DNA of 64,000 nucleotides from Chloroflexota bacterium (GTDB lineage: Bacteria > Chloroflexota > UBA11872 > VXNJ01). A program made the translations under genes and the position numbers. The notes beneath the pieces were generated by a model. That model made no database searches, was not told the origin of the DNA, and saw nothing but the letters and a program-made list of their open reading frames with translations. Every line of letters starts with the position of its first letter. Position 1 is the stretch's first letter. Shown here piece after piece: positions 1 through 64,000 of this stretch. The stretch covers positions 62,001-126,000 of the forward strand of contig VXNJ01000009.1 in assembly GCA_009840625.1 (NCBI GenBank), read 5' to 3'.

Positions 1-1
1 G

Positions 2-121
2 GCCGACGTGATCGCCGAGTCGCGTCTGGATCCCGAATCGATTCTTGAGGGGATTCGCAGATTTGCGGCCGCGCGCGAGGAGCGCATCTCGCTGGCGCGC
101 AACGCGCTAAGTCAGCTCTGA
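2..121 (+). CDS. C-terminal fragment of an unidentified protein (cut by window start)
   Basis: An open frame enters from the left edge and ends at TGA 119-121, giving 39 residues rich in Ala, Arg and Glu that look like a C-terminal amphipathic helix. It lies 22 bases before hisH and on the same strand, so it is probably co-transcribed with the his genes. I do not recognise the family from this fragment; the tail does not resemble the ends of HisB, HisC, HisD or HisG as I know them. Confidence 0.5.
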   Translation, partial: ADVIAESRLDPESILEGIRRFAAAREERISLARNALSQL

Positions 122-143
122 TTCCAAAGGGCCGAAGCCGGCC

Positions 144-755
144 ATGCTAGCCCTGGTCGACTACGGCTCCGGAAACATCCGCAGCGTCGAGCGGGCGCTG
201 GGCTTTGTCGGCGCCGAATTCACCCTGACCGAGGATCCCGCCGTGGTCGCCGGAGCCGCCGGGGTCGTGCTGCCCGGGGTGGGGGCCGCCCTGGATACGA
301 TGGACGGCCTGCGCGCGCGGGGCCTGGATGCCGCGGTTCGCGATTACCTGTCCGGCGGCCGCCCGTTCCTGGGTGTATGTATGGGGCTACAGGCCCTGCT
401 GGAGCACTCCGAGGAGAATGACGGCACTCCCTGCCTGGGCCTGTTTCCGGGCCGGGTGCGGCGTTTTCCGCCCGGACTGCACGTGCCCCACATGGGCTGG
501 AACCAGGTGCGGCGGCGAAACCCATGCGCTCTCCTCGACGGGGTTCCCGACGGCACCAACTTCTACTTCGTCCATTCCTACTACGCCGACGCCGCCGAGG
601 CCGATTACTGCGCGGCCACCACCGAGTACGGTCTGGAGTTCATGAGCGTGCTGGGCCGGGACCTGGTCTTCGCCACCCAGTTCCACCCCGAGAAAAGCGG
701 CGCGAACGGACTTATGCTGTATCGAAATTTCGCCCGCATCTGCGGACAGCGATAA
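144..755 (+). CDS. hisH: Imidazole glycerol phosphate synthase, glutamine amidotransferase subunit HisH
   Basis: HisH hydrolyses glutamine and channels ammonia to HisF in step five of histidine synthesis. The 203-residue length is normal. The N-terminus VDYGSGNIRSV is typical. The class I amidotransferase triad is visible: nucleophile Cys79 in GVCMGLQ, and His181 and Glu183 in FHPEKSG. Start is ATG 144. It is the first complete gene of a hisHAFIE run, 19 bases before hisA; partner subunit HisF is encoded two genes downstream. Confidence 0.96.
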   Translation: MLALVDYGSGNIRSVERALGFVGAEFTLTEDPAVVAGAAGVVLPGVGAALDTMDGLRARGLDAAVRDYLSGGRPFLGVCMGLQALLEHSEENDGTPCLGLFPGRVRRFPPGLHVPHMGWNQVRRRNPCALLDGVPDGTNFYFVHSYYADAAEADYCAATTEYGLEFMSVLGRDLVFATQFHPEKSGANGLMLYRNFARICGQR

Positions 756-774
756 GGCGCTTCCGGGGTCAGCG

Positions 775-1500
775 GTGATCATCTATCCGGCCGTCGACAT
801 CCGCGGCGGACGCGCCGTGCGCCTGCACCAGGGCGACTTTGCGCGTGAGGTCGTCTTCTACGACTCACCCGCCGAAGCGGCCCGCAACTGGATCGACCAG
901 GGCGCCGAATGGCTGCATGTCGTGGACCTGGACGGGGCCCGCAGCGGGACCCCGACCAACCGCGCCGCGGTAGCCGCGATCGCCGAGCTGCCGGCGCAGC
1001 TCCAGCTCGGCGGGGGATTGCGCCGAATCGAGGCGGTCGAATCGGCGATCGCGGGAGGCGCCGATCGGGTGGTGCTGGGCACCGCGGCGGTCGAGGACCC
1101 GGCGCTTTTTCAGGCCGCCTGCCGGCAGTTCCCGGGTCAGATCGCAGTTGGGATCGACGCCCGCGACGGGGTTGCGGCCACCCGCGGCTGGGCGCGCGAC
1201 GCCGGCACCGACGCAGTGGACCTGGCCCGCGCCTGCGAGCGCCAGGGGGCGGCGGCGATCATCTATACGGACATTGACCGCGATGGCATGCTCGGCGGGA
1301 TAAACACCGATCGGCTTGCCCAGGTGTGCGGCGCGGTCGAGATCCCGGTGATCGCCAGTGGCGGGGTCGCGGCCCTGTCGGACGTGACCGCCGCGTCCGC
1401 AGCCGGCGCGGCCGGGCTGATCATCGGCCGGGCGCTCTACGACGGACGCGTGGACCTGCGCGCGGCGCTGACGAAAGCGGCCGGAGCGGCCGAGTGCTGA
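775..1500 (+). CDS. hisA: 1-(5-phosphoribosyl)-5-[(5-phosphoribosylamino)methylideneamino]imidazole-4-carboxamide isomerase HisA
   Basis: HisA carries out the Amadori rearrangement of ProFAR to PRFAR, the step before HisH/HisF. The protein has 241 residues in a (beta/alpha)8 barrel. The catalytic aspartates sit in PAVDIRGG (Asp8) and in VGIDARDG (Asp128), and the two phosphate-binding glycine segments are present (QLGGGLR near 78, ASGGVA in the C-terminal half). The start is GTG 775. Its last seven bases overlap the GTG start of hisF, indicating translational coupling. Confidence 0.96.
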
Positions 1501-2270
1501 CCCGGCGGATCATCCCCTGCCTGGACGTTAAGAACGGCCGCAACGTGCGTGGGGTGCGTTTCTCGGCCGACCGCGACGCCGGCGACCCGGTTGAACTGGC
1601 GTCATATTACGACCAGACCGGAGCCGACGAACTCGTTTTCTACGACATTTCGGCGTCCGCCGAGGGTCGCGACATAACCCTCGGAATGATGCGGGCAGTG
1701 GCCGAGCAGGTTTTCATCCCGCTGACCGCCGGCGGGGGCGTGCGCAGCACCGCTGACATGTATGAACTGCTCCGCGCCGGTGCCGACAAGGTTTCCGTCA
1801 ACACCGCCGCGGTCGAACGTGAAAGGCTGGTCAGCGAGGGTGCCGACAGGTTCGGCAGCCAGTGCATCGTGCTTTCCATCGATTCACGGCGCAAAGCCGG
1901 CGGCGGGTGGGAAGTCTGGACGCACGGCGGCCGCACCAACACCGGCATCGACACCCTCGAGTGGGCCGAGCGCGGGGTGGAACTGGGGGCCGGCGAAATC
2001 GTCCTCAACAGCATCGACGCCGACGGTACCCGCGACGGGTACGACAACGAGCAACTGGCCGAACTGACCCGGCGGGTACCGGTCCCGGTGGTGGCGTCCG
2101 GCGGCGCGGGAACCCTCGAGCACCTACACGAGGCACTGGCCACTGGCGGCGCTCACGCCGTGCTGGCCGCTTCGATCTTTCACTACAAAGTGTTTACGAT
2201 TGCCCAGGCCAAGGAATACCTCGCCGAACGCGGCAATCCGATGCGAATTGATCATGCACCAGCCAACTGA
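1494..2270 (+). CDS. hisF: Imidazole glycerol phosphate synthase, cyclase subunit HisF
   Basis: HisF is the cyclase partner of HisH and makes IGP and AICAR from PRFAR. The frame stays open upstream, but GTG 1494, overlapping the hisA stop, gives the expected N-terminus [15 protein letters not shown] and 258 residues, the usual length. Catalytic Asp11 (CLDVKNGR) and Asp130 (LSIDSRR) are present, as are the phosphate loops TAGGGVRS and ASGGAGT. The 3' end overlaps hisI by 17 bases. Confidence 0.96.
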
Positions 2271-2604
2271 ATCACTGGACCCGGACCTGCTGCGCTGGGA
2301 TGACGCCGGCCTGCTGCCGGCGGTAATCCAAGACGAGGCCACCCGAGAGGTCCGGATGGTGGGGTACATGAACCGCGAGTCGCTGGACCGGACCCTGGAA
2401 TCGGGCCAGGTCTGGTTCTTCTCGCGCAGCCGCCAGGAGCTCTGGCGCAAGGGCGCCACGTCGGGCAACACGCTCGCGCTCCGCTCCATTTACGTCAACT
2501 GCGAGGAAAATTGCCTGTTGCTGCTGGTCGATCCCACCGGGCCGACCTGCCACACCGGCAACCAGAGTTGCTTTTACCGCCCCCTGCGAAAGGTCCCATC
2601 TTGA
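2254..2604 (+). CDS. hisI: Phosphoribosyl-AMP cyclohydrolase HisI
   Basis: HisI opens the purine ring of PR-AMP in step three of histidine synthesis. ATG 2254 gives 116 residues; the frame is open further upstream but family similarity begins here. The conserved features are [23 protein letters not shown], and the zinc and metal-binding tail with Cys in CEENC and in [12 protein letters not shown]. It is encoded separately from HisE, whereas many bacteria fuse the two. The stop overlaps the TTG start of hisE (TTGA). Confidence 0.95.
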
Positions 2605-2897
2605 GCGAGCGTCCGGGCGTGGAGATCATCGACCAGGTGATCGCGGTTATCGCGCAGCGCCAGAAGGAAATGCCGCCCGATTCCTACGTCGCGGAGTGCC
2701 TGCGGCGCGGCTGGCCCTACATCGCCCGCAAGCTTATCGAGGAGGCTACCGAGGCCAGCATCGCGGCCCGCGAGGAATCCGACGAAAGGCTCGCCAGCGA
2801 GATCTCGGACCTGATCTTCTTCGCATTGGTCGCGCTTGCCCACCGCGGAGTCGATGCCGAAAAAGTCTGGGCCGAATTGAGTCTGCGGCGGAGGTAG
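2601..2897 (+). CDS. hisE: Phosphoribosyl-ATP pyrophosphatase HisE
   Basis: HisE removes pyrophosphate from PR-ATP in step two of histidine synthesis. The proposed start is TTG 2601, whose last bases form the hisI stop (TTGA); this gives 98 residues, the normal size. The all-alpha MazG-like fold is indicated by KLIEEATEASIAA and SEISDLIFFALVAL, which carry the acidic magnesium ligands. It is the last gene of the his run; the next gene is convergent. Confidence 0.92.
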   Translation: MSERPGVEIIDQVIAVIAQRQKEMPPDSYVAECLRRGWPYIARKLIEEATEASIAAREESDERLASEISDLIFFALVALAHRGVDAEKVWAELSLRRR

Positions 2898-3011
2898 CGA
2901 CGGGCCGGCGAACCCGCCTGCAGCCAGTCCGGGGCCCAATTCACTCGCCGGAAATTGGAATTTGGTCGCCGGGCAACCGGGCCAACACTTCAATTGCGCG
3001 CCCGGTGCGCG

Positions 3012-3027
3012 GCGGGCGGGAGCCCGC
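3012..3027. terminator. GC-rich hairpin between convergent hisE and methyltransferase gene
   Basis: A perfect six-base stem (GCGGGC / GCCCGC) with a four-base GGGA loop lies in the 142-base space between the convergent hisE and the sterol-methyltransferase-like gene. There is no T-tract on either side, so an intrinsic terminator is only a possibility. No other structure was seen in this gap. Confidence 0.3.
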
Positions 3028-3039
3028 GTCGGCGAGGAT

Positions 3040-4077
3040 CTACAGCGGCTTGCGGGCCAGAAAGCAGTAAAGCGGCGTAAATATCCCGGTTTTGCCGCCC
3101 GCGACGTAGGCGTTGGCGGTGCGGTCCAGCAGCGCGATGACTTCCGCGGATCCCTTGGGAAACATCCCCAGCGATTCGGCCAGCCGGGACGCCCCGATCA
3201 TCACCTTGCGGCCCAGCGGAATCCTGCGCAGGGCGTTGTCCAGCGTGCTGCCCGGCGATTCCATGGGCCGGTACCACGGCGTGGCCGGACTGTTCTCGTC
3301 GACGGCCCGATCCGACGCTTCAATGATCTCGAAGCCAGCCTTTTCGAGCGCCCGGTCCACTTCGCCCATCGTCGCGATTTCATTGAGCGCGATGCCGTGC
3401 ATCAGGTCCTTCTTGAGGGCCCGGTGCCGATCGTCGCCGGGATCAAACACGTCCGTCAGGCACATCTCCTGTCCCCAGAAGAGGGCGCCGGGCTTGAGCA
3501 CCCGGTAGATCTCGGCGAACGCGCCCGCCTTGTCTGGGGCGTGGCACGTCGATTCGATCGCGTATCCCCGGTCGAATGCGCCGTCCGCAATGGAGTCCAT
3601 GTCCATGAAGCTGCATGAGAGCAAGTCGATCATGTGGCCGAGTCCGGCTTCGGCGTTCAGCGATTCGGCCGTCTCCAGCTGGATTTCGCTTTTGTTGATC
3701 CCGACCGCCCTGACGCCGGTCTCCCGGACCACGCGGCGCATCGGGCCGCCGATCCCGCAACCGACGTCGATCACCGACATGCCTTCGCGCAATTCGAGCT
3801 TGGCCATCATCAGCCGCTGGTGCCGGATCTGGGACTCCTCCAGGCTCTCCTTCGGCGAAAGCGGCGCGAAGTGGAGGGATTCGCCCCAGCCGAACACCAT
3901 GAGCTCGCTGCAAAGGTCGTAATACTCCTGGACGGTACCGGCATGGTCGTAGCCCGTCGGGCCGGAAGACTCTGCGTTCGCCCGTTCCATCCACTCGTCG
4001 AACCGCTTGACGCGACCGTGGACGTCCGACCCGCGGTACGCGGTCTTCAACCCGTGGGATAGTTTGCGAAGCTGCAC
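3040..4077 (-). CDS. Sterol 24-C-methyltransferase-like SAM-dependent methyltransferase
   Basis: This 345-residue protein (GTG start) matches the Erg6/SMT family along its length. An N-terminal segment holds FGWGESLHFAP (62-72), the aromatic sterol-binding motif of SMTs. The SAM-binding motif I is DVGCGIGGP (104-112). IESTCHAPD (174-182) and RVLKPGALFWGQE (192-204) follow in the family order. The C-terminal region (about 283-343) ends GGKTGIFTPLYCFLARKP, as in the Sterol_MT_C domain. The expected reaction is methylation of a sterol side chain at C-24. No sterol-cyclisation or squalene-epoxidation gene is in the window, so the substrate may be made elsewhere or taken up. Other small-molecule methyltransferases share the core fold, but the first and last motifs favour SMT. 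Confidence 0.8.
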   Translation of the reverse strand: MQLRKLSHGLKTAYRGSDVHGRVKRFDEWMERANAESSGPTGYDHAGTVQEYYDLCSELMVFGWGESLHFAPLSPKESLEESQIRHQRLMMAKLELREGMSVIDVGCGIGGPMRRVVRETGVRAVGINKSEIQLETAESLNAEAGLGHMIDLLSCSFMDMDSIADGAFDRGYAIESTCHAPDKAGAFAEIYRVLKPGALFWGQEMCLTDVFDPGDDRHRALKKDLMHGIALNEIATMGEVDRALEKAGFEIIEASDRAVDENSPATPWYRPMESPGSTLDNALRRIPLGRKVMIGASRLAESLGMFPKGSAEVIALLDRTANAYVAGGKTGIFTPLYCFLARKPL

Positions 4078-4256
4078 GATCCTCTAACCTGCGGCGTTGC
4101 CTACGCCTGATCGCGGTGCCAGGGCGCACCCTAAGAGGCTACTCACGATGGTTTAGCGCGCGCCCGGTCGGCATCCGGTCTGGCCGCCCTGGCGACCCGA
4201 ATTCGTCCGGTCAGGGCCGTTGTCATCTGACCTGGTGCCGGGCGTCCCCGCGACCG

Positions 4257-5078
4257 TCAATCAATCCCCGCGAGGATTGCCTCCAGCGCGTCCTTGGCCG
4301 CTGCAAACCCCGACGGTGTGGTGTTGCCGAAGTGCATTTCGGCCACGTCCAGGTGCGGCTCAAGGGCAAGATCCATCGCGCGATGGTGTCCGCCCAGATC
4401 GGCCAGGATCTGCGGCCAGTTGCACTGCCCCTGACCGGGCAGGACCATGTCGTCATCCTTCCCGCGGTCCTTCACGTGCACGGCGGCAATGTGGTCGCAA
4501 AGCTGCCTTACGGCGGCCGGCGGGTCGACCCCGACCGCCGCGAAATTGGCCGGGTCGCAGACGAAGCCGAGGTTTTCGGCACCGACTAGATCGAGCGCCG
4601 CAAGGATCTGCTCGGGAGTTTCGCCGAACACATCGCGTTCGTTTTCCAGCAGCAGCGTGACCCCGGGCGCATCGCGCAAGGCCTGTTCGCACAGGCGGGA
4701 AAGATTGCCGACACACTCGGGATGATCGCCGGCCGAGCGCGCTTGGAATCCGAATATCCGCACTGTCGGGCAGTCGAATTCCATCGCCGCCGCCAGTCCG
4801 TTGGCCAACTGTTTCTGCTGGATCGAAAAGTCTCCGTCGACCGGGGCTTTGCCCACCGGAGTGGCCACGCACCGGCAGGAGATGTCCGCGCTGCGCAGCT
4901 GGCGACCCAATCGCCGCCTTTCGGTGGATGTCGATTCGGAGATGGAGCAGCGCTTGCCGGCGCGTTCAAAGTGACGGAATTCGATGCGTTCAATGCCGAG
5001 ACCGGCCAAGAAGATCAGCTGTTCGCCCAGGGCGGTGTACGCCTCGTCGGCGAACCCCGACAGCCGCCAGTCGGTCAC
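4257..5078 (-). CDS. Sugar phosphate isomerase/epimerase-type TIM-barrel protein
   Basis: The 273-residue protein resembles the xylose-isomerase-like TIM-barrel (AP endonuclease 2) superfamily. It has LSGFADEAY near the start, the strand-end motifs TLLLENERDVF and VCDPANF, and AAVHVKDRG, which carry metal ligands in this fold. The frame extends upstream, but GTG 5078 overlaps the lepA stop (GTGA) and gives the natural N-terminus. It is the last gene of the argC-to-lepA strand block. The substrate cannot be read from sequence; sugar, sugar-acid or inositol isomerases are all possible. Confidence 0.75.
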   Translation of the reverse strand: MTDWRLSGFADEAYTALGEQLIFLAGLGIERIEFRHFERAGKRCSISESTSTERRRLGRQLRSADISCRCVATPVGKAPVDGDFSIQQKQLANGLAAAMEFDCPTVRIFGFQARSAGDHPECVGNLSRLCEQALRDAPGVTLLLENERDVFGETPEQILAALDLVGAENLGFVCDPANFAAVGVDPPAAVRQLCDHIAAVHVKDRGKDDDMVLPGQGQCNWPQILADLGGHHRAMDLALEPHLDVAEMHFGNTTPSGFAAAKDALEAILAGID

Positions 5079-6868
5079 CTTTCCAGGACGGTCGTGAACG
5101 CAGCCTGCGGGATCTCCACCTGCCCCACCATCTTCATCCGCTTCTTCCCCTCGGCCTGCTTCTTCAGCAGCTTGCGCTTGCGGGTAACGTCCCCGCCATA
5201 ACACTTGGCCAGGACGTCCTTGCGCAGGGCCGGAATGGTCTCGCGCGCGATGACCTTGCCGCCGACCGAGGCCTGCAGCGCCACCTGAAACAGCTGGCGG
5301 GGAATCACCTTGCGCAGCCGGGAGAGGATTTCCAGCGCATCGCGGCGGGCCCGTTGGCGGTGCAGGATCGAGGAGAGGGCGTCGACCCGTACACCGTTCA
5401 CCAGGATGTCGACCACCTGGACTTCGACCGGCCTGAAATCGACGACGTGGTAGTCCAGCGAGGCGTAGCCGCGGGTGGAGGATTTGAGCCGGTCGTAGAA
5501 GTCGACCAGGATTTCCGAGAGCGGGGCCTGGGCGGTCATCAGTACTCGCCCGGCATCAATGGTCTCGACTTTGTCCACGCTGCCCCGCGCCAGCCGTACC
5601 AGCTCCATCAGCGGACCCAGGTAGCTGCCCGGCGTCACGATCGAGAGTTCAACCCAGGGCTCGGTGACCTCGGCGATCCGGTTGCTCTCGGGCATTGCCC
5701 CGGGCCCGTCCACCAGCACCCGGCGGCCGCTGCGGGTAAGAACCCTGAACTGCACCCCGGGGTTGGTCACGATCAGGGTCAGGTCGTTGTCGCGCTCCAG
5801 CCGTTCGCGGACGATGTTCAGGTGCAGGAGACCCAGGAATCCAACCCGGAATCCGAACCCCAGAGCCCCCGATTCCTCGGGTTCGAAGGTCAGCGATGAA
5901 TCATTCAGGCGCAGCAGGTCCAGCGCCCGCCGCAGCGCCGGATAGTCGCCGGGATCCTGGGGATAGATTCCCGCGAACACCATCGGCCGGGGCGGAGCGT
6001 AGCCGGGCAGCGGCTGCGAATCGGGGGCGCCGGCGGCGAGCAGGGTGTCCCCGACGACGAATTCGAATCCGCCCTTCAGGCCGGTGGCCACGTAGCCCAC
6101 CTGGCCCGAATTGAGCGATTCGGCCGCTTGCATCTGCGGGGCGAATGTTCCGACCTCCACTATCTCGAATCGGTTGCCGGAACCGGGCAGGTGGATGCGA
6201 TCGCCGGCCGCCAACCGGCCGTCGACGACTCGCACGTGGGTCAGGACTCCGCGGTGCCGGTCGTAATTTGAGTCGAATACCAGTGCGCGCGGGGGAGATT
6301 CGGCGATCCCGTCGGGGGGTGGGACCCTGGCTATCACCTGTCCGAGCAGTTCGCGCACCCCGGTGCCGTGCTTGGCCGAAACCGCAAGGATGTCGTCCGG
6401 CTCTACTCCCATCAATTCCACGATCGCCTCGCGGGCCGCCTGTGGTTGGGCCGCCGGCATGTCGATCTTGTTGATGACCGGGATGATCTCCAACCCCAGC
6501 TCCAGCGCCTGGTAGAGGTTGGCGATGGTCTGGGCTTCGATGCCCTGGGAGGCATCCACCAGCAGCAGCGCGCCTTCGCAGGCCGCCATTGCGCGCGAGA
6601 CCTCGTAGGCGAAGTCGACGTGTCCGGGCGTGTCGATCAGATTCAGCTGGAACTGTTCCCGACCGGTCGTCCAGTGCATGGTCACCGGGGTGGCCTTGAT
6701 CGTGATCCCGTGTTCGCGTTCAAGATCCAGCGAGTCCAGCAGCTGCTCGCGCATCTGGCGCTGATCGACCTGGCCGGTCAGTTCCAGCATGCGGTCGGCC
6801 AGGGTCGACTTGCCGTGGTCGATGTGGGCGATGATGCAGAAATTGCGGATTCTGGCGGGCGCAATCAT
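5075..6868 (-). CDS. lepA: Elongation factor 4 (LepA), ribosome back-translocase GTPase
   Basis: LepA binds stalled ribosomes and uses GTP. The 597-residue length is normal. The G1 loop AHIDHGKST (14-22), switch II DTPGHVDF and G4 NKIDMP are visible, followed by domain II and the LepA-specific C-terminal domain with basic segments near the end (GGDVTRKRKLLKKQ). It starts at ATG 6868, 49 bases after murJ, and its stop overlaps the downstream isomerase gene. Confidence 0.97.
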   Translation of the reverse strand: MIAPARIRNFCIIAHIDHGKSTLADRMLELTGQVDQRQMREQLLDSLDLEREHGITIKATPVTMHWTTGREQFQLNLIDTPGHVDFAYEVSRAMAACEGALLLVDASQGIEAQTIANLYQALELGLEIIPVINKIDMPAAQPQAAREAIVELMGVEPDDILAVSAKHGTGVRELLGQVIARVPPPDGIAESPPRALVFDSNYDRHRGVLTHVRVVDGRLAAGDRIHLPGSGNRFEIVEVGTFAPQMQAAESLNSGQVGYVATGLKGGFEFVVGDTLLAAGAPDSQPLPGYAPPRPMVFAGIYPQDPGDYPALRRALDLLRLNDSSLTFEPEESGALGFGFRVGFLGLLHLNIVRERLERDNDLTLIVTNPGVQFRVLTRSGRRVLVDGPGAMPESNRIAEVTEPWVELSIVTPGSYLGPLMELVRLARGSVDKVETIDAGRVLMTAQAPLSEILVDFYDRLKSSTRGYASLDYHVVDFRPVEVQVVDILVNGVRVDALSSILHRQRARRDALEILSRLRKVIPRQLFQVALQASVGGKVIARETIPALRKDVLAKCYGGDVTRKRKLLKKQAEGKKRMKMVGQVEIPQAAFTTVLER

Positions 6869-6904
6869 GCGCAGGCGACGCCCTTGGGGGTAGGTTGGCC
6901 AGCG

Positions 6905-6910
6905 ATTCTA
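6905..6910 (-). promoter_or_regulatory. Possible -10 element (TAGAAT) before lepA
   Basis: On the minus strand TAGAAT lies 36 bases before the lepA ATG, inside the short murJ-lepA gap. It matches five of six bases of the sigma70 -10 consensus. No clear -35 box is found at 16-18 bases. The same hexamer occurs before metE, secG and the desaturase gene. Confidence 0.25.
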
Positions 6911-6917
6911 GGTGCGC

Positions 6918-8435
6918 CTAACCCGCGGGCGCGACCGGTCCCAACCGCGACCGCAGCATTTGCAGCAGGGTCCGCGGCTGCTCCAATCCCATCGCCAGGG
7001 TGGCGCCGAGATAGGCGCCCACGGCCAGTCCCAAGACCAGCAGCATGCCGGCGGCATAGATCGGCGGAGTGGGCCCGACCGAGCCCAGCAATTCGCTCCC
7101 CAGCCAGGCGAGCGCGGCCGCCAGCAGGCTGGCGCCGAACACGCGCAGCGTGCCCGTCCCCAACGAGATGTCAAGACCCAGCCGCCGCAGCCACAGATAC
7201 AGGACCACAACCTCGACCAGGATTCCGATCGAGACTCCCAGGGCGATTCCGGCTACTGCGAACGGTCCCGAGAGCGCCCAGGAGACAAGCATGTGCAGCA
7301 GCAGGCTGGCGGAAATGATCAGCACCGGCCGGCGTGTGTCCTGGCGGGAGTAGTAGACCCGGGTGAGGATTTCAGCCGCGGCATGGCCGACCAGACCTAC
7401 CGCCAGGGCGGCCAGCACGACCGCAGTCGCCGCGCTGGCGGCAGCATCGAATGCGCCCCGTTCGAACAACACCCTGACCAGGGGTTCGCCGGTGACGATC
7501 ATCACCAGGCCCGCCGGCAGGGTCGCAAAAATCACATAGGAAAGCGAATCGGAAGTCGCCCGAGCCAGTCCCTCCCGGTCTCCGCGGGCGCTCAGGTCCG
7601 AGAACTCCGGCAGGACCGCCTCGGCGTAGGGAATCGCCAGGATTCCAAGCGGAAAGAGCAGCAGCATCCAGGCGTTGGCAAACGCCGCCACGCCCGACGG
7701 CCCCTGCAGCGAGGCCAGGTAGTTGATGAAAAAAAAGCTCAACTGGATCACTGCGAATCCGCCAAGGCGCGGGAGCATCAGCTCGACCACCCGCCGGCCC
7801 GGGCCGCGCACCGCCAGCGCCGGTCGCCAGCCGAGTCCGGCGCGGCGCAGCCCTGGAACCTGGATCAAAAGATGCAGCAGCGCGCCGGCGATTGTGCCCC
7901 AGGCCAGGCCGATGATGCCCAACGGTTCGACCAGCAGCAGGGCGCCGGCGATCACCCCGGCGTTGTAGAGCAGGGGGCCGACAGCGGGCAGTAGGAAGTC
8001 GCGCTCGGCGTGCAGGGCGCCCTTGAAGACCGCCGAGATTCCCAGCAGCAGCGGGGAGAGCATCAAGTAGCGGGTGGCCTCGGTGGCCAGGTCGCGGGTT
8101 GCCGGATCGAATCCCGGGACCATGACCGACATCAGCGCCGGGGCGAACAGCGCCGCCAGGAGCGAGCCGCCGATCATCACCATCCCCAGCAGGTTGAGTA
8201 CACCGGAGAAAAGGCGGCGCCGGTCCGCGGCGCGATCCTCGCCGCGCAGCCCGGCAAAAACCGGGATAAATGCCGAGATGAGCGCCCCGCCGGCAAACAG
8301 CGTGAACAGCGTGTCGGGGATCCGAAACGCCGCAAACCAGGCGTCAGCCTCCGGCCCCAGTCCGATTTGCCCATTGATGACCGCCTGGCGGACGAACCCC
8401 AGCAGGCGCGAAAGCAGGAACATTGCGCTCAGCAA
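6918..8435 (-). CDS. murJ: Lipid II flippase MurJ (MviN family)
   Basis: MurJ flips the peptidoglycan precursor lipid II across the membrane. The protein has 505 residues and is hydrophobic throughout, consistent with about 14 membrane helices. The family N-terminus LLSRLLGFVRQAVI, then ADAWFAAFRIPDTLFTLFAGGALISAF, is clear. The start is unsettled: TTG 8435 is chosen, but family N-termini suggest up to about eight more residues (VARAALL), for which only CTG or GTA codons are available. It follows the cyclophilin-like gene by 53 bases. Its presence implies a peptidoglycan wall. Confidence 0.92.
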   Translation of the reverse strand: MLSAMFLLSRLLGFVRQAVINGQIGLGPEADAWFAAFRIPDTLFTLFAGGALISAFIPVFAGLRGEDRAADRRRLFSGVLNLLGMVMIGGSLLAALFAPALMSVMVPGFDPATRDLATEATRYLMLSPLLLGISAVFKGALHAERDFLLPAVGPLLYNAGVIAGALLLVEPLGIIGLAWGTIAGALLHLLIQVPGLRRAGLGWRPALAVRGPGRRVVELMLPRLGGFAVIQLSFFFINYLASLQGPSGVAAFANAWMLLLFPLGILAIPYAEAVLPEFSDLSARGDREGLARATSDSLSYVIFATLPAGLVMIVTGEPLVRVLFERGAFDAAASAATAVVLAALAVGLVGHAAAEILTRVYYSRQDTRRPVLIISASLLLHMLVSWALSGPFAVAGIALGVSIGILVEVVVLYLWLRRLGLDISLGTGTLRVFGASLLAAALAWLGSELLGSVGPTPPIYAAGMLLVLGLAVGAYLGATLAMGLEQPRTLLQMLRSRLGPVAPAG

Positions 8436-8488
8436 CAGGGCTGCCCGCGCTACGTGCCGGCCCCGTTCCGAAGGGGCGCCGGCGGACT

Positions 8489-8881
8489 CTATTCGGCGCG
8501 CTCCACGGTGATCGTGTCACCCGCCTGGCTGGAGTCAAGGTCGGGCGTAGGGACGATTCGCAACCGTCCCAGCGGGATCACCTTGCTGGCGGCCCGGATC
8601 TCCTCCGGGCTGCGGCTGGCCGGGGTCGGCCCCCAGAAAACGCACAGCGCCGAACCCGGCGGCCAGTAAGCCAGCTCGCCCACGAACACCACCTCCCGGT
8701 CTTCAGCGGTGGGTTCGAGCTGCAATGGAATTGCAGCGTACACCTCCTGCCCCCATCGGTTTACCGTGCCGGACTGCGGCAGGGACTCCCAGAAGTCCTC
8801 TGCAGCATCCGATCGGTAGAGTTCTGCGTTCAAGGTCAGATCGCCAACCTTCACCCTGACCAATTTGCCCGGTTCGATCAT
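8489..8881 (-). CDS. Cyclophilin-like fold protein (TM1367/DUF369-type)
   Basis: A 130-residue protein from ATG 8881. The sequence VRVKVGDLTLNAELY, then SLPQSGTVNRWGQEVYAAIP, and later ELAYWPPGSALCVFWGPTP, match small bacterial and archaeal cyclophilin-like proteins. These have the barrel fold but usually lack the proline-isomerase active site. The frame extends upstream into argB, but similarity starts at this ATG, ten bases after the argB stop. The function is unknown; its place between argB and murJ may simply reflect operon packing. Confidence 0.7.
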   Translation of the reverse strand: MIEPGKLVRVKVGDLTLNAELYRSDAAEDFWESLPQSGTVNRWGQEVYAAIPLQLEPTAEDREVVFVGELAYWPPGSALCVFWGPTPASRSPEEIRAASKVIPLGRLRIVPTPDLDSSQAGDTITVERAE

Positions 8882-8891
8882 TGCCTCTCCC

Positions 8892-9683
8892 TCACGAGCC
8901 AGCAGCGGCGAACCGCGTGCCGCCCTGGCCACCAACCAGGGCGTTTTCGATAGACCCGGCGCGGGCGCCGTCGACGATGTGGACCGACCCGACGTGGTCA
9001 AGCAATTCCAACGCCGACTGCAGCTTCGGAATCATCCCGCCGTCGACCGCCCCCGATCGCTGCAATTCCGCGGCAATCTGAGGAGTAACCAGTTTCACGG
9101 TGCGGCCTTCGCGGTCCAACACGCCGGGCACGTTGGACACAAATACCAGCGCCCCGGCTCCGAGCGCGCGCGCAACCGCGCCGGCAATTGAGTCGGCGTT
9201 GACGTTGTAGACCTGCCCGCGGGCGTCCAGCCCCAGCGGCGCCACCACCGGAGTGATCCGGGCCGCGAGCAGGGCGTCAATCAATCCGGTTTCAACCGCT
9301 TCAACCTGGCCCACCCGGCCCAACCGTCCGCTGGGTTCGGGGGAGACCCTTACCGAGCCGCCATCGATTCCGGAAATCCCGGCCGCCGCTACTCCGGTCC
9401 GGGACAGGGCGCGAACGATCTCCTTGCCGACCGTGCCGCAGAAAACCTTGATCGCCGCTTCCAGCACCTGTTCGTCGGTGTAACGCAGGCCGTCGACAAA
9501 CCGAGTCCGGACGCCGGACCGATCCAACTCGGCGCTCAGCGCGCGGCCGCCGCCGTGCACGATAACGACCGGGTGGTGGTTGCGCAAACGCTTTATCTGG
9601 CCGCAAAGATCGGGCAGGTCCAGTTCGTCGCCGCCGCCGACCTTGATTACCAACGGCGCGGGCCGGGCAGCCGGCTTGTTCAC
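8892..9683 (-). CDS. argB: Acetylglutamate kinase ArgB
   Basis: ArgB phosphorylates N-acetylglutamate, step two of the acetylated arginine pathway. The 263-residue amino-acid kinase has the N-terminal VIKVGGG, the substrate loop VHGGGRALSAEL, RFVDGLRYTDE, and the nucleotide-side motif YNVNADSIAGAVA. GTG 9683 follows the argJ stop with no gap. LysZ-type kinases of lysine synthesis look similar, but the neighbours argJ and argC favour the arginine role. Confidence 0.9.
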   Translation of the reverse strand: MNKPAARPAPLVIKVGGGDELDLPDLCGQIKRLRNHHPVVIVHGGGRALSAELDRSGVRTRFVDGLRYTDEQVLEAAIKVFCGTVGKEIVRALSRTGVAAAGISGIDGGSVRVSPEPSGRLGRVGQVEAVETGLIDALLAARITPVVAPLGLDARGQVYNVNADSIAGAVARALGAGALVFVSNVPGVLDREGRTVKLVTPQIAAELQRSGAVDGGMIPKLQSALELLDHVGSVHIVDGARAGSIENALVGGQGGTRFAAAGS

Positions 9684-10871
9684 TTAAGTCGTGTACTCGG
9701 AATTGAAGGCAACGTACTCGGCGCTCAGGTCGCAACCGACCGCCCGCGCCCCGAAGACGCCGGAGTGCAGATCTAGGGTTATGGTCGAGCGCGGCCGGGC
9801 CAGCACCGCCGACGCCTGCTCGGGATCGAAATCGATCGGCAGGCCCTTGCGCATCGTCTGGACTTCTCCCAGGTGGAGATCCATCCGCTCGGGGTCGAAC
9901 TCGGCACCGGAATATCCGGCCGCGCAAAGGATGCGGCCGAAATTGGGATCGGCCCCGCGCACGGCCGTTTTCACCAGCATCGAAGTTGTGATCGTGCGCG
10001 CGATCAAGCGCGCCTGCTCCTGCGAGGAAGCACCGTTCACCTGAACAACGAACACCTGGTTGACGCCCTCTCCGCCGGCCACGATGGATTCGGCCATCTC
10101 CCAGGCCAGGTCCCGGAACGCGGAGCGGAATTTCGGCCAATCGGGGTGACCGGGAGCCAGTTCGATTCCGCTCGCCCCGGAAGAGAGCACCAGCAGCGAA
10201 TCGTTGGTCGAGGAGTCGCCGTCGATGCTGACGGCATTGAAAGTCTCTTCGGCGATTTCGGTGGTCAGCTGCTGCAGCACGTCGCGGCCAATTGCCGCGT
10301 CCGTGGTCATGTAGGCCAGCATCGTGGCCATGTTTGGGTGGATCATGCCCGCGCCCTTGCACATCGCCCCGATCGTCACCTGCCCGCCGCCCACGGCGAG
10401 GGTATGCTGGCCCAACTTGGGGCCGGCGTCGGTGGTCATGATTGCCCCGGCCGCGGCCCGGCCGCCTTCGCGACCGACTGAAATGGCAGCCACGCCGGTG
10501 GCCAGTTTTTCCATCGGCAATTGCACGCCGATGATGCCGGTGGAGCAGACCAGGACCTGGTCGGGTGGAATCTGGAATCGCTCGCCGGTCAGGCGGGCCA
10601 GTTCCATGGTGTTGTCGAATCCGGGTTGACCGGTCGCAGCATTTGCGATCCCGGAATTCGTCACGATCGCGCGCGCCTGCCCGCGGCCGACGATCGCCCG
10701 GTTGTAGCGAACACTGGGGGCGGCGAAGCGGTTCCGGGTGAAAACCCCCGCCACCGTGGCGGGACCTTCGGTCGCCAGGAGCACGGCCAGGTCGGGTTCC
10801 CCGGACGGCTTTATTCCGCAGGTGTGACCGCCGGCGATAAAGCCGAGCGGCGCGCATACTCCTTTGGACAT
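9684..10871 (-). CDS. argJ: Bifunctional ornithine acetyltransferase / N-acetylglutamate synthase ArgJ
   Basis: ArgJ moves the acetyl group from N-acetylornithine to glutamate, giving a cyclic pathway. The self-cleavage site is visible in HPNMATMLAY, where the Thr becomes the nucleophile of the beta chain. Other family motifs are VVAGVFTRNR-like VAGVFTRNRFAAP, TNSGIANAATG and the C-terminal FGRILCAAGYSG. ATG 10871 (395 residues) is preferred over ATG 10889 because AAAAGGG lies six bases before it and nothing similar precedes the other. It is followed directly by argB. Confidence 0.95.
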   Translation of the reverse strand: MSKGVCAPLGFIAGGHTCGIKPSGEPDLAVLLATEGPATVAGVFTRNRFAAPSVRYNRAIVGRGQARAIVTNSGIANAATGQPGFDNTMELARLTGERFQIPPDQVLVCSTGIIGVQLPMEKLATGVAAISVGREGGRAAAGAIMTTDAGPKLGQHTLAVGGGQVTIGAMCKGAGMIHPNMATMLAYMTTDAAIGRDVLQQLTTEIAEETFNAVSIDGDSSTNDSLLVLSSGASGIELAPGHPDWPKFRSAFRDLAWEMAESIVAGGEGVNQVFVVQVNGASSQEQARLIARTITTSMLVKTAVRGADPNFGRILCAAGYSGAEFDPERMDLHLGEVQTMRKGLPIDFDPEQASAVLARPRSTITLDLHSGVFGARAVGCDLSAEYVAFNSEYTT

Positions 10872-10877
10872 TTGGAT

Positions 10878-10884
10878 CCCTTTT
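10878..10884 (-). promoter_or_regulatory. Ribosome binding site choosing the argJ start
   Basis: AAAAGGG on the minus strand lies six bases upstream of ATG 10871. The other in-frame ATG (10889) has only TTCTCGAAATC before it. This decides the internal ATG as the argJ start. Confidence 0.6.
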
Positions 10885-11382
10885 CGCATGATTTCGAGAA
10901 GAATTCGGTCCGCCGGCCGGGGCCGTGGTCTCGACCAACCGACGCGGGGGTTGCCCGATTCCCGGCCCGACTCTGGCGATCTCCGGCCAAGGATCGGCAG
11001 AACCCCGCTGAGTCAGTTAATTTTGCCCCTGCGAAAAGCCCCTGCCGTCTGCAATTTCGGATTTGGCGCGAAGCTGCGGACAACCCCTTGTCAGGGCTCT
11101 TAACCGAGGTTTCCGACCTTGCCCTAACATTTGCCGCCAAAGTCGCGGCAATCGGGCTCGCGTCGCGTACTTGGCGGCGAGACTGCCGCCGGCCGGCGAT
11201 TGCAGATCGTTTTGGGCGCGAGGCGGCACCGGCTGATAGTCCGGACCGGCCGGCGCATTTCAATCCAATTACCCGAGCCCTGCGCATCCTATGGCCGCCC
11301 ACGACACCGCGCGGGGACAAAGATTTCCCGACCCGTAGATCTTCGCCGGGGGCGGCTTTGGACCGCCCGACCGAGGCCGGCG
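10885..11382. other. Non-coding gap between argC and argJ; nothing recognised
   Basis: About 500 bases lie between the argC stop and the argJ ribosome binding site, unusual in this dense window. Open frames here are low-complexity Arg/Ala-rich shadows with no recognisable protein. I see no tRNA, T-box, riboswitch or clear promoter. It may hold a separate argJ promoter or a decayed gene. Confidence 0.4.
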
Positions 11383-12420
11383 TTAGGGGTAAGCCGGCGC
11401 CACTTCAAGGCCGCACCGTTCGTCGAAACCGGCCATCAGGTTGGCGTTCTGCAATGCTTGGCCGGCCGCGCCCTTCACGAGGTTGTCGACCACTCCGAAC
11501 ATCATCAGCCTCCGTCCGTCGGGGCTGGGGCGGGCATGCACGGCGCAGTAGTTTGAGCCGGCAACCCATTTGCTGCGAGGAGGCTGATCCAACGCCAGCG
11601 TGAACGGCGCGTCGGCGTAGAAATCGCGGTAGAGGTCGTCTATTTCTGCCGGTTTCGCCGGTCGGGTTAGGCGGGCATAACCGGTTGAGAGGATGCCCCG
11701 GATCATGGGCGTCAGGTGAGGGATGAACGTGACCGCCACTTCTCGCGCCGCGATCAGCTCCAGTTCCTGGATCATCTCCGCTGCGTGCCGGTGCCCGTCG
11801 ACGCCATAAGGGTGGATGCTCTCGGTCACTTCCGAATAGTGGCTGTCGAGCTTTAGCGACCGTCCGGCGCCGGATATTCCGGACTTGGCATCAAAGACGA
11901 TGTCCGGCTCGATCAACCCCGCGGCGAGCGCGGGCGCCGCCGACAGGATGGCCGCGGTGGGATAGCAACCGGGATTGCCGACCGCCCGCGCCGCAGCAAT
12001 CTCTTCGCGGTGCAGCTCGGGTAGTCCATAGACCGCATCGCCCAGCAGGTCCGGCCGGGGATGCGGGTGGCCGTAATAGGTTTGATAGTCGTCTGCCGAA
12101 GTCAGCCGCAGGTCGGCGCTCACGTCGATCGCCCGCACCCCGGCCTGCATGAATGGCGCCAGGACTTCCGCTGAAGCCATATGTGGCAGGCATGAGAAAA
12201 CCACCTCGGTGTCCAGCCCGACTTCCTCAGTCGCGACCAGCCGAATCTCCGCAGCCCTCCCGCCGTCGAAGGTCCGAGCGTGCGGGAAAACGTCACCGAA
12301 CGATCGGCCGGCGTGACTGCGGGCGGTAAGTTCATGGATCTTGAACGCCGGGTGTGTGCTCAGCAGCCGCACCAGTTCGAGACCAAAGTAGCTGGTCGCA
12401 TTGATGATCGTTGCCCGCAT
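11383..12420 (-). CDS. argC: N-acetyl-gamma-glutamyl-phosphate reductase ArgC
   Basis: ArgC reduces acetylglutamyl phosphate to the semialdehyde with NADPH. ATG 12420 gives 345 residues; an upstream extension is non-homologous. The catalytic Cys152 is in GNPGCYPTAA, and the C-terminal FIPHLTPMIRGI and VDNLVKGAAGQALQ are typical. The dinucleotide loop is unusual: INATSYFG replaces the common GASGYTG, losing two glycines. It is transcribed divergently from argD and probably heads the argC-argJ-argB block. Confidence 0.93.
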   Translation of the reverse strand: MRATIINATSYFGLELVRLLSTHPAFKIHELTARSHAGRSFGDVFPHARTFDGGRAAEIRLVATEEVGLDTEVVFSCLPHMASAEVLAPFMQAGVRAIDVSADLRLTSADDYQTYYGHPHPRPDLLGDAVYGLPELHREEIAAARAVGNPGCYPTAAILSAAPALAAGLIEPDIVFDAKSGISGAGRSLKLDSHYSEVTESIHPYGVDGHRHAAEMIQELELIAAREVAVTFIPHLTPMIRGILSTGYARLTRPAKPAEIDDLYRDFYADAPFTLALDQPPRSKWVAGSNYCAVHARPSPDGRRLMMFGVVDNLVKGAAGQALQNANLMAGFDERCGLEVAPAYP

Positions 12421-12461
12421 ACGGAGTTTGGGCCTGTCAATTGGTACTGAGCCGGACGATC

Positions 12462-12478
12462 GATTGCCGATCGCAATC
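12462..12478. promoter_or_regulatory. 17-base perfect palindrome in the argC/argD divergent region
   Basis: GATTGC-CGATC-GCAATC is a perfect inverted repeat with six-base arms and a five-base spacer. It lies 42 bases before the argC start and about 185 bases before argD, in the only divergent spacer of the arginine genes. A regulator binding here could control both arms. It is not a textbook ArgR box as far as I can tell. Confidence 0.4.
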
Positions 12479-12597
12479 AAGAGTCTATTGCCCAAATGGC
12501 CCTTTCGCGCCCGGTCGCGATCGCTTCAGCCGCCACATCCGGTCGGGTTTCGGCCCGGTCCATTGGCCCCGCCGGTAAGCGGGCAATTTTTCCCCAC

Positions 12598-12603
12598 TAA
12601 AAT
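12598..12603 (+). promoter_or_regulatory. Possible -10 element (TAAAAT) before argD
   Basis: TAAAAT, five of six bases of the -10 consensus, follows an AT-rich run (CAATTTTTCCCCAC) in GC-rich DNA, 60 bases before the argD ATG. A matching -35 box is not evident at normal spacing. Confidence 0.3.
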
Positions 12604-12663
12604 CCTTCTCGGCTCTCAGGGCCGATCCACGCCCCATTCCCAGCACCCCGGGCTCTTTTCGAC

Positions 12664-13839
12664 ATGGACTGGCAAGCGCTCGCCGACAAGTACTACGCGC
12701 AGTGTTTCGTGCGCCCCCCAATGACCCTGGTCCGCGGTGAGGGTACCCGCGTTTGGGACACCGAGGGTCGCGAATACCTCGACTTTGTCGCCGGGATTGC
12801 GGTATGCTGCCTCGGCCATGCCAATTCAGATATCGCCGACGCAGTCGCCGACCAGGCCCGCCAGCTGGTAACGGTTTCCAATCTCTACTACAGCGTGCCG
12901 CAGATTGAACTGGCTCAACTTCTGCTCGACGAATCGCCCTTCGATCGCGTTTTCTTCACCAACAGCGGAGCCGAGTCGACCGAAACCGCGGTCAAGGCGG
13001 CGCGCAAATTCGGCCGCGATCAACGCGACGGCGCTTTCGAGGTAATCACCGCCGCCCGCGGCTTTCACGGGCGGACCCTGGCGATGACGGCGGCGACCGG
13101 TACGCCTGCCTACCAGGTCCCCTTCGCGCCCATGCCGGCGGGCTTCAAACAGGTCGATTTCAATGACCTTGACGCCATCGCAGCGGCGGTGGGCGACGAT
13201 ACATGCGCAATCATGGTCGAACCGATCCAGGCCGAGGGCGGCGTCTGGCCGGCGCAGGACGGGTACCTGGCCGGGTTGCGCGAAATCTGCGACCGCAACG
13301 GCCTGCTGCTCATCTTCGACGAGGTGCAGACCGGGATCGGGCGCCTGGGCTACGTCTACGGATTCGAGCACTGGGGCGTTGAACCGGACCTTATCTGCCT
13401 GGCCAAAGGCCTCGGAGGCGGATTCCCGCTGGGAGCGGTGCTCTTTAAGGAGCACGCCCAGACCCTGCGGCCCGGCGATCATGGGAACACCTTCGGCGGT
13501 TCACCGGCGATGTGCGCCGCCGGACGGGTCGTGATGCAGGCAATCCGCTATACCGGGCTGCTCGAGCACGTCCGCGAGCGGGGCGACCAGCTTGTGGCCG
13601 GGCTGAACGCCATGCGGCCCAGCGGCAAGGTCGTCGACGTCCGCGGCGTCGGGTTGTTGCAGGGATTCGAACTCGAATCCCCCGAGCTGGCCGACCACGT
13701 CGTCGCCAATGCGCGCGATAACGGACTGATCGTTGTAAAAGTGGCCGCGGCCGCGATCCGGATGGTTCCGCCGCTCACGGTCACCGACGACGAAATCGAC
13801 AACGCCCTGTCGATCATCGCCGAGTCCATCGGCGCCTGA
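12664..13839 (+). CDS. argD: Acetylornithine aminotransferase ArgD
   Basis: ArgD is a PLP enzyme that converts acetylglutamate semialdehyde to acetylornithine. The 391-residue length is normal. The class III aminotransferase features are NSGAESTETAVKAAR (99-113), FHGRT, the PLP-binding acidic segment LIFDEVQTGIGR, and the Schiff-base Lys248 in CLAKGLGGG. It starts at ATG 12664 and is 22 bases before argG, with argH following, all on the plus strand. Confidence 0.94.
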   Translation: MDWQALADKYYAQCFVRPPMTLVRGEGTRVWDTEGREYLDFVAGIAVCCLGHANSDIADAVADQARQLVTVSNLYYSVPQIELAQLLLDESPFDRVFFTNSGAESTETAVKAARKFGRDQRDGAFEVITAARGFHGRTLAMTAATGTPAYQVPFAPMPAGFKQVDFNDLDAIAAAVGDDTCAIMVEPIQAEGGVWPAQDGYLAGLREICDRNGLLLIFDEVQTGIGRLGYVYGFEHWGVEPDLICLAKGLGGGFPLGAVLFKEHAQTLRPGDHGNTFGGSPAMCAAGRVVMQAIRYTGLLEHVRERGDQLVAGLNAMRPSGKVVDVRGVGLLQGFELESPELADHVVANARDNGLIVVKVAAAAIRMVPPLTVTDDEIDNALSIIAESIGA

Positions 13840-13861
13840 CCGCCAACTCCGGGACCAGGTT

Positions 13862-15088
13862 ATGGAAAAGGTAGTCCTGGCCTATTCGGGCGGACTCGAC
13901 ACGTCGGTGGCGATCCCTTGGATCAAGGAGAACTACGACCTCGACGTGATCGCCCTCACCATCGACCTGGGCCAGGGCCGCGAGCTAGAAGGGGTCCCAG
14001 AACGCGCGCTGTCCAACGGCGCAATCGAGGCCCACGTTGAGGACGCGCGGGCGCTTTTCGTCGAACGATTTGTATTTCCGTCGCTGCAGGCCGGGGCCAA
14101 GTACGAGGACGCCTATTACCTGGCGACCGCGCTGGGGCGCCCGTTGATCGCCTGGCTGCTAGTGGAAACCGCCCACAAGGTCGGCGCGGTGGCGGTCGCG
14201 CACGGATCCACCGGCAAGGGCAACGACCAAGTGCGGTTCGACGTTTCAATTGGCACCCTGGATCCAAATCTGCGCATCATCGCCCCGATCCGGGAATGGA
14301 GCATGAACCGCGACCAGGAGATCGAATACGCCACCGCCCGCGGCCTCGATATTCCGGTGACGGTCGAGAGCCCCTATTCGACCGACGAGAACCTGTGGGG
14401 CCGCAGTATCGAGTCGGGCGTGCTCGAGGACGCTTGGCACGAGCCGCCCAACGACGTCTGGCTCTGGACCACCGACCCCGCGGATGCCCCGGACCAGCCC
14501 CTCGATCTGGAGATCGGGTTCAAGGCCGGCGTCCCGGTATCACTCGACGGCGAGGAGATGGACGGGGTGCAGCTGATTACGCGCCTGCATGAGATCGGGG
14601 GAAGGCACGGGATCGGTCGGGCCGACCATATCGAGAACCGCCTGATCGGCATCAAGTCGCGTGAGATTTATGAGATGCCGGCGGCCGAGATTCTGCACCG
14701 GGCGCACTACGCGCTGGAGACGATGACTTTGTCCCGCGACCAGATGCGCTTTAAGGCGCAAGTCTCGGCCGAATACGCGCGAATGGTCTACGACGGGCTC
14801 TGGTTCTCCGGACTGCACCGCGACCTGGCCGCTTTCCTCGGCTCCAACCAGGAGAAGGTCACCGGATCGGTGCGGATGCGGCTGCACAAGGGACACGCCA
14901 CCGTTACCGGGCGCAGTTCCGAGGACTCGCTCTACCGTCCGGAACTGGCCACCTACGGCGCCGACGACAGCTTCGACCACAACGCCGCCGTCGGTTTCAT
15001 AAAGCTGCACGGCCTCAGTCAGCAGACCCAGGCGCAGCTCCAACTCGGCGCCGGGGGCGAAAAGCTCCTACCACCCGGGGGCAACTAA
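13862..15088 (+). CDS. argG: Argininosuccinate synthase ArgG
   Basis: ArgG joins citrulline and aspartate using ATP. The 408-residue protein begins with the PP-loop VVLAYSGGLDTSVA, and contains AHGSTGKGNDQVRFD and YSTDENLWGRSIE, all diagnostic. It starts at ATG 13862. The citrulline it needs must come from an ornithine carbamoyltransferase encoded elsewhere, since argF is not in this cluster. Confidence 0.97.
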   Translation: MEKVVLAYSGGLDTSVAIPWIKENYDLDVIALTIDLGQGRELEGVPERALSNGAIEAHVEDARALFVERFVFPSLQAGAKYEDAYYLATALGRPLIAWLLVETAHKVGAVAVAHGSTGKGNDQVRFDVSIGTLDPNLRIIAPIREWSMNRDQEIEYATARGLDIPVTVESPYSTDENLWGRSIESGVLEDAWHEPPNDVWLWTTDPADAPDQPLDLEIGFKAGVPVSLDGEEMDGVQLITRLHEIGGRHGIGRADHIENRLIGIKSREIYEMPAAEILHRAHYALETMTLSRDQMRFKAQVSAEYARMVYDGLWFSGLHRDLAAFLGSNQEKVTGSVRMRLHKGHATVTGRSSEDSLYRPELATYGADDSFDHNAAVGFIKLHGLSQQTQAQLQLGAGGEKLLPPGGN

Positions 15089-15208
15089 GACTCGACCGGG
15101 CACCGACGCTGTCGCCCGCCAGCGCCGACAATCTAGGCTACAAGTGGTGCCGGGGATTTGGACCGCCGGCAAATGCCGCTGCCTTAAGCGGCGGAGGACG
15201 AACCTGGC

Positions 15209-16627
15209 TTGAGTCTCTGGGCAGGAAGATTGGGCGCCGGCGGAGGCAGCGCCGCGATGGCGTTTACCTCTTCGCTCGGCCGCGACGCGCGGTTCTGGCG
15301 CGAGGAGCTTGCGGTCGCGGTTGCGCACGTCGAAATGCTCGGTCGCTGCGGGATCGTGGATCCGGCTGAATCCGAATCGGTGGTCGCCGGCCTGCGCGGG
15401 ATCGCGGCGGACTTCGCCGCCAACGGGGTTCCCGTCGACGGCGGTGACGAAGACATTCACGCGCTGGTCGAGCGGCTCCTGGGAGAGGCGGTCGGCCCCA
15501 GCGCCGGTCATCTCCGGACGGCGCGCTCGCGCAACGACCAGGTCGCCACGGCCTTCAAGCTATACGTCCGGCGGGCCACCACCGACATTTGGGAAGCCTC
15601 GCTGGACCTCTTCGAGGCGCTGGTGGGGCGGGCCGGTGAACAGGGTGACACGATTGCACCCGGGATGACCCATCTGCAGGTCGGACAGCCGATTCTCCTG
15701 GCCCACCATCTGCTCGCCCACGCAGAGGCGCTGCGGCGAGTCTGCCGGCGCTGCGCGTTCGGCCTGGACTCGGCCTCTGAACTGCCGCTCGGCGCCGGCG
15801 CGATGGCCGGCACCTCGTTCCCGATCGACCCCGAATACGTCGCCCGGCGGCTCGGTTTCCGGCGGACCTGCAACAACAGCGTCGACGCGGTAGCCAACCG
15901 GGATTTCGTGGTCGAATTCCTGCAGCTTTGCAGCCTGGCGGCGGTCAACCTCTCGCGGCTGGCCGAAGAAATCGTAATCTGGGCCTCGCAGCCGTTTGCG
16001 GCGGTTGTGCTGCCCGACGCCTGGGCAACCGGATCCAGCATCATGCCGCAGAAAAAGAACCCCGACGTGGCCGAACTGGTGCGGGGTCGGGCCGGAACCG
16101 CGATCGGCCGGCTGGCCGGTTTCCAAGCGACCCTAAAGTCGCTGCCGCTGGCTTACAACCTGGACCTGCAGGAAGACAAGCAGGCGGTCTACGGAGCCGA
16201 GGACGATACCCTAGCCGGCCTGCTGGCAATGACCGGCTTGGTCGCCAATCTGCATTTCCGCTCCGATCGGCTCGCCGAAATCGCCGCGATGGGGGCGTCG
16301 GCGGCCACCGATCTGGCCGACTATCTGGTCGGCAAAGGGGTGCCCTTCGACCGCGCCCATTCCGCAGTCGGAGCCCTGGTCGCCGAACTCGAACGACAGG
16401 GCCGTGACCTGGCGTCGGTTGACCTTAAGACCCTGCGGTCCATCGACCAAAACTTCGATGAGCGGGCGCTTGAGCGGCTGGATCCCGGCTGGGCGGTCCG
16501 GGCGCGGACTTCGCCCGGTGGGACTGCCCCGGTCCAGGTGCGGGCCCAGGTTGAGTCCGCCCAGAGCTGGGCCGGATCGGAGCGCCAGCGGGTTCAGGCG
16601 GCGCTGCCGAACCTGCCGCTTGACTGA
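15209..16627 (+). CDS. argH: Argininosuccinate lyase ArgH
   Basis: ArgH splits argininosuccinate to arginine and fumarate. The protein has 472 residues. Family signatures are SLGRDARFWREEL, TARSRNDQVATA, and the fumarase-superfamily loop SSIMPQKKNPDVAEL, with the catalytic serine at 276-277. The chosen start is TTG 15209, with GGAGG at 15193-15197. It lies 120 bases after argG, a larger gap than between other genes of this arm. Confidence 0.94.
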   Translation: MSLWAGRLGAGGGSAAMAFTSSLGRDARFWREELAVAVAHVEMLGRCGIVDPAESESVVAGLRGIAADFAANGVPVDGGDEDIHALVERLLGEAVGPSAGHLRTARSRNDQVATAFKLYVRRATTDIWEASLDLFEALVGRAGEQGDTIAPGMTHLQVGQPILLAHHLLAHAEALRRVCRRCAFGLDSASELPLGAGAMAGTSFPIDPEYVARRLGFRRTCNNSVDAVANRDFVVEFLQLCSLAAVNLSRLAEEIVIWASQPFAAVVLPDAWATGSSIMPQKKNPDVAELVRGRAGTAIGRLAGFQATLKSLPLAYNLDLQEDKQAVYGAEDDTLAGLLAMTGLVANLHFRSDRLAEIAAMGASAATDLADYLVGKGVPFDRAHSAVGALVAELERQGRDLASVDLKTLRSIDQNFDERALERLDPGWAVRARTSPGGTAPVQVRAQVESAQSWAGSERQRVQAALPNLPLD

Positions 16628-16660
16628 CCCGCCCCCGTGCGGAAAGTACCAAAACTCAAA

Positions 16661-16666
16661 TAGAAT
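16661..16666 (+). promoter_or_regulatory. Possible -10 element (TAGAAT) before metE
   Basis: TAGAAT within an AT-rich patch (AACTCAAATAGAATTTC) lies 76 bases before the metE ATG in the 115-base argH-metE gap. A convincing -35 is not seen. The gap is too short for a cobalamin riboswitch and shows no SAM-riboswitch features. Confidence 0.3.
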
Positions 16667-16742
16667 TTCTGCGGCCAACGGATCCGGCCTTCCGCGACCG
16701 GCTCCCAGGCCCTTCAGAAAACGCCCCGTTCAGGCCAATTTC

Positions 16743-19034
16743 ATGATCAGAAGCTTGAGCTTGGGTTACCCGCGAATCGGGCCCAAGCGCGAACTTAAGC
16801 GCGCCGTCGAGCGTTACTGGAGCGGCCGGCTGAGCGCCGATGAACTCCGGGACAAAGCCGCCGAATTGCGCCGTTATGTCTGGGAGAGCCATCGCGACGC
16901 CGGTATCGATCTGATTCCCAGCAACGATTTCACGCTCTACGACCAGGTTCTCGCCACCACCGAAATGGTCGGAGCGGTGCCGGAGCGGTTCAGAAGTCTG
17001 GCGGGCCTCAGCCCGCTCGACGTGTACTTTGCGATGGCGCGCGGATACCAGGGCCCGCAGGGCGACGTGCACGCCTGCGATCTGACCAAATGGTTCGACA
17101 CCAACTACCACTACGTGGTGCCCGAACTCGCGCGCGACCAGGAGTTCGCGCTCGACTCGACCAAGCCGCGTTCGGAATTTGCCGAAGCACTCGCCCTGGG
17201 GATAAAGACGACGCCGGTGCTGATCGGGCCGGTCACCTACCTGTTGCTCAGCAAATCGGTCGACGACTCCAACCCGCTCGACCTGCTCGACAAATTGCTA
17301 CCGGTCTACGATGAACTGCTCAGGGAATTGGACCGCGACGGTGTCGATCAGGTCCAATTGCACGAGCCGGTCCTGGTGACCGACCTGGACCCGACCGCGG
17401 CCGACGCGTTCCGGACCGCCTACCGCCGGCTCGCTGCCACCGGTCCGAGCATCGTACTGGGAACCTACTTCGGTGCGCTGAACGAGAACCTGTCCCTGCT
17501 GGACGGCCTGTCGCTGGGGACCCTGCACGTCGACTTGGTGCGCGCGCCGGATCAACTCGAACCGGCGGTCGCGGCCGCCAAGGCCAACGGCTGGAGCCTT
17601 TCGCTGGGTCTGGTCGACGGACGCAACGTCTGGCGCGCCGACTTGGATCGGGTCCGGGAGCGCGCGGGCGTAGCGGTCGCCGAACTCGGCGCCGAGCGCG
17701 TGCTGATCGCATCCTCCTGCTCGCTGCTGCACTGCCCGGTGGATTTAGACAACGAGACCGGACTGGACGAAGAACTAAAGCAGTGGTTGGCGTTCGCCAG
17801 ACAGAAGCTGGGCGAGATCGCCGCGGTCGCCGGTTCAATGAACGGGCGTCCGGGCCACGAAGGAACCTTCGCCGGCGCCCGCGCCGCGCAGCGTTCGCGG
17901 GCAAGCTCGGGGCGGATTCACAATGCCGCCGTGGCCGAGCGCCTGGCCGGCATCACCGAAGACATGGTCCGTCGACGCTCCCCCTATCTGGAGCGATCCG
18001 GCGCGCAGCGCGATCACCTGAACCTGCGCCCGCTACCGACCACGACAATCGGCTCTTTCCCGCAGTCCGGTCAAGTCCGCCGAGAGCGGCAGGCGTACCG
18101 CCGCGGCCGCCAGACGCTGGCCCAGTACGAAGACTTCCTGCGCACCGAGATCGCCCGCACCATCAGGATCCAGGAGGACCTGGACATCGACGTGCTGGTG
18201 CACGGTGAATTCGAACGCACCGACATGGTCGAGTACTTCGGCGAGCAGCTCGAAGGAATCACGTTCACCGGCAACGGCTGGGTTCAGAGCTACGGCACCC
18301 GCTGCGTGCGGCCGCCGTTGATCTTCGGCGACGTATGGCGCCCCGAGCCGATGACGACCCGCTGGTCCGAATACGCCCAATCGCTCACCAAGCGACCGGT
18401 CAAGGGCATGCTCACCGCGCCGGTGACGATCCTGATGTGGTCGTTCGTGCGCGACGACCAGCCGCGCGAGCGGACCTGCCAGCAACTGGCGCTGGCGCTG
18501 CGCGACGAGGTCGCCGACCTGGAAGCGGCCGGCATTTCGGTGATCCAGCTCGACGAGCCGGCCCTGCGCGAGGGCCTGCCGCTGCGCGCGGCCGAGCACG
18601 CCGACTACCTGCGCTGGGCGGTCGAGTGCTTTCGGTTGGCATCATCCGGGGCGGCCGATTCGACCCAGATCCACACCCACATGTGCTACTCGGAGTTCAA
18701 CAACATCATCGAAGCGATCGCCGCCCTCGACGCCGACGTGATCTCGATCGAGGCCTCGCGGTCAAACATGGAATTGCTCGAATCCTTCGTCGAGTTCGAC
18801 TACCCGAACGAGATCGGGCCAGGCGTCTACGACATCCATTCGCCGCGCATCCCGTCGACGGACGAGATGGAGCGGCGACTGCAGGCCGCGCTAGAGCACC
18901 TGCGGCCCGAACAGCTATGGGTGAACCCCGACTGCGGACTCAAAACCAGAAGTTGGGAGGAAGTCGAACCAGCATTGCGGAATATGGTGGCCGCCACCGA
19001 ACGAATGCGGCAACTCCAGACTACGCCGGCCTGA
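16743..19034 (+). CDS. metE: Cobalamin-independent methionine synthase MetE
   Basis: MetE transfers a methyl group from methyltetrahydrofolate polyglutamate to homocysteine without B12. ATG 16743 gives 763 residues, the usual size; the open frame upstream is argH overlap. The N-terminal SLGYPRIGPKRELK and DLTKWFDTNYHY are typical. The C-terminal catalytic half has TTTIGSFPQ, HGEFERTDMVEYFGE, and zinc ligands in HTHMCYSEF and NPDCGLKTR. Together with an MTHFR-like gene at 57 kb this supplies methionine from folate one-carbon units. Confidence 0.97.
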   Translation: MIRSLSLGYPRIGPKRELKRAVERYWSGRLSADELRDKAAELRRYVWESHRDAGIDLIPSNDFTLYDQVLATTEMVGAVPERFRSLAGLSPLDVYFAMARGYQGPQGDVHACDLTKWFDTNYHYVVPELARDQEFALDSTKPRSEFAEALALGIKTTPVLIGPVTYLLLSKSVDDSNPLDLLDKLLPVYDELLRELDRDGVDQVQLHEPVLVTDLDPTAADAFRTAYRRLAATGPSIVLGTYFGALNENLSLLDGLSLGTLHVDLVRAPDQLEPAVAAAKANGWSLSLGLVDGRNVWRADLDRVRERAGVAVAELGAERVLIASSCSLLHCPVDLDNETGLDEELKQWLAFARQKLGEIAAVAGSMNGRPGHEGTFAGARAAQRSRASSGRIHNAAVAERLAGITEDMVRRRSPYLERSGAQRDHLNLRPLPTTTIGSFPQSGQVRRERQAYRRGRQTLAQYEDFLRTEIARTIRIQEDLDIDVLVHGEFERTDMVEYFGEQLEGITFTGNGWVQSYGTRCVRPPLIFGDVWRPEPMTTRWSEYAQSLTKRPVKGMLTAPVTILMWSFVRDDQPRERTCQQLALALRDEVADLEAAGISVIQLDEPALREGLPLRAAEHADYLRWAVECFRLASSGAADSTQIHTHMCYSEFNNIIEAIAALDADVISIEASRSNMELLESFVEFDYPNEIGPGVYDIHSPRIPSTDEMERRLQAALEHLRPEQLWVNPDCGLKTRSWEEVEPALRNMVAATERMRQLQTTPA

Positions 19035-19079
19035 CCTAGAGACCGGGAACCGCGTCCGCGCCAGGACGGCGCGCCGAAG

Positions 19080-21083
19080 ATGACCCCTGCAAGCCCCTCA
19101 CCGCGCTACTGGCCCGCGCTCGACGGGCTGCGGGCCCTAGCCGTCCTGGCCGTGGTGGCGTTTCACGCCGGCGCCGCCTGGCTGCCGGCCGGATTCCTGG
19201 GCGTCGACGTCTTCTTCGTCATCTCGGGATTCCTGATCACCACCCTGCTGCTGCGCGAGAGCGAAAGCAGCGGCGCAATTTCGCTCGCCGGTTTCTGGCG
19301 GCGGCGCGCGGCGCGGCTTTTGCCCGCATTGCTGCTGATGCTGGCGGGCGTGGCCGCCTACCTGCTGCTGGCAGCGCCGGACCTGCTGCCTCGCTTCGTC
19401 CAGGACGTGCGGTTCGCACTGGTGTTCGTCACCAACTGGGACTTCATCCTGCGCGACGTACCGTACTTCGCCCAGTGGCAACCGTCGCTGGGCACGCATC
19501 TGTGGTCGCTCGCGGTCGAAGAGCAGTTCTACCTGGTCTGGCCGCTGGTCGTCGTCGTAGCGCTGCGCCTGGGCGGACGCCGCGCAGTTGGGATCCTGGC
19601 CCTGGTTCTGGCGGCCGCCTCGGCGCTGCTCATGGGGATGCTTTACGTCCCGTTCACCGACGTTTCGCGGATCTACTTCGGCACAGACACGCACGCGTTC
19701 GGGTTGGCGGTGGGTTCGGCTCTAGCCGTCCTCGTGCGCGCCCGGCCTCAGACCGTGCCCGCAAACCGGGTCGTTCTGACCCTGGCCGGCTCGGTGGCGC
19801 TGATCGGAATCCTTGCGGCAATGTCTTTGCTGCACGAGTGGGACGGATTCCTCTACCGCGGCGGCTACCTGGGGGTCGCGATCCTGACCGGGCTGGCCGT
19901 CGTAGTCGCCACGACCGAAGAAAACGCCATGGTCCGCTCCCTGAGCTGGCGGCCGTTGCGCTGGCTCGGCCGGCGCTCCTACGGCATCTACCTCTGGCAT
20001 TGGCCGTTGCTGTTGCTGCCGGCGCCCGCGGCGCTGGCCGGAGCGGAGTTGTCGGAGCCGTTCGACACCCTGTTGCGACTGGTGCTGTTGGTTGCGCTGG
20101 CGGAATTCTCTTTCCGCCTGGTCGAAGTCCCGCTGCGCCGGGAGATCGCGCCAGCGCGGGGGCCCGCGTTGCCCGGGTTGCGGCGAATGATACGGCGAAC
20201 CCGCGCCGGCTTTGGTTCGGAGTTTCCGGGCGTGGTCGCATCTTCGATTTGCCTGGTGCTCCTGGCCACCTTCGGCGCAATCGCCGCGGCCGGACACCGC
20301 GAATCACTCCCGGACACCACCTTCACGGCGTTGGAGTTCGCACCCGACTCGGTACCGGCGGCAGCCGGCGTTGACGAACCGGGCGCCGCGGCGGGGCATC
20401 GAACGCCGGAGCAACAGTCCGTCCGCGATCGGCCCGCCGGGGAATCTGCGACCCCGTCCGGCCCGCCGATCGCGATTGCCAATCGGGAGCAGCAGGAATC
20501 GCCGCCGGATACGCCGGCCAGCGGTCAGATCGCGGCCTTTACCAGCAACCTGATTTCGATCCGGTACCAGCCGGGCACCGCTCCGGCCCGACCGGTCGCG
20601 CAGGATCCGGCCGCCTGGGAGCGCGTCCTGGCGATCGGTGACTCGGTGATGCTGGGCGCTGCCGACAATCTGCTGGCGGAGTTTCCGCAGATTCGCGTCG
20701 AAGCCGCCCAGTCGGCCCAGTTCCCGGAAGGGGTCGCCCGGATTCGGGCCGAAGTGGCCAAGCCTCCGGCCGAGCGCTCCGAAGTGGTCGTATTGCACCT
20801 CGGAACGAACGGAGTCTTTGATCCCGCCCAGCTCGATGAGCTGCGCCGCCTGAGCATCGGATTGGACCGCCTGGTCGTTTTGAACATTCGCGCGCCCCGC
20901 TCCTGGGAATCGTTCGTGAACGATCAACTCGCTCCCACTGCCGATTGGAGCAAGGTCAGGTTCATCGACTGGCACACGATCAGCGGCGACCGACCGGACT
21001 GGCTCGAAGGGGACCACGTCCATCTGACCGAGGTCGGCCAGGACGCATACACGGCCCTGATCGCGGACGCGATATCGCCCTGA
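19080..21083 (+). CDS. Membrane O-acetyltransferase, acyltransferase-3 fused to SGNH domain (OafA/OatA type)
   Basis: This 667-residue protein has an acyltransferase-3 membrane domain (about 10-360), starting ALDGLRALAVLAVVAFHAG with conserved His29, then FLGVDVFFVISGFLI and SLAVEEQFYLVWPL. A low-complexity Ala/Pro linker (about 410-510) follows. The outer SGNH domain has GDSVMLGA (nucleophile Ser522), HLGTNG, and the Asp645/His648 pair in GDHVHLT. Such fusions O-acetylate extracellular glycans, including peptidoglycan. Together with MurJ it fits cell-wall modification, but the acceptor is not shown. Confidence 0.88.
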   Translation: MTPASPSPRYWPALDGLRALAVLAVVAFHAGAAWLPAGFLGVDVFFVISGFLITTLLLRESESSGAISLAGFWRRRAARLLPALLLMLAGVAAYLLLAAPDLLPRFVQDVRFALVFVTNWDFILRDVPYFAQWQPSLGTHLWSLAVEEQFYLVWPLVVVVALRLGGRRAVGILALVLAAASALLMGMLYVPFTDVSRIYFGTDTHAFGLAVGSALAVLVRARPQTVPANRVVLTLAGSVALIGILAAMSLLHEWDGFLYRGGYLGVAILTGLAVVVATTEENAMVRSLSWRPLRWLGRRSYGIYLWHWPLLLLPAPAALAGAELSEPFDTLLRLVLLVALAEFSFRLVEVPLRREIAPARGPALPGLRRMIRRTRAGFGSEFPGVVASSICLVLLATFGAIAAAGHRESLPDTTFTALEFAPDSVPAAAGVDEPGAAAGHRTPEQQSVRDRPAGESATPSGPPIAIANREQQESPPDTPASGQIAAFTSNLISIRYQPGTAPARPVAQDPAAWERVLAIGDSVMLGAADNLLAEFPQIRVEAAQSAQFPEGVARIRAEVAKPPAERSEVVVLHLGTNGVFDPAQLDELRRLSIGLDRLVVLNIRAPRSWESFVNDQLAPTADWSKVRFIDWHTISGDRPDWLEGDHVHLTEVGQDAYTALIADAISP

Positions 21084-21319
21084 CCACTTCATAAATGCCG
21101 CGCACCGGGGCGCGAAGCGACCGCCACGGAACGTTTTTGCCGCCCGGTCCGCTCGGCCTCCCGGTCGCTCCCCGGCGGCCGGGCAATTGACTTCATCGAC
21201 GCAAATGCCGGCCGAACGGATATTTGGGGTTCGCTGAGCACGGGCCGCGAACCAAAGCGATGATGAGGGCCGGCAGAATTCCTTACCGGTGACCGGCAAA
21301 GGGAAAATCTAAGCGCGCG

Positions 21320-23959
21320 ATGCGACCCGATTTGTCGCCGCTCGACCAGGTACCGGGGCAGCCCAACAAAGTGAACGCAGCCGATCCTTCCGCCGAACCA
21401 GACTCCGGCGAGGTCGCCGAAAAGATCGCCCGGTTGCGCAGCGAATTGGTCCGGCACGAACGCCTCTACTACGTTCTCGACCGCCCTGAAATTGGTGATG
21501 CCGAATTCGATCGGATGCTGCGCCAGCTGCTGGAGTTGGAAGAGGAATTCCCCGAGCTGGCAACCCCCGATTCACCTACCCGCCGGGTCGGCGGTGCTCC
21601 GCGCCCGGGAGTCGAAAAAGCCGAGCACTCGTCGGTGATGCTCAGTCTCGACAACGCGTTCGACGATGACGAGCTGGCCGAATTCGATCGCCGGGTCCGG
21701 GAAGGCGCCGATCGCAGGGTGGTCTCCTATGTCGGCGAACTAAAACTCGACGGAGTCTCGATGGCGGTGCGCTACGCCGAGGGACGGCTGGCGCTGGCGT
21801 TGACCCGCGGCGACGGAATATCGGGCGAGGTGATAACCCCCAACGCGCGAACGCTACGCTCGCTGCCGCTGACGGTCGATCGCAGACTGCTATCCGACTC
21901 AGGGATCGACCGCGGCTTCGAAGTGCGCGGCGAAGTGGTGATGCCCAAGACCGCGTTCGCGACGCTCAACCGGCGCCAAGCAGCCGAGGGCGGGCATGTT
22001 TTCGCCAATCCGCGGAATGCCGCCGCCGGCACGCTGCGCATGCTCGACCCCGCGGTCACCGCGGGTCGTCGATTGGACTTCTATGGATACTCGCTGCTGG
22101 TTTATGGCCAGCCCTGGGGTGAATCGCACTGGCAGAGCTTGGATTTGATGGAGGAACTGGGATTCAAGATAAATCCGCATCGCCAGCAACTCGAGGGGCT
22201 TGAAGGCCTGCGCGAATTCCGCGATCGCTGGATGGACCGGCGGGAGTCGCTGGAATACGAGATCGACGGCCTGGTCTTCAAGGTCGATTCGACCCAGGAC
22301 CAGCGGCAGCTGGGCGCGACCGCCAAGGCGCCGCGCTGGGCAATTGCCGCCAAGCCGCTGGCACAGCAAGCCGAAACGATCATCGAGGACGTGGATCTGC
22401 AGGTTGGGCGAACCGGCGCGGTCACGCCGCGCGCGCACCTGAAGCCGACACGAATCGGCGGAGTCACTGTGGCGCGTGCGACCCTGCACAACTTCGACGA
22501 GATCGAACGCCTCGGATTGCAGATCGGCGACAGGGTCCTGGTCGAGCGGTCGGGCGACGTGATCCCGAAGGTGCTGCGGGTAATCAGGCACGGTCCGGAT
22601 CGCAACGAGATTCCGGTTCCAAGCGCCTGTCCGGTGTGCTCAACCGCCCTGGAGCGGCCCGAAGGCGAAGTGGTATGGCGCTGCCCGAACGCACGTTGCC
22701 CGGCCCGGCTCAAGCAATCGATCCTGCATTTCGGTCACCGGGCGGCAATGGACATCGACGGCCTGGGCGAGTGGCTGGTAGAGGAATTGGTCGATGCCGG
22801 CCACGTCCGCGGACTGGCGGACCTGTACCGGCTCGACCCCCTGTTGCTGGCCAACCTCGAGAAGGATTCGTTCCTGTTGGCTGAGGATGCTGCCGAGTCG
22901 CTGATCGACGAACTCGCCGCCGCCCGCGATCGAATCGACCTGGGCAGGGTCTTGTACGCGCTCAACATCCCGAGCGTCGGTCCATCCGTGGCCGCCGCGA
23001 TTGGTCGAACGCACTCGGGAATCGGTCAGCTTGCCGCGGTAACGCGCGAAGCCCTCGAGGCAAGCGGTTGCGTCAACGAACGACAGGAGAACTCGTTGCA
23101 GTCGTTCTTCAACGACCCTTCAAATCAAACTCTCGTTCGCGACCTCGAAACGTCCGGCCCCCCGTTCAACTCCGTCGGCGATCGGCGGTCCGGGCCGCCC
23201 TCCGCCGAAGGCCCGGTCTGGGACTCTCGGCGCCTGCACTCCTTTATTGAGCGCCTTACCAGGCCCGCTGGCGATTTGCCGGGGGCGGTAGCCGGAATTG
23301 GCGGCGTGCTCGCACGTCACCTAGTCGAACGAGGGCTCGTCGGCCGGCCATCCGACCTGTTCCGCCTGGAAGTCGCAGAACTTGCGCGGATTCCCAACCC
23401 CATCAGGCTCGGTGAGAAATCGGCCGCCCGGGTAGTCAACGGGCTGGAGCGATCCAAGCAAGCCCCGTTGCAGCGCCTGCTTTACGGGCTGGGAATACGC
23501 CACGTCGGGGAACGAACCGCCGAACTGCTCGCCCAGCACTACCGCGATCTCGACGCGATCGCCGGTGCCTCGACCGAGGAGCTGGCGGCGGTCGACGAGA
23601 TCGGCCCGCTCATCGCAGCTTCGGTGGCGGCCTTTTTCGAGGATCCCGGCAACCGGGCGTTGATCGAAGAACTACGCCAGGCCGGGCTGCGCCTAAAAGA
23701 CCCCGAGCCATCCCAGGCATCGGCGTCCCCCGAAGTCGCCGGCAAGACGTTTGTTCTGACTGGCGCGCTTTCCCAGATGACGCGCCGCCAAGCAAGGGAG
23801 CAAATCCGTTCCGCGGGCGGCAAGGTGACCGGATCGGTGAGCAATAACACGGATTACCTGGTGGCCGGTGACAAACCCGGTTCCAAGCTGACCCGGGCCC
23901 GGGAGTTGGGGGTGGCGATCCTCAGCGAGGACGAGCTGCGGGAACTGCTTTCGGTATAG
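21320..23959 (+). CDS. ligA: NAD-dependent DNA ligase LigA with a duplicated HhH module
   Basis: LigA seals nicks using NAD. Seen in order: domain Ia and the adenylation domain with ELKLDGVS (Lys142), then EYEIDGLVFKV; OB fold; a four-Cys zinc finger (Cys437, 440, 455, 460); HhH region; BRCT domain (about 803-879). The protein has 879 residues against about 670 usually. The excess is a second HhH-type module: residues about 478-615 and 655-795 each show the pattern DGLG/GIGG-like entry, LYRL/LFRL, LYALNIPSVG/LYGLGIRHVG and FFNDPSNQ/FFEDPGNR. The second copy is nearer consensus. N-terminal start could be internal (GTG 21371). Confidence 0.94.
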   Translation: MRPDLSPLDQVPGQPNKVNAADPSAEPDSGEVAEKIARLRSELVRHERLYYVLDRPEIGDAEFDRMLRQLLELEEEFPELATPDSPTRRVGGAPRPGVEKAEHSSVMLSLDNAFDDDELAEFDRRVREGADRRVVSYVGELKLDGVSMAVRYAEGRLALALTRGDGISGEVITPNARTLRSLPLTVDRRLLSDSGIDRGFEVRGEVVMPKTAFATLNRRQAAEGGHVFANPRNAAAGTLRMLDPAVTAGRRLDFYGYSLLVYGQPWGESHWQSLDLMEELGFKINPHRQQLEGLEGLREFRDRWMDRRESLEYEIDGLVFKVDSTQDQRQLGATAKAPRWAIAAKPLAQQAETIIEDVDLQVGRTGAVTPRAHLKPTRIGGVTVARATLHNFDEIERLGLQIGDRVLVERSGDVIPKVLRVIRHGPDRNEIPVPSACPVCSTALERPEGEVVWRCPNARCPARLKQSILHFGHRAAMDIDGLGEWLVEELVDAGHVRGLADLYRLDPLLLANLEKDSFLLAEDAAESLIDELAAARDRIDLGRVLYALNIPSVGPSVAAAIGRTHSGIGQLAAVTREALEASGCVNERQENSLQSFFNDPSNQTLVRDLETSGPPFNSVGDRRSGPPSAEGPVWDSRRLHSFIERLTRPAGDLPGAVAGIGGVLARHLVERGLVGRPSDLFRLEVAELARIPNPIRLGEKSAARVVNGLERSKQAPLQRLLYGLGIRHVGERTAELLAQHYRDLDAIAGASTEELAAVDEIGPLIAASVAAFFEDPGNRALIEELRQAGLRLKDPEPSQASASPEVAGKTFVLTGALSQMTRRQAREQIRSAGGKVTGSVSNNTDYLVAGDKPGSKLTRARELGVAILSEDELRELLSV

Positions 23960-23988
23960 GCTCCGGGCGCCCGGACTCCGCGCCGGAT

Positions 23989-26214
23989 TCAGCCGGATTC
24001 GGCGGCGGCGACCGGGACCAGGCGGGCGTATGCGGCGGCCAGTTTCTTGGTCTCGCCGGTGTCGAATCGGACCTTGACGATCTCCTCACCGCGCGCGATC
24101 TGGGACTCCAGGACTACTCCGGTGCCGAAGGTGGCGTGTTGCACCTCCTGGCCGGGCGCAAACTGCGGGTCGGGATCGACCGGCGGCGGCGGCTCGAATC
24201 TGGGGCTCCGGCGGAGGGCGAACAACTCCATGCCAACGCCGTGCCCGTAGCTCTCGGTGGCCCGGTACTCGAGCAGGTCGGCGGGCAGGTCGACAAGGAA
24301 CCGCGAGGGGTCCTGAGATTGCTGTCCCCAGTACCGACGTGCCCGGGCCGAGTAAGAAAGATACAGGCGGTTGCGGGCCCGGGTCATGCCCACGTAGGCT
24401 AGGCGCCGTTCCTCGTCGACGTCACGGTCCAGACTGCGCAGGTGCGGTATCAGCCCGTCCACGAAACCGCAAACGAAGACGCAGTCGTACTCAAGGCCCT
24501 TGGCGCGATGCAGGGTCATCAGCTCCACCCGTTCGGCGCCCACTCCGGCGGCGTCGTCGCCGCCGGCGATCAAGGCCACGTCTTCAAGGAACTGGCCGAG
24601 GGCCTCGGCCGGTTCGAGCCCGGCATATACCGCCAGACTGTCCAGCAGGGAACGCACGTTCTCGAGCCGATCCTCGCCCCGATCGTCCTCGGTCAGGTAA
24701 CGCTGGTAGCCGGTCCGCTCGAGCACCGCCATCAGCAACTCGGGCAACGAAACCGCCGCGGCGTCCCGGCGGAGCGATTCGATCACGTCCGACAGCCGAA
24801 CGAGCGCGCCGCGTCCGCGGGAAGTCAGACCGTTGGGGGGCAGGTCGGGGTCCTGGCTGGCCAAAAGTGATATCAGCTGACCCACCGGCAGTCCCAGATC
24901 GGCGCGCAGCGACTCCAATTGCTCGCGCGTTCCCGGCCCGATCCCGCGGGGTGGCGTGTTGAGCACCCGCCGCCAGGAAATCAGGTCCGCGTCGCGGTAC
25001 AGCAACCGCAGGTAGGCGATAAGGTCCTTGATTTCGCGCCGCTGGTAGAACTCCGGGGCTCCGCGCACCACGTAGGCGATGTTGAACCGCCGCAACTCGG
25101 TCTCCAGCTCCCGCGACTGGGAGTTGACGCGGTAGAGGATGGCGATTTGCTGGGCCGGAATGCCCTGGTTGGTGAGCCGGGCGATCTCGCGGGCGATTTC
25201 CTCGGCCTCGTCTTCGGTGTCGGAGGCTTCGATGACCGTGATCTTTTGCCCGGACGGGCGCTGCGTCCAGAGCTCTTTTTCATGGCGGCGGTTCATGCCC
25301 CCGGCCAGCCCGTTGGCGCACTCCAGGATGTTTCCCGATGAACGGTAGTTGCGGGTCAGGCGCACCACCCGGGCACCCGGATAGCGGTCGGCAAATCCCA
25401 GGATCAGGTCCACGTTGGCGCCGCGCCAGGTGTAGATGCACTGGTCGTCGTCGCCGACCACCACCAGATTCGAGTGGGCGCCCGCGAGCATCCCCATGAG
25501 GGTGTCCTGGGCCTGGTTGACGTCCTGGTATTCGTCCACCATCAGGTGCAGATAGCGGCCCTGCAGATGCTCAAGGACGGCCGGATGCTCGCTCAAGAGA
25601 CTCACCGGACGGGCCAGCAGGTCGCCGAAATCGAGCGCGTTTGAGGCAGCCAGCTCGCGTTCGTAGTCGGACGCAATGTCGCCGAAAAGCTCCGGCTCGA
25701 GGCGGAAGTCGACAGTCGCCGCGTAGTGCTCCAGCGGATCGGCCAACTCGTCCTTGGCGCGGGCGATGCTGGCGATGATGTGGCTCTCGACGTTGCGGCC
25801 CAGGCCGGCCTTGTCGAGTCCGCGCCGCGCCAGGACGTGCTTTAAAACACTGCGCTGGTCGTCGGCGTCGGCTATGGAGAAGTTCGGATCTATCCCGATC
25901 CGCTCCCCGAAACGGCGCAGCAGGCGGACCCCCAGGCGGTGGAACGTGGAGATCTGGGCCGCGTGCAGGATCGATCCCCCCAGCGCTACTGCGCGCTCGC
26001 GCATTTCGGAGGCGGCCTTGTTGGTGAAGGTGACCGCCAGGACCCGCTCCGGCGCAATCCCCAGTCCGCCGACCAGGTAAGCGGCGCGGTGGGTGATGAC
26101 CCGGGTCTTGCCCGACCCCGCCCCGGCCAGAATCATCATCGGGCCGTCGACGTGGCGCACCGCTTCGAGCTGTTCGGGATTCAGCAATTCGTCGTGGTAG
26201 CTGGGGTGACTCAT
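23989..26214 (-). CDS. UvrD/PcrA-type superfamily 1 DNA helicase
   Basis: A 3'-5' helicase of repair and replication. ATG 26214 gives 741 residues. The motifs are: Q-motif LNPEQLEAV, Walker A GAGSGKT (31-37), VTFTNKAASEMRER (motif Ia), DEYQDVNQAQ (motif II), VVGDDDQCIYTWRGA (motif III), RNYRS (motif IV), MTLHRAKGLEYDCVFV (motif V) and YVGMTRARNRLYLS (motif VI). The C-terminal part has the PcrA-like VQHATFGTGVVL tudor segment. It is convergent with ligA, 29 bases apart. Confidence 0.93.
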   Translation of the reverse strand: MSHPSYHDELLNPEQLEAVRHVDGPMMILAGAGSGKTRVITHRAAYLVGGLGIAPERVLAVTFTNKAASEMRERAVALGGSILHAAQISTFHRLGVRLLRRFGERIGIDPNFSIADADDQRSVLKHVLARRGLDKAGLGRNVESHIIASIARAKDELADPLEHYAATVDFRLEPELFGDIASDYERELAASNALDFGDLLARPVSLLSEHPAVLEHLQGRYLHLMVDEYQDVNQAQDTLMGMLAGAHSNLVVVGDDDQCIYTWRGANVDLILGFADRYPGARVVRLTRNYRSSGNILECANGLAGGMNRRHEKELWTQRPSGQKITVIEASDTEDEAEEIAREIARLTNQGIPAQQIAILYRVNSQSRELETELRRFNIAYVVRGAPEFYQRREIKDLIAYLRLLYRDADLISWRRVLNTPPRGIGPGTREQLESLRADLGLPVGQLISLLASQDPDLPPNGLTSRGRGALVRLSDVIESLRRDAAAVSLPELLMAVLERTGYQRYLTEDDRGEDRLENVRSLLDSLAVYAGLEPAEALGQFLEDVALIAGGDDAAGVGAERVELMTLHRAKGLEYDCVFVCGFVDGLIPHLRSLDRDVDEERRLAYVGMTRARNRLYLSYSARARRYWGQQSQDPSRFLVDLPADLLEYRATESYGHGVGMELFALRRSPRFEPPPPVDPDPQFAPGQEVQHATFGTGVVLESQIARGEEIVKVRFDTGETKKLAAAYARLVPVAAAESG

Positions 26215-26347
26215 GTACCTGGGCGCGTCCGATCCCCCGGACCGGCGGTCAACTCTCCAAAGCAAATGCTAGTTGGGCGAGCGCCGGCCGGATTCCGTCA
26301 GGGTGTGAAAATCTGGCACCGCCGCAGCCGATTTTCAGGTTCCGCCG

Positions 26348-26830
26348 ATGGCCCAGTTGACCGAGTCTCAAGCTCCCGCCCTGATCAGGGCTGCCACCCT
26401 GTTCGACGCCGGCGCGATTTCGCGCCTGATCGAACCGTTCGCGCGCGCCGATCAGATGTTGCCCCGCCCGATCGCCGACATCATCGAAAACCTGCGCGAC
26501 TACAAGGTGGCATTCGACGGGGACGAACTGGTCGGCGTGGCCGCGCTCCACCTCATGCCCCCGGATACGGCCGAGGTGCGGGCGCTGGCGGTTGCCGATT
26601 CCTGGCAGGGCCGGGGACTTGGCCGCGAGCTGGTTGAGCGCTGCCTTGACGAAGCTCGCTCGCTGGGAATCCGACAGGCTTTCACGCTGACCCTGCAGCC
26701 CGGATTCTTCGAACGTCTGGGGTTTACAGTCTCCGAACGCGATTCGCTGACCCACAAGGTATGGACCGAGTGCTACAAGTGCCCCAAATACGACCGCTGT
26801 GACGAGATCGCGATGACGGTCGACCTCTAG
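26348..26830 (+). CDS. Short GNAT-type N-acetylglutamate synthase (ArgA-like)
   Basis: The 160-residue acetyltransferase has the GNAT acetyl-CoA loop SWQGRGLGRELVE, preceded by AEVRALAVAD. The tail FFERLGFTVSERD..HKVW and ECYKCPKYDRCDEIAM matches the short single-domain NAGS family, including its Cys pairs. It would make N-acetylglutamate from glutamate, priming the ArgJ cycle. It starts at ATG 26348, divergent from the helicase, and lies five bases before the DUF58 gene. Confidence 0.8.
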   Translation: MAQLTESQAPALIRAATLFDAGAISRLIEPFARADQMLPRPIADIIENLRDYKVAFDGDELVGVAALHLMPPDTAEVRALAVADSWQGRGLGRELVERCLDEARSLGIRQAFTLTLQPGFFERLGFTVSERDSLTHKVWTECYKCPKYDRCDEIAMTVDL

Positions 26831-26835
26831 GCCTG

Positions 26836-28104
26836 ATGCGGCGCGCGATCCTCAGCCCCGACCGGCCGGTCGTGACCTTGTTGCGGCCGCTGGCGCTGCT
26901 GTCGGTGGGTGTGCTGGGCGTGCTGGCGCTGGTGACAACGTCGGCGATCGTCTACTGGTTCTTCTACGTGACCGCGGCGCTGGTCGTGCTGACCTGGTAC
27001 TGGGTTTCGCGCTCGGTAACCAATCTCCGCATGGCCCGTTCGCTGGTCACTAAGGCGGCATTCGCCGGCGACGAAGTGGCCGAGGAATTCCGGTTGACCA
27101 ATCTGGGTCGCCTTCCGGTGCTCATGGTCGAACTGGAGGACCAGTCGAACTTTCCCGGCTACTCGGCCTCGATCGCCGAAAACCTCGACGCCCGCCAGAC
27201 CAAGGTCTGGCAGAGCAGCGGCAAGGCGCTGCGGCGCGGGATTTTCACGATGGGGCCGATGGTCGTGCGCACCGGCGACCCGTTCGGGATTTTTGCCGCC
27301 GAATTCAATTTCCCGCGCGTGACTTCGTTCGTGGTCTATCCGCGGATCGCCTTGATGCCAGAGTTGACGGTGCCGGCCGGGCATCAGTTCGGCTCTTCGC
27401 GTTCGTCCTCGCGGACCCAACAGATCACCTCCGACGCGGCCGGCATCCGCGACTTCGCGCCCGGTGATCCCATGAAGCGGATCCACTGGCTCTCGACCGC
27501 ACGCCGCGGCCAGATAACCGTCAAGGAATTCGACCTGGAACCGGCCGCCAGCGTCTGGATCGCACTGGACTTGAACCGCGCTGTCCTGGCCGGGCGCGGT
27601 GCCGATACGACCGAGGAACTGGCGGTGATCGTAGCCACCGCGGTCGCCTACCAGCAGATCCGCGCCGGGCGCGCCGTCGGCCTGGCCGCGCGCGGCGATC
27701 AGCGGGTCGTGCTTGAGCCTCAGAAAGGTCCGCAGCAACTCTGGCGCATCCTCGAGCACCTGGCGGTCCTGCGGGCGCACGGACGCGAGGTTTTTCCGCT
27801 GACCCTGTCCGAGTTGGGCCAGGGCTTGGCGCCGGGCGTCTCGATTGTGGCGATTTCCTCTGACGGCGACCCCGAGTGGATAAGCGCCCTGGGGCAGCTC
27901 ACCCGCCGCCGTATCAACTGCACCGCGGTCCACATCGACGCCCACAGCTTCGGCGGTCCTGCCACCGCGGCCGACCTGGTGAGTCTGGCGGCGCTGTCGG
28001 GAATAGGAATCCGGACGCTGCGGGCGGGTCAGGAATTTGCCAGCATCAGGCCGGACTTTGAGCCCCCGCCCGGAGTTCCGGCGACGATGGTCGCCGGCGG
28101 CTGA
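26836..28104 (+). CDS. DUF58 domain membrane-associated protein
   Basis: The 422-residue protein begins with two adjacent membrane helices (about 15-62) and then a soluble region with the DUF58 signature DFAPGDPMKRIHW (206-218), followed by a von Willebrand A-like fold ending near 410. DUF58 proteins are usually encoded beside MoxR ATPases or transglutaminase-like membrane proteins; here the transglutaminase-like partner follows after six bases, but no MoxR gene is present. The exact role is unknown; cell-envelope assembly is the usual guess. Confidence 0.85.
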   Translation: MRRAILSPDRPVVTLLRPLALLSVGVLGVLALVTTSAIVYWFFYVTAALVVLTWYWVSRSVTNLRMARSLVTKAAFAGDEVAEEFRLTNLGRLPVLMVELEDQSNFPGYSASIAENLDARQTKVWQSSGKALRRGIFTMGPMVVRTGDPFGIFAAEFNFPRVTSFVVYPRIALMPELTVPAGHQFGSSRSSSRTQQITSDAAGIRDFAPGDPMKRIHWLSTARRGQITVKEFDLEPAASVWIALDLNRAVLAGRGADTTEELAVIVATAVAYQQIRAGRAVGLAARGDQRVVLEPQKGPQQLWRILEHLAVLRAHGREVFPLTLSELGQGLAPGVSIVAISSDGDPEWISALGQLTRRRINCTAVHIDAHSFGGPATAADLVSLAALSGIGIRTLRAGQEFASIRPDFEPPPGVPATMVAGG

Positions 28105-28110
28105 ACGGCG

Positions 28111-30510
28111 GTGTCGACTATGACCAGCAGTTTCGACCAGTCCGGGCTGCGTCAGCGCGGGATCGACTGGCTGCCGGCCCTGCTGGCGATCGCGGTGGTG
28201 CTGGCGCCGGTCTACGCCGTCCACGACGCGCGCTGGGTCGAAAAAACGTTCGTGATGTTCCCGCTGGCGATTCTGGGACTGGCCATCGGGGCGGCGGCCT
28301 GCCGGACCCGCGCCCCCGGACCGGTGGTGCTGGCCCTGGGGGTCCTGACCGGCGTTGCGGCAAGCTTCGTGGTCGCGGCCGAGGTTTTTCCGGGACCGAC
28401 CGAACTCTGGCCGAGCTTCAGCCAGATGAGCGCCGGCACCTGGGAATGGCTGCAAGCGACCGTGGAGGGCGAAACTCCGGGTCCGCAACCGCTGCTGGGG
28501 GCGATAACCACCAGCGTCGGTTTCGGATCGGAGCTCTGGCTGCGCTTGCTGGACTGGTTCGAAGCGCTGGTGAACCTGACTCCTTCGGCCGACAACGAGG
28601 TGTTCGTCTTCTGGATGGCAACCAGCGCCTGGGGTATGGGTTACTTTGCCGCCTGGGGAATCCTGCGCCGCCGATCGGCCGCGCTGGCGGCCTTGCCGGC
28701 CGGGATCACGCTGGCGATCAACACGACGTATCTGGGACCGGTACGGATGCCGTTCGTCGTATTCGTGGTGGCCCTCCTCTTGCTGATGGTCCTGGTAAAC
28801 ATGCGCTCGCTTACGCGACGCTGGGAGGCGAGGCGGACCGAGTACGCCCCCGAGCTGCAGGTGAACATGGCCGCCCTTTCACTGGTCGCGATCGTGCTGG
28901 CGGTCGGAATCTCGGTAGTTCTGCCGCGGGCTACCGCCAACCCTTTGGCAACGGCGTTCTGGAATTACCTGGGCGAGGGTTGGAGCGACGTCGAGGCCGC
29001 CACGACCCGGCTCTTCTCGGGCGTGTCCAATCCTTCTTCGATCTCGGCGTTTTCGGGCCAGCAGTCGTTCTCAGTGGGCGCCTCGTTGCCCTTCTCGCGC
29101 AGCGCCCTGCTGATCGTCCGGTCCACCCGGCCCTACTACTGGCGCGGCTCCACCTACGACCGGTTCCTGGGCGATCGCTGGGAAAACACCGCCAACAAAT
29201 TGACGACCCTGGCGCCGGACGAACGGATCAGCGAAGTCGTCGAGTCGGCCGCGCGGGTGGCCGTCCAGGCCAATTTCGAAATCTACAACTCAGATTCCTC
29301 GATCCTCTACATACCCGGCGATGCGGTCTCGGTCAACCGCCCGTACCTGGTACAGAGTCCCGAGCACGGTGAGCTGACCGAGTTCTCCACAATCCGCGCC
29401 ACCCGCCGGGTCGGACAACGGCTGGCCTACTCGGCCGAGTCGACCATTTCGGCGGCCACGCCCGATCAGCTGGCCGATTCGCCGAGCGTTTACCCGGGTT
29501 GGATCGACCGCTATCTGCAGATTCCGGATGTGAGCCCGCGGGTCCGGGAGCTCGCCAATCGGTTCGGCGCGTCCGGGCAGAACAATTTCGACACCGCCCA
29601 GGGCATCGAATTCTTCCTGCGGCGCTATCCGTTCGCGATCGATCTTCCGCCGCCGTCGCTCGGCGACGACGTCGTCGACCTTTACCTGTTCGAATATCGC
29701 CGCGGTCACGCCGAGTACGCGGCCACCGCGATGGCGATCCTGGCGCGGCTGAACGGCCTCCCGTCGCGCCTGGCGACCGGTTACGTCACCGGGCTTTTCG
29801 ACGAGGAGGCCGCCGCCTGGGTGGCGGGGCCCGAAGAAGTCCACACGTGGGCCGAGGTATTTTTCCCCGGGTACGGCTGGGTTCCCTTCGAGCCGTCGGG
29901 GTACCGCGCCCCGGTGGCCCGCCTCGGCACCGATGTCGGTGCGGCAAACCCGGTAATTGAAAACCCGTCGGAAATCGACTTTTCGGATCTCCTGGACAGC
30001 CTTGAGTTCGAGGACTTTGAAGAGCTGGCGCCGGAGGACGAGTTCCTTTTGCAGCGCCTTACCACCCAGTTGGGCGCGGTCCTTCCGGTCGTGATCGCGG
30101 TGGGGGCCAGCGTGGCAGGATTTGCGTTGGTGATTCCGATCGGGCTTTGGCTGCGGTCGCGATTGCAGTCGTCGGCTTCGCGAACCGCCTCCATCTACCG
30201 CTCCATGCTCGGACTGGCCGGGCGGGGCGGATATAATTTTTCGGCGGCCAAAACTCCGCTGGAATCTGCCATACAGGTGGCCGATTTGGTCGAATCAGCG
30301 ACTCTTGACGGCCCCTGGGAAGACGCCCCCGGACTACGCCCGCCAGAAGTTATCGCCCAGCACTACGCAAGGTCGATCTACGGCCCCGGTGGCCTGAACC
30401 CGGCGGACAGGCACCGAGTGGAGACAGCCTGGACAAGGCTGCGGCCGGCGCTGTACAAGCTGGTATTGCGCCGGTGGATCAAACGAATTGGACGGGGGTC
30501 GCCAACTTGA
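28111..30510 (+). CDS. TgpA-like transglutaminase-fold membrane protein with catalytic Cys replaced
   Basis: The 799-residue protein has about six N-terminal membrane helices (20-280), an extracytoplasmic transglutaminase-like domain (about 480-600), a single helix near 650-675, and a C-terminal cytoplasmic DUF4129-like tail. The core has RLATGYVTG and EVHTWAEVFFPGYGWVPFEPSG, with catalytic-position His578 and Glu594. The segment that normally reads GYC(D/E)YYA reads GHAEYAA, so the cysteine position is Ala534. A transglutaminase or protease reaction is therefore unlikely unless another Cys serves. The start is GTG 28111. It is coupled to DUF58 upstream and small membrane genes downstream. 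Confidence 0.82.
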   Translation: MSTMTSSFDQSGLRQRGIDWLPALLAIAVVLAPVYAVHDARWVEKTFVMFPLAILGLAIGAAACRTRAPGPVVLALGVLTGVAASFVVAAEVFPGPTELWPSFSQMSAGTWEWLQATVEGETPGPQPLLGAITTSVGFGSELWLRLLDWFEALVNLTPSADNEVFVFWMATSAWGMGYFAAWGILRRRSAALAALPAGITLAINTTYLGPVRMPFVVFVVALLLLMVLVNMRSLTRRWEARRTEYAPELQVNMAALSLVAIVLAVGISVVLPRATANPLATAFWNYLGEGWSDVEAATTRLFSGVSNPSSISAFSGQQSFSVGASLPFSRSALLIVRSTRPYYWRGSTYDRFLGDRWENTANKLTTLAPDERISEVVESAARVAVQANFEIYNSDSSILYIPGDAVSVNRPYLVQSPEHGELTEFSTIRATRRVGQRLAYSAESTISAATPDQLADSPSVYPGWIDRYLQIPDVSPRVRELANRFGASGQNNFDTAQGIEFFLRRYPFAIDLPPPSLGDDVVDLYLFEYRRGHAEYAATAMAILARLNGLPSRLATGYVTGLFDEEAAAWVAGPEEVHTWAEVFFPGYGWVPFEPSGYRAPVARLGTDVGAANPVIENPSEIDFSDLLDSLEFEDFEELAPEDEFLLQRLTTQLGAVLPVVIAVGASVAGFALVIPIGLWLRSRLQSSASRTASIYRSMLGLAGRGGYNFSAAKTPLESAIQVADLVESATLDGPWEDAPGLRPPEVIAQHYARSIYGPGGLNPADRHRVETAWTRLRPALYKLVLRRWIKRIGRGSPT

Positions 30511-30788
30511 CGTTGGGCGAGGTCAGAGACGCGGCGGTGATCGTGCTCGCGGCAGTTGCCGTGCTCTCGACACTGACCGCCTTGATCACGGTCGCCGTCC
30601 TTTGGCGTTTCGTCAACATGCTCCGACGCGAGCTTTTGCCGATAGTCGAAAGCCTGGCAGAAACCGCGTCCACGCTCGAATCGGTCGTCAATACGACGGT
30701 CGAATCGCGGGCCGGATCGGCATTGCGGACGATCCTATCCACCACCGCGCTGCAGCAAGTACTTGGCATTTTTCTCCGCCGGAGATGA
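30507..30788 (+). CDS. Small single-helix membrane protein, unknown function
   Basis: About 93 residues with one membrane helix (AAVIVLAAVAVLSTLTALIT region) followed by a Leu/Glu-rich segment (RRELLPIVESLAETASTLES) that could form a coiled coil, and a basic C-terminus. TTG 30507 overlaps the preceding stop (TTGA), the pattern common in this window; GTG 30474 is an alternative adding 11 residues. No family was recognised; the layout resembles DUF948-type proteins. Confidence 0.65.
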   Translation: MTLGEVRDAAVIVLAAVAVLSTLTALITVAVLWRFVNMLRRELLPIVESLAETASTLESVVNTTVESRAGSALRTILSTTALQQVLGIFLRRR

Positions 30789-30802
30789 ACCGGTGAAAAC
30801 CT

Positions 30803-31018
30803 ATGTTGTACGCAATGTTGGGCGGACTGATCGGGTTCGTCCTCGGGAATGTATTGGCGGCTGTGATGCTGGGTGTGCGGCGCGGCCGCTCGGTCAGCGA
30901 AGTCGGTGAACGGTTGGCGACGTTTAAGTCAAATGCCGAGCAGGCAGCCAACGACGCCGAGGCCATGATCAGGTCGCGATTCGCCCGCCGCCAGCGCCGT
31001 CCGCGTAGTCGCGAATAA
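30803..31018 (+). CDS. Small membrane protein, unknown function (YtxH-like layout)
   Basis: A 71-residue protein with an N-terminal Gly-rich helix (AMLGGLIGFVLGNVLAAVML) and a charged helical tail ending in an Arg-rich stretch. The layout of a short N-terminal helix plus charged coil recalls YtxH-like proteins, but the match is not specific. The start is ATG 30803, and the TAA stop shares one base with the ATG of the next gene (TAATG). Confidence 0.6.
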   Translation: MLYAMLGGLIGFVLGNVLAAVMLGVRRGRSVSEVGERLATFKSNAEQAANDAEAMIRSRFARRQRRPRSRE

Positions 31019-31320
31019 TGTCCGACGCGGCCAGCGTCGCGCTAATCATCCTGGTCGCCATCCAGCTTGTGTTGCTGGTGGCCTTGTCGGTTGTGGCGGT
31101 GATCGCCTCGGTTTCGATCGTTGAAGCGACCGCCCTTACGCGGCGCAGTCTGCGGCGCCACCGCCGCACCGTCGAGAACGCCTCGGCCCGGATCGAATCG
31201 GTAGTCGAGGAGAAAGTCGTGAACCCGATCGCGCAATTCGAGCGCGGGGCGGCCTGGGCAGAACGCTTGACCGCCGACATTGCCCGCGCGCTGGCGCAGC
31301 GGTTCGGCCAGGGGCGCTAA
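31018..31320 (+). CDS. Small single-helix membrane protein, unknown function
   Basis: 100 residues with a long hydrophobic N-terminal segment (about 7-35), then an Arg-rich stretch (RRSLRRHRRT) and an amphipathic helix up to the end. It shares the membrane-helix-plus-coil layout with the two genes upstream, suggesting three related or cooperating small envelope proteins. It lies five bases before hpt. No family was recognised. Confidence 0.6.
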   Translation: MSDAASVALIILVAIQLVLLVALSVVAVIASVSIVEATALTRRSLRRHRRTVENASARIESVVEEKVVNPIAQFERGAAWAERLTADIARALAQRFGQGR

Positions 31321-31325
31321 AAGGA

Positions 31326-31865
31326 TTGAGTCGCGGATACGGCGATAGGGTCGGCGTTCGCTACTCGGCCCGGCAGATCGAAGCCGCGATCGAGCGATTG
31401 GCCGGTCAGCTGACCGCCGACCTTGCCGAGCTGAACCCGGTAGTGGTTGTGCTTCTCAAGGGCTCATTCATGTTCGCGGCCGACCTGGTCCGAAAACTCG
31501 ACTTCCCGCTGCAGCTCGAATTCCTGGCCCAGAAAAGCTATTTCGGCCGCCAGTCTTCCGGGGTATTGGAGCAGACCCTGAATCTGACCGGTCCGGTCCG
31601 CGGGCGCCACGTTCTGGTGGTCGATGACATTTCGGACACGGCCTATTCCATCGACCAGACGGTCTCGTATCTGAAGTCCCTCGGTCCAGCGTCGCTGCGG
31701 ACCTGCTGCCTGCTGGAACGCATCCGGGACGACGCGGGATTCAGCGTCGACTACGTCGGGATCCGGGCCGAACCCGGTTTCCTGATCGGGTACGGCCTCG
31801 ACCTCGACCAGGAGTGGCGCAACCTGCCGTTCATCGGATTGCTGGAGGAGCCGGACGGTGCCTGA
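31326..31865 (+). CDS. hpt: Hypoxanthine phosphoribosyltransferase-like protein
   Basis: The 179-residue protein resembles HPRT, which salvages hypoxanthine and guanine. Seen are VVVLLKGSFMFAADLVR, the PRPP loop VLVVDDISDTAYS (96-108), and VDYVGIRAEPGFLIGYGLD..WRNLPFIG, which is characteristic of bacterial HPRT. The PRPP loop has Ala where the family usually has Gly (DTG). The TTG 31326 start has AAAAGG directly against it, an unusually short spacing, so the start may be further in. The 3' end overlaps the next gene by eight bases. Confidence 0.85.
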   Translation: MSRGYGDRVGVRYSARQIEAAIERLAGQLTADLAELNPVVVVLLKGSFMFAADLVRKLDFPLQLEFLAQKSYFGRQSSGVLEQTLNLTGPVRGRHVLVVDDISDTAYSIDQTVSYLKSLGPASLRTCCLLERIRDDAGFSVDYVGIRAEPGFLIGYGLDLDQEWRNLPFIGLLEEPDGA

Positions 31866-32658
31866 GATTCGCTGCCGGGGCTCGCGCTACTTCTACACCG
31901 AGCAGAACCCCGAAGGGATCCACAAGGTGATCCTGCTGCACCCGTTCCTAGGCAGCTCCGCCAGCTGGCAGGAAGCCCTGCCCTGCTTCGACGAAACGTT
32001 CCGAGTCCTTGGATTCGACCTGCGCGGTTTCGGGAATTCGGACAAGTCTTCGACCGGCTGCACCGTCCACGCCCTGGCCGATGAAATCCGCTCCGCGATA
32101 AACGGGGCCGAAATCCAGCGCTGCAGCGTGCTTGCATCCGGGGCCGGCGCCTCGGTAGCCATAAGCCTGGCCGCCCGTTACCCATCGCTCGTGTTCAAAC
32201 TGGTGCTATTCGAACCCAACCCCATCACCCTGGACTCGGAGCCGGCCGACAAAGCGACCGAGGAGCTTGCCGATATCGACTGGGAAACGGACTCGCTGTC
32301 CCAGTACCTGGGCAAGCACCTCTATCCCGGCCTTCCCGCCGACAAATTGGCCCGCGCGGCCGAGATCGCAACCGCCGCCGACCGGGACTGCGCGGTGGCA
32401 TTGAGCCGGTCGCTGGCAAAGACCGATCTGTACCATCTGCTCGGCCACATCACCGCGCGCACGCTCGTCGTCATCGGCCGCGAGTTGTCCGAGGACGACC
32501 GGTTCGCAGCCCGCCTGGTGAATGCGGCGATCCGGCACTCATACCTGCGCACGCTGCCCGGCTGCGCCGGCGGGCTGTTGGCCGCCGACCCGAACGGGGC
32601 CAGCGAAGCGGCATTGCAACTCCTGAACGCTTGGGACCTGGTGGGAGGTCAATCCTGA
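31858..32658 (+). CDS. Alpha/beta-hydrolase fold protein lacking nucleophile and His
   Basis: The 266-residue protein (GTG start) has the alpha/beta-hydrolase layout: VILLHPFLGSSASWQ oxyanion region, FDLRGFGNSDK, then the elbow strand and helix. The elbow that normally reads G-x-S-x-G reads SGAGAS (94-99), with Ala96 at the serine position. The usual C-terminal GH reads GG (238-239). Both catalytic positions therefore look lost, and the protein may bind rather than hydrolyse. It overlaps hpt and precedes the FAH gene by one base. Confidence 0.75.
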   Translation: MPEIRCRGSRYFYTEQNPEGIHKVILLHPFLGSSASWQEALPCFDETFRVLGFDLRGFGNSDKSSTGCTVHALADEIRSAINGAEIQRCSVLASGAGASVAISLAARYPSLVFKLVLFEPNPITLDSEPADKATEELADIDWETDSLSQYLGKHLYPGLPADKLARAAEIATAADRDCAVALSRSLAKTDLYHLLGHITARTLVVIGRELSEDDRFAARLVNAAIRHSYLRTLPGCAGGLLAADPNGASEAALQLLNAWDLVGGQS

Positions 32659-32659
32659 G

Positions 32660-33421
32660 ATGCGAATTCTTCGTTACCGCGCCGCAGACGGCCCGGCCTG
32701 GGGAACCCTGGTCGACGGGAGCGTGCACGCGCTCGACGGCGACCCCTACGGCGATTGCACGGCCGGAAGGCCGGTTGGCCCGCTGGAGGCGGTGGACCTG
32801 CTGGCGCCCTGCGAACCGCGGAAGGTGATCTGCGTGGGCTTGAACTACGCAGCCCACGCCGCCGAAACCGGCATGGCGGCGCCGGAGTTTCCGATGTTCT
32901 TCCTAAAGCCGCACACCGCGATCGCCAATCCCGGCGACCCGATCCTTCTGCCGAAGATTTCGGACCACGTGGAGCACGAGTGCGAACTGGTGGTGGTAAT
33001 CGGCCAGCGGGCGCGCAACGTGTCCGAGTCGGAAGCTCTCGACTACGTCCTCGGCTACACCTGCGGCAACGACGTTTCGGCGCGCGACTGGCAGGGCCGC
33101 GAATCGCAGTGGTTCAGGGGCAAGGGATTCGACAGCTTCTTCCCGTTCGGCCCCTGGATCGAAACCGACCTTGACCCGTTCGACCTGGCGATCGCCACCC
33201 GGGTGAACGGGGAAGTTAGGCAGTCGGCTTCAACTTCGGACCTGATCTTCGACGTGCCCTACCTGGTGGCCGACGCTTCGCGCACCGCCACGCTGCTGCC
33301 GGGCGACGTGATCGCGACCGGCACTCCGGCCGGCGTCGCGCCGATCGTTGCCGGTGACGTGGTGGACATCGAAATCGGCGGGATCGGCGTGCTGTCCAAT
33401 CCGGTAAGGAACGACCGGTAG
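32660..33421 (+). CDS. Fumarylacetoacetate hydrolase family protein
   Basis: A 253-residue FAH-family enzyme. It has a short N-terminal domain, KVICVGLNYAAHAAETG, then the metal-binding EHECELVVVIG (acidic ligands) and LGYTCGNDVSARDWQ, and the C-terminal PGDVIATGTPAGVAP. Family members hydrolyse or decarboxylate 2-oxo or 2,4-diketo acids in aromatic and sugar-acid breakdown. The substrate cannot be told from sequence. It is followed by a DUF1537 sugar-acid kinase, which suggests a sugar-acid route. Confidence 0.88.
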   Translation: MRILRYRAADGPAWGTLVDGSVHALDGDPYGDCTAGRPVGPLEAVDLLAPCEPRKVICVGLNYAAHAAETGMAAPEFPMFFLKPHTAIANPGDPILLPKISDHVEHECELVVVIGQRARNVSESEALDYVLGYTCGNDVSARDWQGRESQWFRGKGFDSFFPFGPWIETDLDPFDLAIATRVNGEVRQSASTSDLIFDVPYLVADASRTATLLPGDVIATGTPAGVAPIVAGDVVDIEIGGIGVLSNPVRNDR

Positions 33422-34662
33422 CAAACCGCGTCGCGCCGACGACCGCGTATGAGTGGCTCGTCGTCGCCGACGATTTCACCGGCGCCATGGACTGCGGGCT
33501 GCAGTTCGCCAAACGCGGTCACCGGACGGTGTTTTCGACCGCGGCGGGGGCCGGCCACCGTTCCGGGGTGCTGGTTCTCTCATCACGTTCGCGCGCCGAC
33601 GATCCCGATAGCGCGCGGGCCAAGGTTCTTGACCTGGCCCGGGGACCAAGCCGGTCGGCGCGGCGCGTGTACAAGAAGATCGATTCGACCATGCGCGGCA
33701 ACGTGGCCAGTGAACTGGAGGCCATGTTCGCGGTGACCGGAGCCGCCGCGTGCGTCCTCAGTCCCGCGTACCCCCGGCAGGGCCGGACGGTGGTCAATGG
33801 CAGACTGCTGGTCGCCGGCGTGGAAACGGTGGTTACGGAATTGGGGGGCAGGCCGCCGCGGACCACGGCCGGCGCCGACATAGTCGAATCGATTGCCCGT
33901 AACAGCCGGTTGCGGGCCGGCGGCATACCGCTTGATTCGGTGCGAATGGAGCCGGCCGAGCTGGCCCGCGAACTTGAAAACCAGGTCGCGGCCGGCAACC
34001 GGGTGATCGTGCCGGACGCGGCCAGCGACGCCGATCTCGCCAACATCGCCGCCGCCGCCGCTTTGGCCGGCCTGGACCGCCTGGTGGCCGGTTCCGCCGG
34101 TTTGGCCGACCACCTCGACCCGGGTCGCGCCGAGGGAATTGCGCCCCTGCCGCGACCGGCCTGCGAACGCGTGGCGGTGATCGCCGGATCGTTTACCGCC
34201 GAGACCGCGCGGCAGGTCGATGTCGCTGCCGGCCTGCTGGGCCAGACGCCGTTTCGGCCCGACCTGGGCCGGTCGGGGGCCGCCCGCCGGGCGCTGGCCG
34301 AAGCTAGCCGCCAATTGGACCGCGACGGGGTCTGGATCGCCCATCCCGGGCACGTCGGCTCGTCAATCGACGGGTCGCTGGTGACCCGGATCATCGAATG
34401 GATCGGAACGGTGGCGGGCGCGCTGGCGGCGGGCGGCCGGACCGGGTTCGTGCTGACCGGCGGCGAGACTGCGGCGATCGCGGTCGACCACCTGGCCGTC
34501 GATTCGATCACGATTGCCGGAGAAATCCAGCCTGGGATCCCGGGAGCGGTCCTTTCCGGGGGCACCGGCGACGGTCTGCCGATCGTCACCAAAGCCGGGG
34601 GATTCGGCGACCCCGCCGCGCTGTACGACGGCATCGGCTGGCTGCGCAGCCGGCCGGCCTAG
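33418..34662 (+). CDS. Four-carbon acid sugar kinase family protein (DUF1537), start codon unresolved
   Basis: The family phosphorylates 3- and 4-carbon sugar acids such as threonate or erythronate. The N-terminal signature VVADDFTGAMDCGLQ is coded from about 33460, and the C-terminal nucleotide part has GFVLTGGETAAIA and GDGLPIVTKAGGFGD. The only in-frame ATG/GTG/TTG after the last stop (33355) is ATG 33487, which would cut off the ADDFTGA motif. The true start may be a rare codon such as GTA 33418, or a base error or frameshift may have removed it; ATG 33449 is in another frame. Coordinates here assume the frame opens just after the FAH stop overlap. Confidence 0.8.
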   Translation, partial: VANRVAPTTAYEWLVVADDFTGAMDCGLQFAKRGHRTVFSTAAGAGHRSGVLVLSSRSRADDPDSARAKVLDLARGPSRSARRVYKKIDSTMRGNVASELEAMFAVTGAAACVLSPAYPRQGRTVVNGRLLVAGVETVVTELGGRPPRTTAGADIVESIARNSRLRAGGIPLDSVRMEPAELARELENQVAAGNRVIVPDAASDADLANIAAAAALAGLDRLVAGSAGLADHLDPGRAEGIAPLPRPACERVAVIAGSFTAETARQVDVAAGLLGQTPFRPDLGRSGAARRALAEASRQLDRDGVWIAHPGHVGSSIDGSLVTRIIEWIGTVAGALAAGGRTGFVLTGGETAAIAVDHLAVDSITIAGEIQPGIPGAVLSGGTGDGLPIVTKAGGFGDPAALYDGIGWLRSRPA

Positions 34663-34665
34663 AAT
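34660..34665 (+). promoter_or_regulatory. Possible -10 element (TAGAAT) before secG
   Basis: TAGAAT begins at the stop codon of the preceding kinase gene and lies 34 bases before the secG start. The stop codon alone explains half of it, so support is weak. Confidence 0.2.
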
Positions 34666-34699
34666 CCCTGCGCACCCGTCAAATAACCGAGGTCACCTC

Positions 34700-34921
34700 T
34701 TGGAATCTGTCCTGCAGATAATCCAGATCCTGCTGGCCGTGTCCGTGGTCGGCGCCGTGTTGATGCAGAACTCCAGCACCGGGCTGGGCTCGGCATTCGG
34801 GCAATCGGACAGCTTCCGGGCGACCCGCCGCGGTCTCGACCTGGTCCTGTACCGGTTCACGGTCGCCGCCGCGATAGCCTTTTTCCTCGTCTCCGCGCTG
34901 GTGGTCCGACTGGCGGTCTGA
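34700..34921 (+). CDS. secG: Preprotein translocase subunit SecG
   Basis: SecG is the small membrane subunit of the SecYEG channel. The 73-residue protein has two hydrophobic helices flanking the conserved loop VLMQNSSTGLGSAFG. The start is TTG 34700, with GAGGT six bases upstream (34689-34693). The in-frame upstream extension is the shadow of the kinase gene. Confidence 0.88.
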   Translation: MESVLQIIQILLAVSVVGAVLMQNSSTGLGSAFGQSDSFRATRRGLDLVLYRFTVAAAIAFFLVSALVVRLAV

Positions 34922-35022
34922 TCGCCCGCGCCGGCAGCCGCGTGGCAACTTGCACCGTGATTCCGCCGCCGGCGGCTTCTATCCTCAGAATCTGATTGGC
35001 CGGGATGGATTGGCGTAACCGT

Positions 35023-36411
35023 ATGCGAACCGAAAAAGACCCGCTGGGCGAACTGGCGGTTGACGATCAGGCCCTGTGGGGAATTCAGACCGAGCGGGCC
35101 CGGTCCAATTTCCCGATTTCCGGCCTGGCGCCGCATCCCGCTTTCGTCCGGGCTACGGTCGCGATCAAGAAAGCCGCCGCGCAGGTGCACCGCCAGAGCG
35201 GGCGCCTGGAACCGCGCCTGGCCGACGCGATCGTCGCCGCCGCCGACGAGCTGCTGGAAGAGGGACGGCACCTCGACCAGTTCGTGGTCGACGTCTTCCA
35301 GGCCGGGGCGGGAACGTCGCACAACATGAACGCCAACGAGGTGCTGGCCAACCGCGCCAACGAGCTGCTCGGCGCCCGGCGCGGCGAATACGCGCCGGTA
35401 CACCCAAACGACCACGTCAACATGGCCCAGTCCACCAACGACGTGATTCCCACCGCGATCGCCCTGGCGGCGCTGGAAATGCTGCCCGGTCTGGACCAGG
35501 CCCTTAAGAAGCTGGCCGACGAGCTGGCGGCGCGGGCCGCCGATTGGGCCGATTATGTAAAGACCGGACGGACCCACCTGCAGGATGCGACTCCGGTCCG
35601 CCTGGGGCAGGAGTTCGGCGCCTACGCCGAAGCGATCCGCCGCCACCGGCCGGCAATCGCCGGGGCGGCCGCGGCGGCGGCCGAACTGAGCATCGGCGGC
35701 ACCGCGGTAGGCAGCGGTCTGAACGCCGAAACCGGCTACCAGCGCGCGGTCGTTGCCGAACTGGGTGAAATCACCGGCTTGGAGCTGCAACCGTCAGCGA
35801 ATCTGTTCTATTCAATGCAGTCGATGGCGCGCTTTGCCCGGCTGTCGGGGGCGTTGCGCGACCTGGCGGTAGACCTGACCCGGATCGCCAACGACTTCCG
35901 GCTGCTCGGCTCCGGGCCCAGGACCGGACTCGACGAGCTGCGCCTGCCTGCGGTACAGCCCGGATCGTCGATCATGCCGGGCAAGGTCAATCCGGTCATG
36001 GCCGAATGCCTGAACATGATCTGCCTGCAGGTCTACGGCAACGACGCGACTATCACGCACGCGGCGGCGGCCGGCCAACTCGAATTGAACGTCATGATGC
36101 CGGTGATCGCGTTCAACCTCTGCCAGTCGATCCAGATCCTGGCCAGCGGGGCAGACGTGTTCGCCGAACGCTGCGTCGCCGGCCTCGAAGCCAACGAGGA
36201 AATGCTCGCCTACTGGCTCGAGCGCAACACCATGCTCGCAACCGCGCTGGCCCCGCGCATCGGTTATGCCAAGGCGGCCGAAATAGCCAAAGAGGCGGTG
36301 CGGACCGGCGAGTCGATACCGCAGGTCGCCCGCCGGCTGACCGACCTGAGCCAGGCGGAACTGGACCAGGCGCTGGACCCGACGCCGATGACGGCTCCCG
36401 GGGTGCGCTAA
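35023..36411 (+). CDS. Aspartate ammonia-lyase-like enzyme (fumarase/aspartase superfamily)
   Basis: About 462 residues of the fumarase/aspartase superfamily. The superfamily loop SSIMPGKVNP is at about 315-324. NFPISGL near the start, GTSHNMNANEVLANRA and GQLELNVMMPVIAFNL are closer to aspartase than to class II fumarase (which has NMNMNEV and GNFELNV). Likely reaction is aspartate to fumarate and ammonia. Three starts are possible, TTG 34996, ATG 35005 and ATG 35023; the last fits the family N-terminus MRTEKDPLGE. Fumarase activity cannot be excluded. Confidence 0.8.
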   Translation: MRTEKDPLGELAVDDQALWGIQTERARSNFPISGLAPHPAFVRATVAIKKAAAQVHRQSGRLEPRLADAIVAAADELLEEGRHLDQFVVDVFQAGAGTSHNMNANEVLANRANELLGARRGEYAPVHPNDHVNMAQSTNDVIPTAIALAALEMLPGLDQALKKLADELAARAADWADYVKTGRTHLQDATPVRLGQEFGAYAEAIRRHRPAIAGAAAAAAELSIGGTAVGSGLNAETGYQRAVVAELGEITGLELQPSANLFYSMQSMARFARLSGALRDLAVDLTRIANDFRLLGSGPRTGLDELRLPAVQPGSSIMPGKVNPVMAECLNMICLQVYGNDATITHAAAAGQLELNVMMPVIAFNLCQSIQILASGADVFAERCVAGLEANEEMLAYWLERNTMLATALAPRIGYAKAAEIAKEAVRTGESIPQVARRLTDLSQAELDQALDPTPMTAPGVR

Positions 36412-36423
36412 GGCCAGGGCGCG

Positions 36424-37377
36424 GTGCTGGTACCCGCCAGCGGAAGGCCGGCCCTGTGCGTCGGCTCGCTGGTCTGTGACATTTCGATTACCGGTCTGGA
36501 CCGGTTTCCGATCGCCGAAGCCGAGTTTTCGGCCCGTTCGGACGTCTGGCACCGGGAACCGGCCCGGCTGATCGCCGCCGGGACCGCCGGCAACGCCGCG
36601 CTGGCCTGCGCCGCGATCGGCGGCTCCACCCGGCTGGCCGGCCCGGTCGGGGTCGACCTGCTGGGACAAACATTGCGGTCGGCGTTTGCGGACGGGGACG
36701 TGGAACTCGCCCCTACCGGCAACAAGTCCACCGGCACCCACGTGATCGCAAACTCCACCGAAGGACTGCGGCAGGCCTTTTTCTTTCCCGGCGAGCACAT
36801 CGAACTCGATGCGGTCCCGCGCGCCTGGGCCCGCGGCCAGGTCCTGTTTTCGGGACTCAATCTATCGGTCACGCGCCCGATAACCCCCGGCGTGATCGAA
36901 CTGGCCGTCATCGCCCACGACCACGGAGGGCTCGTCGCGCTCGACATCGGCCAGGCCGGCGACGACATGCTCAACTTCAACGAGCTGGCCGAACTCGAAC
37001 GGGCCGTCGACGTGCTGATCGGTTCCCGCTACGAATGGGGCCTGGTCCTCGGCGAGCGGCCGGAAATGCGCATGCACCGCCTTCGCGGAATCTTCCCCGG
37101 CCACGTAATCGTCAAGCACGGCGCCGAAGGGCTCGACCTGTACAGCCCCGGCCGCCGCGACCCGCAGCGTATCGCGGCGGCGCCGGTAAAGGAACGCAAC
37201 CCGATCGGCGCCGGGGACGCTTTCGCGGGCGGCCTGCTGGCTGCAGTCAACGCCGGGCGGCCGCTCGAAGAAGCCTGCCGCTGGGGATCGGCGGCCGGTG
37301 CGGCCGCGGTGGAGTCGACCGGCGGACCGGCCGCGATCGAATTCGAACGGGTGCGCCAGCTGTACGCCCTCGTCTAG
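36424..37377 (+). CDS. PfkB/ribokinase-family carbohydrate kinase
   Basis: The 317-residue protein starts with GTG 36424, 12 bases after the lyase. PfkB features are the N-terminal VGSLVCDISITG, the glycine-rich GTAGNAALACAAIGG, and the ATP/anion-hole signature NPIGAGDAFAGG with catalytic Asp265. Family members phosphorylate sugars, sugar acids or nucleosides. The substrate is unknown; the sugar-acid and isomerase genes nearby suggest carbohydrate breakdown. Confidence 0.85.
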   Translation: MLVPASGRPALCVGSLVCDISITGLDRFPIAEAEFSARSDVWHREPARLIAAGTAGNAALACAAIGGSTRLAGPVGVDLLGQTLRSAFADGDVELAPTGNKSTGTHVIANSTEGLRQAFFFPGEHIELDAVPRAWARGQVLFSGLNLSVTRPITPGVIELAVIAHDHGGLVALDIGQAGDDMLNFNELAELERAVDVLIGSRYEWGLVLGERPEMRMHRLRGIFPGHVIVKHGAEGLDLYSPGRRDPQRIAAAPVKERNPIGAGDAFAGGLLAAVNAGRPLEEACRWGSAAGAAAVESTGGPAAIEFERVRQLYALV

Positions 37378-37416
37378 CTGCGCCCGCCCGACGCTCTCAA
37401 TGTAGGGCCGGCGGGC

Positions 37417-38355
37417 CTACTCGAGATCGGCGACCAGTCCGCTCACGTATTCGGCATTGCGCTCCATCGCCCGCCGAAAATCCCAGCCTTCGGCGTAGTC
37501 GCCCTCGAACGTCAGGAACCCTCGGAACCCGGCGGCGTTGAGCACGCTTAGAGCCCAGCGCCAGTCGATGTCACCTCGCTCCAGCAGCGAGGTCCTAACG
37601 AACGCGGCCCGGTCGAGCCCGGCCACGAAAACCCGCCGCAGGTTCTTCATGTGCACGTAAATCGCGTGCGGGGCCAGACGCTCGATCGCCTCTTCGTGGC
37701 TCTCGTAAGGAATCGCCCGCGCCCAGAGGATGTTTCCCAAGTCGGGATTCAGGCCCACGTTGGGACGGTCGATTCGCCCCAGCAGGGACAGCGCCGCATC
37801 CGAGTCCTCGATGTAGGAGTTCTGGTGTATTTCGAGCGATACGTCGATCCCGCTATCGGCGCAGGCATCGGCCAGTTCGCCCAGGGACAGGGCCAGCGCG
37901 GCCGCTTCTGACGGCGGACGGCCCCGCCCGCTGCCCAGCGGATGCCGCGCTCCCACCAGGTACTCGGACGGGACGGCGGACGGACCGCCGCCGGTTCCCG
38001 GACCGGGCAGGGTCAAGTTGATCGTTGGCGCTCCCAACCGGCCCGCGATCCGGGCCGACCCGACCAACTCCCTCGTCCGGGCCGCGGGATCGCCCCCGTC
38101 CCCGTGAAGGCGAAATCCGCCCGGGTTGTAGGCCGCGGCCTTGAGCCCGGCGTCGGCCAATAGACCGGCCACGGTATCCAGTTGGCCGTCGGAAAACCCG
38201 GGAAAGTCCTGATGGGCGGTCGAGAGTTCGCAACCTGAAAATCCGGCCGCCGCCGCCCAGCCAAAAACCTCCCGCATGATCTGCGTCGGCATCGCCTGGC
38301 CCGGCCGGTGCCGGTACGGAAACCAGCGCCGGGGAAACCTGAATCCGAGAAGCAT
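37417..38355 (-). CDS. Sugar phosphate isomerase/epimerase-type TIM-barrel protein
   Basis: A 312-residue xylose-isomerase-like TIM-barrel protein from ATG 38355. It has FGWAAAAGFSGCELS, the metal-ligand motifs DVSLEIHQNS, VGLNPDLGNILWA and AIYVHMKNLRR, and FRGFLTFEGDY near the end. The upstream in-frame extension is non-homologous. It is convergent with the PfkB gene and divergent from the M32 peptidase. It is a distant cousin of the protein at 4257-5078, not a recent copy. Confidence 0.75.
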   Translation of the reverse strand: MLLGFRFPRRWFPYRHRPGQAMPTQIMREVFGWAAAAGFSGCELSTAHQDFPGFSDGQLDTVAGLLADAGLKAAAYNPGGFRLHGDGGDPAARTRELVGSARIAGRLGAPTINLTLPGPGTGGGPSAVPSEYLVGARHPLGSGRGRPPSEAAALALSLGELADACADSGIDVSLEIHQNSYIEDSDAALSLLGRIDRPNVGLNPDLGNILWARAIPYESHEEAIERLAPHAIYVHMKNLRRVFVAGLDRAAFVRTSLLERGDIDWRWALSVLNAAGFRGFLTFEGDYAEGWDFRRAMERNAEYVSGLVADLE

Positions 38356-38519
38356 TGGCACGCCGCCTTCAATGTCGCCCGGCCACCGTTCCCGGGCACA
38401 TGTTTCAAGATAATGGTGGGCCGTCCGCGCAATGCGTTCCAGCCACGACCGGCGGCGGCGCGACCGGTGGTCGCCGCAGATCCCCGGCCCTCTGCACCAA
38501 CTGCCCACCTGGATTGACC

Positions 38520-40028
38520 ATGGCCCACGATCCCGCCGCCCCGGATCTTGCCGCCCGCTCGGCCGAACTGGCCGATCTCGGATACGTTCTTTCGCTCCTC
38601 TACTGGGACCAGCGGACCAAGATGCCGGCCGGCGGGCTGGAAGCCCGCGGTCACCAGATTGCCACGATCGAAACCCTGATCCACGAGCGGACCGTCGACG
38701 CCGAATACGGCGCTTTGCTGCAGGCCGCCGCCGACACTGCCGACGATGATTCGGCGGCCGCTAGCCGAGTCGCCCATCGCCGTCGCCAGCAGGCCATTCG
38801 CCTGCCGGGCGAATTCGTAGCCGAGCTGGCCCGCGCAGCCTCCGAATCGGTCGGCGTATGGAGTCGCGCCCGCGCCGAATCCGATTTCGCCCTGTTCGCG
38901 CCGAACCTCGAGCGCCTGATCGAGCTGCAGCGCCGCAAGGCCGAGTACCTGGGTTACGAAGACGACCCCTACGACGCGCTGATTGACCTCTACGAACCGG
39001 GCATGACGACCGCGCGCGTCAACGAGCTGTTCGCGCCTTTGCGCCAGCGGCTGTCGGCGCTCCTGAAAAACATCGGGCCGGAACTCGATTCGGACCCGCG
39101 CACCGTCCTGCACGGGGAATTCGACCCCGACCGGCAGGTGGCGCTCACCCGCGCGGTGATAAAGGAGCTGGGCTACGACTTCGGGCGCGGGCGCCAGGAC
39201 CTCACGATCCACCCGTTCGCGGTCTCGGTCGGGGCCGGCGATGTCCGGGTCACGCTGCGGACCGAGGACGACTACCTGGGCATGGCCCTTTTTGCATCAA
39301 TCCACGAGGCCGGACACGCCATGCATTCGCAGGGGGTCCCGGTCGCGCTGTCGCGCACCGCGCTGGCCGACTGCGAATCGCTGGTGGTCTGCGAGTCGCA
39401 ATCGCGCCTCTGGGAGAACCTGGTCGGGCGTTCGCGGCCCTACAGCGACCACCTGCTCCGAAACTTGCGCGAGCACTTTCCGGGGCGCTTCGCGTCGGTA
39501 ACCCCCGAACAGCTCTATCGCGACGTCAACCGCGTCGGGGCCGGTCACATCCGGGTCGAGGCCGACGAGCTCCACTACAACCTGCACGTGATCCTGCGGT
39601 TCGAGATCGAACAGGACCTTATCGCCGGTTGCCTGGTCGCGGCCGACGTTCCCGACCGCTGGGCCGAGTTGTCGCAGGAGATGCTCGGCGTCACCCCTCC
39701 CGATGACGCCCGCGGGTGCCTCCAGGACGTTCACTGGTCGCAGGCCGCGATGGGCTATTTCCCCACGTACACGCTCGGCAACCTGCTCGCCGCCCAGCTT
39801 TACGAAGCGGCGCTCTCCTCCGATCCTGCGATCGATTCCGATTGCCGGCGGGGCGAATACTCCGGTCTGCTTTCCTGGATGCGCGAGCACGTCCACCGCC
39901 ACGGGTCAAAATGGAACGCCACCCAACTGGCCCGGGAAGAGCTCGGCCAGGAGCTGTCGGCCGAGCCTTTGCTCGAATACCTGGAACGGAAATTCAAAGC
40001 GCTCTACCTGCCCGAACCACCGTCATGA
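38520..40028 (+). CDS. M32 family metallocarboxypeptidase (carboxypeptidase Taq type)
   Basis: The 502-residue protein from ATG 38520 matches the M32 family. It opens with LADLGYVLSLLYWDQRTKMPAGG, and holds the zinc motif HEAGHA (His262, Glu263, His266), DTAYRPTPF-like partners being less clear, then RVEADELHYNLHVILRFEIEQDL and GYFPTYTLGNLLAAQLY, typical of the family. It removes C-terminal residues from peptides, usually in the cytoplasm. The upstream extension to 38355 is not homologous. Its TGA overlaps the ATG of the CFA synthase gene (ATGA). Confidence 0.92.
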   Translation: MAHDPAAPDLAARSAELADLGYVLSLLYWDQRTKMPAGGLEARGHQIATIETLIHERTVDAEYGALLQAAADTADDDSAAASRVAHRRRQQAIRLPGEFVAELARAASESVGVWSRARAESDFALFAPNLERLIELQRRKAEYLGYEDDPYDALIDLYEPGMTTARVNELFAPLRQRLSALLKNIGPELDSDPRTVLHGEFDPDRQVALTRAVIKELGYDFGRGRQDLTIHPFAVSVGAGDVRVTLRTEDDYLGMALFASIHEAGHAMHSQGVPVALSRTALADCESLVVCESQSRLWENLVGRSRPYSDHLLRNLREHFPGRFASVTPEQLYRDVNRVGAGHIRVEADELHYNLHVILRFEIEQDLIAGCLVAADVPDRWAELSQEMLGVTPPDDARGCLQDVHWSQAAMGYFPTYTLGNLLAAQLYEAALSSDPAIDSDCRRGEYSGLLSWMREHVHRHGSKWNATQLAREELGQELSAEPLLEYLERKFKALYLPEPPS

Positions 40029-41218
40029 ACCTGCTCGAGTCCCTGGCCCAATCGCTGCTGTGCCGGGCGCTGGCGCGCTGGCGCGGTTCGCAGCTGGTGC
40101 TAGAACTCCCCGACGGCGACCGGCGCCGGTTCGGGCCGGCCGGCGGGCGGGAGTTCGGAATCACCGTCCATCGCCGGAGGGCGTTCCTGCGCATCGTTCA
40201 GGGCGGCACGACCGGGGCCGGCGAGTCCTACATGGACGGGGATTGGTCGACCGACGACCTGCCCGGGCTCATCGCGGCAGCCTTGCAAAACACCGCCGCT
40301 ATGCGGCTCGACGGACCGCTCTCACTTGGCCAGCGCGTTATCGATCTGGCCCGGCACCGCCGCCGCGCTAATTCGCGCGCCGGCAGCGAGAAGAACATTC
40401 ACGCCCATTACGACCTGGGCAACGAATTCTTCCGGTTATTCCTGGACGCGGACACCCTGGCCTATTCATGCGCGATATTCGAACCCGGTGACGACCTGGC
40501 GGCCGGTCAGTCGCGCAAATTCGAAGCCATATGCCAGCGCCTGGGGCTGGGTCCCGGCGACCACGTGCTGGAAATCGGATGCGGCTGGGGCGGGTTTGCG
40601 ATCCACGCCGCCCGGACCCGCGGGTGCCGCGTAACCGGGATAACGATTTCGCACGAGCAGCAGCGCTTGGCCCGCGAGCGGGTCGAATCGGCGGGATTGT
40701 CAGGGCAGATTTCGATTGAATACTGCGACTACCGCGATGTCGCCGGCGAATTCGACCACATCGTCTCGATCGAGATGTTCGAGGCGGTGGGCAAGGAATA
40801 TTGGGACGAATTCTTCGCCGTGTGCGCGCGCACTCTGCGGCCCGGCGGTCAAATGCTGATGCAGACCATCGCGATTCCCGACTCCGGCCGCGACAACGCC
40901 CTGCGCGCCTCCGGATGGATCTCCAAGTACATATTTCCGGGCGGGATCCTGCCGGCGGTAGCCGAGATCGACGAGTCGCTGCAACGCTCGGGCGGAGACT
41001 TGAGCATCGAGCACGAACGCGAGATCGGACCGCACTACGTGCGGACCCTGCTCGAATGGCGGGAGCGGTTCCTTGCCGTGCTGCCGCAGGTCCGCGAAAT
41101 AGGGTTCGACGACCGCTTCATCCGGATGTGGGATTTCTACCTCTCCTCGTGCGCGGGCGCGTTCGAGGCGCGTTCAATTCGCGACGTCCAACTCCTGTTG
41201 CAGCGCACGCGAGCCTGA
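40025..41218 (+). CDS. Cyclopropane-fatty-acyl-phospholipid synthase family methyltransferase
   Basis: The 397-residue protein transfers a methylene or methyl from SAM to an unsaturated fatty acyl chain of a phospholipid. It has HYDLGNEFFRLFLD (128-141), YSCAIF, the SAM motif VLEIGCGWGGFAIHAA (181-196), GITISHEQ, and SIEMFEAVGKEYW. The start ATG 40025 overlaps the M32 stop. A C-9 desaturase gene follows, which could make its substrate. Related enzymes make 10-methyl fatty acids, so the product type is inferred. Confidence 0.9.
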   Translation: MNLLESLAQSLLCRALARWRGSQLVLELPDGDRRRFGPAGGREFGITVHRRRAFLRIVQGGTTGAGESYMDGDWSTDDLPGLIAAALQNTAAMRLDGPLSLGQRVIDLARHRRRANSRAGSEKNIHAHYDLGNEFFRLFLDADTLAYSCAIFEPGDDLAAGQSRKFEAICQRLGLGPGDHVLEIGCGWGGFAIHAARTRGCRVTGITISHEQQRLARERVESAGLSGQISIEYCDYRDVAGEFDHIVSIEMFEAVGKEYWDEFFAVCARTLRPGGQMLMQTIAIPDSGRDNALRASGWISKYIFPGGILPAVAEIDESLQRSGGDLSIEHEREIGPHYVRTLLEWRERFLAVLPQVREIGFDDRFIRMWDFYLSSCAGAFEARSIRDVQLLLQRTRA

Positions 41219-41245
41219 ATCAAGGGCCAGCCGGCCGGCCTGACC

Positions 41246-41251
41246 TAGAAT
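41246..41251 (+). promoter_or_regulatory. Possible -10 element (TAGAAT) before the desaturase gene
   Basis: TAGAAT sits 61 bases before the desaturase ATG in the 94-base gap after the CFA synthase gene. No -35 match is seen at standard spacing. The gap also has the GC palindrome GGCCAGCCGGCCGGCC just upstream. Confidence 0.25.
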
Positions 41252-41312
41252 CGGGCAGCGCCCGCAGCGCCGCCTCGGCAAGTTGCTCCCAAGCCGTAAT
41301 TCAAGGGGAAAC

Positions 41313-42233
41313 ATGGCGCAAGAATCGCTGTCCGCAGGGCCAGCCAGCTACCAAAAGCGCAAGTTCTTCTGGAAGCCGCGTCCCAAACCGAAGGGGTATT
41401 GGAAGCGCAACTTCCCGTTCTTCCTGCTGCACGTCAGCGTGCTGAGCGCGGTTTTCACCGGCATCAGCTGGCCGGTCGTGGTGTTTACGCTGCTCGCATT
41501 CTGGGCGCGGGTTTTCTTCATTACCGGTTTCTATCACCGCTATTTCTCGCACCGCAGCTTCAAGACATCGCGCCCGTTCCAGTTCGTGATGGGTCTGCTG
41601 GGAACGATTTCGATGCAGAAGGGTCCGCTCTGGTGGGCCGGCCATCACCGCCACCATCACTCCCATTCGGACGACGAGTCCGACGTCCACTCCCCCCGCA
41701 AGGGCGGTTTCTGGTGGGCGCAAGTGGGCTGGCTGACCGAGGACGACCGCAACGACACCCGCTGGGACCGGGTCAAGGACCTCTCGCAATACCGCGAACT
41801 ACGCTGGCTTGAGAACGCCTACCCGCTGGGGGCGCTTTTTTACGCCGCCTTCGTGATCGGGTTCGGGTTCTGGTTCGAGTACGCGTTTCCCGGGTCCGGC
41901 GCGACCGCCGCGCAGTTCTTCGTGTTCGGCTTCGTCTGGTGCACGGTTGCCCTGATGCACACGACCTACATGATCAATTCGGGATCCCACATGTGGGGCA
42001 GCCAAAGGTTCAAGACCGACGACGACTCGCGCAACAACCTTTTCCTGGCCCTTCTGACTCTCGGCGAGGGTTGGCACAACAACCACCACCGCTACCCGGG
42101 GGCCGAGCGCAACGGTTTCTACTGGTACGAGATCGACATCACCCACTACCTGCTGACGATGCTTAGTTGGACGCGACTAATCTGGGACCTGCGCGAACCG
42201 CCGGAAAGAGTGTTGGCCGAAGGGTCCCAGTAG
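41313..42233 (+). CDS. Membrane acyl-CoA (delta-9 type) fatty acid desaturase
   Basis: The 306-residue protein has the three histidine boxes of stearoyl-CoA-type desaturases: HRYFSH (75-80), HHRHHHSHSD (111-120) and GEGWHNNHHRYP near 260. These bind the di-iron centre. Hydrophobic segments flank the boxes. ATG 41313 is preferred over the upstream TTG/ATG-less extension because AAGGGG (41303-41308) precedes it. It introduces a double bond into long-chain acyl groups and needs oxygen, so the organism is probably aerobic. Pairing with CFA synthase suggests coordinated membrane-lipid tailoring. Confidence 0.93.
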   Translation: MAQESLSAGPASYQKRKFFWKPRPKPKGYWKRNFPFFLLHVSVLSAVFTGISWPVVVFTLLAFWARVFFITGFYHRYFSHRSFKTSRPFQFVMGLLGTISMQKGPLWWAGHHRHHHSHSDDESDVHSPRKGGFWWAQVGWLTEDDRNDTRWDRVKDLSQYRELRWLENAYPLGALFYAAFVIGFGFWFEYAFPGSGATAAQFFVFGFVWCTVALMHTTYMINSGSHMWGSQRFKTDDDSRNNLFLALLTLGEGWHNNHHRYPGAERNGFYWYEIDITHYLLTMLSWTRLIWDLREPPERVLAEGSQ

Positions 42234-42290
42234 TCCGAATTGCGGCGCGGCGTCGGATCCCGTTAATCGGTTTCTTGTGAGGAAGGCGGA

Positions 42291-43547
42291 TTGACCGCGA
42301 TGCAATGGCCCCAGTTGATCCAGATGCGCCAGCAACTCGACGGCGCCCATATCGCCGACCTGGAAGCCTGCTTGCGCGAACAGCTGCGCGCCCGGCTCGC
42401 CGACAGTGAGGCGATGCCCGGTCAAACGGTCGCCATCGGCGTCGGCAGCCGGGGCGTGTCCCCAATCGTTAAGGTCGTTCGCAGCATCGTCAGCGAACTC
42501 GACCGGGCGGGACTGGAACCATTCATCGTTCCGGCAATGGGCAGCCACGGAGGGGCAACCGCTTCCGGCCAGGAGGCGGTGCTGGCCGAATACGGGATAA
42601 CCCTGGCTTCCGTGGGAGCGCCGGTTCGCGCCACCATGGAAGTCATCGAGCTGGGACGCGGTCCCAGCGGGCAGACCTTCTTCGGCGACGCCAACGCCTA
42701 CAGCGCCGATCACGTGGTAGTTATCGGCCGGGTCAAGCCGCACACCGACTTCAAGGGCGAGATCGAGAGCGGCCTTTGCAAGATGACCTCGGTCGGACTC
42801 GGCAAGCAGATCGGCGCCGAGCGGATTCACGAGACCGGTCTGGCGGAGACCATCCCGGAAGGGGCCCAGGTCGCGATCGACTACGGCCGCCTGCTGCTGG
42901 GCGTGGCCCTGGTCGAGAACGCCTACGACCAACCGGCGCACTGCGAGGTGGTTGCGCCCGACCAGTTTCACGCCACCGACCGCCGGCTGCTGGTTGCGGC
43001 CAAGCGCCTCTTGCCGCGCCTGCCGATCGACCAGCTGCAGCTCCTGGTCGTCGACGAAATGGGCAAGAACATCTCCGGGGCCGGGATGGACACGAACGTC
43101 GTCGGGCTCTGGCGGCTGCAGAGTTTCGGCGAAAAACTGCCCGACTACCACTACCTGGCGACGCTGCGCCTGACCGAGGAGTCGGGCGGGAACGCCACCG
43201 GGATCGGGATGGCCGACTTCGTCTCCGGCAAGCTGGTCGAGGCGATGGACCCGGACCAGACCTACATCAACGGTACGACCTCATTGGTCGTTTCAGGGTC
43301 GCGAATTCCGATGAACTTCCCGACCGATGCCGAGACCCTGGAAGTTGCGGTAAGCGCGGCTTCGCGTCTGGCCAATCGCGGAACACCGCGCATGGCCCGC
43401 ATCCGCAACACGATGGAGCTCGAAGAGTTCTGGGCCAGCGAGCCGGTCGCCGATCAGCTCGAGTCCGAAGGTCGCGCCGAGCGAACCGGGTCATCCGAGC
43501 GCTTTGCCTTCGACGACGCCGGTGACCTGATCGGGGTGGCAACCTAG
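42291..43547 (+). CDS. LarA-like / DUF2088 domain protein
   Basis: The 418-residue protein resembles the nickel-pincer lactate racemase (LarA) superfamily N-terminal domain: VAIGVGSRGVSPIVKV, PAMGSHGGATASGQ, VVVIGRVKPHTDFKGEIESG. The LarA C-terminal part is not clearly recognised. LarA relatives epimerise hydroxy acids. The start is TTG 42291 or ATG 42300; AGGAAGG at 42280-42286 does not separate them. No larB, larC or larE genes are seen nearby. Confidence 0.7.
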   Translation: MTAMQWPQLIQMRQQLDGAHIADLEACLREQLRARLADSEAMPGQTVAIGVGSRGVSPIVKVVRSIVSELDRAGLEPFIVPAMGSHGGATASGQEAVLAEYGITLASVGAPVRATMEVIELGRGPSGQTFFGDANAYSADHVVVIGRVKPHTDFKGEIESGLCKMTSVGLGKQIGAERIHETGLAETIPEGAQVAIDYGRLLLGVALVENAYDQPAHCEVVAPDQFHATDRRLLVAAKRLLPRLPIDQLQLLVVDEMGKNISGAGMDTNVVGLWRLQSFGEKLPDYHYLATLRLTEESGGNATGIGMADFVSGKLVEAMDPDQTYINGTTSLVVSGSRIPMNFPTDAETLEVAVSAASRLANRGTPRMARIRNTMELEEFWASEPVADQLESEGRAERTGSSERFAFDDAGDLIGVAT

Positions 43548-43575
43548 CCAGCCAGGCTTCCGCCCCGGCGGAGGA

Positions 43576-43790
43576 TTGCTGGAGTTGAACCCGTACGTCC
43601 TCAGCCGCGCCATGGCACCATCCCCGGTGTCGGTTCGGACCCTGGACGCCCTTGCCATGGCTTCATTGACCTATCTGGCAGACCCCGGCCAGCAGTTAGT
43701 GCTTACAAGTTTTGACTCCCGGGTGCTGGCAGCTGCCCGCCCCCCTCAATGTCCCTACGATTCGGTCGGGGGCATTCGGGGAGAGATTCT
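43576..43790 (+). pseudogene. C-terminal remnant of a VapC-like PIN-domain toxin
   Basis: The peptide from about 43576 has SVRTLDALAMASLTYL followed by LVLTSFDSRVLAAAR, which matches the second half of VapC PIN ribonucleases (RTLDALHLAS... and the T-x-D-x-R segment). The first half with the initial catalytic Asp is missing; the sequence before it belongs to the LarA-like gene and its 28-base spacer. No VapB antitoxin gene is adjacent. After about 43760 similarity stops, and the frame runs on antisense to the ABC permease. It is likely a decayed fragment of a toxin-antitoxin locus. Confidence 0.55.
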
Positions 43791-43858
43791 GATTCCCGAT
43801 TCGGCCGCGCTTATTCCCTGGCCGGAAATCGACCAATCCGCGAATGCCGGCGTTCGGC

Positions 43859-44752
43859 TCAGTCGGGCCCGATTTGTCCGCGCCAAGCCCGCAGCAGAGG
43901 AACCCGGGCCCCGACCGCCAGGGCCGAGCCCGAATAAACCCGGCCCGCGAACCAGATCGCCGGCGGCAGGGCGGCGACGTTGATCGCGCCGGCCAGCAGC
44001 GCCAGCGGCCACGACAGGGCCCCGCTCAGCACGAGCCCGGGGACCGCGAACTGGGACAGCATCGGCAGCATCGCCAGCGCCCGACCCCACCCCGTCTCGC
44101 CCAGCGGGGTGATCACCAGCATGTAGGCGACAAGGTACACCACCACGGAGACCAGGGTGACCGGCAGAACGGCCTGGTTCACGTCCTCGATCCTGGAGAC
44201 GGTGGCCCCCAGCGCGGCGTAAAGGGCCGCGAAGAGGAAGTAGCCGACGACGAACCAGAAGATCGTCAGCAGGAGGATCCAGGCCGACCCGGCGTCGACG
44301 GTCAGCCGGATTCCGAGGCTGGAGGGGACGATCAAGCCGGCCGAGATGGCGACCGCTCCCACCAGGACCGAAAAGCTGACTAGACCGTACGCTCCGACGC
44401 CTAGGATCTTGCCGGCCATGAGCTGATAGGGGCGCAGGCTCGAAAGCAGGACCTCGATCACGCGGTTGCTCTTGTCGGCGACGACCGAATTGAGCACGTC
44501 GCTGGCAAACAGCGTGATGGCCACGAACATGAACACTGCCGACGATCCCGAAAGGCCCACCGCCAGTTCCTCGATTTCGAATTCGTCCGGCAGCTCCGGG
44601 GCCAGGAACCGCGCCAGGGCGAACGGCACGCCGATCAACAGCGCCAGCAACACCGCCAGGGTGACGAGTCGACGCCGGCTCTGCAGGCGCTGCGCGAGTT
44701 CGTAGGCGGCCACGACCCGGACGCCGTACCATATGCCGCGCAGGTCACCCAT
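43859..44752 (-). CDS. ABC-2 type transporter permease (NatB-like)
   Basis: A 297-residue membrane protein from ATG 44752, with an N-terminal helix, a periplasmic-type loop (LAPELPDEFEIEELAVG), and about five further helices. SNRVIEVLLSSLRPYQLMAGKILG is a characteristic ABC-2 permease segment. The upstream in-frame extension lies inside the ATPase gene and is not homologous. It overlaps the ATPase gene by eight bases. Export substrate is unknown; Na+ or a small molecule or drug is typical for NatAB relatives. Confidence 0.85.
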   Translation of the reverse strand: MGDLRGIWYGVRVVAAYELAQRLQSRRRLVTLAVLLALLIGVPFALARFLAPELPDEFEIEELAVGLSGSSAVFMFVAITLFASDVLNSVVADKSNRVIEVLLSSLRPYQLMAGKILGVGAYGLVSFSVLVGAVAISAGLIVPSSLGIRLTVDAGSAWILLLTIFWFVVGYFLFAALYAALGATVSRIEDVNQAVLPVTLVSVVVYLVAYMLVITPLGETGWGRALAMLPMLSQFAVPGLVLSGALSWPLALLAGAINVAALPPAIWFAGRVYSGSALAVGARVPLLRAWRGQIGPD

Positions 44753-45653
44753 CGTCCAGGTCCCGTCCGCGCACCGCTTCCATAAATACCTCGGAGAGCG
44801 ACGGCCGGGTGTAGGCAAATTCAATCACCCGTCCGGCCTCCAGCGCCGCCGCGAGCGCGGATTCCAGGTCCAGGTCCGCGCCGACCCGCAGGCCCACCGC
44901 TCCCTCGTCGGCGGCCACCAGCTCAGCGCCGGCTATCCGGCCCCACCAGCGCCCGGCCGGTTCAGCCAGCTCGACCCGCAGGCGCCGGTAGGCCGATGCG
45001 GATCGGATCCGATCGACCGGGCCGAATCGAAGCAGGTGGCCGGCGTCAACGATCGCAACGTCGTCTACCAGGTCCTGGACCAGGTCGAGCTGGTGGGACG
45101 AGAAGATCACCACCGCGCCGGCGGCGGCGCGATCGCGCACCAGTTCGGAAAGCGTTTCGGTGGCCAGCGGATCGAGTCCGGCGAACGGTTCGTCCAGGAC
45201 CACCAGCTCGGGGTCGTGCAGCAGGGCCGCGGCCAGCTGAATCCGCTGCTGGTTGCCGTTGGAGAGGTTCTCGAGCGGGGTATCCGAACGGTCGGCCAGC
45301 CCCAGCCGCGCCAGCCAGTCGCCGGCCGCGGCGGCGGCCGACTCGCGGTCCATTCCGCGCAGCCGGCCCAGGTAGATTAGCTGCTCGCCCACCTTGGCGC
45401 GCGGATAGAGGCCGCGGTTCTCCGGCATGTAGCCGAAGCGCTGCAGCTGCCGCCGGCCGATCGGCCGATCCCGCCAGGTGACCCGGCCCCGGTCCAGGGA
45501 CACAAGGTCGAAGATCGCGCGCATCGCGGTGGTCTTGCCGGACCCGTTCGGTCCCAGCAGCCCGAGGACTCTCCCGGCGCCGGCCTCGAGGTCCACGCCG
45601 CGCAGGGCGTGGATCCGGCCGAACCGCTTGTGCGCGTGTTCGATCCTGAGCAT
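44745..45653 (-). CDS. ABC transporter ATP-binding protein (NatA-like)
   Basis: The 302-residue ATPase has Walker A GPNGSGKT (34-41), Q-loop RFGYMPENRGLY, signature LSNGNQQRIQLAAALL, Walker B ELVVLDEPFAGLD and the H-loop FSSHQLD. A C-terminal DUF4162-type extension is present. The signature deviates from LSGGQ. It drives the permease encoded downstream. Confidence 0.92.
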   Translation of the reverse strand: MLRIEHAHKRFGRIHALRGVDLEAGAGRVLGLLGPNGSGKTTAMRAIFDLVSLDRGRVTWRDRPIGRRQLQRFGYMPENRGLYPRAKVGEQLIYLGRLRGMDRESAAAAAGDWLARLGLADRSDTPLENLSNGNQQRIQLAAALLHDPELVVLDEPFAGLDPLATETLSELVRDRAAAGAVVIFSSHQLDLVQDLVDDVAIVDAGHLLRFGPVDRIRSASAYRRLRVELAEPAGRWWGRIAGAELVAADEGAVGLRVGADLDLESALAAALEAGRVIEFAYTRPSLSEVFMEAVRGRDLDDG

Positions 45654-45677
45654 GCTGGACCGCCGCCGAATGCCCGG

Positions 45678-47156
45678 TTAGAAGGAGAAGGTTCTCGGCA
45701 CCGGGTTGGTCCGGGCATAGGCCTGCGCGTCGTAGGCCTCGCGCAACAGCCGCTGCAGGACCGCGGCGTGTGCGGGGTCGCGCGAGAGGTCCTCGTGCTC
45801 CCAGGGGTCGGACTCCAGGTCGTAGAGCTCGCACACGTCCTTGCCGTGGTAGGTGACCAGCTTCCAGCGGCGGGTGCGGTACATGGTCGCGTGGGTCTGG
45901 TCGGCGTGGTTGATCGCCCCGTAGAACTCGGTCCGAACGTAGTCGCGATGGTCGCGTCCATCGTCCGCGCCCTCAAGCACCGGCAGCAGCGACTTGCCCT
46001 GCACGTGATAGGGGACCTCCATCCCCAGCGCCTCGTAGAGGGTGGGGACCAGGTCGGTCAGCTCGACCAGGCCTTCGCAGATCTTGTCCCCGGCGAAGCG
46101 GCCCGGCCAGGAGATCATCAGCGGCACGCGGACCAGGCCCTCGAAGAATCGGCAGCCCTTGAGGATCATGCCGTGGTCGCAGAGCGCCTCGCCGTGATCG
46201 GAGGTGAAGATCACGATCGTGTTATCGCGCTCGCCGATTGCTTCCAGGTGGTCCAGCAGGCGGCCGAATTCGTGATCGATCTGCTCGATCATGGCGTAGT
46301 AGGAAGCCTGGACCTTGCGGTGGTCCCATTCGCGTGGATGCTTTGGCTTGGACTGGAAATCGATCCCTGCGTCGACCAGACGCTGCTGGTGGGCGATGTC
46401 CGATTCGCGGAAGTGGGCACCCGGGAGCTCGTCCGGATCGTAGCGCCGGTAGTACTCGTAGGGGGCGTCGAACGGCGCGTGGGGATCGAACGGGTTCAAC
46501 GTCAGCATCCAGGGCTGGTCGACGTTGCGGTTGGCGTTGATGAATTCGATCCCTTTTTCGGTGCACCAATGGGTCTGGTGCAGGTGAGGGGGAACGTTGT
46601 CGGCTTCGGCGGTCGGCTCGAAAAGGCCTCCGAAAGACTTGACTTCGGCACCGCGCCGGTAACTGGCCTGGCCGCCCCAATCGCCGGGTATCAACCCGGC
46701 CGGATCGCTGCCTTGCAAACGGATCCAGTCGGCATAGTCGTGGAAAGGCAGGTCCGGGCCCTTGTGCGAGTGCGAATACTGGAAGTAGCGGTAGCCGTCG
46801 TCGGTACGCTGCTCGGCGCCGCCGCCGGCGCCGGCCAGGTGCAGCTTGCCGACGTTGCCGACGTCGAAGCCCTCCCCGGCCAGCACCCGCGTGATCAGGC
46901 GAGAGGAGTGTTCCGGCGGAAAGTAGGGATTACCGTTGCCCAGAACCCCGAGCGCGCTCGGGTACATGCCGGTGAGAAAACTGGCCCGGCTGGGAGTGCA
47001 AATCTGGGTCTGGCAATGCGCGTGGGTGAACGTGACCGCAGTGTCCATGAACCGTTTCAACCGCGGCGTGTGTATGTGTTCGTTGTTGAGTCCTTCGATG
47101 GTGTCGAAGCGCTGCTGATCGGAGCAATACCAGAGGATGTTGGGGCGCTTGGGCAT
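45678..47156 (-). CDS. Sulfatase family hydrolase (CTPSR type)
   Basis: A 492-residue sulfatase from ATG 47156. PNILWYCSDQQRFD holds the first metal ligands, and the formylglycine site is CTPSRASFLTG with Cys53. NPFDPHAPFDAPYEYYRRY, TIVIFTSDHGEALCDHGM and a C-terminal RRWKLVTYHGKDVCELYDL segment follow. The protein cleaves sulfate esters, possibly choline sulfate or sulfated glycans. The Cys must be oxidised by a maturation enzyme; none is in the window. No signal peptide is visible, so it may be cytoplasmic. The upstream extension to 47243 is not homologous. Confidence 0.88.
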   Translation of the reverse strand: MPKRPNILWYCSDQQRFDTIEGLNNEHIHTPRLKRFMDTAVTFTHAHCQTQICTPSRASFLTGMYPSALGVLGNGNPYFPPEHSSRLITRVLAGEGFDVGNVGKLHLAGAGGGAEQRTDDGYRYFQYSHSHKGPDLPFHDYADWIRLQGSDPAGLIPGDWGGQASYRRGAEVKSFGGLFEPTAEADNVPPHLHQTHWCTEKGIEFINANRNVDQPWMLTLNPFDPHAPFDAPYEYYRRYDPDELPGAHFRESDIAHQQRLVDAGIDFQSKPKHPREWDHRKVQASYYAMIEQIDHEFGRLLDHLEAIGERDNTIVIFTSDHGEALCDHGMILKGCRFFEGLVRVPLMISWPGRFAGDKICEGLVELTDLVPTLYEALGMEVPYHVQGKSLLPVLEGADDGRDHRDYVRTEFYGAINHADQTHATMYRTRRWKLVTYHGKDVCELYDLESDPWEHEDLSRDPAHAAVLQRLLREAYDAQAYARTNPVPRTFSF

Positions 47157-47230
47157 ACGGAAACCGATCGGGGTCAGGGTCGCCACCGATTTTGGCTTTT
47201 TGGGCCGGGGGTTCGGCGCGAGGCGAGAAT

Positions 47231-48574
47231 TTGGGCCAGTCAAATTGGCTTTTCACTCTTGGTCCGGCACCTGAGCAGGGCGGTTCGCCAATAGAGATCA
47301 TCGTCGGCGTCACCCTGGCGCTGTTGCTAATTGCCGTCAATGGCGTGTACGCCGGAGCCCAGTTCGCACTCATCGCGGTGAACCGCTACCGCATTGAGCA
47401 GCGTGCCGAAGACGGTGACCGCCGCGCCGGCAGCGCCACCGCGCGACTTCGCAACCTGGCCTACGAACTCTCCGGGGCCCAGCTCGGCATCACCGTGACT
47501 TCGCTGGCGCTTGGGTTCGTCGCCGAACTGCTTTTTGCCCCTGCGCTCGAGAAATATCTCGGCGAGGCCGGAATCGGCGCCGGTTCCGGGGCCACCTTCG
47601 CGATCGGGTCGCTGGCCGTGCTGGTGCTGCTTTCATTCATTCAGATGGTCATGGGCGAACTGGTGCCGAAGAACTTCGCCCTGGCCCGGCCAGTGCAGAT
47701 GACGTTGCTGCTGGCCCCGCTGCTGGGCCTGTCGAACCGCCTGACCCGGCCGCTGGTTTGGCTGCTGAACTACCTGGCCAATTTGTGCATTCGGGTGGTC
47801 GGGATGGAGCCATCCGATGAGCTGGCCGGGGTCCGCAATTCCGCCGACCTGCTGCGGGCGATCCGCTGGTCCTCGCGGGCCGGCTCGCTGCCCTCTAGCA
47901 CGTCTCGTTTCGCCGAGGCGGTGGTGGCCTTTGACTCGCTGCTGGTGCGGGATGTTTTCACCCCGCGCAGCAATGTCATTTCGCTCCCCGACAATGCCAC
48001 GATGGCCGACTTGGCTCGGGTCGTGAGCCAGCACGGCGTGGCGCGCATACCGGTGCTGATGCGGGGCAGCGAAGAAGTCCTTGGGGTTGTAACGGCAAGG
48101 GCGTTGCTTTCGATCGCCCGCCACGACCTGGCCAGTTTTCCGGTCCGTCTCTACATGCAGCCGATCCTGGCGACCCCGCCGACCGCGCCCGTCTACTCGG
48201 TCCTGCTGCGAATGCGTCGCCAGCAGAACCCGATGGCCGTGGCCTTGGACGAACACGGCGTCATGGCCGGCGTCCTGACCATCGAGGACGCGCTGCTGCC
48301 GCTGCTCATCGGGCGCGCCGGTTCCTCGGACGGACTGGCCCGACGAACCGTCCGCCTGGACGGGTTGGCGACGGCTTTGGAGTGCGAACAGGCGGCCGGT
48401 TTCACCCTTCCGCCCGGTCCCTACGAGACCCTGGCCGGGTTCCTGCTAATGGAATTCCAGCGCATTCCGGCGGCCGGCGACGTCCTCGAATACCGCGCCT
48501 GGCGATTCGAGGTGCTGGCCACCAACGGAATGCAGATCACAAGGGTGGCGGTGACTCCGCCGGTGGCGCCGTGA
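47231..48574 (+). CDS. CNNM/HlyC-CorC family transporter-like protein (first of a pair)
   Basis: The 447-residue protein has the DUF21/CNNM membrane domain (about four helices; LSGAQLGITVTSLALGFVAE, MVMGELVPKNFALARP), a CBS pair (about 235-350, VRDVFTPRSNVISLP) and a C-terminal CorC/HlyC domain. CNNM proteins take part in Mg2+/Co2+ handling. TTG 47231 is chosen because GAGG lies seven bases upstream (47220-47223); TTG 47192 is the alternative. It is divergent from the sulfatase by 74 bases, and overlaps the next paralogue by four bases (GTGA). Confidence 0.86.
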   Translation: MGQSNWLFTLGPAPEQGGSPIEIIVGVTLALLLIAVNGVYAGAQFALIAVNRYRIEQRAEDGDRRAGSATARLRNLAYELSGAQLGITVTSLALGFVAELLFAPALEKYLGEAGIGAGSGATFAIGSLAVLVLLSFIQMVMGELVPKNFALARPVQMTLLLAPLLGLSNRLTRPLVWLLNYLANLCIRVVGMEPSDELAGVRNSADLLRAIRWSSRAGSLPSSTSRFAEAVVAFDSLLVRDVFTPRSNVISLPDNATMADLARVVSQHGVARIPVLMRGSEEVLGVVTARALLSIARHDLASFPVRLYMQPILATPPTAPVYSVLLRMRRQQNPMAVALDEHGVMAGVLTIEDALLPLLIGRAGSSDGLARRTVRLDGLATALECEQAAGFTLPPGPYETLAGFLLMEFQRIPAAGDVLEYRAWRFEVLATNGMQITRVAVTPPVAP

Positions 48575-49914
48575 TCGACCCGATCCTGGCCCTGGTCCTG
48601 GCGGCGGCGCTGCTTTGCCTTAACGCGTTTTACGTGGCGGCCGAATTTGCGGTCACCACCGCCGATCGGCCGCGCCTGGCCGAATTGGCCCAGCGCGGGT
48701 CCTGGGCCGGACGCATGGCCCAGAAATCGGCCAAGGAGCTCTCCCTGATGCTGGCCGGTGCCCAGCTGGGGATCACCGTCGCATCGATCGCGCTGGGGTT
48801 CGTGGCCGAGCCGGCGGTGGCCTTTCTCCTGGAGCTTGCGATCGGCCAGGTATGGGAACTGGAGCCGGCGACGTTGCACCTCATCGCGCTGCCAACCGCG
48901 CTGGCCCTGGTCACCGCCCTGCACATGGTGTTCGGCGAAATTCTGCCCAAGAACGTGGCGCTGACCCGCCCGACCGGGGTGGCGTTGGCCCTGGCGGTGG
49001 CCTTCCGGTTCTTCGCCAACGCAGTTCGCCCGATCATCTGGGTCCTGAACGGGGCCGCCAACCTGGTGGTGCGAATGTTCGGTATCGAACCCGAAGACGA
49101 AGTCGATATCGCCTATTCGCGCGATGACCTGGAATTCATCGTGGCCGACCTGAGCGCCGAGGGCCAACTGGACGAACCCGAACTGGAAATGCTTGAGCGG
49201 GCGCTTACCTTTTCCGGTATGCGCGTGCGCGAGGCGATGACGCCGCGACCGCAGATGGTCGCGGCCGCCGTTTCGTCCACGCCCATGCAGCTGGCCCGCA
49301 TGGCGCAACGCAGCGGCTATTCACGCTTCCCGCTCTGGGAAGGCGACGCCGACAACATCGTCGGACTGGTCGACGTAGTCGACCTCTATCGGCTCAGCGC
49401 CCGTGACTGGGGCGCTCCGCTACCGCGTCCGGCAATCTCGCAATTGCCGGCAGTGTTCGAGAACGCACCGGTCGCCCAACTCCCGGCCATGATGCGCGCT
49501 TCGGCAACCGAGATGCTGCTCGTGGTCGATGAACACGGCGACGCTGCCGGGCTGGTCACCACCGAGGACCTGGCAGTGGCACTGGTGGGGGACCTCGCCG
49601 ACCAGTCGGCCGACGATTCGGCCGATCTGCGGCAACTCGACGACGGCAACTGGACCGCAACCGGATTGACCCGCGCCAGCGAACTTGCCGAAGCGCTGGA
49701 TCTGGAGCTTCCCGAGGGCGAGTTCGACACCGTCGCGGGTTTCGTGATCAATCAGCTGTCGGCGATCCCCGACGAAGGCGCGTTCTTTTCCTACCGCGGC
49801 TGGCTGGTGATGGTGACCCGCACCAGCGGCCCGCGCATCCTGGCGGTGCGCTTCATGCGCGATCCGAGCGCGTCGGCGCCGAGCGACGCGGACTCCGGCG
49901 CCGCTCCGGACTAG
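48571..49914 (+). CDS. CNNM/HlyC-CorC family transporter-like protein (second of a pair)
   Basis: Also 447 residues, with DUF21 helices (LMLAGAQLGITVASIALGFVAEPAVAFL, MVFGEILPKNVALTRP), a CBS pair including MRVREAMTPRPQMVAA, and a C-terminal CorC/HlyC domain (LELPEGEFDTVAGFVINQL). GTG 48571 shares bases with the previous stop; the upstream extension is a shadow frame. It shares motif order with its neighbour, indicating an old tandem duplication. Its TAG stop overlaps the ferritin stop on the other strand in CTAG 49911-49914. Confidence 0.88.
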   Translation: MIDPILALVLAAALLCLNAFYVAAEFAVTTADRPRLAELAQRGSWAGRMAQKSAKELSLMLAGAQLGITVASIALGFVAEPAVAFLLELAIGQVWELEPATLHLIALPTALALVTALHMVFGEILPKNVALTRPTGVALALAVAFRFFANAVRPIIWVLNGAANLVVRMFGIEPEDEVDIAYSRDDLEFIVADLSAEGQLDEPELEMLERALTFSGMRVREAMTPRPQMVAAAVSSTPMQLARMAQRSGYSRFPLWEGDADNIVGLVDVVDLYRLSARDWGAPLPRPAISQLPAVFENAPVAQLPAMMRASATEMLLVVDEHGDAAGLVTTEDLAVALVGDLADQSADDSADLRQLDDGNWTATGLTRASELAEALDLELPEGEFDTVAGFVINQLSAIPDEGAFFSYRGWLVMVTRTSGPRILAVRFMRDPSASAPSDADSGAAPD

Positions 49915-50444
49915 TCCTCCCCGCCGGCCTTGCCGCCCAACTCGATATCCAGCACCAGCAGCGCCGCCGCGTTGTCGCCGGCCAGTTCGAACCGGCGGAC
50001 GATATCGTCGAACGTCTTTTCCTCTTCCACCTGTTCGGTCAGGAACCATTCCAGAAAAACGGCGGTCGGGCTGTCACCCTCGTCCAGCGCCATCTGGTGC
50101 AGCCGCTTTATGGACTCGGAAACGCCTTCTTCATTGCTTAAAGCGGTGCGAAAGGCATCGACCGCGCCGCTGAAGTCGCCGTACACGGCCGCGACAGGGC
50201 CGATCACGATCCGGCCGTTCCGATCCAGGACGTATTCATAGAGCCGCAACGCGTGGCCCCGTTCTTCGGCAGCCTGCGCCTCCATGAACGCTGAGCAACC
50301 GAGCAGGCTCTCGTTGTCGAACCAACCGGCCATCGCCAGGTATGCAAATTCGGCTGCAAATTCGTTTGATATCTGCTGGTTCAGCCCATCCAGCATGTCC
50401 TCCGACAGCGGCCCGAGGCCCCGTCCAGCGTCCTGCTTGCTCAC
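49911..50444 (-). CDS. Ferritin (FtnA-like iron storage protein)
   Basis: The 177-residue protein has the ferritin core: NQQISNEFAAEFAYLAMAGWF, then AFMEAQAAEERGHALRLYEY with ferroxidase ligands Glu and His in EERGHA, and later LTEQVEEEKTFDDI with further acidic ligands. Iron is oxidised and stored in a 24-subunit shell. The start is GTG 50444 with GGGAGCAGGA immediately upstream. It is convergent with the CNNM gene, sharing CTAG, and divergent from the second sulfatase. Confidence 0.92.
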   Translation of the reverse strand: MSKQDAGRGLGPLSEDMLDGLNQQISNEFAAEFAYLAMAGWFDNESLLGCSAFMEAQAAEERGHALRLYEYVLDRNGRIVIGPVAAVYGDFSGAVDAFRTALSNEEGVSESIKRLHQMALDEGDSPTAVFLEWFLTEQVEEEKTFDDIVRRFELAGDNAAALLVLDIELGGKAGGED

Positions 50445-50676
50445 TCCTGCTCCCGTCGCTTGATGGAGTTTTCCGATCTCTTCGCGGCGGCAAATACCCG
50501 GCTCCTGCCGCGCCCTCCGCCGCGTTTTCCACTTGTCAGATGTTGCCCGGTTAAACCGGCAAGGGACTTAGCAGTGGTTTAAGCCGATTTAGCCGGCGCT
50601 AACGTGATTGGGCCCCATACGGGGATTGCGCATATGGAAAAATCTGCATTGATCCGCATTTCGGCGCCGAGGACTC

Positions 50677-52119
50677 ATGCCCGCTAACGACAACGTGGTT
50701 TTCATCCTCACCGACGACCAGGCAACCTGGGCGCTGGGGTGCTACGGCAACGACGAAATTCGCACTCCCAATCTCGACCGCCTGGCGGCCTCGGGGGTTC
50801 GCCTGGAGAATTTCTTCGTGGCCTCACCGGTGTGCTCGCCGTCGCGGGCCACATACCTGACCGGCCTGATCAACTCCCAGCACGGCGTGCATGACTGGGT
50901 TCGGGGCGACGCCAGCAACGAGATGCCCCCGGCGCTGCTGTCGGGGCGCACCACCTACGTGGACGTGATGGCGGCCAATGGTTATTCATGCTCGCTATCG
51001 GGTAAATGGCACCTTGGCGAGCAGGAACTTCCCCGCCACGGCTTCGCGCGCCACAACCTCCGCCGTTTCGGCGGCGGGTCCTACATCGACCCGGAGATGG
51101 TGCGCGACGGCGAACGCCACATCGCGCCGGGATACGCGAGCGACATCTTCACCGACGACGCGATTGAATTCATCCGGGCCAGCGCGCAGGGCGACGCCCC
51201 CTTCTACGCTTCCGTGCACTACACCGCCCCCCACAGCCCGTGGTACGGGCATCCACAGGAGATCGTCGATTCCTACGACGACTGCCCGTTTGAGTCCTGC
51301 CCGCAGGAGGAGCCGCATCCCTGGATGGCCGGGTCGCCGACGGAATTTAAGGGCGGCCGCGAAATGCTGAAGGGCTACTTTGCGGCCGTGACCGCTATGG
51401 ACCTTGCCGTGGGCAGGATCATCGACACGCTCGAGGAACTGGGCCTGCGCGAACGCACCTTGGTGGTCTTCTGCTCCGACAACGGGTTCAATTTCGGCCA
51501 CCACGGGGTCTGGGGGAAAGGAAACGGAACCTTCCCCTTCAACATGTACGAGACCTCGGTTAAGGTGCCCTGCATCTTCTCCCAGCCCGGCACGATCGAG
51601 CCCGGCCGGGTGTTCGAAGGCCTCCACTCCAACTACGACATGTACCCGACACTGCTCGATTACCTGGGGCTGCCGATCCCGGCGGGAGTGAACCTTCCGG
51701 GCAAGAGCCTGGCGGCCGCGCTGCAGGGCGATGAGCCCGACGATCATGCCGCGGTGGTGGTCTTCGACGAGTTCGGCGGGACGCGCATGATCCGCACCCG
51801 GCGCTGGAAATACATCCACCGCTATGACTTCGGCCCCTGCGAACTCTTCGACCTGCAGGAGGATCCCGGCGAGCGAAGCAATCTCTTCTACCACCCCGAC
51901 CAGCAGGCGCGGATTGCCTCGATGCGCCGGATGTTGGAAAAGTTTTTCGCCGACTACGCCGAGGAGCAATTCGACGGTCGCGACCTTCTGGTCCGCGGTT
52001 TCGGCCAGGGCGCCGATCTGACCGGCGATCTTGCGGCCGACCGGGCCGTTTTCTACCAGGCCTGGGCCGATCCGAATCCCTTGCCGGTCCTGGCCAGCTT
52101 GCGGGAGCAGGGTCGATAG
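50677..52119 (+). CDS. Sulfatase family hydrolase (CSPSR type)
   Basis: A 480-residue sulfatase from ATG 50677. NVVFILTDDQATWALGCYG gives the Asp metal ligands. The formylglycine site is CSPSRATYLTG with Cys53, followed by GKWHLGEQEL, HYTAPHSPWYGHP, and CSDNGFNFGHHGVWGKGNG near the active site. The C-terminal half includes RMIRTRRWKYIHRYDFGPCELFDL. The substrate is unknown. It is not a close copy of the sulfatase at 45678-47156. No signal peptide is evident. Confidence 0.88.
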   Translation: MPANDNVVFILTDDQATWALGCYGNDEIRTPNLDRLAASGVRLENFFVASPVCSPSRATYLTGLINSQHGVHDWVRGDASNEMPPALLSGRTTYVDVMAANGYSCSLSGKWHLGEQELPRHGFARHNLRRFGGGSYIDPEMVRDGERHIAPGYASDIFTDDAIEFIRASAQGDAPFYASVHYTAPHSPWYGHPQEIVDSYDDCPFESCPQEEPHPWMAGSPTEFKGGREMLKGYFAAVTAMDLAVGRIIDTLEELGLRERTLVVFCSDNGFNFGHHGVWGKGNGTFPFNMYETSVKVPCIFSQPGTIEPGRVFEGLHSNYDMYPTLLDYLGLPIPAGVNLPGKSLAAALQGDEPDDHAAVVVFDEFGGTRMIRTRRWKYIHRYDFGPCELFDLQEDPGERSNLFYHPDQQARIASMRRMLEKFFADYAEEQFDGRDLLVRGFGQGADLTGDLAADRAVFYQAWADPNPLPVLASLREQGR

Positions 52120-52130
52120 AAACCGGGTCA

Positions 52131-53294
52131 CTGCTCTCGCACCTTGTCTGCTGCGAATGCGGTCGTCAGGGCGAGGCCGACCGCGTGCAGACGGTCTGTC
52201 CGGACTGCGGCGGATCGTGGCTGGCCGAGTACGCTCTCGAAGATTCGGGGCTCGACCGCACCGAAATCTCGCGCCGCCCGCGCGGGATGTGGCGCTACCG
52301 CGAGGTCCTGCCGGTCCGCCGAGAGGCCAACATCGTCGATCTCGGCGAGGGATCGACCCCCACCCTGCGGCTGCGCCGGATTGCAGGCGAACTGGGCCTC
52401 AAGGAACTCTGGCTGAAGGACGAGGGGTCCAACCCCACCGGAACGTTCAAGGCCCGCGGAGCTGCCGCCGCCTACTCACGGGCCCGCGAACTTGGAATCC
52501 GCGACATCGCCATGGGGACTGCCGGCAACGCCGGCAGCGCCCTGGCCGCGTACGCAGCGCCGGCCGGGATAGCCGCCCACGTGGCGATGCCGCGCTTCAC
52601 CCCCGACCCGATAAAAGCCGAGTGCCGCGCCTACGGTGCCGAAGTGGTCGAGGTAGACGGCCCGATCTCAGTCGCCGGGAAGCTCATGTCCGAACGGGCC
52701 GCCGCCAACGGGTGGTTCGAGGGATCGACCCTTAAGGAGCCCTACCGGATCGAGGGCAAGAAGACGATGGGGTACGAGCTGGCCGAATTCTTCGGCTGGC
52801 AGATGCCGGATGTCGTCCTGTACCCGACCGGCGGCGGCGTGGGACTGATCGGAATTTGGAAGGCGGCCCTCGAAATGGCCCGTCTGGGTTGGCTAACGGG
52901 GCGAAAAATGCCGCGCCTGGTGGCCGTTCAGGCCAGCGGCTGCGACCCGATCGTGACCGCCTACGAGGCCGGTCACAGCACCGCCCAGGCCCCCGAGTCC
53001 CCCTACACCCTGGCGGCCGGCTTGTTGGTTCCGCTGCCCTACGGCCATCGCCTGGTGCTGCGGATCATCAAGGAGACTGGCGGGGTCGCGATTTCGGTCG
53101 AAGACTCGGAACTGGCCGGGGCCGTGCGGGAAATGGCCGAACGCGAAGGGCTGCTGCTTTGCCCGGAAGCGGCGGCTTTGCTGCCGGCGCTCAAGTCCCT
53201 GCTCGACTCCGGTGCCATCGACGCCGACGAGCGGGTCGTGCTGCTCTCCACCGGCAACGGGCTCAAGTACCCCCACGTCTTTAACGGCGCCTGA
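52131..53294 (+). CDS. thrC: Threonine synthase, zinc-ribbon N-terminus with uncertain start
   Basis: A PLP enzyme making threonine from homoserine phosphate. The PLP lysine is in NPTGTFKARG; GSTPTLRLRR, TAGNAGSALAAYAAP and PTGGGVGLIGIWK are typical. The family N-terminal zinc ribbon is present: CCECG about 18 residues before CPDCGG. But the only in-frame ATG/GTG/TTG is GTG 52185, which would omit the first Cys pair. The coordinate uses CTG 52131 as the likely start; the alternative is GTG 52185 (369 residues). No homoserine kinase gene is adjacent. Confidence 0.85.
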   Translation: MLSHLVCCECGRQGEADRVQTVCPDCGGSWLAEYALEDSGLDRTEISRRPRGMWRYREVLPVRREANIVDLGEGSTPTLRLRRIAGELGLKELWLKDEGSNPTGTFKARGAAAAYSRARELGIRDIAMGTAGNAGSALAAYAAPAGIAAHVAMPRFTPDPIKAECRAYGAEVVEVDGPISVAGKLMSERAAANGWFEGSTLKEPYRIEGKKTMGYELAEFFGWQMPDVVLYPTGGGVGLIGIWKAALEMARLGWLTGRKMPRLVAVQASGCDPIVTAYEAGHSTAQAPESPYTLAAGLLVPLPYGHRLVLRIIKETGGVAISVEDSELAGAVREMAEREGLLLCPEAAALLPALKSLLDSGAIDADERVVLLSTGNGLKYPHVFNGA

Positions 53295-53637
53295 TCAGTC
53301 ATTTACCCCGCACCGGCGCGCAGGGCTGGTGAAGCGCTTGGGTAAACCGCGATCGCCGTGCCTGGGAAATTAGCGTACACGACCGCAGGGTGCCACCCGG
53401 CCCGAAGCGATCTGACGTTGCCGCCGAGATACTTCGGCCGGATTCGGCCAAGGCGACGCGGCGCAATGATTTAAGGTTTGGTGAAATAAGTTGCCGGGCG
53501 GAATCGGCTGATTCCAGAAAAGGTCGGGCGCTTATTGCGGTCGCCGCATGCGCGATGCTAGAGCGGCTCAATGCGTGCGGTGCAGTTCCAATCCGGTACC
53601 CGACAGTTGCCGACCTGGATCCAGGGGAGTGTGATTT
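53295..53637. other. Non-coding gap of 343 bases; one short hairpin
   Basis: No gene is recognised here; ORFs are short and basic. At 53500-53515 there is a perfect inverted repeat (GGAATC-GGCT-GATTCC) followed by AGAAAAGG, which could be a weak terminator or a regulatory stem. AGGGGAG at 53622-53628 is the ribosome binding site of the next gene. No tRNA or riboswitch features are seen. Confidence 0.35.
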
Positions 53638-54372
53638 ATGAAGAGTGAAGGACGCGGATTGCCGGCGGCGGGCAAGGCCGCCGGCATTTCGCTAATGGCG
53701 GCGGTGGCGGTCATGATCGTCGCGACCCTGGTGAGTCCCGGCGTTTCCCTGATCGATCCGGTCGACCAGACCGATACCACCAGCGCGCTAGCGTCGCTGG
53801 GAGAAAACCCGAACCTGGGACACCTGACCACGCTGCTGGCAATGGTCTCGATGCTGCTCTATGCGCGCGGGTTTCTGGGCATATACCGGTCTGTCAGCAA
53901 TGAGTCGGGTCTCGCCGCGACCCTCCTGCGAACCGGTATCGGGGTCAGCTTGTTCGGGTGGGCGATATTTACGGCCGCTATGGGCATGCGGCACATGGCG
54001 ATCCACTTAACCCAACGCGCCGCCGAAGAGCCGGCAATGGCGGAGCAAATGCTCGCGGCGGCGGGCGGAGTTTTCATTGCCCTGACGGCCGTGCTGGTGG
54101 CGTTTCTGGCCATCTACCCGGTGGCGACCTTCCTCACCGGAATCGGCCTGGCTTTGCGATCGCGATCGATAGGCCTGCCGACGATATTGGGCTGGGGACT
54201 GGCGCTGGCCGGACTCCTGGCGATTGCCGTGTTTCATACAGCGCTGCACGTCCCCTCCTTTGACCCAGGGTTGATGCTGCAGACCAACAGCGCGGTGCTC
54301 TCCCTGGGAACGTTGCTGCTATTCCTGCTGGGATTCGCGATGTTCAGGGATCCGGCGACAAAGACTGACTGA
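53638..54372 (+). CDS. Multi-pass membrane protein of unknown function (DUF4386-like)
   Basis: 244 residues with six likely membrane helices: an N-terminal one (ISLMAAVAVMIVATLV), LGHLTTLLAMVSMLLYARGFLGIY, GIGVSLFGWAIFTAAMG, ALTAVLVAFLAIYPVATFLTG, GWGLALAGLLAIAVFHT and SLGTLLLFLLGFAMF. Arg, His and Glu positions between helices (MRHMAIHLTQRAAEEP) could be functional. The overall layout resembles DUF4386 proteins, but I see no diagnostic motif. ATG 53638 with AGGGGAG upstream makes the start firm. Confidence 0.6.
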   Translation: MKSEGRGLPAAGKAAGISLMAAVAVMIVATLVSPGVSLIDPVDQTDTTSALASLGENPNLGHLTTLLAMVSMLLYARGFLGIYRSVSNESGLAATLLRTGIGVSLFGWAIFTAAMGMRHMAIHLTQRAAEEPAMAEQMLAAAGGVFIALTAVLVAFLAIYPVATFLTGIGLALRSRSIGLPTILGWGLALAGLLAIAVFHTALHVPSFDPGLMLQTNSAVLSLGTLLLFLLGFAMFRDPATKTD

Positions 54373-54442
54373 CCGCCAATAATTCCGTCCGCGATCGCGC
54401 GCCTCGTCCGCCGCTGCGCCGGACGATCGTCTGGGTAGCACG

Positions 54443-54946
54443 ATTCCTCGCCGACGCGGCCGCAGCAGCAATATCGATTCCGGCCCCCCGCAACGCCGGG
54501 CCAGCGTCGCCCGGAACCGTCGGGCGGGGTATGACTACGAACTCGGCGAGCAGTTCGTGGCCGGGCTCGTTCTGGCCGGCACTGAAATCAAATCGGTGCG
54601 CCAGGGCAACGTTTCGATCGCCAACGCCTACATCAGAGTCGACGTGCGTGAGGCGTGGATACACGGCATGCACATTGCCCGCTACCGGCCGGCCGCGGAC
54701 CGCAACCACGATCCCGACCGCCCGCGCAAGTTGCTGCTCAATCGCCGCGAACTGTTACGTATCCAGGTCCGTACGCAGCAGCAGGGTTATACGGCAGTCC
54801 CGCTTGAACTGCTGATCCAGGGTCGATTTGCCAAGTTGCGCTTTGCCATCGCGCGCGGCCGGAAACGCTGGGACAAGCGTGAAGCAATCTCGCGACGCGA
54901 GAATGAAACCCGTTTAAGGCGGCTGCTCAAACACGGCCGGGCCTGA
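54443..54946 (+). CDS. smpB: SsrA-binding protein SmpB, start codon non-canonical
   Basis: SmpB binds tmRNA and rescues stalled ribosomes. The core VARNRRAGYDYELGEQ, then GTEIKSVRQGNVSIANAYIR, HGMHIARY, NHDPDRPRKLLLNRREL, and the basic tail KRWDKREAISRRENETRLRRLLK are clear. The only canonical start in frame is GTG 54557, which would remove the conserved N-terminal strand before GLVLAG. Upstream frame is open to TAA 54380, and contains ATT 54443 and ATC 54473; ATT 54443 gives a typical basic N-terminus (IPRRRGRSS) and 167 residues. tmRNA was not found in the window. Confidence 0.85.
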   Translation: MPRRRGRSSNIDSGPPQRRASVARNRRAGYDYELGEQFVAGLVLAGTEIKSVRQGNVSIANAYIRVDVREAWIHGMHIARYRPAADRNHDPDRPRKLLLNRRELLRIQVRTQQQGYTAVPLELLIQGRFAKLRFAIARGRKRWDKREAISRRENETRLRRLLKHGRA

Positions 54947-55045
54947 GCCCGCCTGACACGTGTGAAGCGGCAGGCTTGCGAGAATTAATCAGGCGACCGC
55001 CATTCGCCCCCTGACCTAGTTTCAAGTCCCTTTCGATCTGCGCCC

Positions 55046-56965
55046 ATGTCAACCAAATCGACCGCGGTCGCCGAGAACACCGCTGTGCTCCCGACGGGAC
55101 TGGTTCTATCGCCGGATCTGCGCAGCGTCCTGGAATCGGCGCCTTCCGTTGCCTGGATCGAGAGCGGCGATCAGCTGCGCGACCTCTCCCTAGGCGGGGA
55201 GGGCGCGGACATTTTTGAAGTCGCCTACGACGTGCCCGGCAAGGGGCACGTGCCGGAGGCGACGGTAACCCGGACCCGCAACGGGGTAGCAGTCAATTTC
55301 CACGACCCCTACATGCGCCGGCGCGATCCCGACAGCATGGTGATCGGTGACCGCTTGGGTTCAGACAAGGTCAACATTTCCGACCGGCTCGAATTGGGAA
55401 TGGACGAGCTGCGCGAGGCGGTGTTCGGCTGGCTCGCCGACCAGGACCTGCTGGTCCTGGCGATCCAGGCCGGAGGAGAGCGGCTCGGATATCCGGCGCT
55501 GCTGGTGGCTCCGCGCAACGCCGCCTTTTTCGCGGCCGGACTGGCCGAGCTGCAGCAGATGGTGCCCATATCGGAGCTGGGCGAAGAGTTTGAGCCGCGG
55601 GCCGTGATCTACCTGGCTCCGCCGTTCCGCCACCTGCACTGTGAGGGCCGCCAGGTGGTGGTTCACTGCCGCAGCGAGGCGATGCACGAAATCTTCTCCC
55701 TGAACCTTTACCTGGGCCCGAGCGCCAAGAAGGGGATTTACGGAGTCCTGCTGTCGATCGGCGAGGCCGAAAAATGGGTGACCGCGCACTGTTCGGTGGT
55801 GCAGGCGATCACGCCCTACGACAACATCGTCACGATCATGCACGAGGGACCTTCCGGGTGCGGGAAATCGGAAATGCTCGAATACCCGCACGTGGAAACC
55901 GACGGCCGGCTAATGCTGGGGCACAACCAAATCTCCGGCGAAATGCGTCATCTTTCGATCAACCAGTTCTGCCAGCTGCAGCCGGTCACCGACGACATGG
56001 CGCTCTGCCATCCATCAATCCAGGACCAATCCGGGCGCCTTACCGTCACCGACGCCGAGGCGGCCTGGTTCGTTCGCGTGGACCACATTCACGCCTACGG
56101 CGTTGATCCGTACCTGGAGCGCTTGTGCACGACGCCGCCACGTCCGATCCTTTTCCTGAACATCCACGCGGTTCCCAACGCCACCGCACTTATCTGGGAG
56201 CCGGTCGAGGACGCGCCCGGCCAGCCCTGCCCGAATCCGAGAGTGATCCTGCCGCGGGAAATCGTTCCGCAAGTCGTTAACGATCCGGTAAGCGTTGACG
56301 TTCGCAATTTCGGCCTGCGTCAACCGCCCTGCACCAGCAATGCTCCGACTTACGGGATCGTCGGGATGCTGCACTTCCTCCCACCCGCGTTGGCATGGCT
56401 CTGGCGCCTCGTGGCCCCACGCGGTTATCTGAACCCCAGCATCGTCGGCGGGTCGGGTCTCGAATCCGAAGGGGTGGGTTCGTACTGGCCGTTCGCAACC
56501 GGTCGCCGGGTCGACCAGGCCAACCTCTTGCTGGACCAGATGGTGTCAGCTCCCAACACCCGCTACACGCTCACGCCCAACCAGAACATCGGCGCCTGGC
56601 GGGTTGGTTTCATGCCGCAGTGGATGGTTCGGGAGTACCTCGCGCGGCGCGGCGGCGCCCATTTCCGGCAGGACCAGATCTCGCCGGCCCGCTGCTCGCT
56701 GCTCGGCTACGCGATGGATCAAATGCGGATCGAGGGCCAGTTGATCGACCGCTGGTTCACCCAGGTGGACACCCAGCCGGAAGTCGGCGAGGAGGCCTAC
56801 ATGATCGGCGCCGGTCGTCTGACCGAGTTCTTCAAGGCGACGCTGCGCTCAGATTTCAGCCACCCCGAGCTTGCTTCCCTGGGCCGAGAGATCATCGAAT
56901 GCGCCCTCGACGATGGCGGCGTTGCCGATTATGAAAAGTTGATGCCGGCAGGCGGCCCAGCCTAG
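55046..56965 (+). CDS. DUF4914-type P-loop protein (PEPCK/HPr-kinase-like)
   Basis: A 639-residue cytoplasmic protein from ATG 55046. The P-loop MHEGPSGCGKSEML has its Lys at position 274 within a mainly beta/alpha domain, as in PEP carboxykinase and HPr kinase folds. Later segments AWFVRVDHIHAYGVDP, PRPILFLNIHAVPNAT and NQNIGAWRVGFMPQWM are the kind of conserved stretches found in DUF4914 proteins. The function is not established; ATP- or GTP-dependent carboxykinase-like or kinase chemistry is possible. It stands alone, between smpB and an MTHFR-like gene. Confidence 0.65.
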   Translation: MSTKSTAVAENTAVLPTGLVLSPDLRSVLESAPSVAWIESGDQLRDLSLGGEGADIFEVAYDVPGKGHVPEATVTRTRNGVAVNFHDPYMRRRDPDSMVIGDRLGSDKVNISDRLELGMDELREAVFGWLADQDLLVLAIQAGGERLGYPALLVAPRNAAFFAAGLAELQQMVPISELGEEFEPRAVIYLAPPFRHLHCEGRQVVVHCRSEAMHEIFSLNLYLGPSAKKGIYGVLLSIGEAEKWVTAHCSVVQAITPYDNIVTIMHEGPSGCGKSEMLEYPHVETDGRLMLGHNQISGEMRHLSINQFCQLQPVTDDMALCHPSIQDQSGRLTVTDAEAAWFVRVDHIHAYGVDPYLERLCTTPPRPILFLNIHAVPNATALIWEPVEDAPGQPCPNPRVILPREIVPQVVNDPVSVDVRNFGLRQPPCTSNAPTYGIVGMLHFLPPALAWLWRLVAPRGYLNPSIVGGSGLESEGVGSYWPFATGRRVDQANLLLDQMVSAPNTRYTLTPNQNIGAWRVGFMPQWMVREYLARRGGAHFRQDQISPARCSLLGYAMDQMRIEGQLIDRWFTQVDTQPEVGEEAYMIGAGRLTEFFKATLRSDFSHPELASLGREIIECALDDGGVADYEKLMPAGGPA

Positions 56966-57022
56966 TCCCGCCGCGGTTCGGGGATCCCAGACGGGCGAGC
57001 TCTCATCAGAACCATTTCCAGC

Positions 57023-57916
57023 TTGATCAGTGACCGGCAACTGCCGGTCATCTACGAATCCCTGCCCCCGGCGCTGGGCGGAAAGGGCGATCCGGTCCAC
57101 GCGGCCGCGGCGCTGGCGCGGACCCTGACCGGTTTCGGCGACATCGTCGACGCAGTGCTGGTGCCACAGGTCGAAGACGAATCGGGCGGCGGCCTGGAGG
57201 TTGAGCGTTATGTAAAGGACGACGCGATTGCGTTCGTGGCCCGCTACCTTGAGGCGGCGCAGGCGCCAGCACCACCAACTGCCATAGTTGCCCAGCCGCT
57301 GACCCACCTGGGGGGTGCGGCGATCGAATCGCTATTGGACAGGGTCGCCGGGGCCGGAATCGGCGCGTTGGCGGTGGTGGGCCCGTCGAGCCGCGACCAG
57401 GCCAGCGTCAATCCGACCTCGACCGTCGCGGCGATCGCCCGCTGCGCCGCCGATCCCAGGATTCGGACCGGGGCAATTGCGATCCATGCCCGCAATGCCG
57501 AACCCGCCCGGATGCTGGCCAAGGCCGGGGCCGGGGCCGAGTTCTTTCTCTCGCAGATCTACTATGACGCCGACAGCATGGCGGCCACTATCGCGGCCTA
57601 CGGTCGAACCTGCCGTGAGGCCGACGTCAAACCGGCACGACTGTTTCTGAGCCTGGTTCCGGTCATATCGCCACCCACCGCGCGCCTGATGGCTCGGGTG
57701 ATCAACCCCGGGCGGCGCCTCTCCGAGCCGGCGGCCGCAATTCCCTCGGCCGCGGTCGGGCCCGGGACGGTCGACTACCTGCATGACCTCTTGGCGGCCA
57801 CGCTCGAAGCAGGTTCCGCGGCCGGGGTGCCGCTGGGCGTTTCGATCGGACACGTGACCGAACGGAACGTCCGGCTATCGTTGGAGCTGCTATCCGTGGT
57901 GGGGCAATTCAAGTAG
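57023..57916 (+). CDS. Methylenetetrahydrofolate reductase-like TIM-barrel protein
   Basis: A 297-residue protein. The segment AEFFLSQIYYDADSMAATI resembles the FAD-binding strand of MTHFR (the FF(I/V)SQ...YD pattern), and LAVVGPSSRD, then RMLAKAGAGAE are consistent with a folate-reductase-like barrel. MTHFR makes the methyl donor used by MetE, encoded at 16.7 kb. The start is uncertain: TTG 57023 is used, but no ribosome binding site is apparent. The family match is partial, so this could be a relative with another role. Confidence 0.5.
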   Translation: MISDRQLPVIYESLPPALGGKGDPVHAAAALARTLTGFGDIVDAVLVPQVEDESGGGLEVERYVKDDAIAFVARYLEAAQAPAPPTAIVAQPLTHLGGAAIESLLDRVAGAGIGALAVVGPSSRDQASVNPTSTVAAIARCAADPRIRTGAIAIHARNAEPARMLAKAGAGAEFFLSQIYYDADSMAATIAAYGRTCREADVKPARLFLSLVPVISPPTARLMARVINPGRRLSEPAAAIPSAAVGPGTVDYLHDLLAATLEAGSAAGVPLGVSIGHVTERNVRLSLELLSVVGQFK

Positions 57917-57943
57917 GACGTGCCGGCCAGGTGGAGCGGGCGA

Positions 57944-58771
57944 TTAACGCGCATTCCAACGGGCGAGCAGCGTCAGGGCGGCCGCCACTTCATTAACACC
58001 GCTGAGCCGGTAACCGGCCGCAGTCGGACGCGTCCGCCGCGCCACCAGAACGCCGATTCCAAGGGGATCGACTGCCGCAAAAGCCCCTTCGTCACTCACG
58101 TCGTCACCGAAGTAAACCGGGATGCGCGGGGCGTTGCCGCCGGGGTCCAAACGGTCCAGATACCACTGCACCGCGCCGCCCTTGCCGGGCGCCGCCGCCG
58201 GCACGAACTCGAACACCTTGCGGCCGGCCATCATGCTCAGCTCCGGGAACTCCCCGGCCAGGATCTGAATGCGCCGCCGCAGATCCGGCAACTTGCCCTG
58301 ATCGCGCAGGTTGCGGTAGTGCAGCACCAGCGCCTGCGGTTTTTCTTCAATCCAAGAACCGGCGAACTCCCGCGCAACGGCGGCTATGCGGCCGCGCAAC
58401 TGCCCCAGCTCGGGAGCGCTTTCGCCAAAGGGATTGATGGTCTGGCCGCCGGGGAACCGGGCTTCCTGCCCGTGGCTGCCGAAAAACGTTGCACGCGGGA
58501 TCGCAATCAGGGTCTGCAAATCTTCGAGCCCACGCCCGCTGACTATGGCGATCGGGGTATCGGCCGACATACGATTCAGGGCCGTGAGCGCGGCCGGTTC
58601 CGGCCTGGCGTCGCCGGGGCGATCGCAGATCCGGGCCAGGGTGCCGTCGAAGTCGAGCAGCAGCGCGAGCGGTTCGCGCGCCGCCAGCAGGGACCGAACC
58701 AACGCCCCCAGTCCGGGCAATCCCGAACCGGTTTTTGAGGTTTCTTGCGGCAACCGTATTCGCCCCTTCAA
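57944..58771 (-). CDS. otsB: Trehalose-phosphatase OtsB-like HAD phosphatase
   Basis: The 275-residue HAD enzyme has LLLDFDGTLARI (nucleophile Asp40, acid Asp42), then IVSGRGLEDLQ, the cap region with GSHGQEARF, and PVYFGDDVSDEGAFAAV as the final acidic motif. It removes phosphate from trehalose 6-phosphate. The start is TTG 58771. No OtsA synthase gene is in the window. It is convergent with the MTHFR-like gene and divergent from the liv operon. Confidence 0.87.
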   Translation of the reverse strand: MKGRIRLPQETSKTGSGLPGLGALVRSLLAAREPLALLLDFDGTLARICDRPGDARPEPAALTALNRMSADTPIAIVSGRGLEDLQTLIAIPRATFFGSHGQEARFPGGQTINPFGESAPELGQLRGRIAAVAREFAGSWIEEKPQALVLHYRNLRDQGKLPDLRRRIQILAGEFPELSMMAGRKVFEFVPAAAPGKGGAVQWYLDRLDPGGNAPRIPVYFGDDVSDEGAFAAVDPLGIGVLVARRTRPTAAGYRLSGVNEVAAALTLLARWNAR

Positions 58772-58915
58772 GTGCTCCGCAGTGTATGCGAGCGGATTAT
58801 GCGGGCAGTCGCCGGGGTCAATTCCGACGAACCACCCCTGCCGATTGCAACCCGCGGCCCCGGTTGAATCGCGCGCGGAAATCGGGCCAATTGGTCGAAT
58901 AAGGAATAATCAGGT

Positions 58916-58953
58916 CAATTGCCGCAGATGACATTTGGCGAGAGTTGCAATTG
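58916..58953. promoter_or_regulatory. Inverted repeat upstream of the branched-chain amino acid transporter operon
   Basis: CAATTGC (58916-58922) and its reverse complement GCAATTG (58947-58953) flank 24 bases and end 16 bases before the livK-like ATG. CCAATTGG also occurs at 58887-58894. The patch is more AT-rich than the surrounding DNA (GAATAAGGAATAAT). A regulator may bind here, but no family match is known. Confidence 0.3.
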
Positions 58954-58968
58954 GGCAGTGGGGAAACG

Positions 58969-60222
58969 ATGAAAAAAATTGGCACGGTCTTAATTACGGT
59001 GGTCGTTCTTGCCGCCCTAGCGGCGATTCTGGCGGCCTGCAACGGGGAGGAAGCCGAACCGACGACGGCGCCGGCTCCGGCTCCGGCAACTCCCGCCCCG
59101 GCACCCGAACCTGAACCGGAGCCAGCCGCCCCGGCCGAGCCGTTCCGAATTGGCGTAATGGAATCGCTGACCGGTCCCGGCGAGACGTATGGAACCGTCG
59201 CGGTCCAGGCCAAACAGATGGCGGTTGACGAGATAAACGCCGCCGGCGGAATCAACGGTCGGCCCTTGGAGCTGGTGGTCGAGGATTCCAAATGCAACGC
59301 CCAGGACTCGATAACGGCTTACCGGAAACTGACCGACGTCGACGGAATCAAGATCATCCTCGGGACGTCCTGCTCCGGGGCGATGCTGGGCGCCGCTCCG
59401 CTGGCCGAGGAAGAGGGCGTCATTCTGTTCTCGGGCCTGGCGACCAATCCAGACATTGCCGAGGCCGGGGACTACATCTTCCGCACCTCGCTTAACGACA
59501 TCCTGGTCGGCATCGACACCGGCAACACGCTGTGGGCCGACGGGGTTCGCCAACTGGCCACTATCACCGAATCCACGGATTACGCCGAGGGCGTAAGGCG
59601 CACTACGGTCGAGCAGTTCGAAAAACGCGGCGGGGAGGTGGTCGCGGCCGAGCAGTATGCATCGGATGTGACCGATTTCCGCAGCCAGTTGACCAAACTG
59701 GTAGCCGCCCAGCCCGACGCCATCCATATCTCCGCACAAGGCGAGTTTGCCGGCGGGACGGTGATCAAGCAGCTTCGGGAGATCGGCTACGACGGACCGC
59801 TTTATTCGGAAATAGTGCCGGCCGGTACGACCGCGCTGGAGATTGCCGGCGACGCCGCAACCGGACTGAAAGCGGTCTTCGTCGATCTCGACCCGGCCAA
59901 TGCCAAGGGCCAGGAGGTTCTCGGTAATTTCAGGGCCCGCTACGACTACGTGACTCTGCCTTGGTACCTGGGATCGGCCTACGATGACGTCTACATCGCC
60001 GCCGAGTGCTTGAAGCAAACCGGCGACGACCAGGACGCCGACGGGTTCCGCGACTGCATGTATGCGATCACCTGGAGCGGTGCGATCGGCACCGATTACA
60101 GCTTTGACGAGAAGGGCGAAGTAGTCGGCCTGTCCAATGTGGTCGTCGAAATCCTGCCTGTAGCCGAGCGCACTGAGGAAAACTACGGATACCGCGTACT
60201 GGGGCCGGCCCCGACCGAATAG
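58969..60222 (+). CDS. livK: Branched-chain amino acid-type ABC transporter substrate-binding lipoprotein
   Basis: A 417-residue Leu/Ile/Val-binding-type protein. ATG 58969 gives MKKIGTV, a hydrophobic signal and the lipobox LAAC, followed by an Ala/Pro/Glu linker. The mature part starts EPFRIGVMESLTGPGETYG, then AVDEINAAGGINGRPLELVV, with the family Gly/Asp-rich pattern. It captures amino acids, amides or related small molecules outside the cell. GGGGA precedes the ATG. It is first in a complete liv-type operon. Confidence 0.9.
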   Translation: MKKIGTVLITVVVLAALAAILAACNGEEAEPTTAPAPAPATPAPAPEPEPEPAAPAEPFRIGVMESLTGPGETYGTVAVQAKQMAVDEINAAGGINGRPLELVVEDSKCNAQDSITAYRKLTDVDGIKIILGTSCSGAMLGAAPLAEEEGVILFSGLATNPDIAEAGDYIFRTSLNDILVGIDTGNTLWADGVRQLATITESTDYAEGVRRTTVEQFEKRGGEVVAAEQYASDVTDFRSQLTKLVAAQPDAIHISAQGEFAGGTVIKQLREIGYDGPLYSEIVPAGTTALEIAGDAATGLKAVFVDLDPANAKGQEVLGNFRARYDYVTLPWYLGSAYDDVYIAAECLKQTGDDQDADGFRDCMYAITWSGAIGTDYSFDEKGEVVGLSNVVVEILPVAERTEENYGYRVLGPAPTE

Positions 60223-60252
60223 CGGCCAGAGCCGCCGCCCGCCCGCACGGCC

Positions 60253-61611
60253 GTGATCAGTAACCCGGTCGCAGCGCTCCGCAACCAGGGGCGGCTGGCC
60301 GCGATCGGGTTGTCGCTGCTGGTGGTTGCCTACCTGGCCTGGAAGGTGGGGCAGTCGCCGCAGCAGGCACTTCAGTTTGCGTTCAATGGACTGGCGGTGG
60401 GGGCGATTTACGCGCTCCTGGCGATGGGCTTCACGCTTGTCTACAGCACGGTCTGGTTCTTCGATCTTTATTACGGCGCGGCCGCGACGCTGGGTGCCTA
60501 CGGCGTCTTTTATCTACGGTCTTCGGACGCCCTTTACGGCCGCTATGAGGTGGCCAATCCAGTCATCAACATCGTCCTTGCGGTGGTGGTCGGCGGCGTA
60601 ATCGCCTGGGCGGTGCACGCCGGGCCGCTGGCCCGACTGCAGGACAAGCTGCCGAAGCCTGCCTACCGCGGCGTGGTCGCCGCGCTGGGGCTCTCGGGCG
60701 GCGCCTACACCCTCGCCCTGCTTTCATACCCCGAACACCTGCGACTGCTGCTGGCTCCGGCGATCGGGTTGGCGGTGGCGGTTCTGGCCGGACGGCTGGT
60801 TATTTGGCTCCTGGGGCAAATCACCGCCGGAACCGGAAATGGCGCCAAGGCGCTGGCGGGTATGGTCGGAATCGCTTGCGGCATCGCGGCCGGATTCCTG
60901 CTGGCCGGGGCGGACGGGTCGGAACTCTACCTGAGCTGGCTGCTCACGTGCCTCCTAGCCGGCTCGGTCGGCCTGGCGCTTTACCGCGGGTTGTACGTCC
61001 ACATGCGCGAACGGGCCAATTCGCCGCTGATCATGTTGGTTGCCTCGCTCGGGGTGTTGCTGAGCTTTACCGCGTTTATTTCGATCGCCTTCGAGAGCGC
61101 GCCGCGGCCGTTGCCGGAAACTTTCGGATCGACTTCGATAAGCGTGGCCGGAGCCTACATAAAGGGATTCAACATCTTTGCGATCGGCGTCGCCCTGCTG
61201 GGGTTCGCGGCCATGTGGATCATGCTGCAAAAAACCGCGTTCGGGCGGGCGGTGCGGGCCATCGGCGACGATGAACAGGTTGCCAAGGTGGTCGGAATCA
61301 ACACGGTAGTGGTCGTATCGATCGTCTTTTTCATCGGCGCCGCCTACGCCGCCCTGGCCGGCCTGCTGAGCGGACACGATACCGCGATTCAACCGAAGAT
61401 GGGGCTGCTGCTGCTGCTCAAAGGCTGGATCGCTTCCGTGGTCGGCGGTATCGGCAATCTCTACGGGGCGATCCTGGGCGGGTTCGTACTGGGAATGGTC
61501 GAGCAGTTCGGCATCTGGGACCTGGCCGGCGAATGGCGCGACGCGATAGCTTTCGTCCTGCTGATCCTTTTCCTGTCCTTCTGGCCGAACGGCCTCCTGC
61601 CCCGGAAATAG
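60253..61611 (+). CDS. livH: Branched-chain amino acid ABC transporter permease LivH, enlarged
   Basis: The 452-residue permease begins at GTG 60253. The LivH motifs NGLAVGAIYALLAMGFTLVYS and DLYYGAAATLGAY are near 45-83. After that an insertion of about 115 residues (roughly 122-240) with several hydrophobic helices precedes the expected ALYRGLYVHMRERANSPLIMLVASLGV and GRAVRAIGDDEQVAKVVGI (EAA-like loop). LivH is usually about 290-310 residues. It pairs with LivM and with LivG/LivF ATPases. Confidence 0.9.
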   Translation: MISNPVAALRNQGRLAAIGLSLLVVAYLAWKVGQSPQQALQFAFNGLAVGAIYALLAMGFTLVYSTVWFFDLYYGAAATLGAYGVFYLRSSDALYGRYEVANPVINIVLAVVVGGVIAWAVHAGPLARLQDKLPKPAYRGVVAALGLSGGAYTLALLSYPEHLRLLLAPAIGLAVAVLAGRLVIWLLGQITAGTGNGAKALAGMVGIACGIAAGFLLAGADGSELYLSWLLTCLLAGSVGLALYRGLYVHMRERANSPLIMLVASLGVLLSFTAFISIAFESAPRPLPETFGSTSISVAGAYIKGFNIFAIGVALLGFAAMWIMLQKTAFGRAVRAIGDDEQVAKVVGINTVVVVSIVFFIGAAYAALAGLLSGHDTAIQPKMGLLLLLKGWIASVVGGIGNLYGAILGGFVLGMVEQFGIWDLAGEWRDAIAFVLLILFLSFWPNGLLPRK

Positions 61612-61614
61612 GCC

Positions 61615-62670
61615 GTGTTCGAGGGTTCGTCGCTGCAGTCCGGATTACGGCACTTGCAGGCAGACCCGCGCGGGTTCTGCGTTGCCCACCTGGGCAGCAT
61701 CGAGCTGTGGGCAACCGTGGTGGTCATCGGGTGGGCCTTTGCGTTCATGCTCTGGCAGGGCGTTGGGTTTGCGATCACGGTGGGCACGGTGTTCGGGATC
61801 TGGGCGATTCTTGCCGTCAGCCTGAACCTTGTGCTGGGATTCACCGGCCTGCTGTCGGTCGGGCACATCGGATTCTTCGGCGTCGGCGCCTATGCGGTAG
61901 CGATCCTGACCTCCGATCCCGCCTATGAGCAGCTCCGAACTGAATCGATTCCGACTTACGGTTGGCCCTTTTTCGCCGCCCTGCCGATCAGCGTCCTGGC
62001 GGCCGGGCTAGTGGCCCTGGCGGTAGGGATCGCCTTCAACCGTTTCCGCGACGACATCTACGTCCTGGTCTCGTTCGGCTTCGCCATCATCGCCTTCAAC
62101 GTGTTCCTGAATTGGCGGGGCGTTACCCGCGGGGCATTTGGGATCCACGAGATCGCCACCCCGGCCGTAGGCGGCTGGGTGTTTGACGGCGAACTTGAAT
62201 TCCTGATTCTGGTGCTTGCGTTTCTCGGACTTGCCGTGCTGATCTCCTATCTGCTGGTAACTTCCTCGTTCGGACGGGTGCTGACGGCAATCCGCGAGGA
62301 CGAGACGGCAATCGAGGTCTTCGGCTACCGCGCGACCCACTACAAACTTTCCATCTGGGTAATTTCGGCAATGATGGCCGGATTGGCGGGCGGGCTGTTC
62401 GCCAGTTGGACAAGCTTCATCGACCCGAACTCGTTCCTGCTGCTGGAATCGGTTCTGCTGGTTTCAATCGTGATCCTGGGCGGACTGGCATCGATCCGCG
62501 GTTCGCTGATCGGCGCGATGGCGTTCGTGCTGCTTGAGGAAGGGATGAGGTTCATCCCGTTCATTCCTACCGAGTACGTCGGTCAGGGGCGGCAGGTGGT
62601 GCTGGGCATCATGCTGGTCCTGCTCATGCTCTACCGACCACAGGGCCTGGTCGGAAGGTACCGGCTGTGA
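61615..62670 (+). CDS. livM: Branched-chain amino acid ABC transporter permease LivM
   Basis: The 351-residue permease (GTG 61615, three bases after livH) has LNLVLGFTGLLSVGHIGFFGVGAYAVAIL, the LivM hallmark, and the cytoplasmic loop SSFGRVLTAIREDETAIEVFGY that contacts the ATPase. About eight or nine helices are visible. Its TGA overlaps the GTG start of livG (GTGA). Confidence 0.93.
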   Translation: MFEGSSLQSGLRHLQADPRGFCVAHLGSIELWATVVVIGWAFAFMLWQGVGFAITVGTVFGIWAILAVSLNLVLGFTGLLSVGHIGFFGVGAYAVAILTSDPAYEQLRTESIPTYGWPFFAALPISVLAAGLVALAVGIAFNRFRDDIYVLVSFGFAIIAFNVFLNWRGVTRGAFGIHEIATPAVGGWVFDGELEFLILVLAFLGLAVLISYLLVTSSFGRVLTAIREDETAIEVFGYRATHYKLSIWVISAMMAGLAGGLFASWTSFIDPNSFLLLESVLLVSIVILGGLASIRGSLIGAMAFVLLEEGMRFIPFIPTEYVGQGRQVVLGIMLVLLMLYRPQGLVGRYRL

Positions 62671-63428
62671 ACGAACCCGGGCAATCCGGGGCGGAGTCCC
62701 ACGCCCTTCAAACCGATGGCATTTCCAAGCACTTCGGCGCGGTCCGCGCGATTGACGAACTGACTCTCGCCATCAGGCGGGGCGTGACCACCAGCGTCGT
62801 CGGACCCAACGGATCCGGCAAATCGACGCTGGTCAACGTCCTCAGCGGAGTCCTGCCGCTCGACGGCGGGCTGGTGATCATCGACGGGCAAGGTTTACGG
62901 GTCGTTCGCTCGCACGACATATCGCAGCGCGGCCTGACTCGTACCTTCCAGGAGGTGCGCCTTTTCGACCAGATCAAGGTGATCGACAACATCCTCGTGG
63001 TCCTGACCGAGCGGCGCCTGGTCCCCGCGCTTCTGCAGCGGCGCAACCGGGGCCTTTACGGACGGGCGCGCGAGATTCTGGAGTTGGTCGGCATGTGGGA
63101 GAAGCGGGACGCGCTGGCCGGCGAACTCTCCTACGGCCAGCGCAAATTGATCGAGATCGGCCGCGCCCTGGCGATGGGCGCCGAAATCTATCTCCTCGAT
63201 GAGCCGTTCGCCGGCCTGTTTCCGCAGATGGTCGAACGGGTGAAAGCCATCCTGCGGCAAATGCGCGAAGAAAGGCGCACCATCGTGTTCATCTCGCACA
63301 ACATGGAGATAGTGCGCGAACTTTCCGACCAAATCGTGGTCCTGGAAAGCGGCTCGCTGCTGGCCGAAGGCCAAGTCGAACCGGTGCTGGCAAGCCCGGA
63401 AGTCATCGAGGCCTATCTTGGTGAATGA
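62667..63428 (+). CDS. livG: Branched-chain amino acid ABC transporter ATPase LivG
   Basis: 253 residues. Walker A GPNGSGKST (46-54), Q-loop QEVRLFDQIKV, signature ELSYGQRKLIEIGRAL, Walker B EIYLLDEPFAGLFP, H-loop FISHNMEI. The signature reads LSYGQ, common in LivG. The C-terminal LAEGQVEPVLASPEVIEAYLGE is typical. Confidence 0.93.
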   Translation: MNEPGQSGAESHALQTDGISKHFGAVRAIDELTLAIRRGVTTSVVGPNGSGKSTLVNVLSGVLPLDGGLVIIDGQGLRVVRSHDISQRGLTRTFQEVRLFDQIKVIDNILVVLTERRLVPALLQRRNRGLYGRAREILELVGMWEKRDALAGELSYGQRKLIEIGRALAMGAEIYLLDEPFAGLFPQMVERVKAILRQMREERRTIVFISHNMEIVRELSDQIVVLESGSLLAEGQVEPVLASPEVIEAYLGE

Positions 63429-63443
63429 CCGGGTGCAGCGGTG

Positions 63444-64000
63444 ATGCTGCTCGAACTGGAAAACGTCTCCGTCCGCTACGGAGCGGTCAACGCTCTAGCC
63501 CAGGCCTGTATCCGGGCCGGCGGCGGCGAGATGGTCGCGGTGATGGGTCCCAACGGGGCCGGCAAGTCGACCGTCCTGAAGGCGGTGATGGGGCTGGCGC
63601 CGGTGGTTGAGGGAACGGTTCGCTGGCGCGGCCGGCCGCTGGCGGCGGCGACCCACCAGATTGTCAAGCAGGGAATCGCGTTCGTGCCCCAGGGGCGCAG
63701 GGTGTTCACGCACCTGACGGTGGAGGAAAACCTGGAGATGGGATGTCTATATCTGGGCGATCGCCGCGAACGGCGGCGGCGGCTTGATTCGGTGCTCGAT
63801 CTGTTTCCGGTCCTGGGCCAGAAGCGGGGCGATCTGGCCAGCCAGATGTCGGGCGGGCAGCAACAGATGCTGGCGCTGGGGCGCGGGCTCATGGCCGCTC
63901 CGCAAGTGCTGCTATTGGATGAACCGACCCTGGGACTGGCCCCCATCGTGGTCAAGGAGGTGTTCGCCAAGGTCTCCGAAATCAACCGCCGCCTGGGTAC
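63444..64000 (+). CDS. livF: Branched-chain amino acid ABC transporter ATPase LivF (cut by window end)
   Basis: Open to the window edge, 185 residues seen. LENVSVRYGAVNAL, Walker A GPNGAGKST (35-43), VPQGRRVFTHLTVEENLEMG (LivF hallmark), signature MSGGQQQMLALGRGLM and Walker B VLLLDEPTLGLAP are present. The start is ATG 63444, or GTG 63441 just before it. It completes the livKHMGF order. Confidence 0.92.
   Translation, partial: MLLELENVSVRYGAVNALAQACIRAGGGEMVAVMGPNGAGKSTVLKAVMGLAPVVEGTVRWRGRPLAAATHQIVKQGIAFVPQGRRVFTHLTVEENLEMGCLYLGDRRERRRRLDSVLDLFPVLGQKRGDLASQMSGGQQQMLALGRGLMAAPQVLLLDEPTLGLAPIVVKEVFAKVSEINRRLG

Follow-up and report, generated by a model that had tools for sequence, protein, structure and literature searches.

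C28-C30 steranes are read as fossils of eukaryotes or sponges. A preliminary description of a 64,000-nucleotide stretch of DNA (the window; positions 62001-126000 of contig C9 in a 2.27 Mb genome that is 96.6% complete) had assigned one bacterial gene to the sterol 24-C-methyltransferases and noted neither an oxidosqualene cyclase (OSC) nor a squalene epoxidase nearby. We asked whether the gene belongs to the sterol methyltransferases (SMTs), which reaction its product might catalyse, and where a sterol substrate would come from.

Identity of the window gene

Family matches and full-length orthologues ruled out a chance open reading frame or a wrong frame. Pfam analysis of the encoded protein led to a C-terminal Sterol_MT_C match of 60.3 bits (cut-off 21.7) besides matches to Methyltransf_11 and CMAS, and the order of domains, a SAM methyltransferase followed by Sterol_MT_C, is that of the SMT/Erg6 family. 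The full SMT architecture proposed earlier was thus borne out, and the motifs quoted for it are present (Table 1). With phmmer the protein scored 233 bits against plant SMT1 (40% identity) and 202 bits against yeast Erg6 (35% identity), and the best non-SMT structure reached 75 bits. An AlphaFold2 model (pLDDT 83.9, pTM 0.84) matched class I methyltransferases such as sarcosine/dimethylglycine methyltransferase, AtmM, RebM and SpnF, followed lower down by GPP and FPP C-methyltransferases; the matches listed did not include an SMT structure of eukaryotic type. Neither NCBIfam nor PHROGs gave a specific name for the protein.

In a tree rooted with generic methyltransferases, the clade of the window protein (clade B), a second SMT type (A) and two eukaryotic SMTs formed one group at 100/100, the outgroup consisting of three rows with tocopherol methyltransferase not among them. 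The phylogeny thus places the window protein inside the SMT group, as the preliminary description would have it, and the tree together with the C-terminal domain ruled out a generic methyltransferase or CMAS. By the available sequence tests, the window gene is a genuine SMT relative.

Table 1. Positions of the features discussed. Numbers without prefix refer to the window, the others to the contig (C) or locus (L) named.
Feature	Position	Strand	Remarks
Clade-B sterol C-methyltransferase gene	3040..4077	-	345 aa, GTG start
Region I, residues 60-70, MVFGWGESLHF (Erg6 Y81-F91)	3868..3900	-	Y81 to M60, F89 to L68; from alignment, Region I according to PMC5711494
SAM-binding motif DVGCGIGGP, residues 104-112	3742..3768	-	common to Erg6, SMT1 and clade A
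IESTCHAPD, residues 174-182	3532..3558	-	E175 (Erg6 E195) kept, A196 to S176; from alignment
QEM, residues 203-205, replacing Erg6 YEW (223-225)	3463..3471	-	invariant in 83/83 clade-B sequences
Sterol_MT_C domain, residues 283-344	3046..3231	-	Pfam, 60.3 bits, cut-off 21.7
Second SMT of the genome (SMT-A)	C11:16075-17094
F3, F1, F2 and F4 of the genome	C1:279241-287608		61-77% identical to L035 proteins
GPP34-P450 fusion (F1), L035	L035:7230-9347	-
GPP34-P450 fusion (F1), own genome	L123:14475-16532	+
Further F2 (MMPL) paralogue, 54%	C10:10136-12595
Further F2 (MMPL) paralogue, 48%	C1:51932-54367
HpnC, HpnD, HpnE	C18:60450-63750 (L150:5450-8750)
Epoxidase-OSC fusion, Nitrospirota MAG	L139:7365-10997	+
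Epoxidase-OSC fusion, Nitrospirota MAG	L145:9128-12796	-

Active site

Alignment of 83 clade-B sequences (Erg6 numbering) revealed both the family's catalytic residues and a set of clade-specific replacements. W85, H90, F91, E98, D125, GCGxGGP, E195 and E224 are retained, as is D276 in 80/83 sequences with Asn in the other three; the conserved acidic and histidine residues of the SMT family (H90, E98, D125, E195 and D276) are all found in the window protein. The exchanges Y81M, F89L, E108Q, A196S, Y223Q and W225M occur in 83/83 sequences and D177S in 81/83. The aromatic sterol-binding motif FGWGESLHFAP of the preliminary description is therefore present as a sequence, but its aromatic character is kept only in part: in Region I of the window protein W85 and F91 are retained and position 83 is aromatic, whereas Y81 and F89 are replaced, as are Y223 and W225 of the YEW motif. 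Since Region I (Y81-F91) steers the carbocation through aromatic contacts (PMC5711494), clade B would be expected to differ in its substrate or its product, and the Region I exchanges suggest something other than the conversion of desmosterol to 24-methylenecholesterol. With invariant changes in the active site, C-24 specificity cannot be assumed, and the '24-C' of the earlier assignment is not supported as stated. SMT-A of the same genome, 46% identical to the window protein in a local alignment, differs from clade B in retaining F89 and YEW, and is 51% identical to plant SMT1.

Distribution of clade B

Scanning 84,980 species, each represented by one genome, led to 504 confirmed relatives, the best 80 of which are all of the window type, with 67-78% identity. 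The metagenome-assembled genomes (MAGs) carrying these best 80 are labelled Chloroflexota/Dehalococcoidia/SAR202, Dadabacteria, Acidimicrobiia, Gemmatimonadota, Alpha- and Gammaproteobacteria, Nitrospirota, Nitrospinota and Truepera. Clade B thus spans at least eight phyla, and many of its carriers are sponge MAGs, in agreement with the partly sponge-associated lineages mentioned in the preliminary description. The SB06xx series is presumably from Ircinia ramosa. MPN-series accessions are bins from Aplysina aerophoba (PMC5649159), and the prefixes RHO, COS, IRC and APA would fit the sponge species of PMC8163846.

Clade B is supported by an SH-aLRT of 100, and its stem measures 1.17 changes per site (estimated by a quick method). 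Its supported branches force at least five label changes for Chloroflexota, six for Pseudomonadota and three for Gemmatimonadota, so that horizontal transfer between phyla would be the simplest account of the tree. Among 400 Chloroflexota genomes 22, from four families only, carry clade B (64-78% identity); A-type and other SMT-like copies reach 35-46%, and everything else is generic with at most 82 bits. A scan of viral contigs gave no relative. A binning artefact is unlikely, because clade B is found on long contigs of many MAGs and on chromosome-titled records (OX638325, OX638353, OX638332, OX638327, OX638292 and OX638324).

A five-gene cassette

The neighbourhoods of 81 clade-B loci were compared by single-linkage families, whose counts include some paralogues within F1 and F2. 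Four families recur: F1, a fusion of GPP34 and P450 domains (52/81 loci); F2, an MMPL transporter that matches Sterol-sensing and Patched above the Pfam cut-off (41/81); F3, a KshA-like Rieske oxygenase (36/81); and F4, an FAD amine-oxidase-like protein (26/81). An ERG4/ERG24 reductase joins the locus in 10/81 cases, and Pfam detected an AcrB-like pump in nine loci of Gemmatimonadota and Gammaproteobacteria. Pairwise distances of the five cassette families, clade B included, correlate with r of 0.33-0.84.

In the genome of the window, orthologues of F1 to F4 lie together on contig C1, leaving B, on a separate contig, as the sole separated member of the cassette. Across 61 genomes (the own genome and relatives, which as related genomes are not independent counts), F1 occurs in 20/20 genomes with B, in three without B, and neither is found in 38; F2 orthologues are found in exactly the 23 genomes bearing F1. 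SMT-A is missing in 7/20 of the B genomes and occurs without B in two genomes of the set. Three genomes from a single family (G027, G029 and G035) carry F1 and F2 but lack the B SMT, which may reflect either loss or a cassette working without methylation.

The fusion of GPP34 (Golgi phosphoprotein 3) to a P450 is about 690 aa long with GPP34 at the N-terminus, and standalone GPP34 proteins are also present in these genomes; a literature search for such a fusion in sponges gave nothing relevant. Two more F2 paralogues were observed in the own genome (Table 1).

Sterol and squalene genes of the carriers

Neither squalene epoxidase (PF08491) nor the C-terminal domain of squalene-hopene cyclase (SHC) and OSC (PF13243) had a match in the 96.6% complete genome of the window, and the epoxidase-cyclase pair of a de novo sterol pathway was accordingly not found. 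The absence noted earlier for the neighbourhood therefore holds, and it extends to this genome-wide search. HpnC, HpnD and HpnE all scored above their curated cut-offs, indicating that squalene should be made; this squalene operon stands in a genome where neither SHC nor OSC was found. SMT-A lies beside an ERG4/ERG24 reductase (421 bits), whose nearest structure is a delta-14 sterol reductase, and a Rieske oxygenase of the KshA-like type.

Among 46 genomes (own and relatives, other near-complete B genomes included) none had an OSC-class match. Such matches were detected in 9/50 other B genomes, with the motif read in six of them, and strong SHC-class matches in about 22/50 (four read), the remaining B genomes having neither. 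Strong cyclase matches in other B genomes were considered as OSC and rejected, as the examples read turned out to be SHC. In Nitrospirota from sponge MAGs, B and F1 lie next to a complete cluster for de novo sterol synthesis: a squalene epoxidase-OSC fusion, SMT-A, a P450, a 3-beta-HSD-like gene, an ERG24-like reductase and an SdmA-like Rieske oxygenase (415 bits, below the model cut-off of 600). The fusion matches PF08491 with 85 bits and the OSC model with 728 bits, below that model's own cut-off of 851, and contains the motif VSDCTAE. Two such fusions, each next to P450, ERG24-like, SdmA-like and SMT-A genes, are given in Table 1; fusions of this kind are already known (PMC10070321).

Probable function and alternatives

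Taken together, B is probably a sterol side-chain C-methyltransferase in a horizontally shared tailoring cassette that would act on scavenged sterols. This reading builds on the observed homology, clade, conserved cluster and co-occurrence. It is supported by Sterol_MT_C, the SAM motif, the 100/100 grouping with SMTs and the retained catalytic residues, by a cluster kept in other phyla, the co-occurrence with F1 and F2 and the sterol neighbours in Nitrospirota, and by the lack of an epoxidase or cyclase match in the own genome and of any OSC-class match in 46 genomes. As most carriers, including the window's genome, have no sterol-building enzyme, they probably modify host-derived sterols. The sterols would come from a eukaryote living with the bacterium as its host (probably a sponge) and be handled by the MMPL transporter F2; the oxygenases and/or the flavoenzyme may alter the nucleus or install a double bond in the side chain, and B would move a methyl group from SAM onto a side-chain alkene, giving a carbocation quenched by proton loss. 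Several points count against this account: most characterised MMPL/RND proteins are exporters, which speaks against an uptake role of F2; B is not beside the cassette in the window's genome; about 3.4% of that genome may be missing; and the cation-stabilising aromatics of Region I and YEW are lost.

The squalene operon likewise counts against it by making a triterpene substrate possible. Botryococcus triterpene methyltransferases evolved from SMT, and B could in the same way methylate the cell's own squalene, for which no consuming cyclase was found; the changed pocket residues would also agree with this. We regard such a function as unlikely, because the cluster partners are of steroid type (KshA_C, sterol-sensing MMPL, ERG4/ERG24), B adjoins a full sterol pathway in Nitrospirota, and SHC is present in many other B genomes. 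That B is an ordinary SMT on self-made sterols, with OSC and epoxidase either encoded in what is missing of the genome or belonging to an unrecognised type, would be compatible with the incompleteness, the squalene operon and the OSC-class genes of 9/50 other B genomes; without an epoxidase or cyclase match in the own genome, and with no OSC-class match in 46 genomes even where B genomes are near-complete, it appears improbable. The KshA-type oxygenase and the P450 might instead point to sterol breakdown or detoxification, with methylation marking or blocking the side chain. This is quite improbable, as ring-degradation genes do not recur in the cluster neighbourhoods and 10 of the loci include an ERG4/ERG24 reductase, as biosynthetic pathways do.

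A bolder version of side-chain methylation gives clade B a new specificity, for example as the C-26 SMT behind 26-methyl sterols or as an enzyme for host sterols that have been oxidised, and has it move from phylum to phylum within sponges; as a whole we consider it rather unlikely. 26-Methyl sterols are the precursors of the sponge biomarker 26-methylstigmastane. The enzyme making them is still unknown (PMC10070321), and clade B would be a concrete candidate; C-26 methylation is possible and would be of consequence, but no result favours C-26 over another position.

Comparison with known systems

According to Brown et al. (2023; PMC10070321), sponge symbionts are among the uncultured bacteria that possess SMTs; the majority of the enzymes assayed there methylate C-24 of desmosterol, three reach 24-isopropyl, and an SMT of Chlamydiae occurs without other sterol genes. 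Like clade B, these SMTs combine methyltransferase and Sterol_MT_C domains and come in part from sponge metagenomes; they were retrieved by searching with the yeast protein, and the clusters discussed there contain OSC, erg and sdm genes. The main text describes neither the clade-B signature nor the cassette with GPP34-P450, MMPL and KshA-like proteins nor the distribution across phyla; the clade, its cassette and its spread look new unless clade-B members are among the 24 enzymes tested there. As the clade is shared by many bacterial phyla of sponges, mostly without OSC, remodelling of host sterols by symbionts may occur, and if so the sponge side-chain pattern may be partly microbial.

The bacterial sterol pathway (epoxidase, OSC, SdmA/SdmB and ERG24) adjoins B in Nitrospirota, whereas epoxidase and cyclase were not found in the window's genome. 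Compared with eukaryotic SMT1/Erg6, clade B carries Y81M, F89L, E108Q, Y223Q and W225M in all members; the window protein shares with them the domain order, the SAM motif and H90, E98, D125, E195 and D276.
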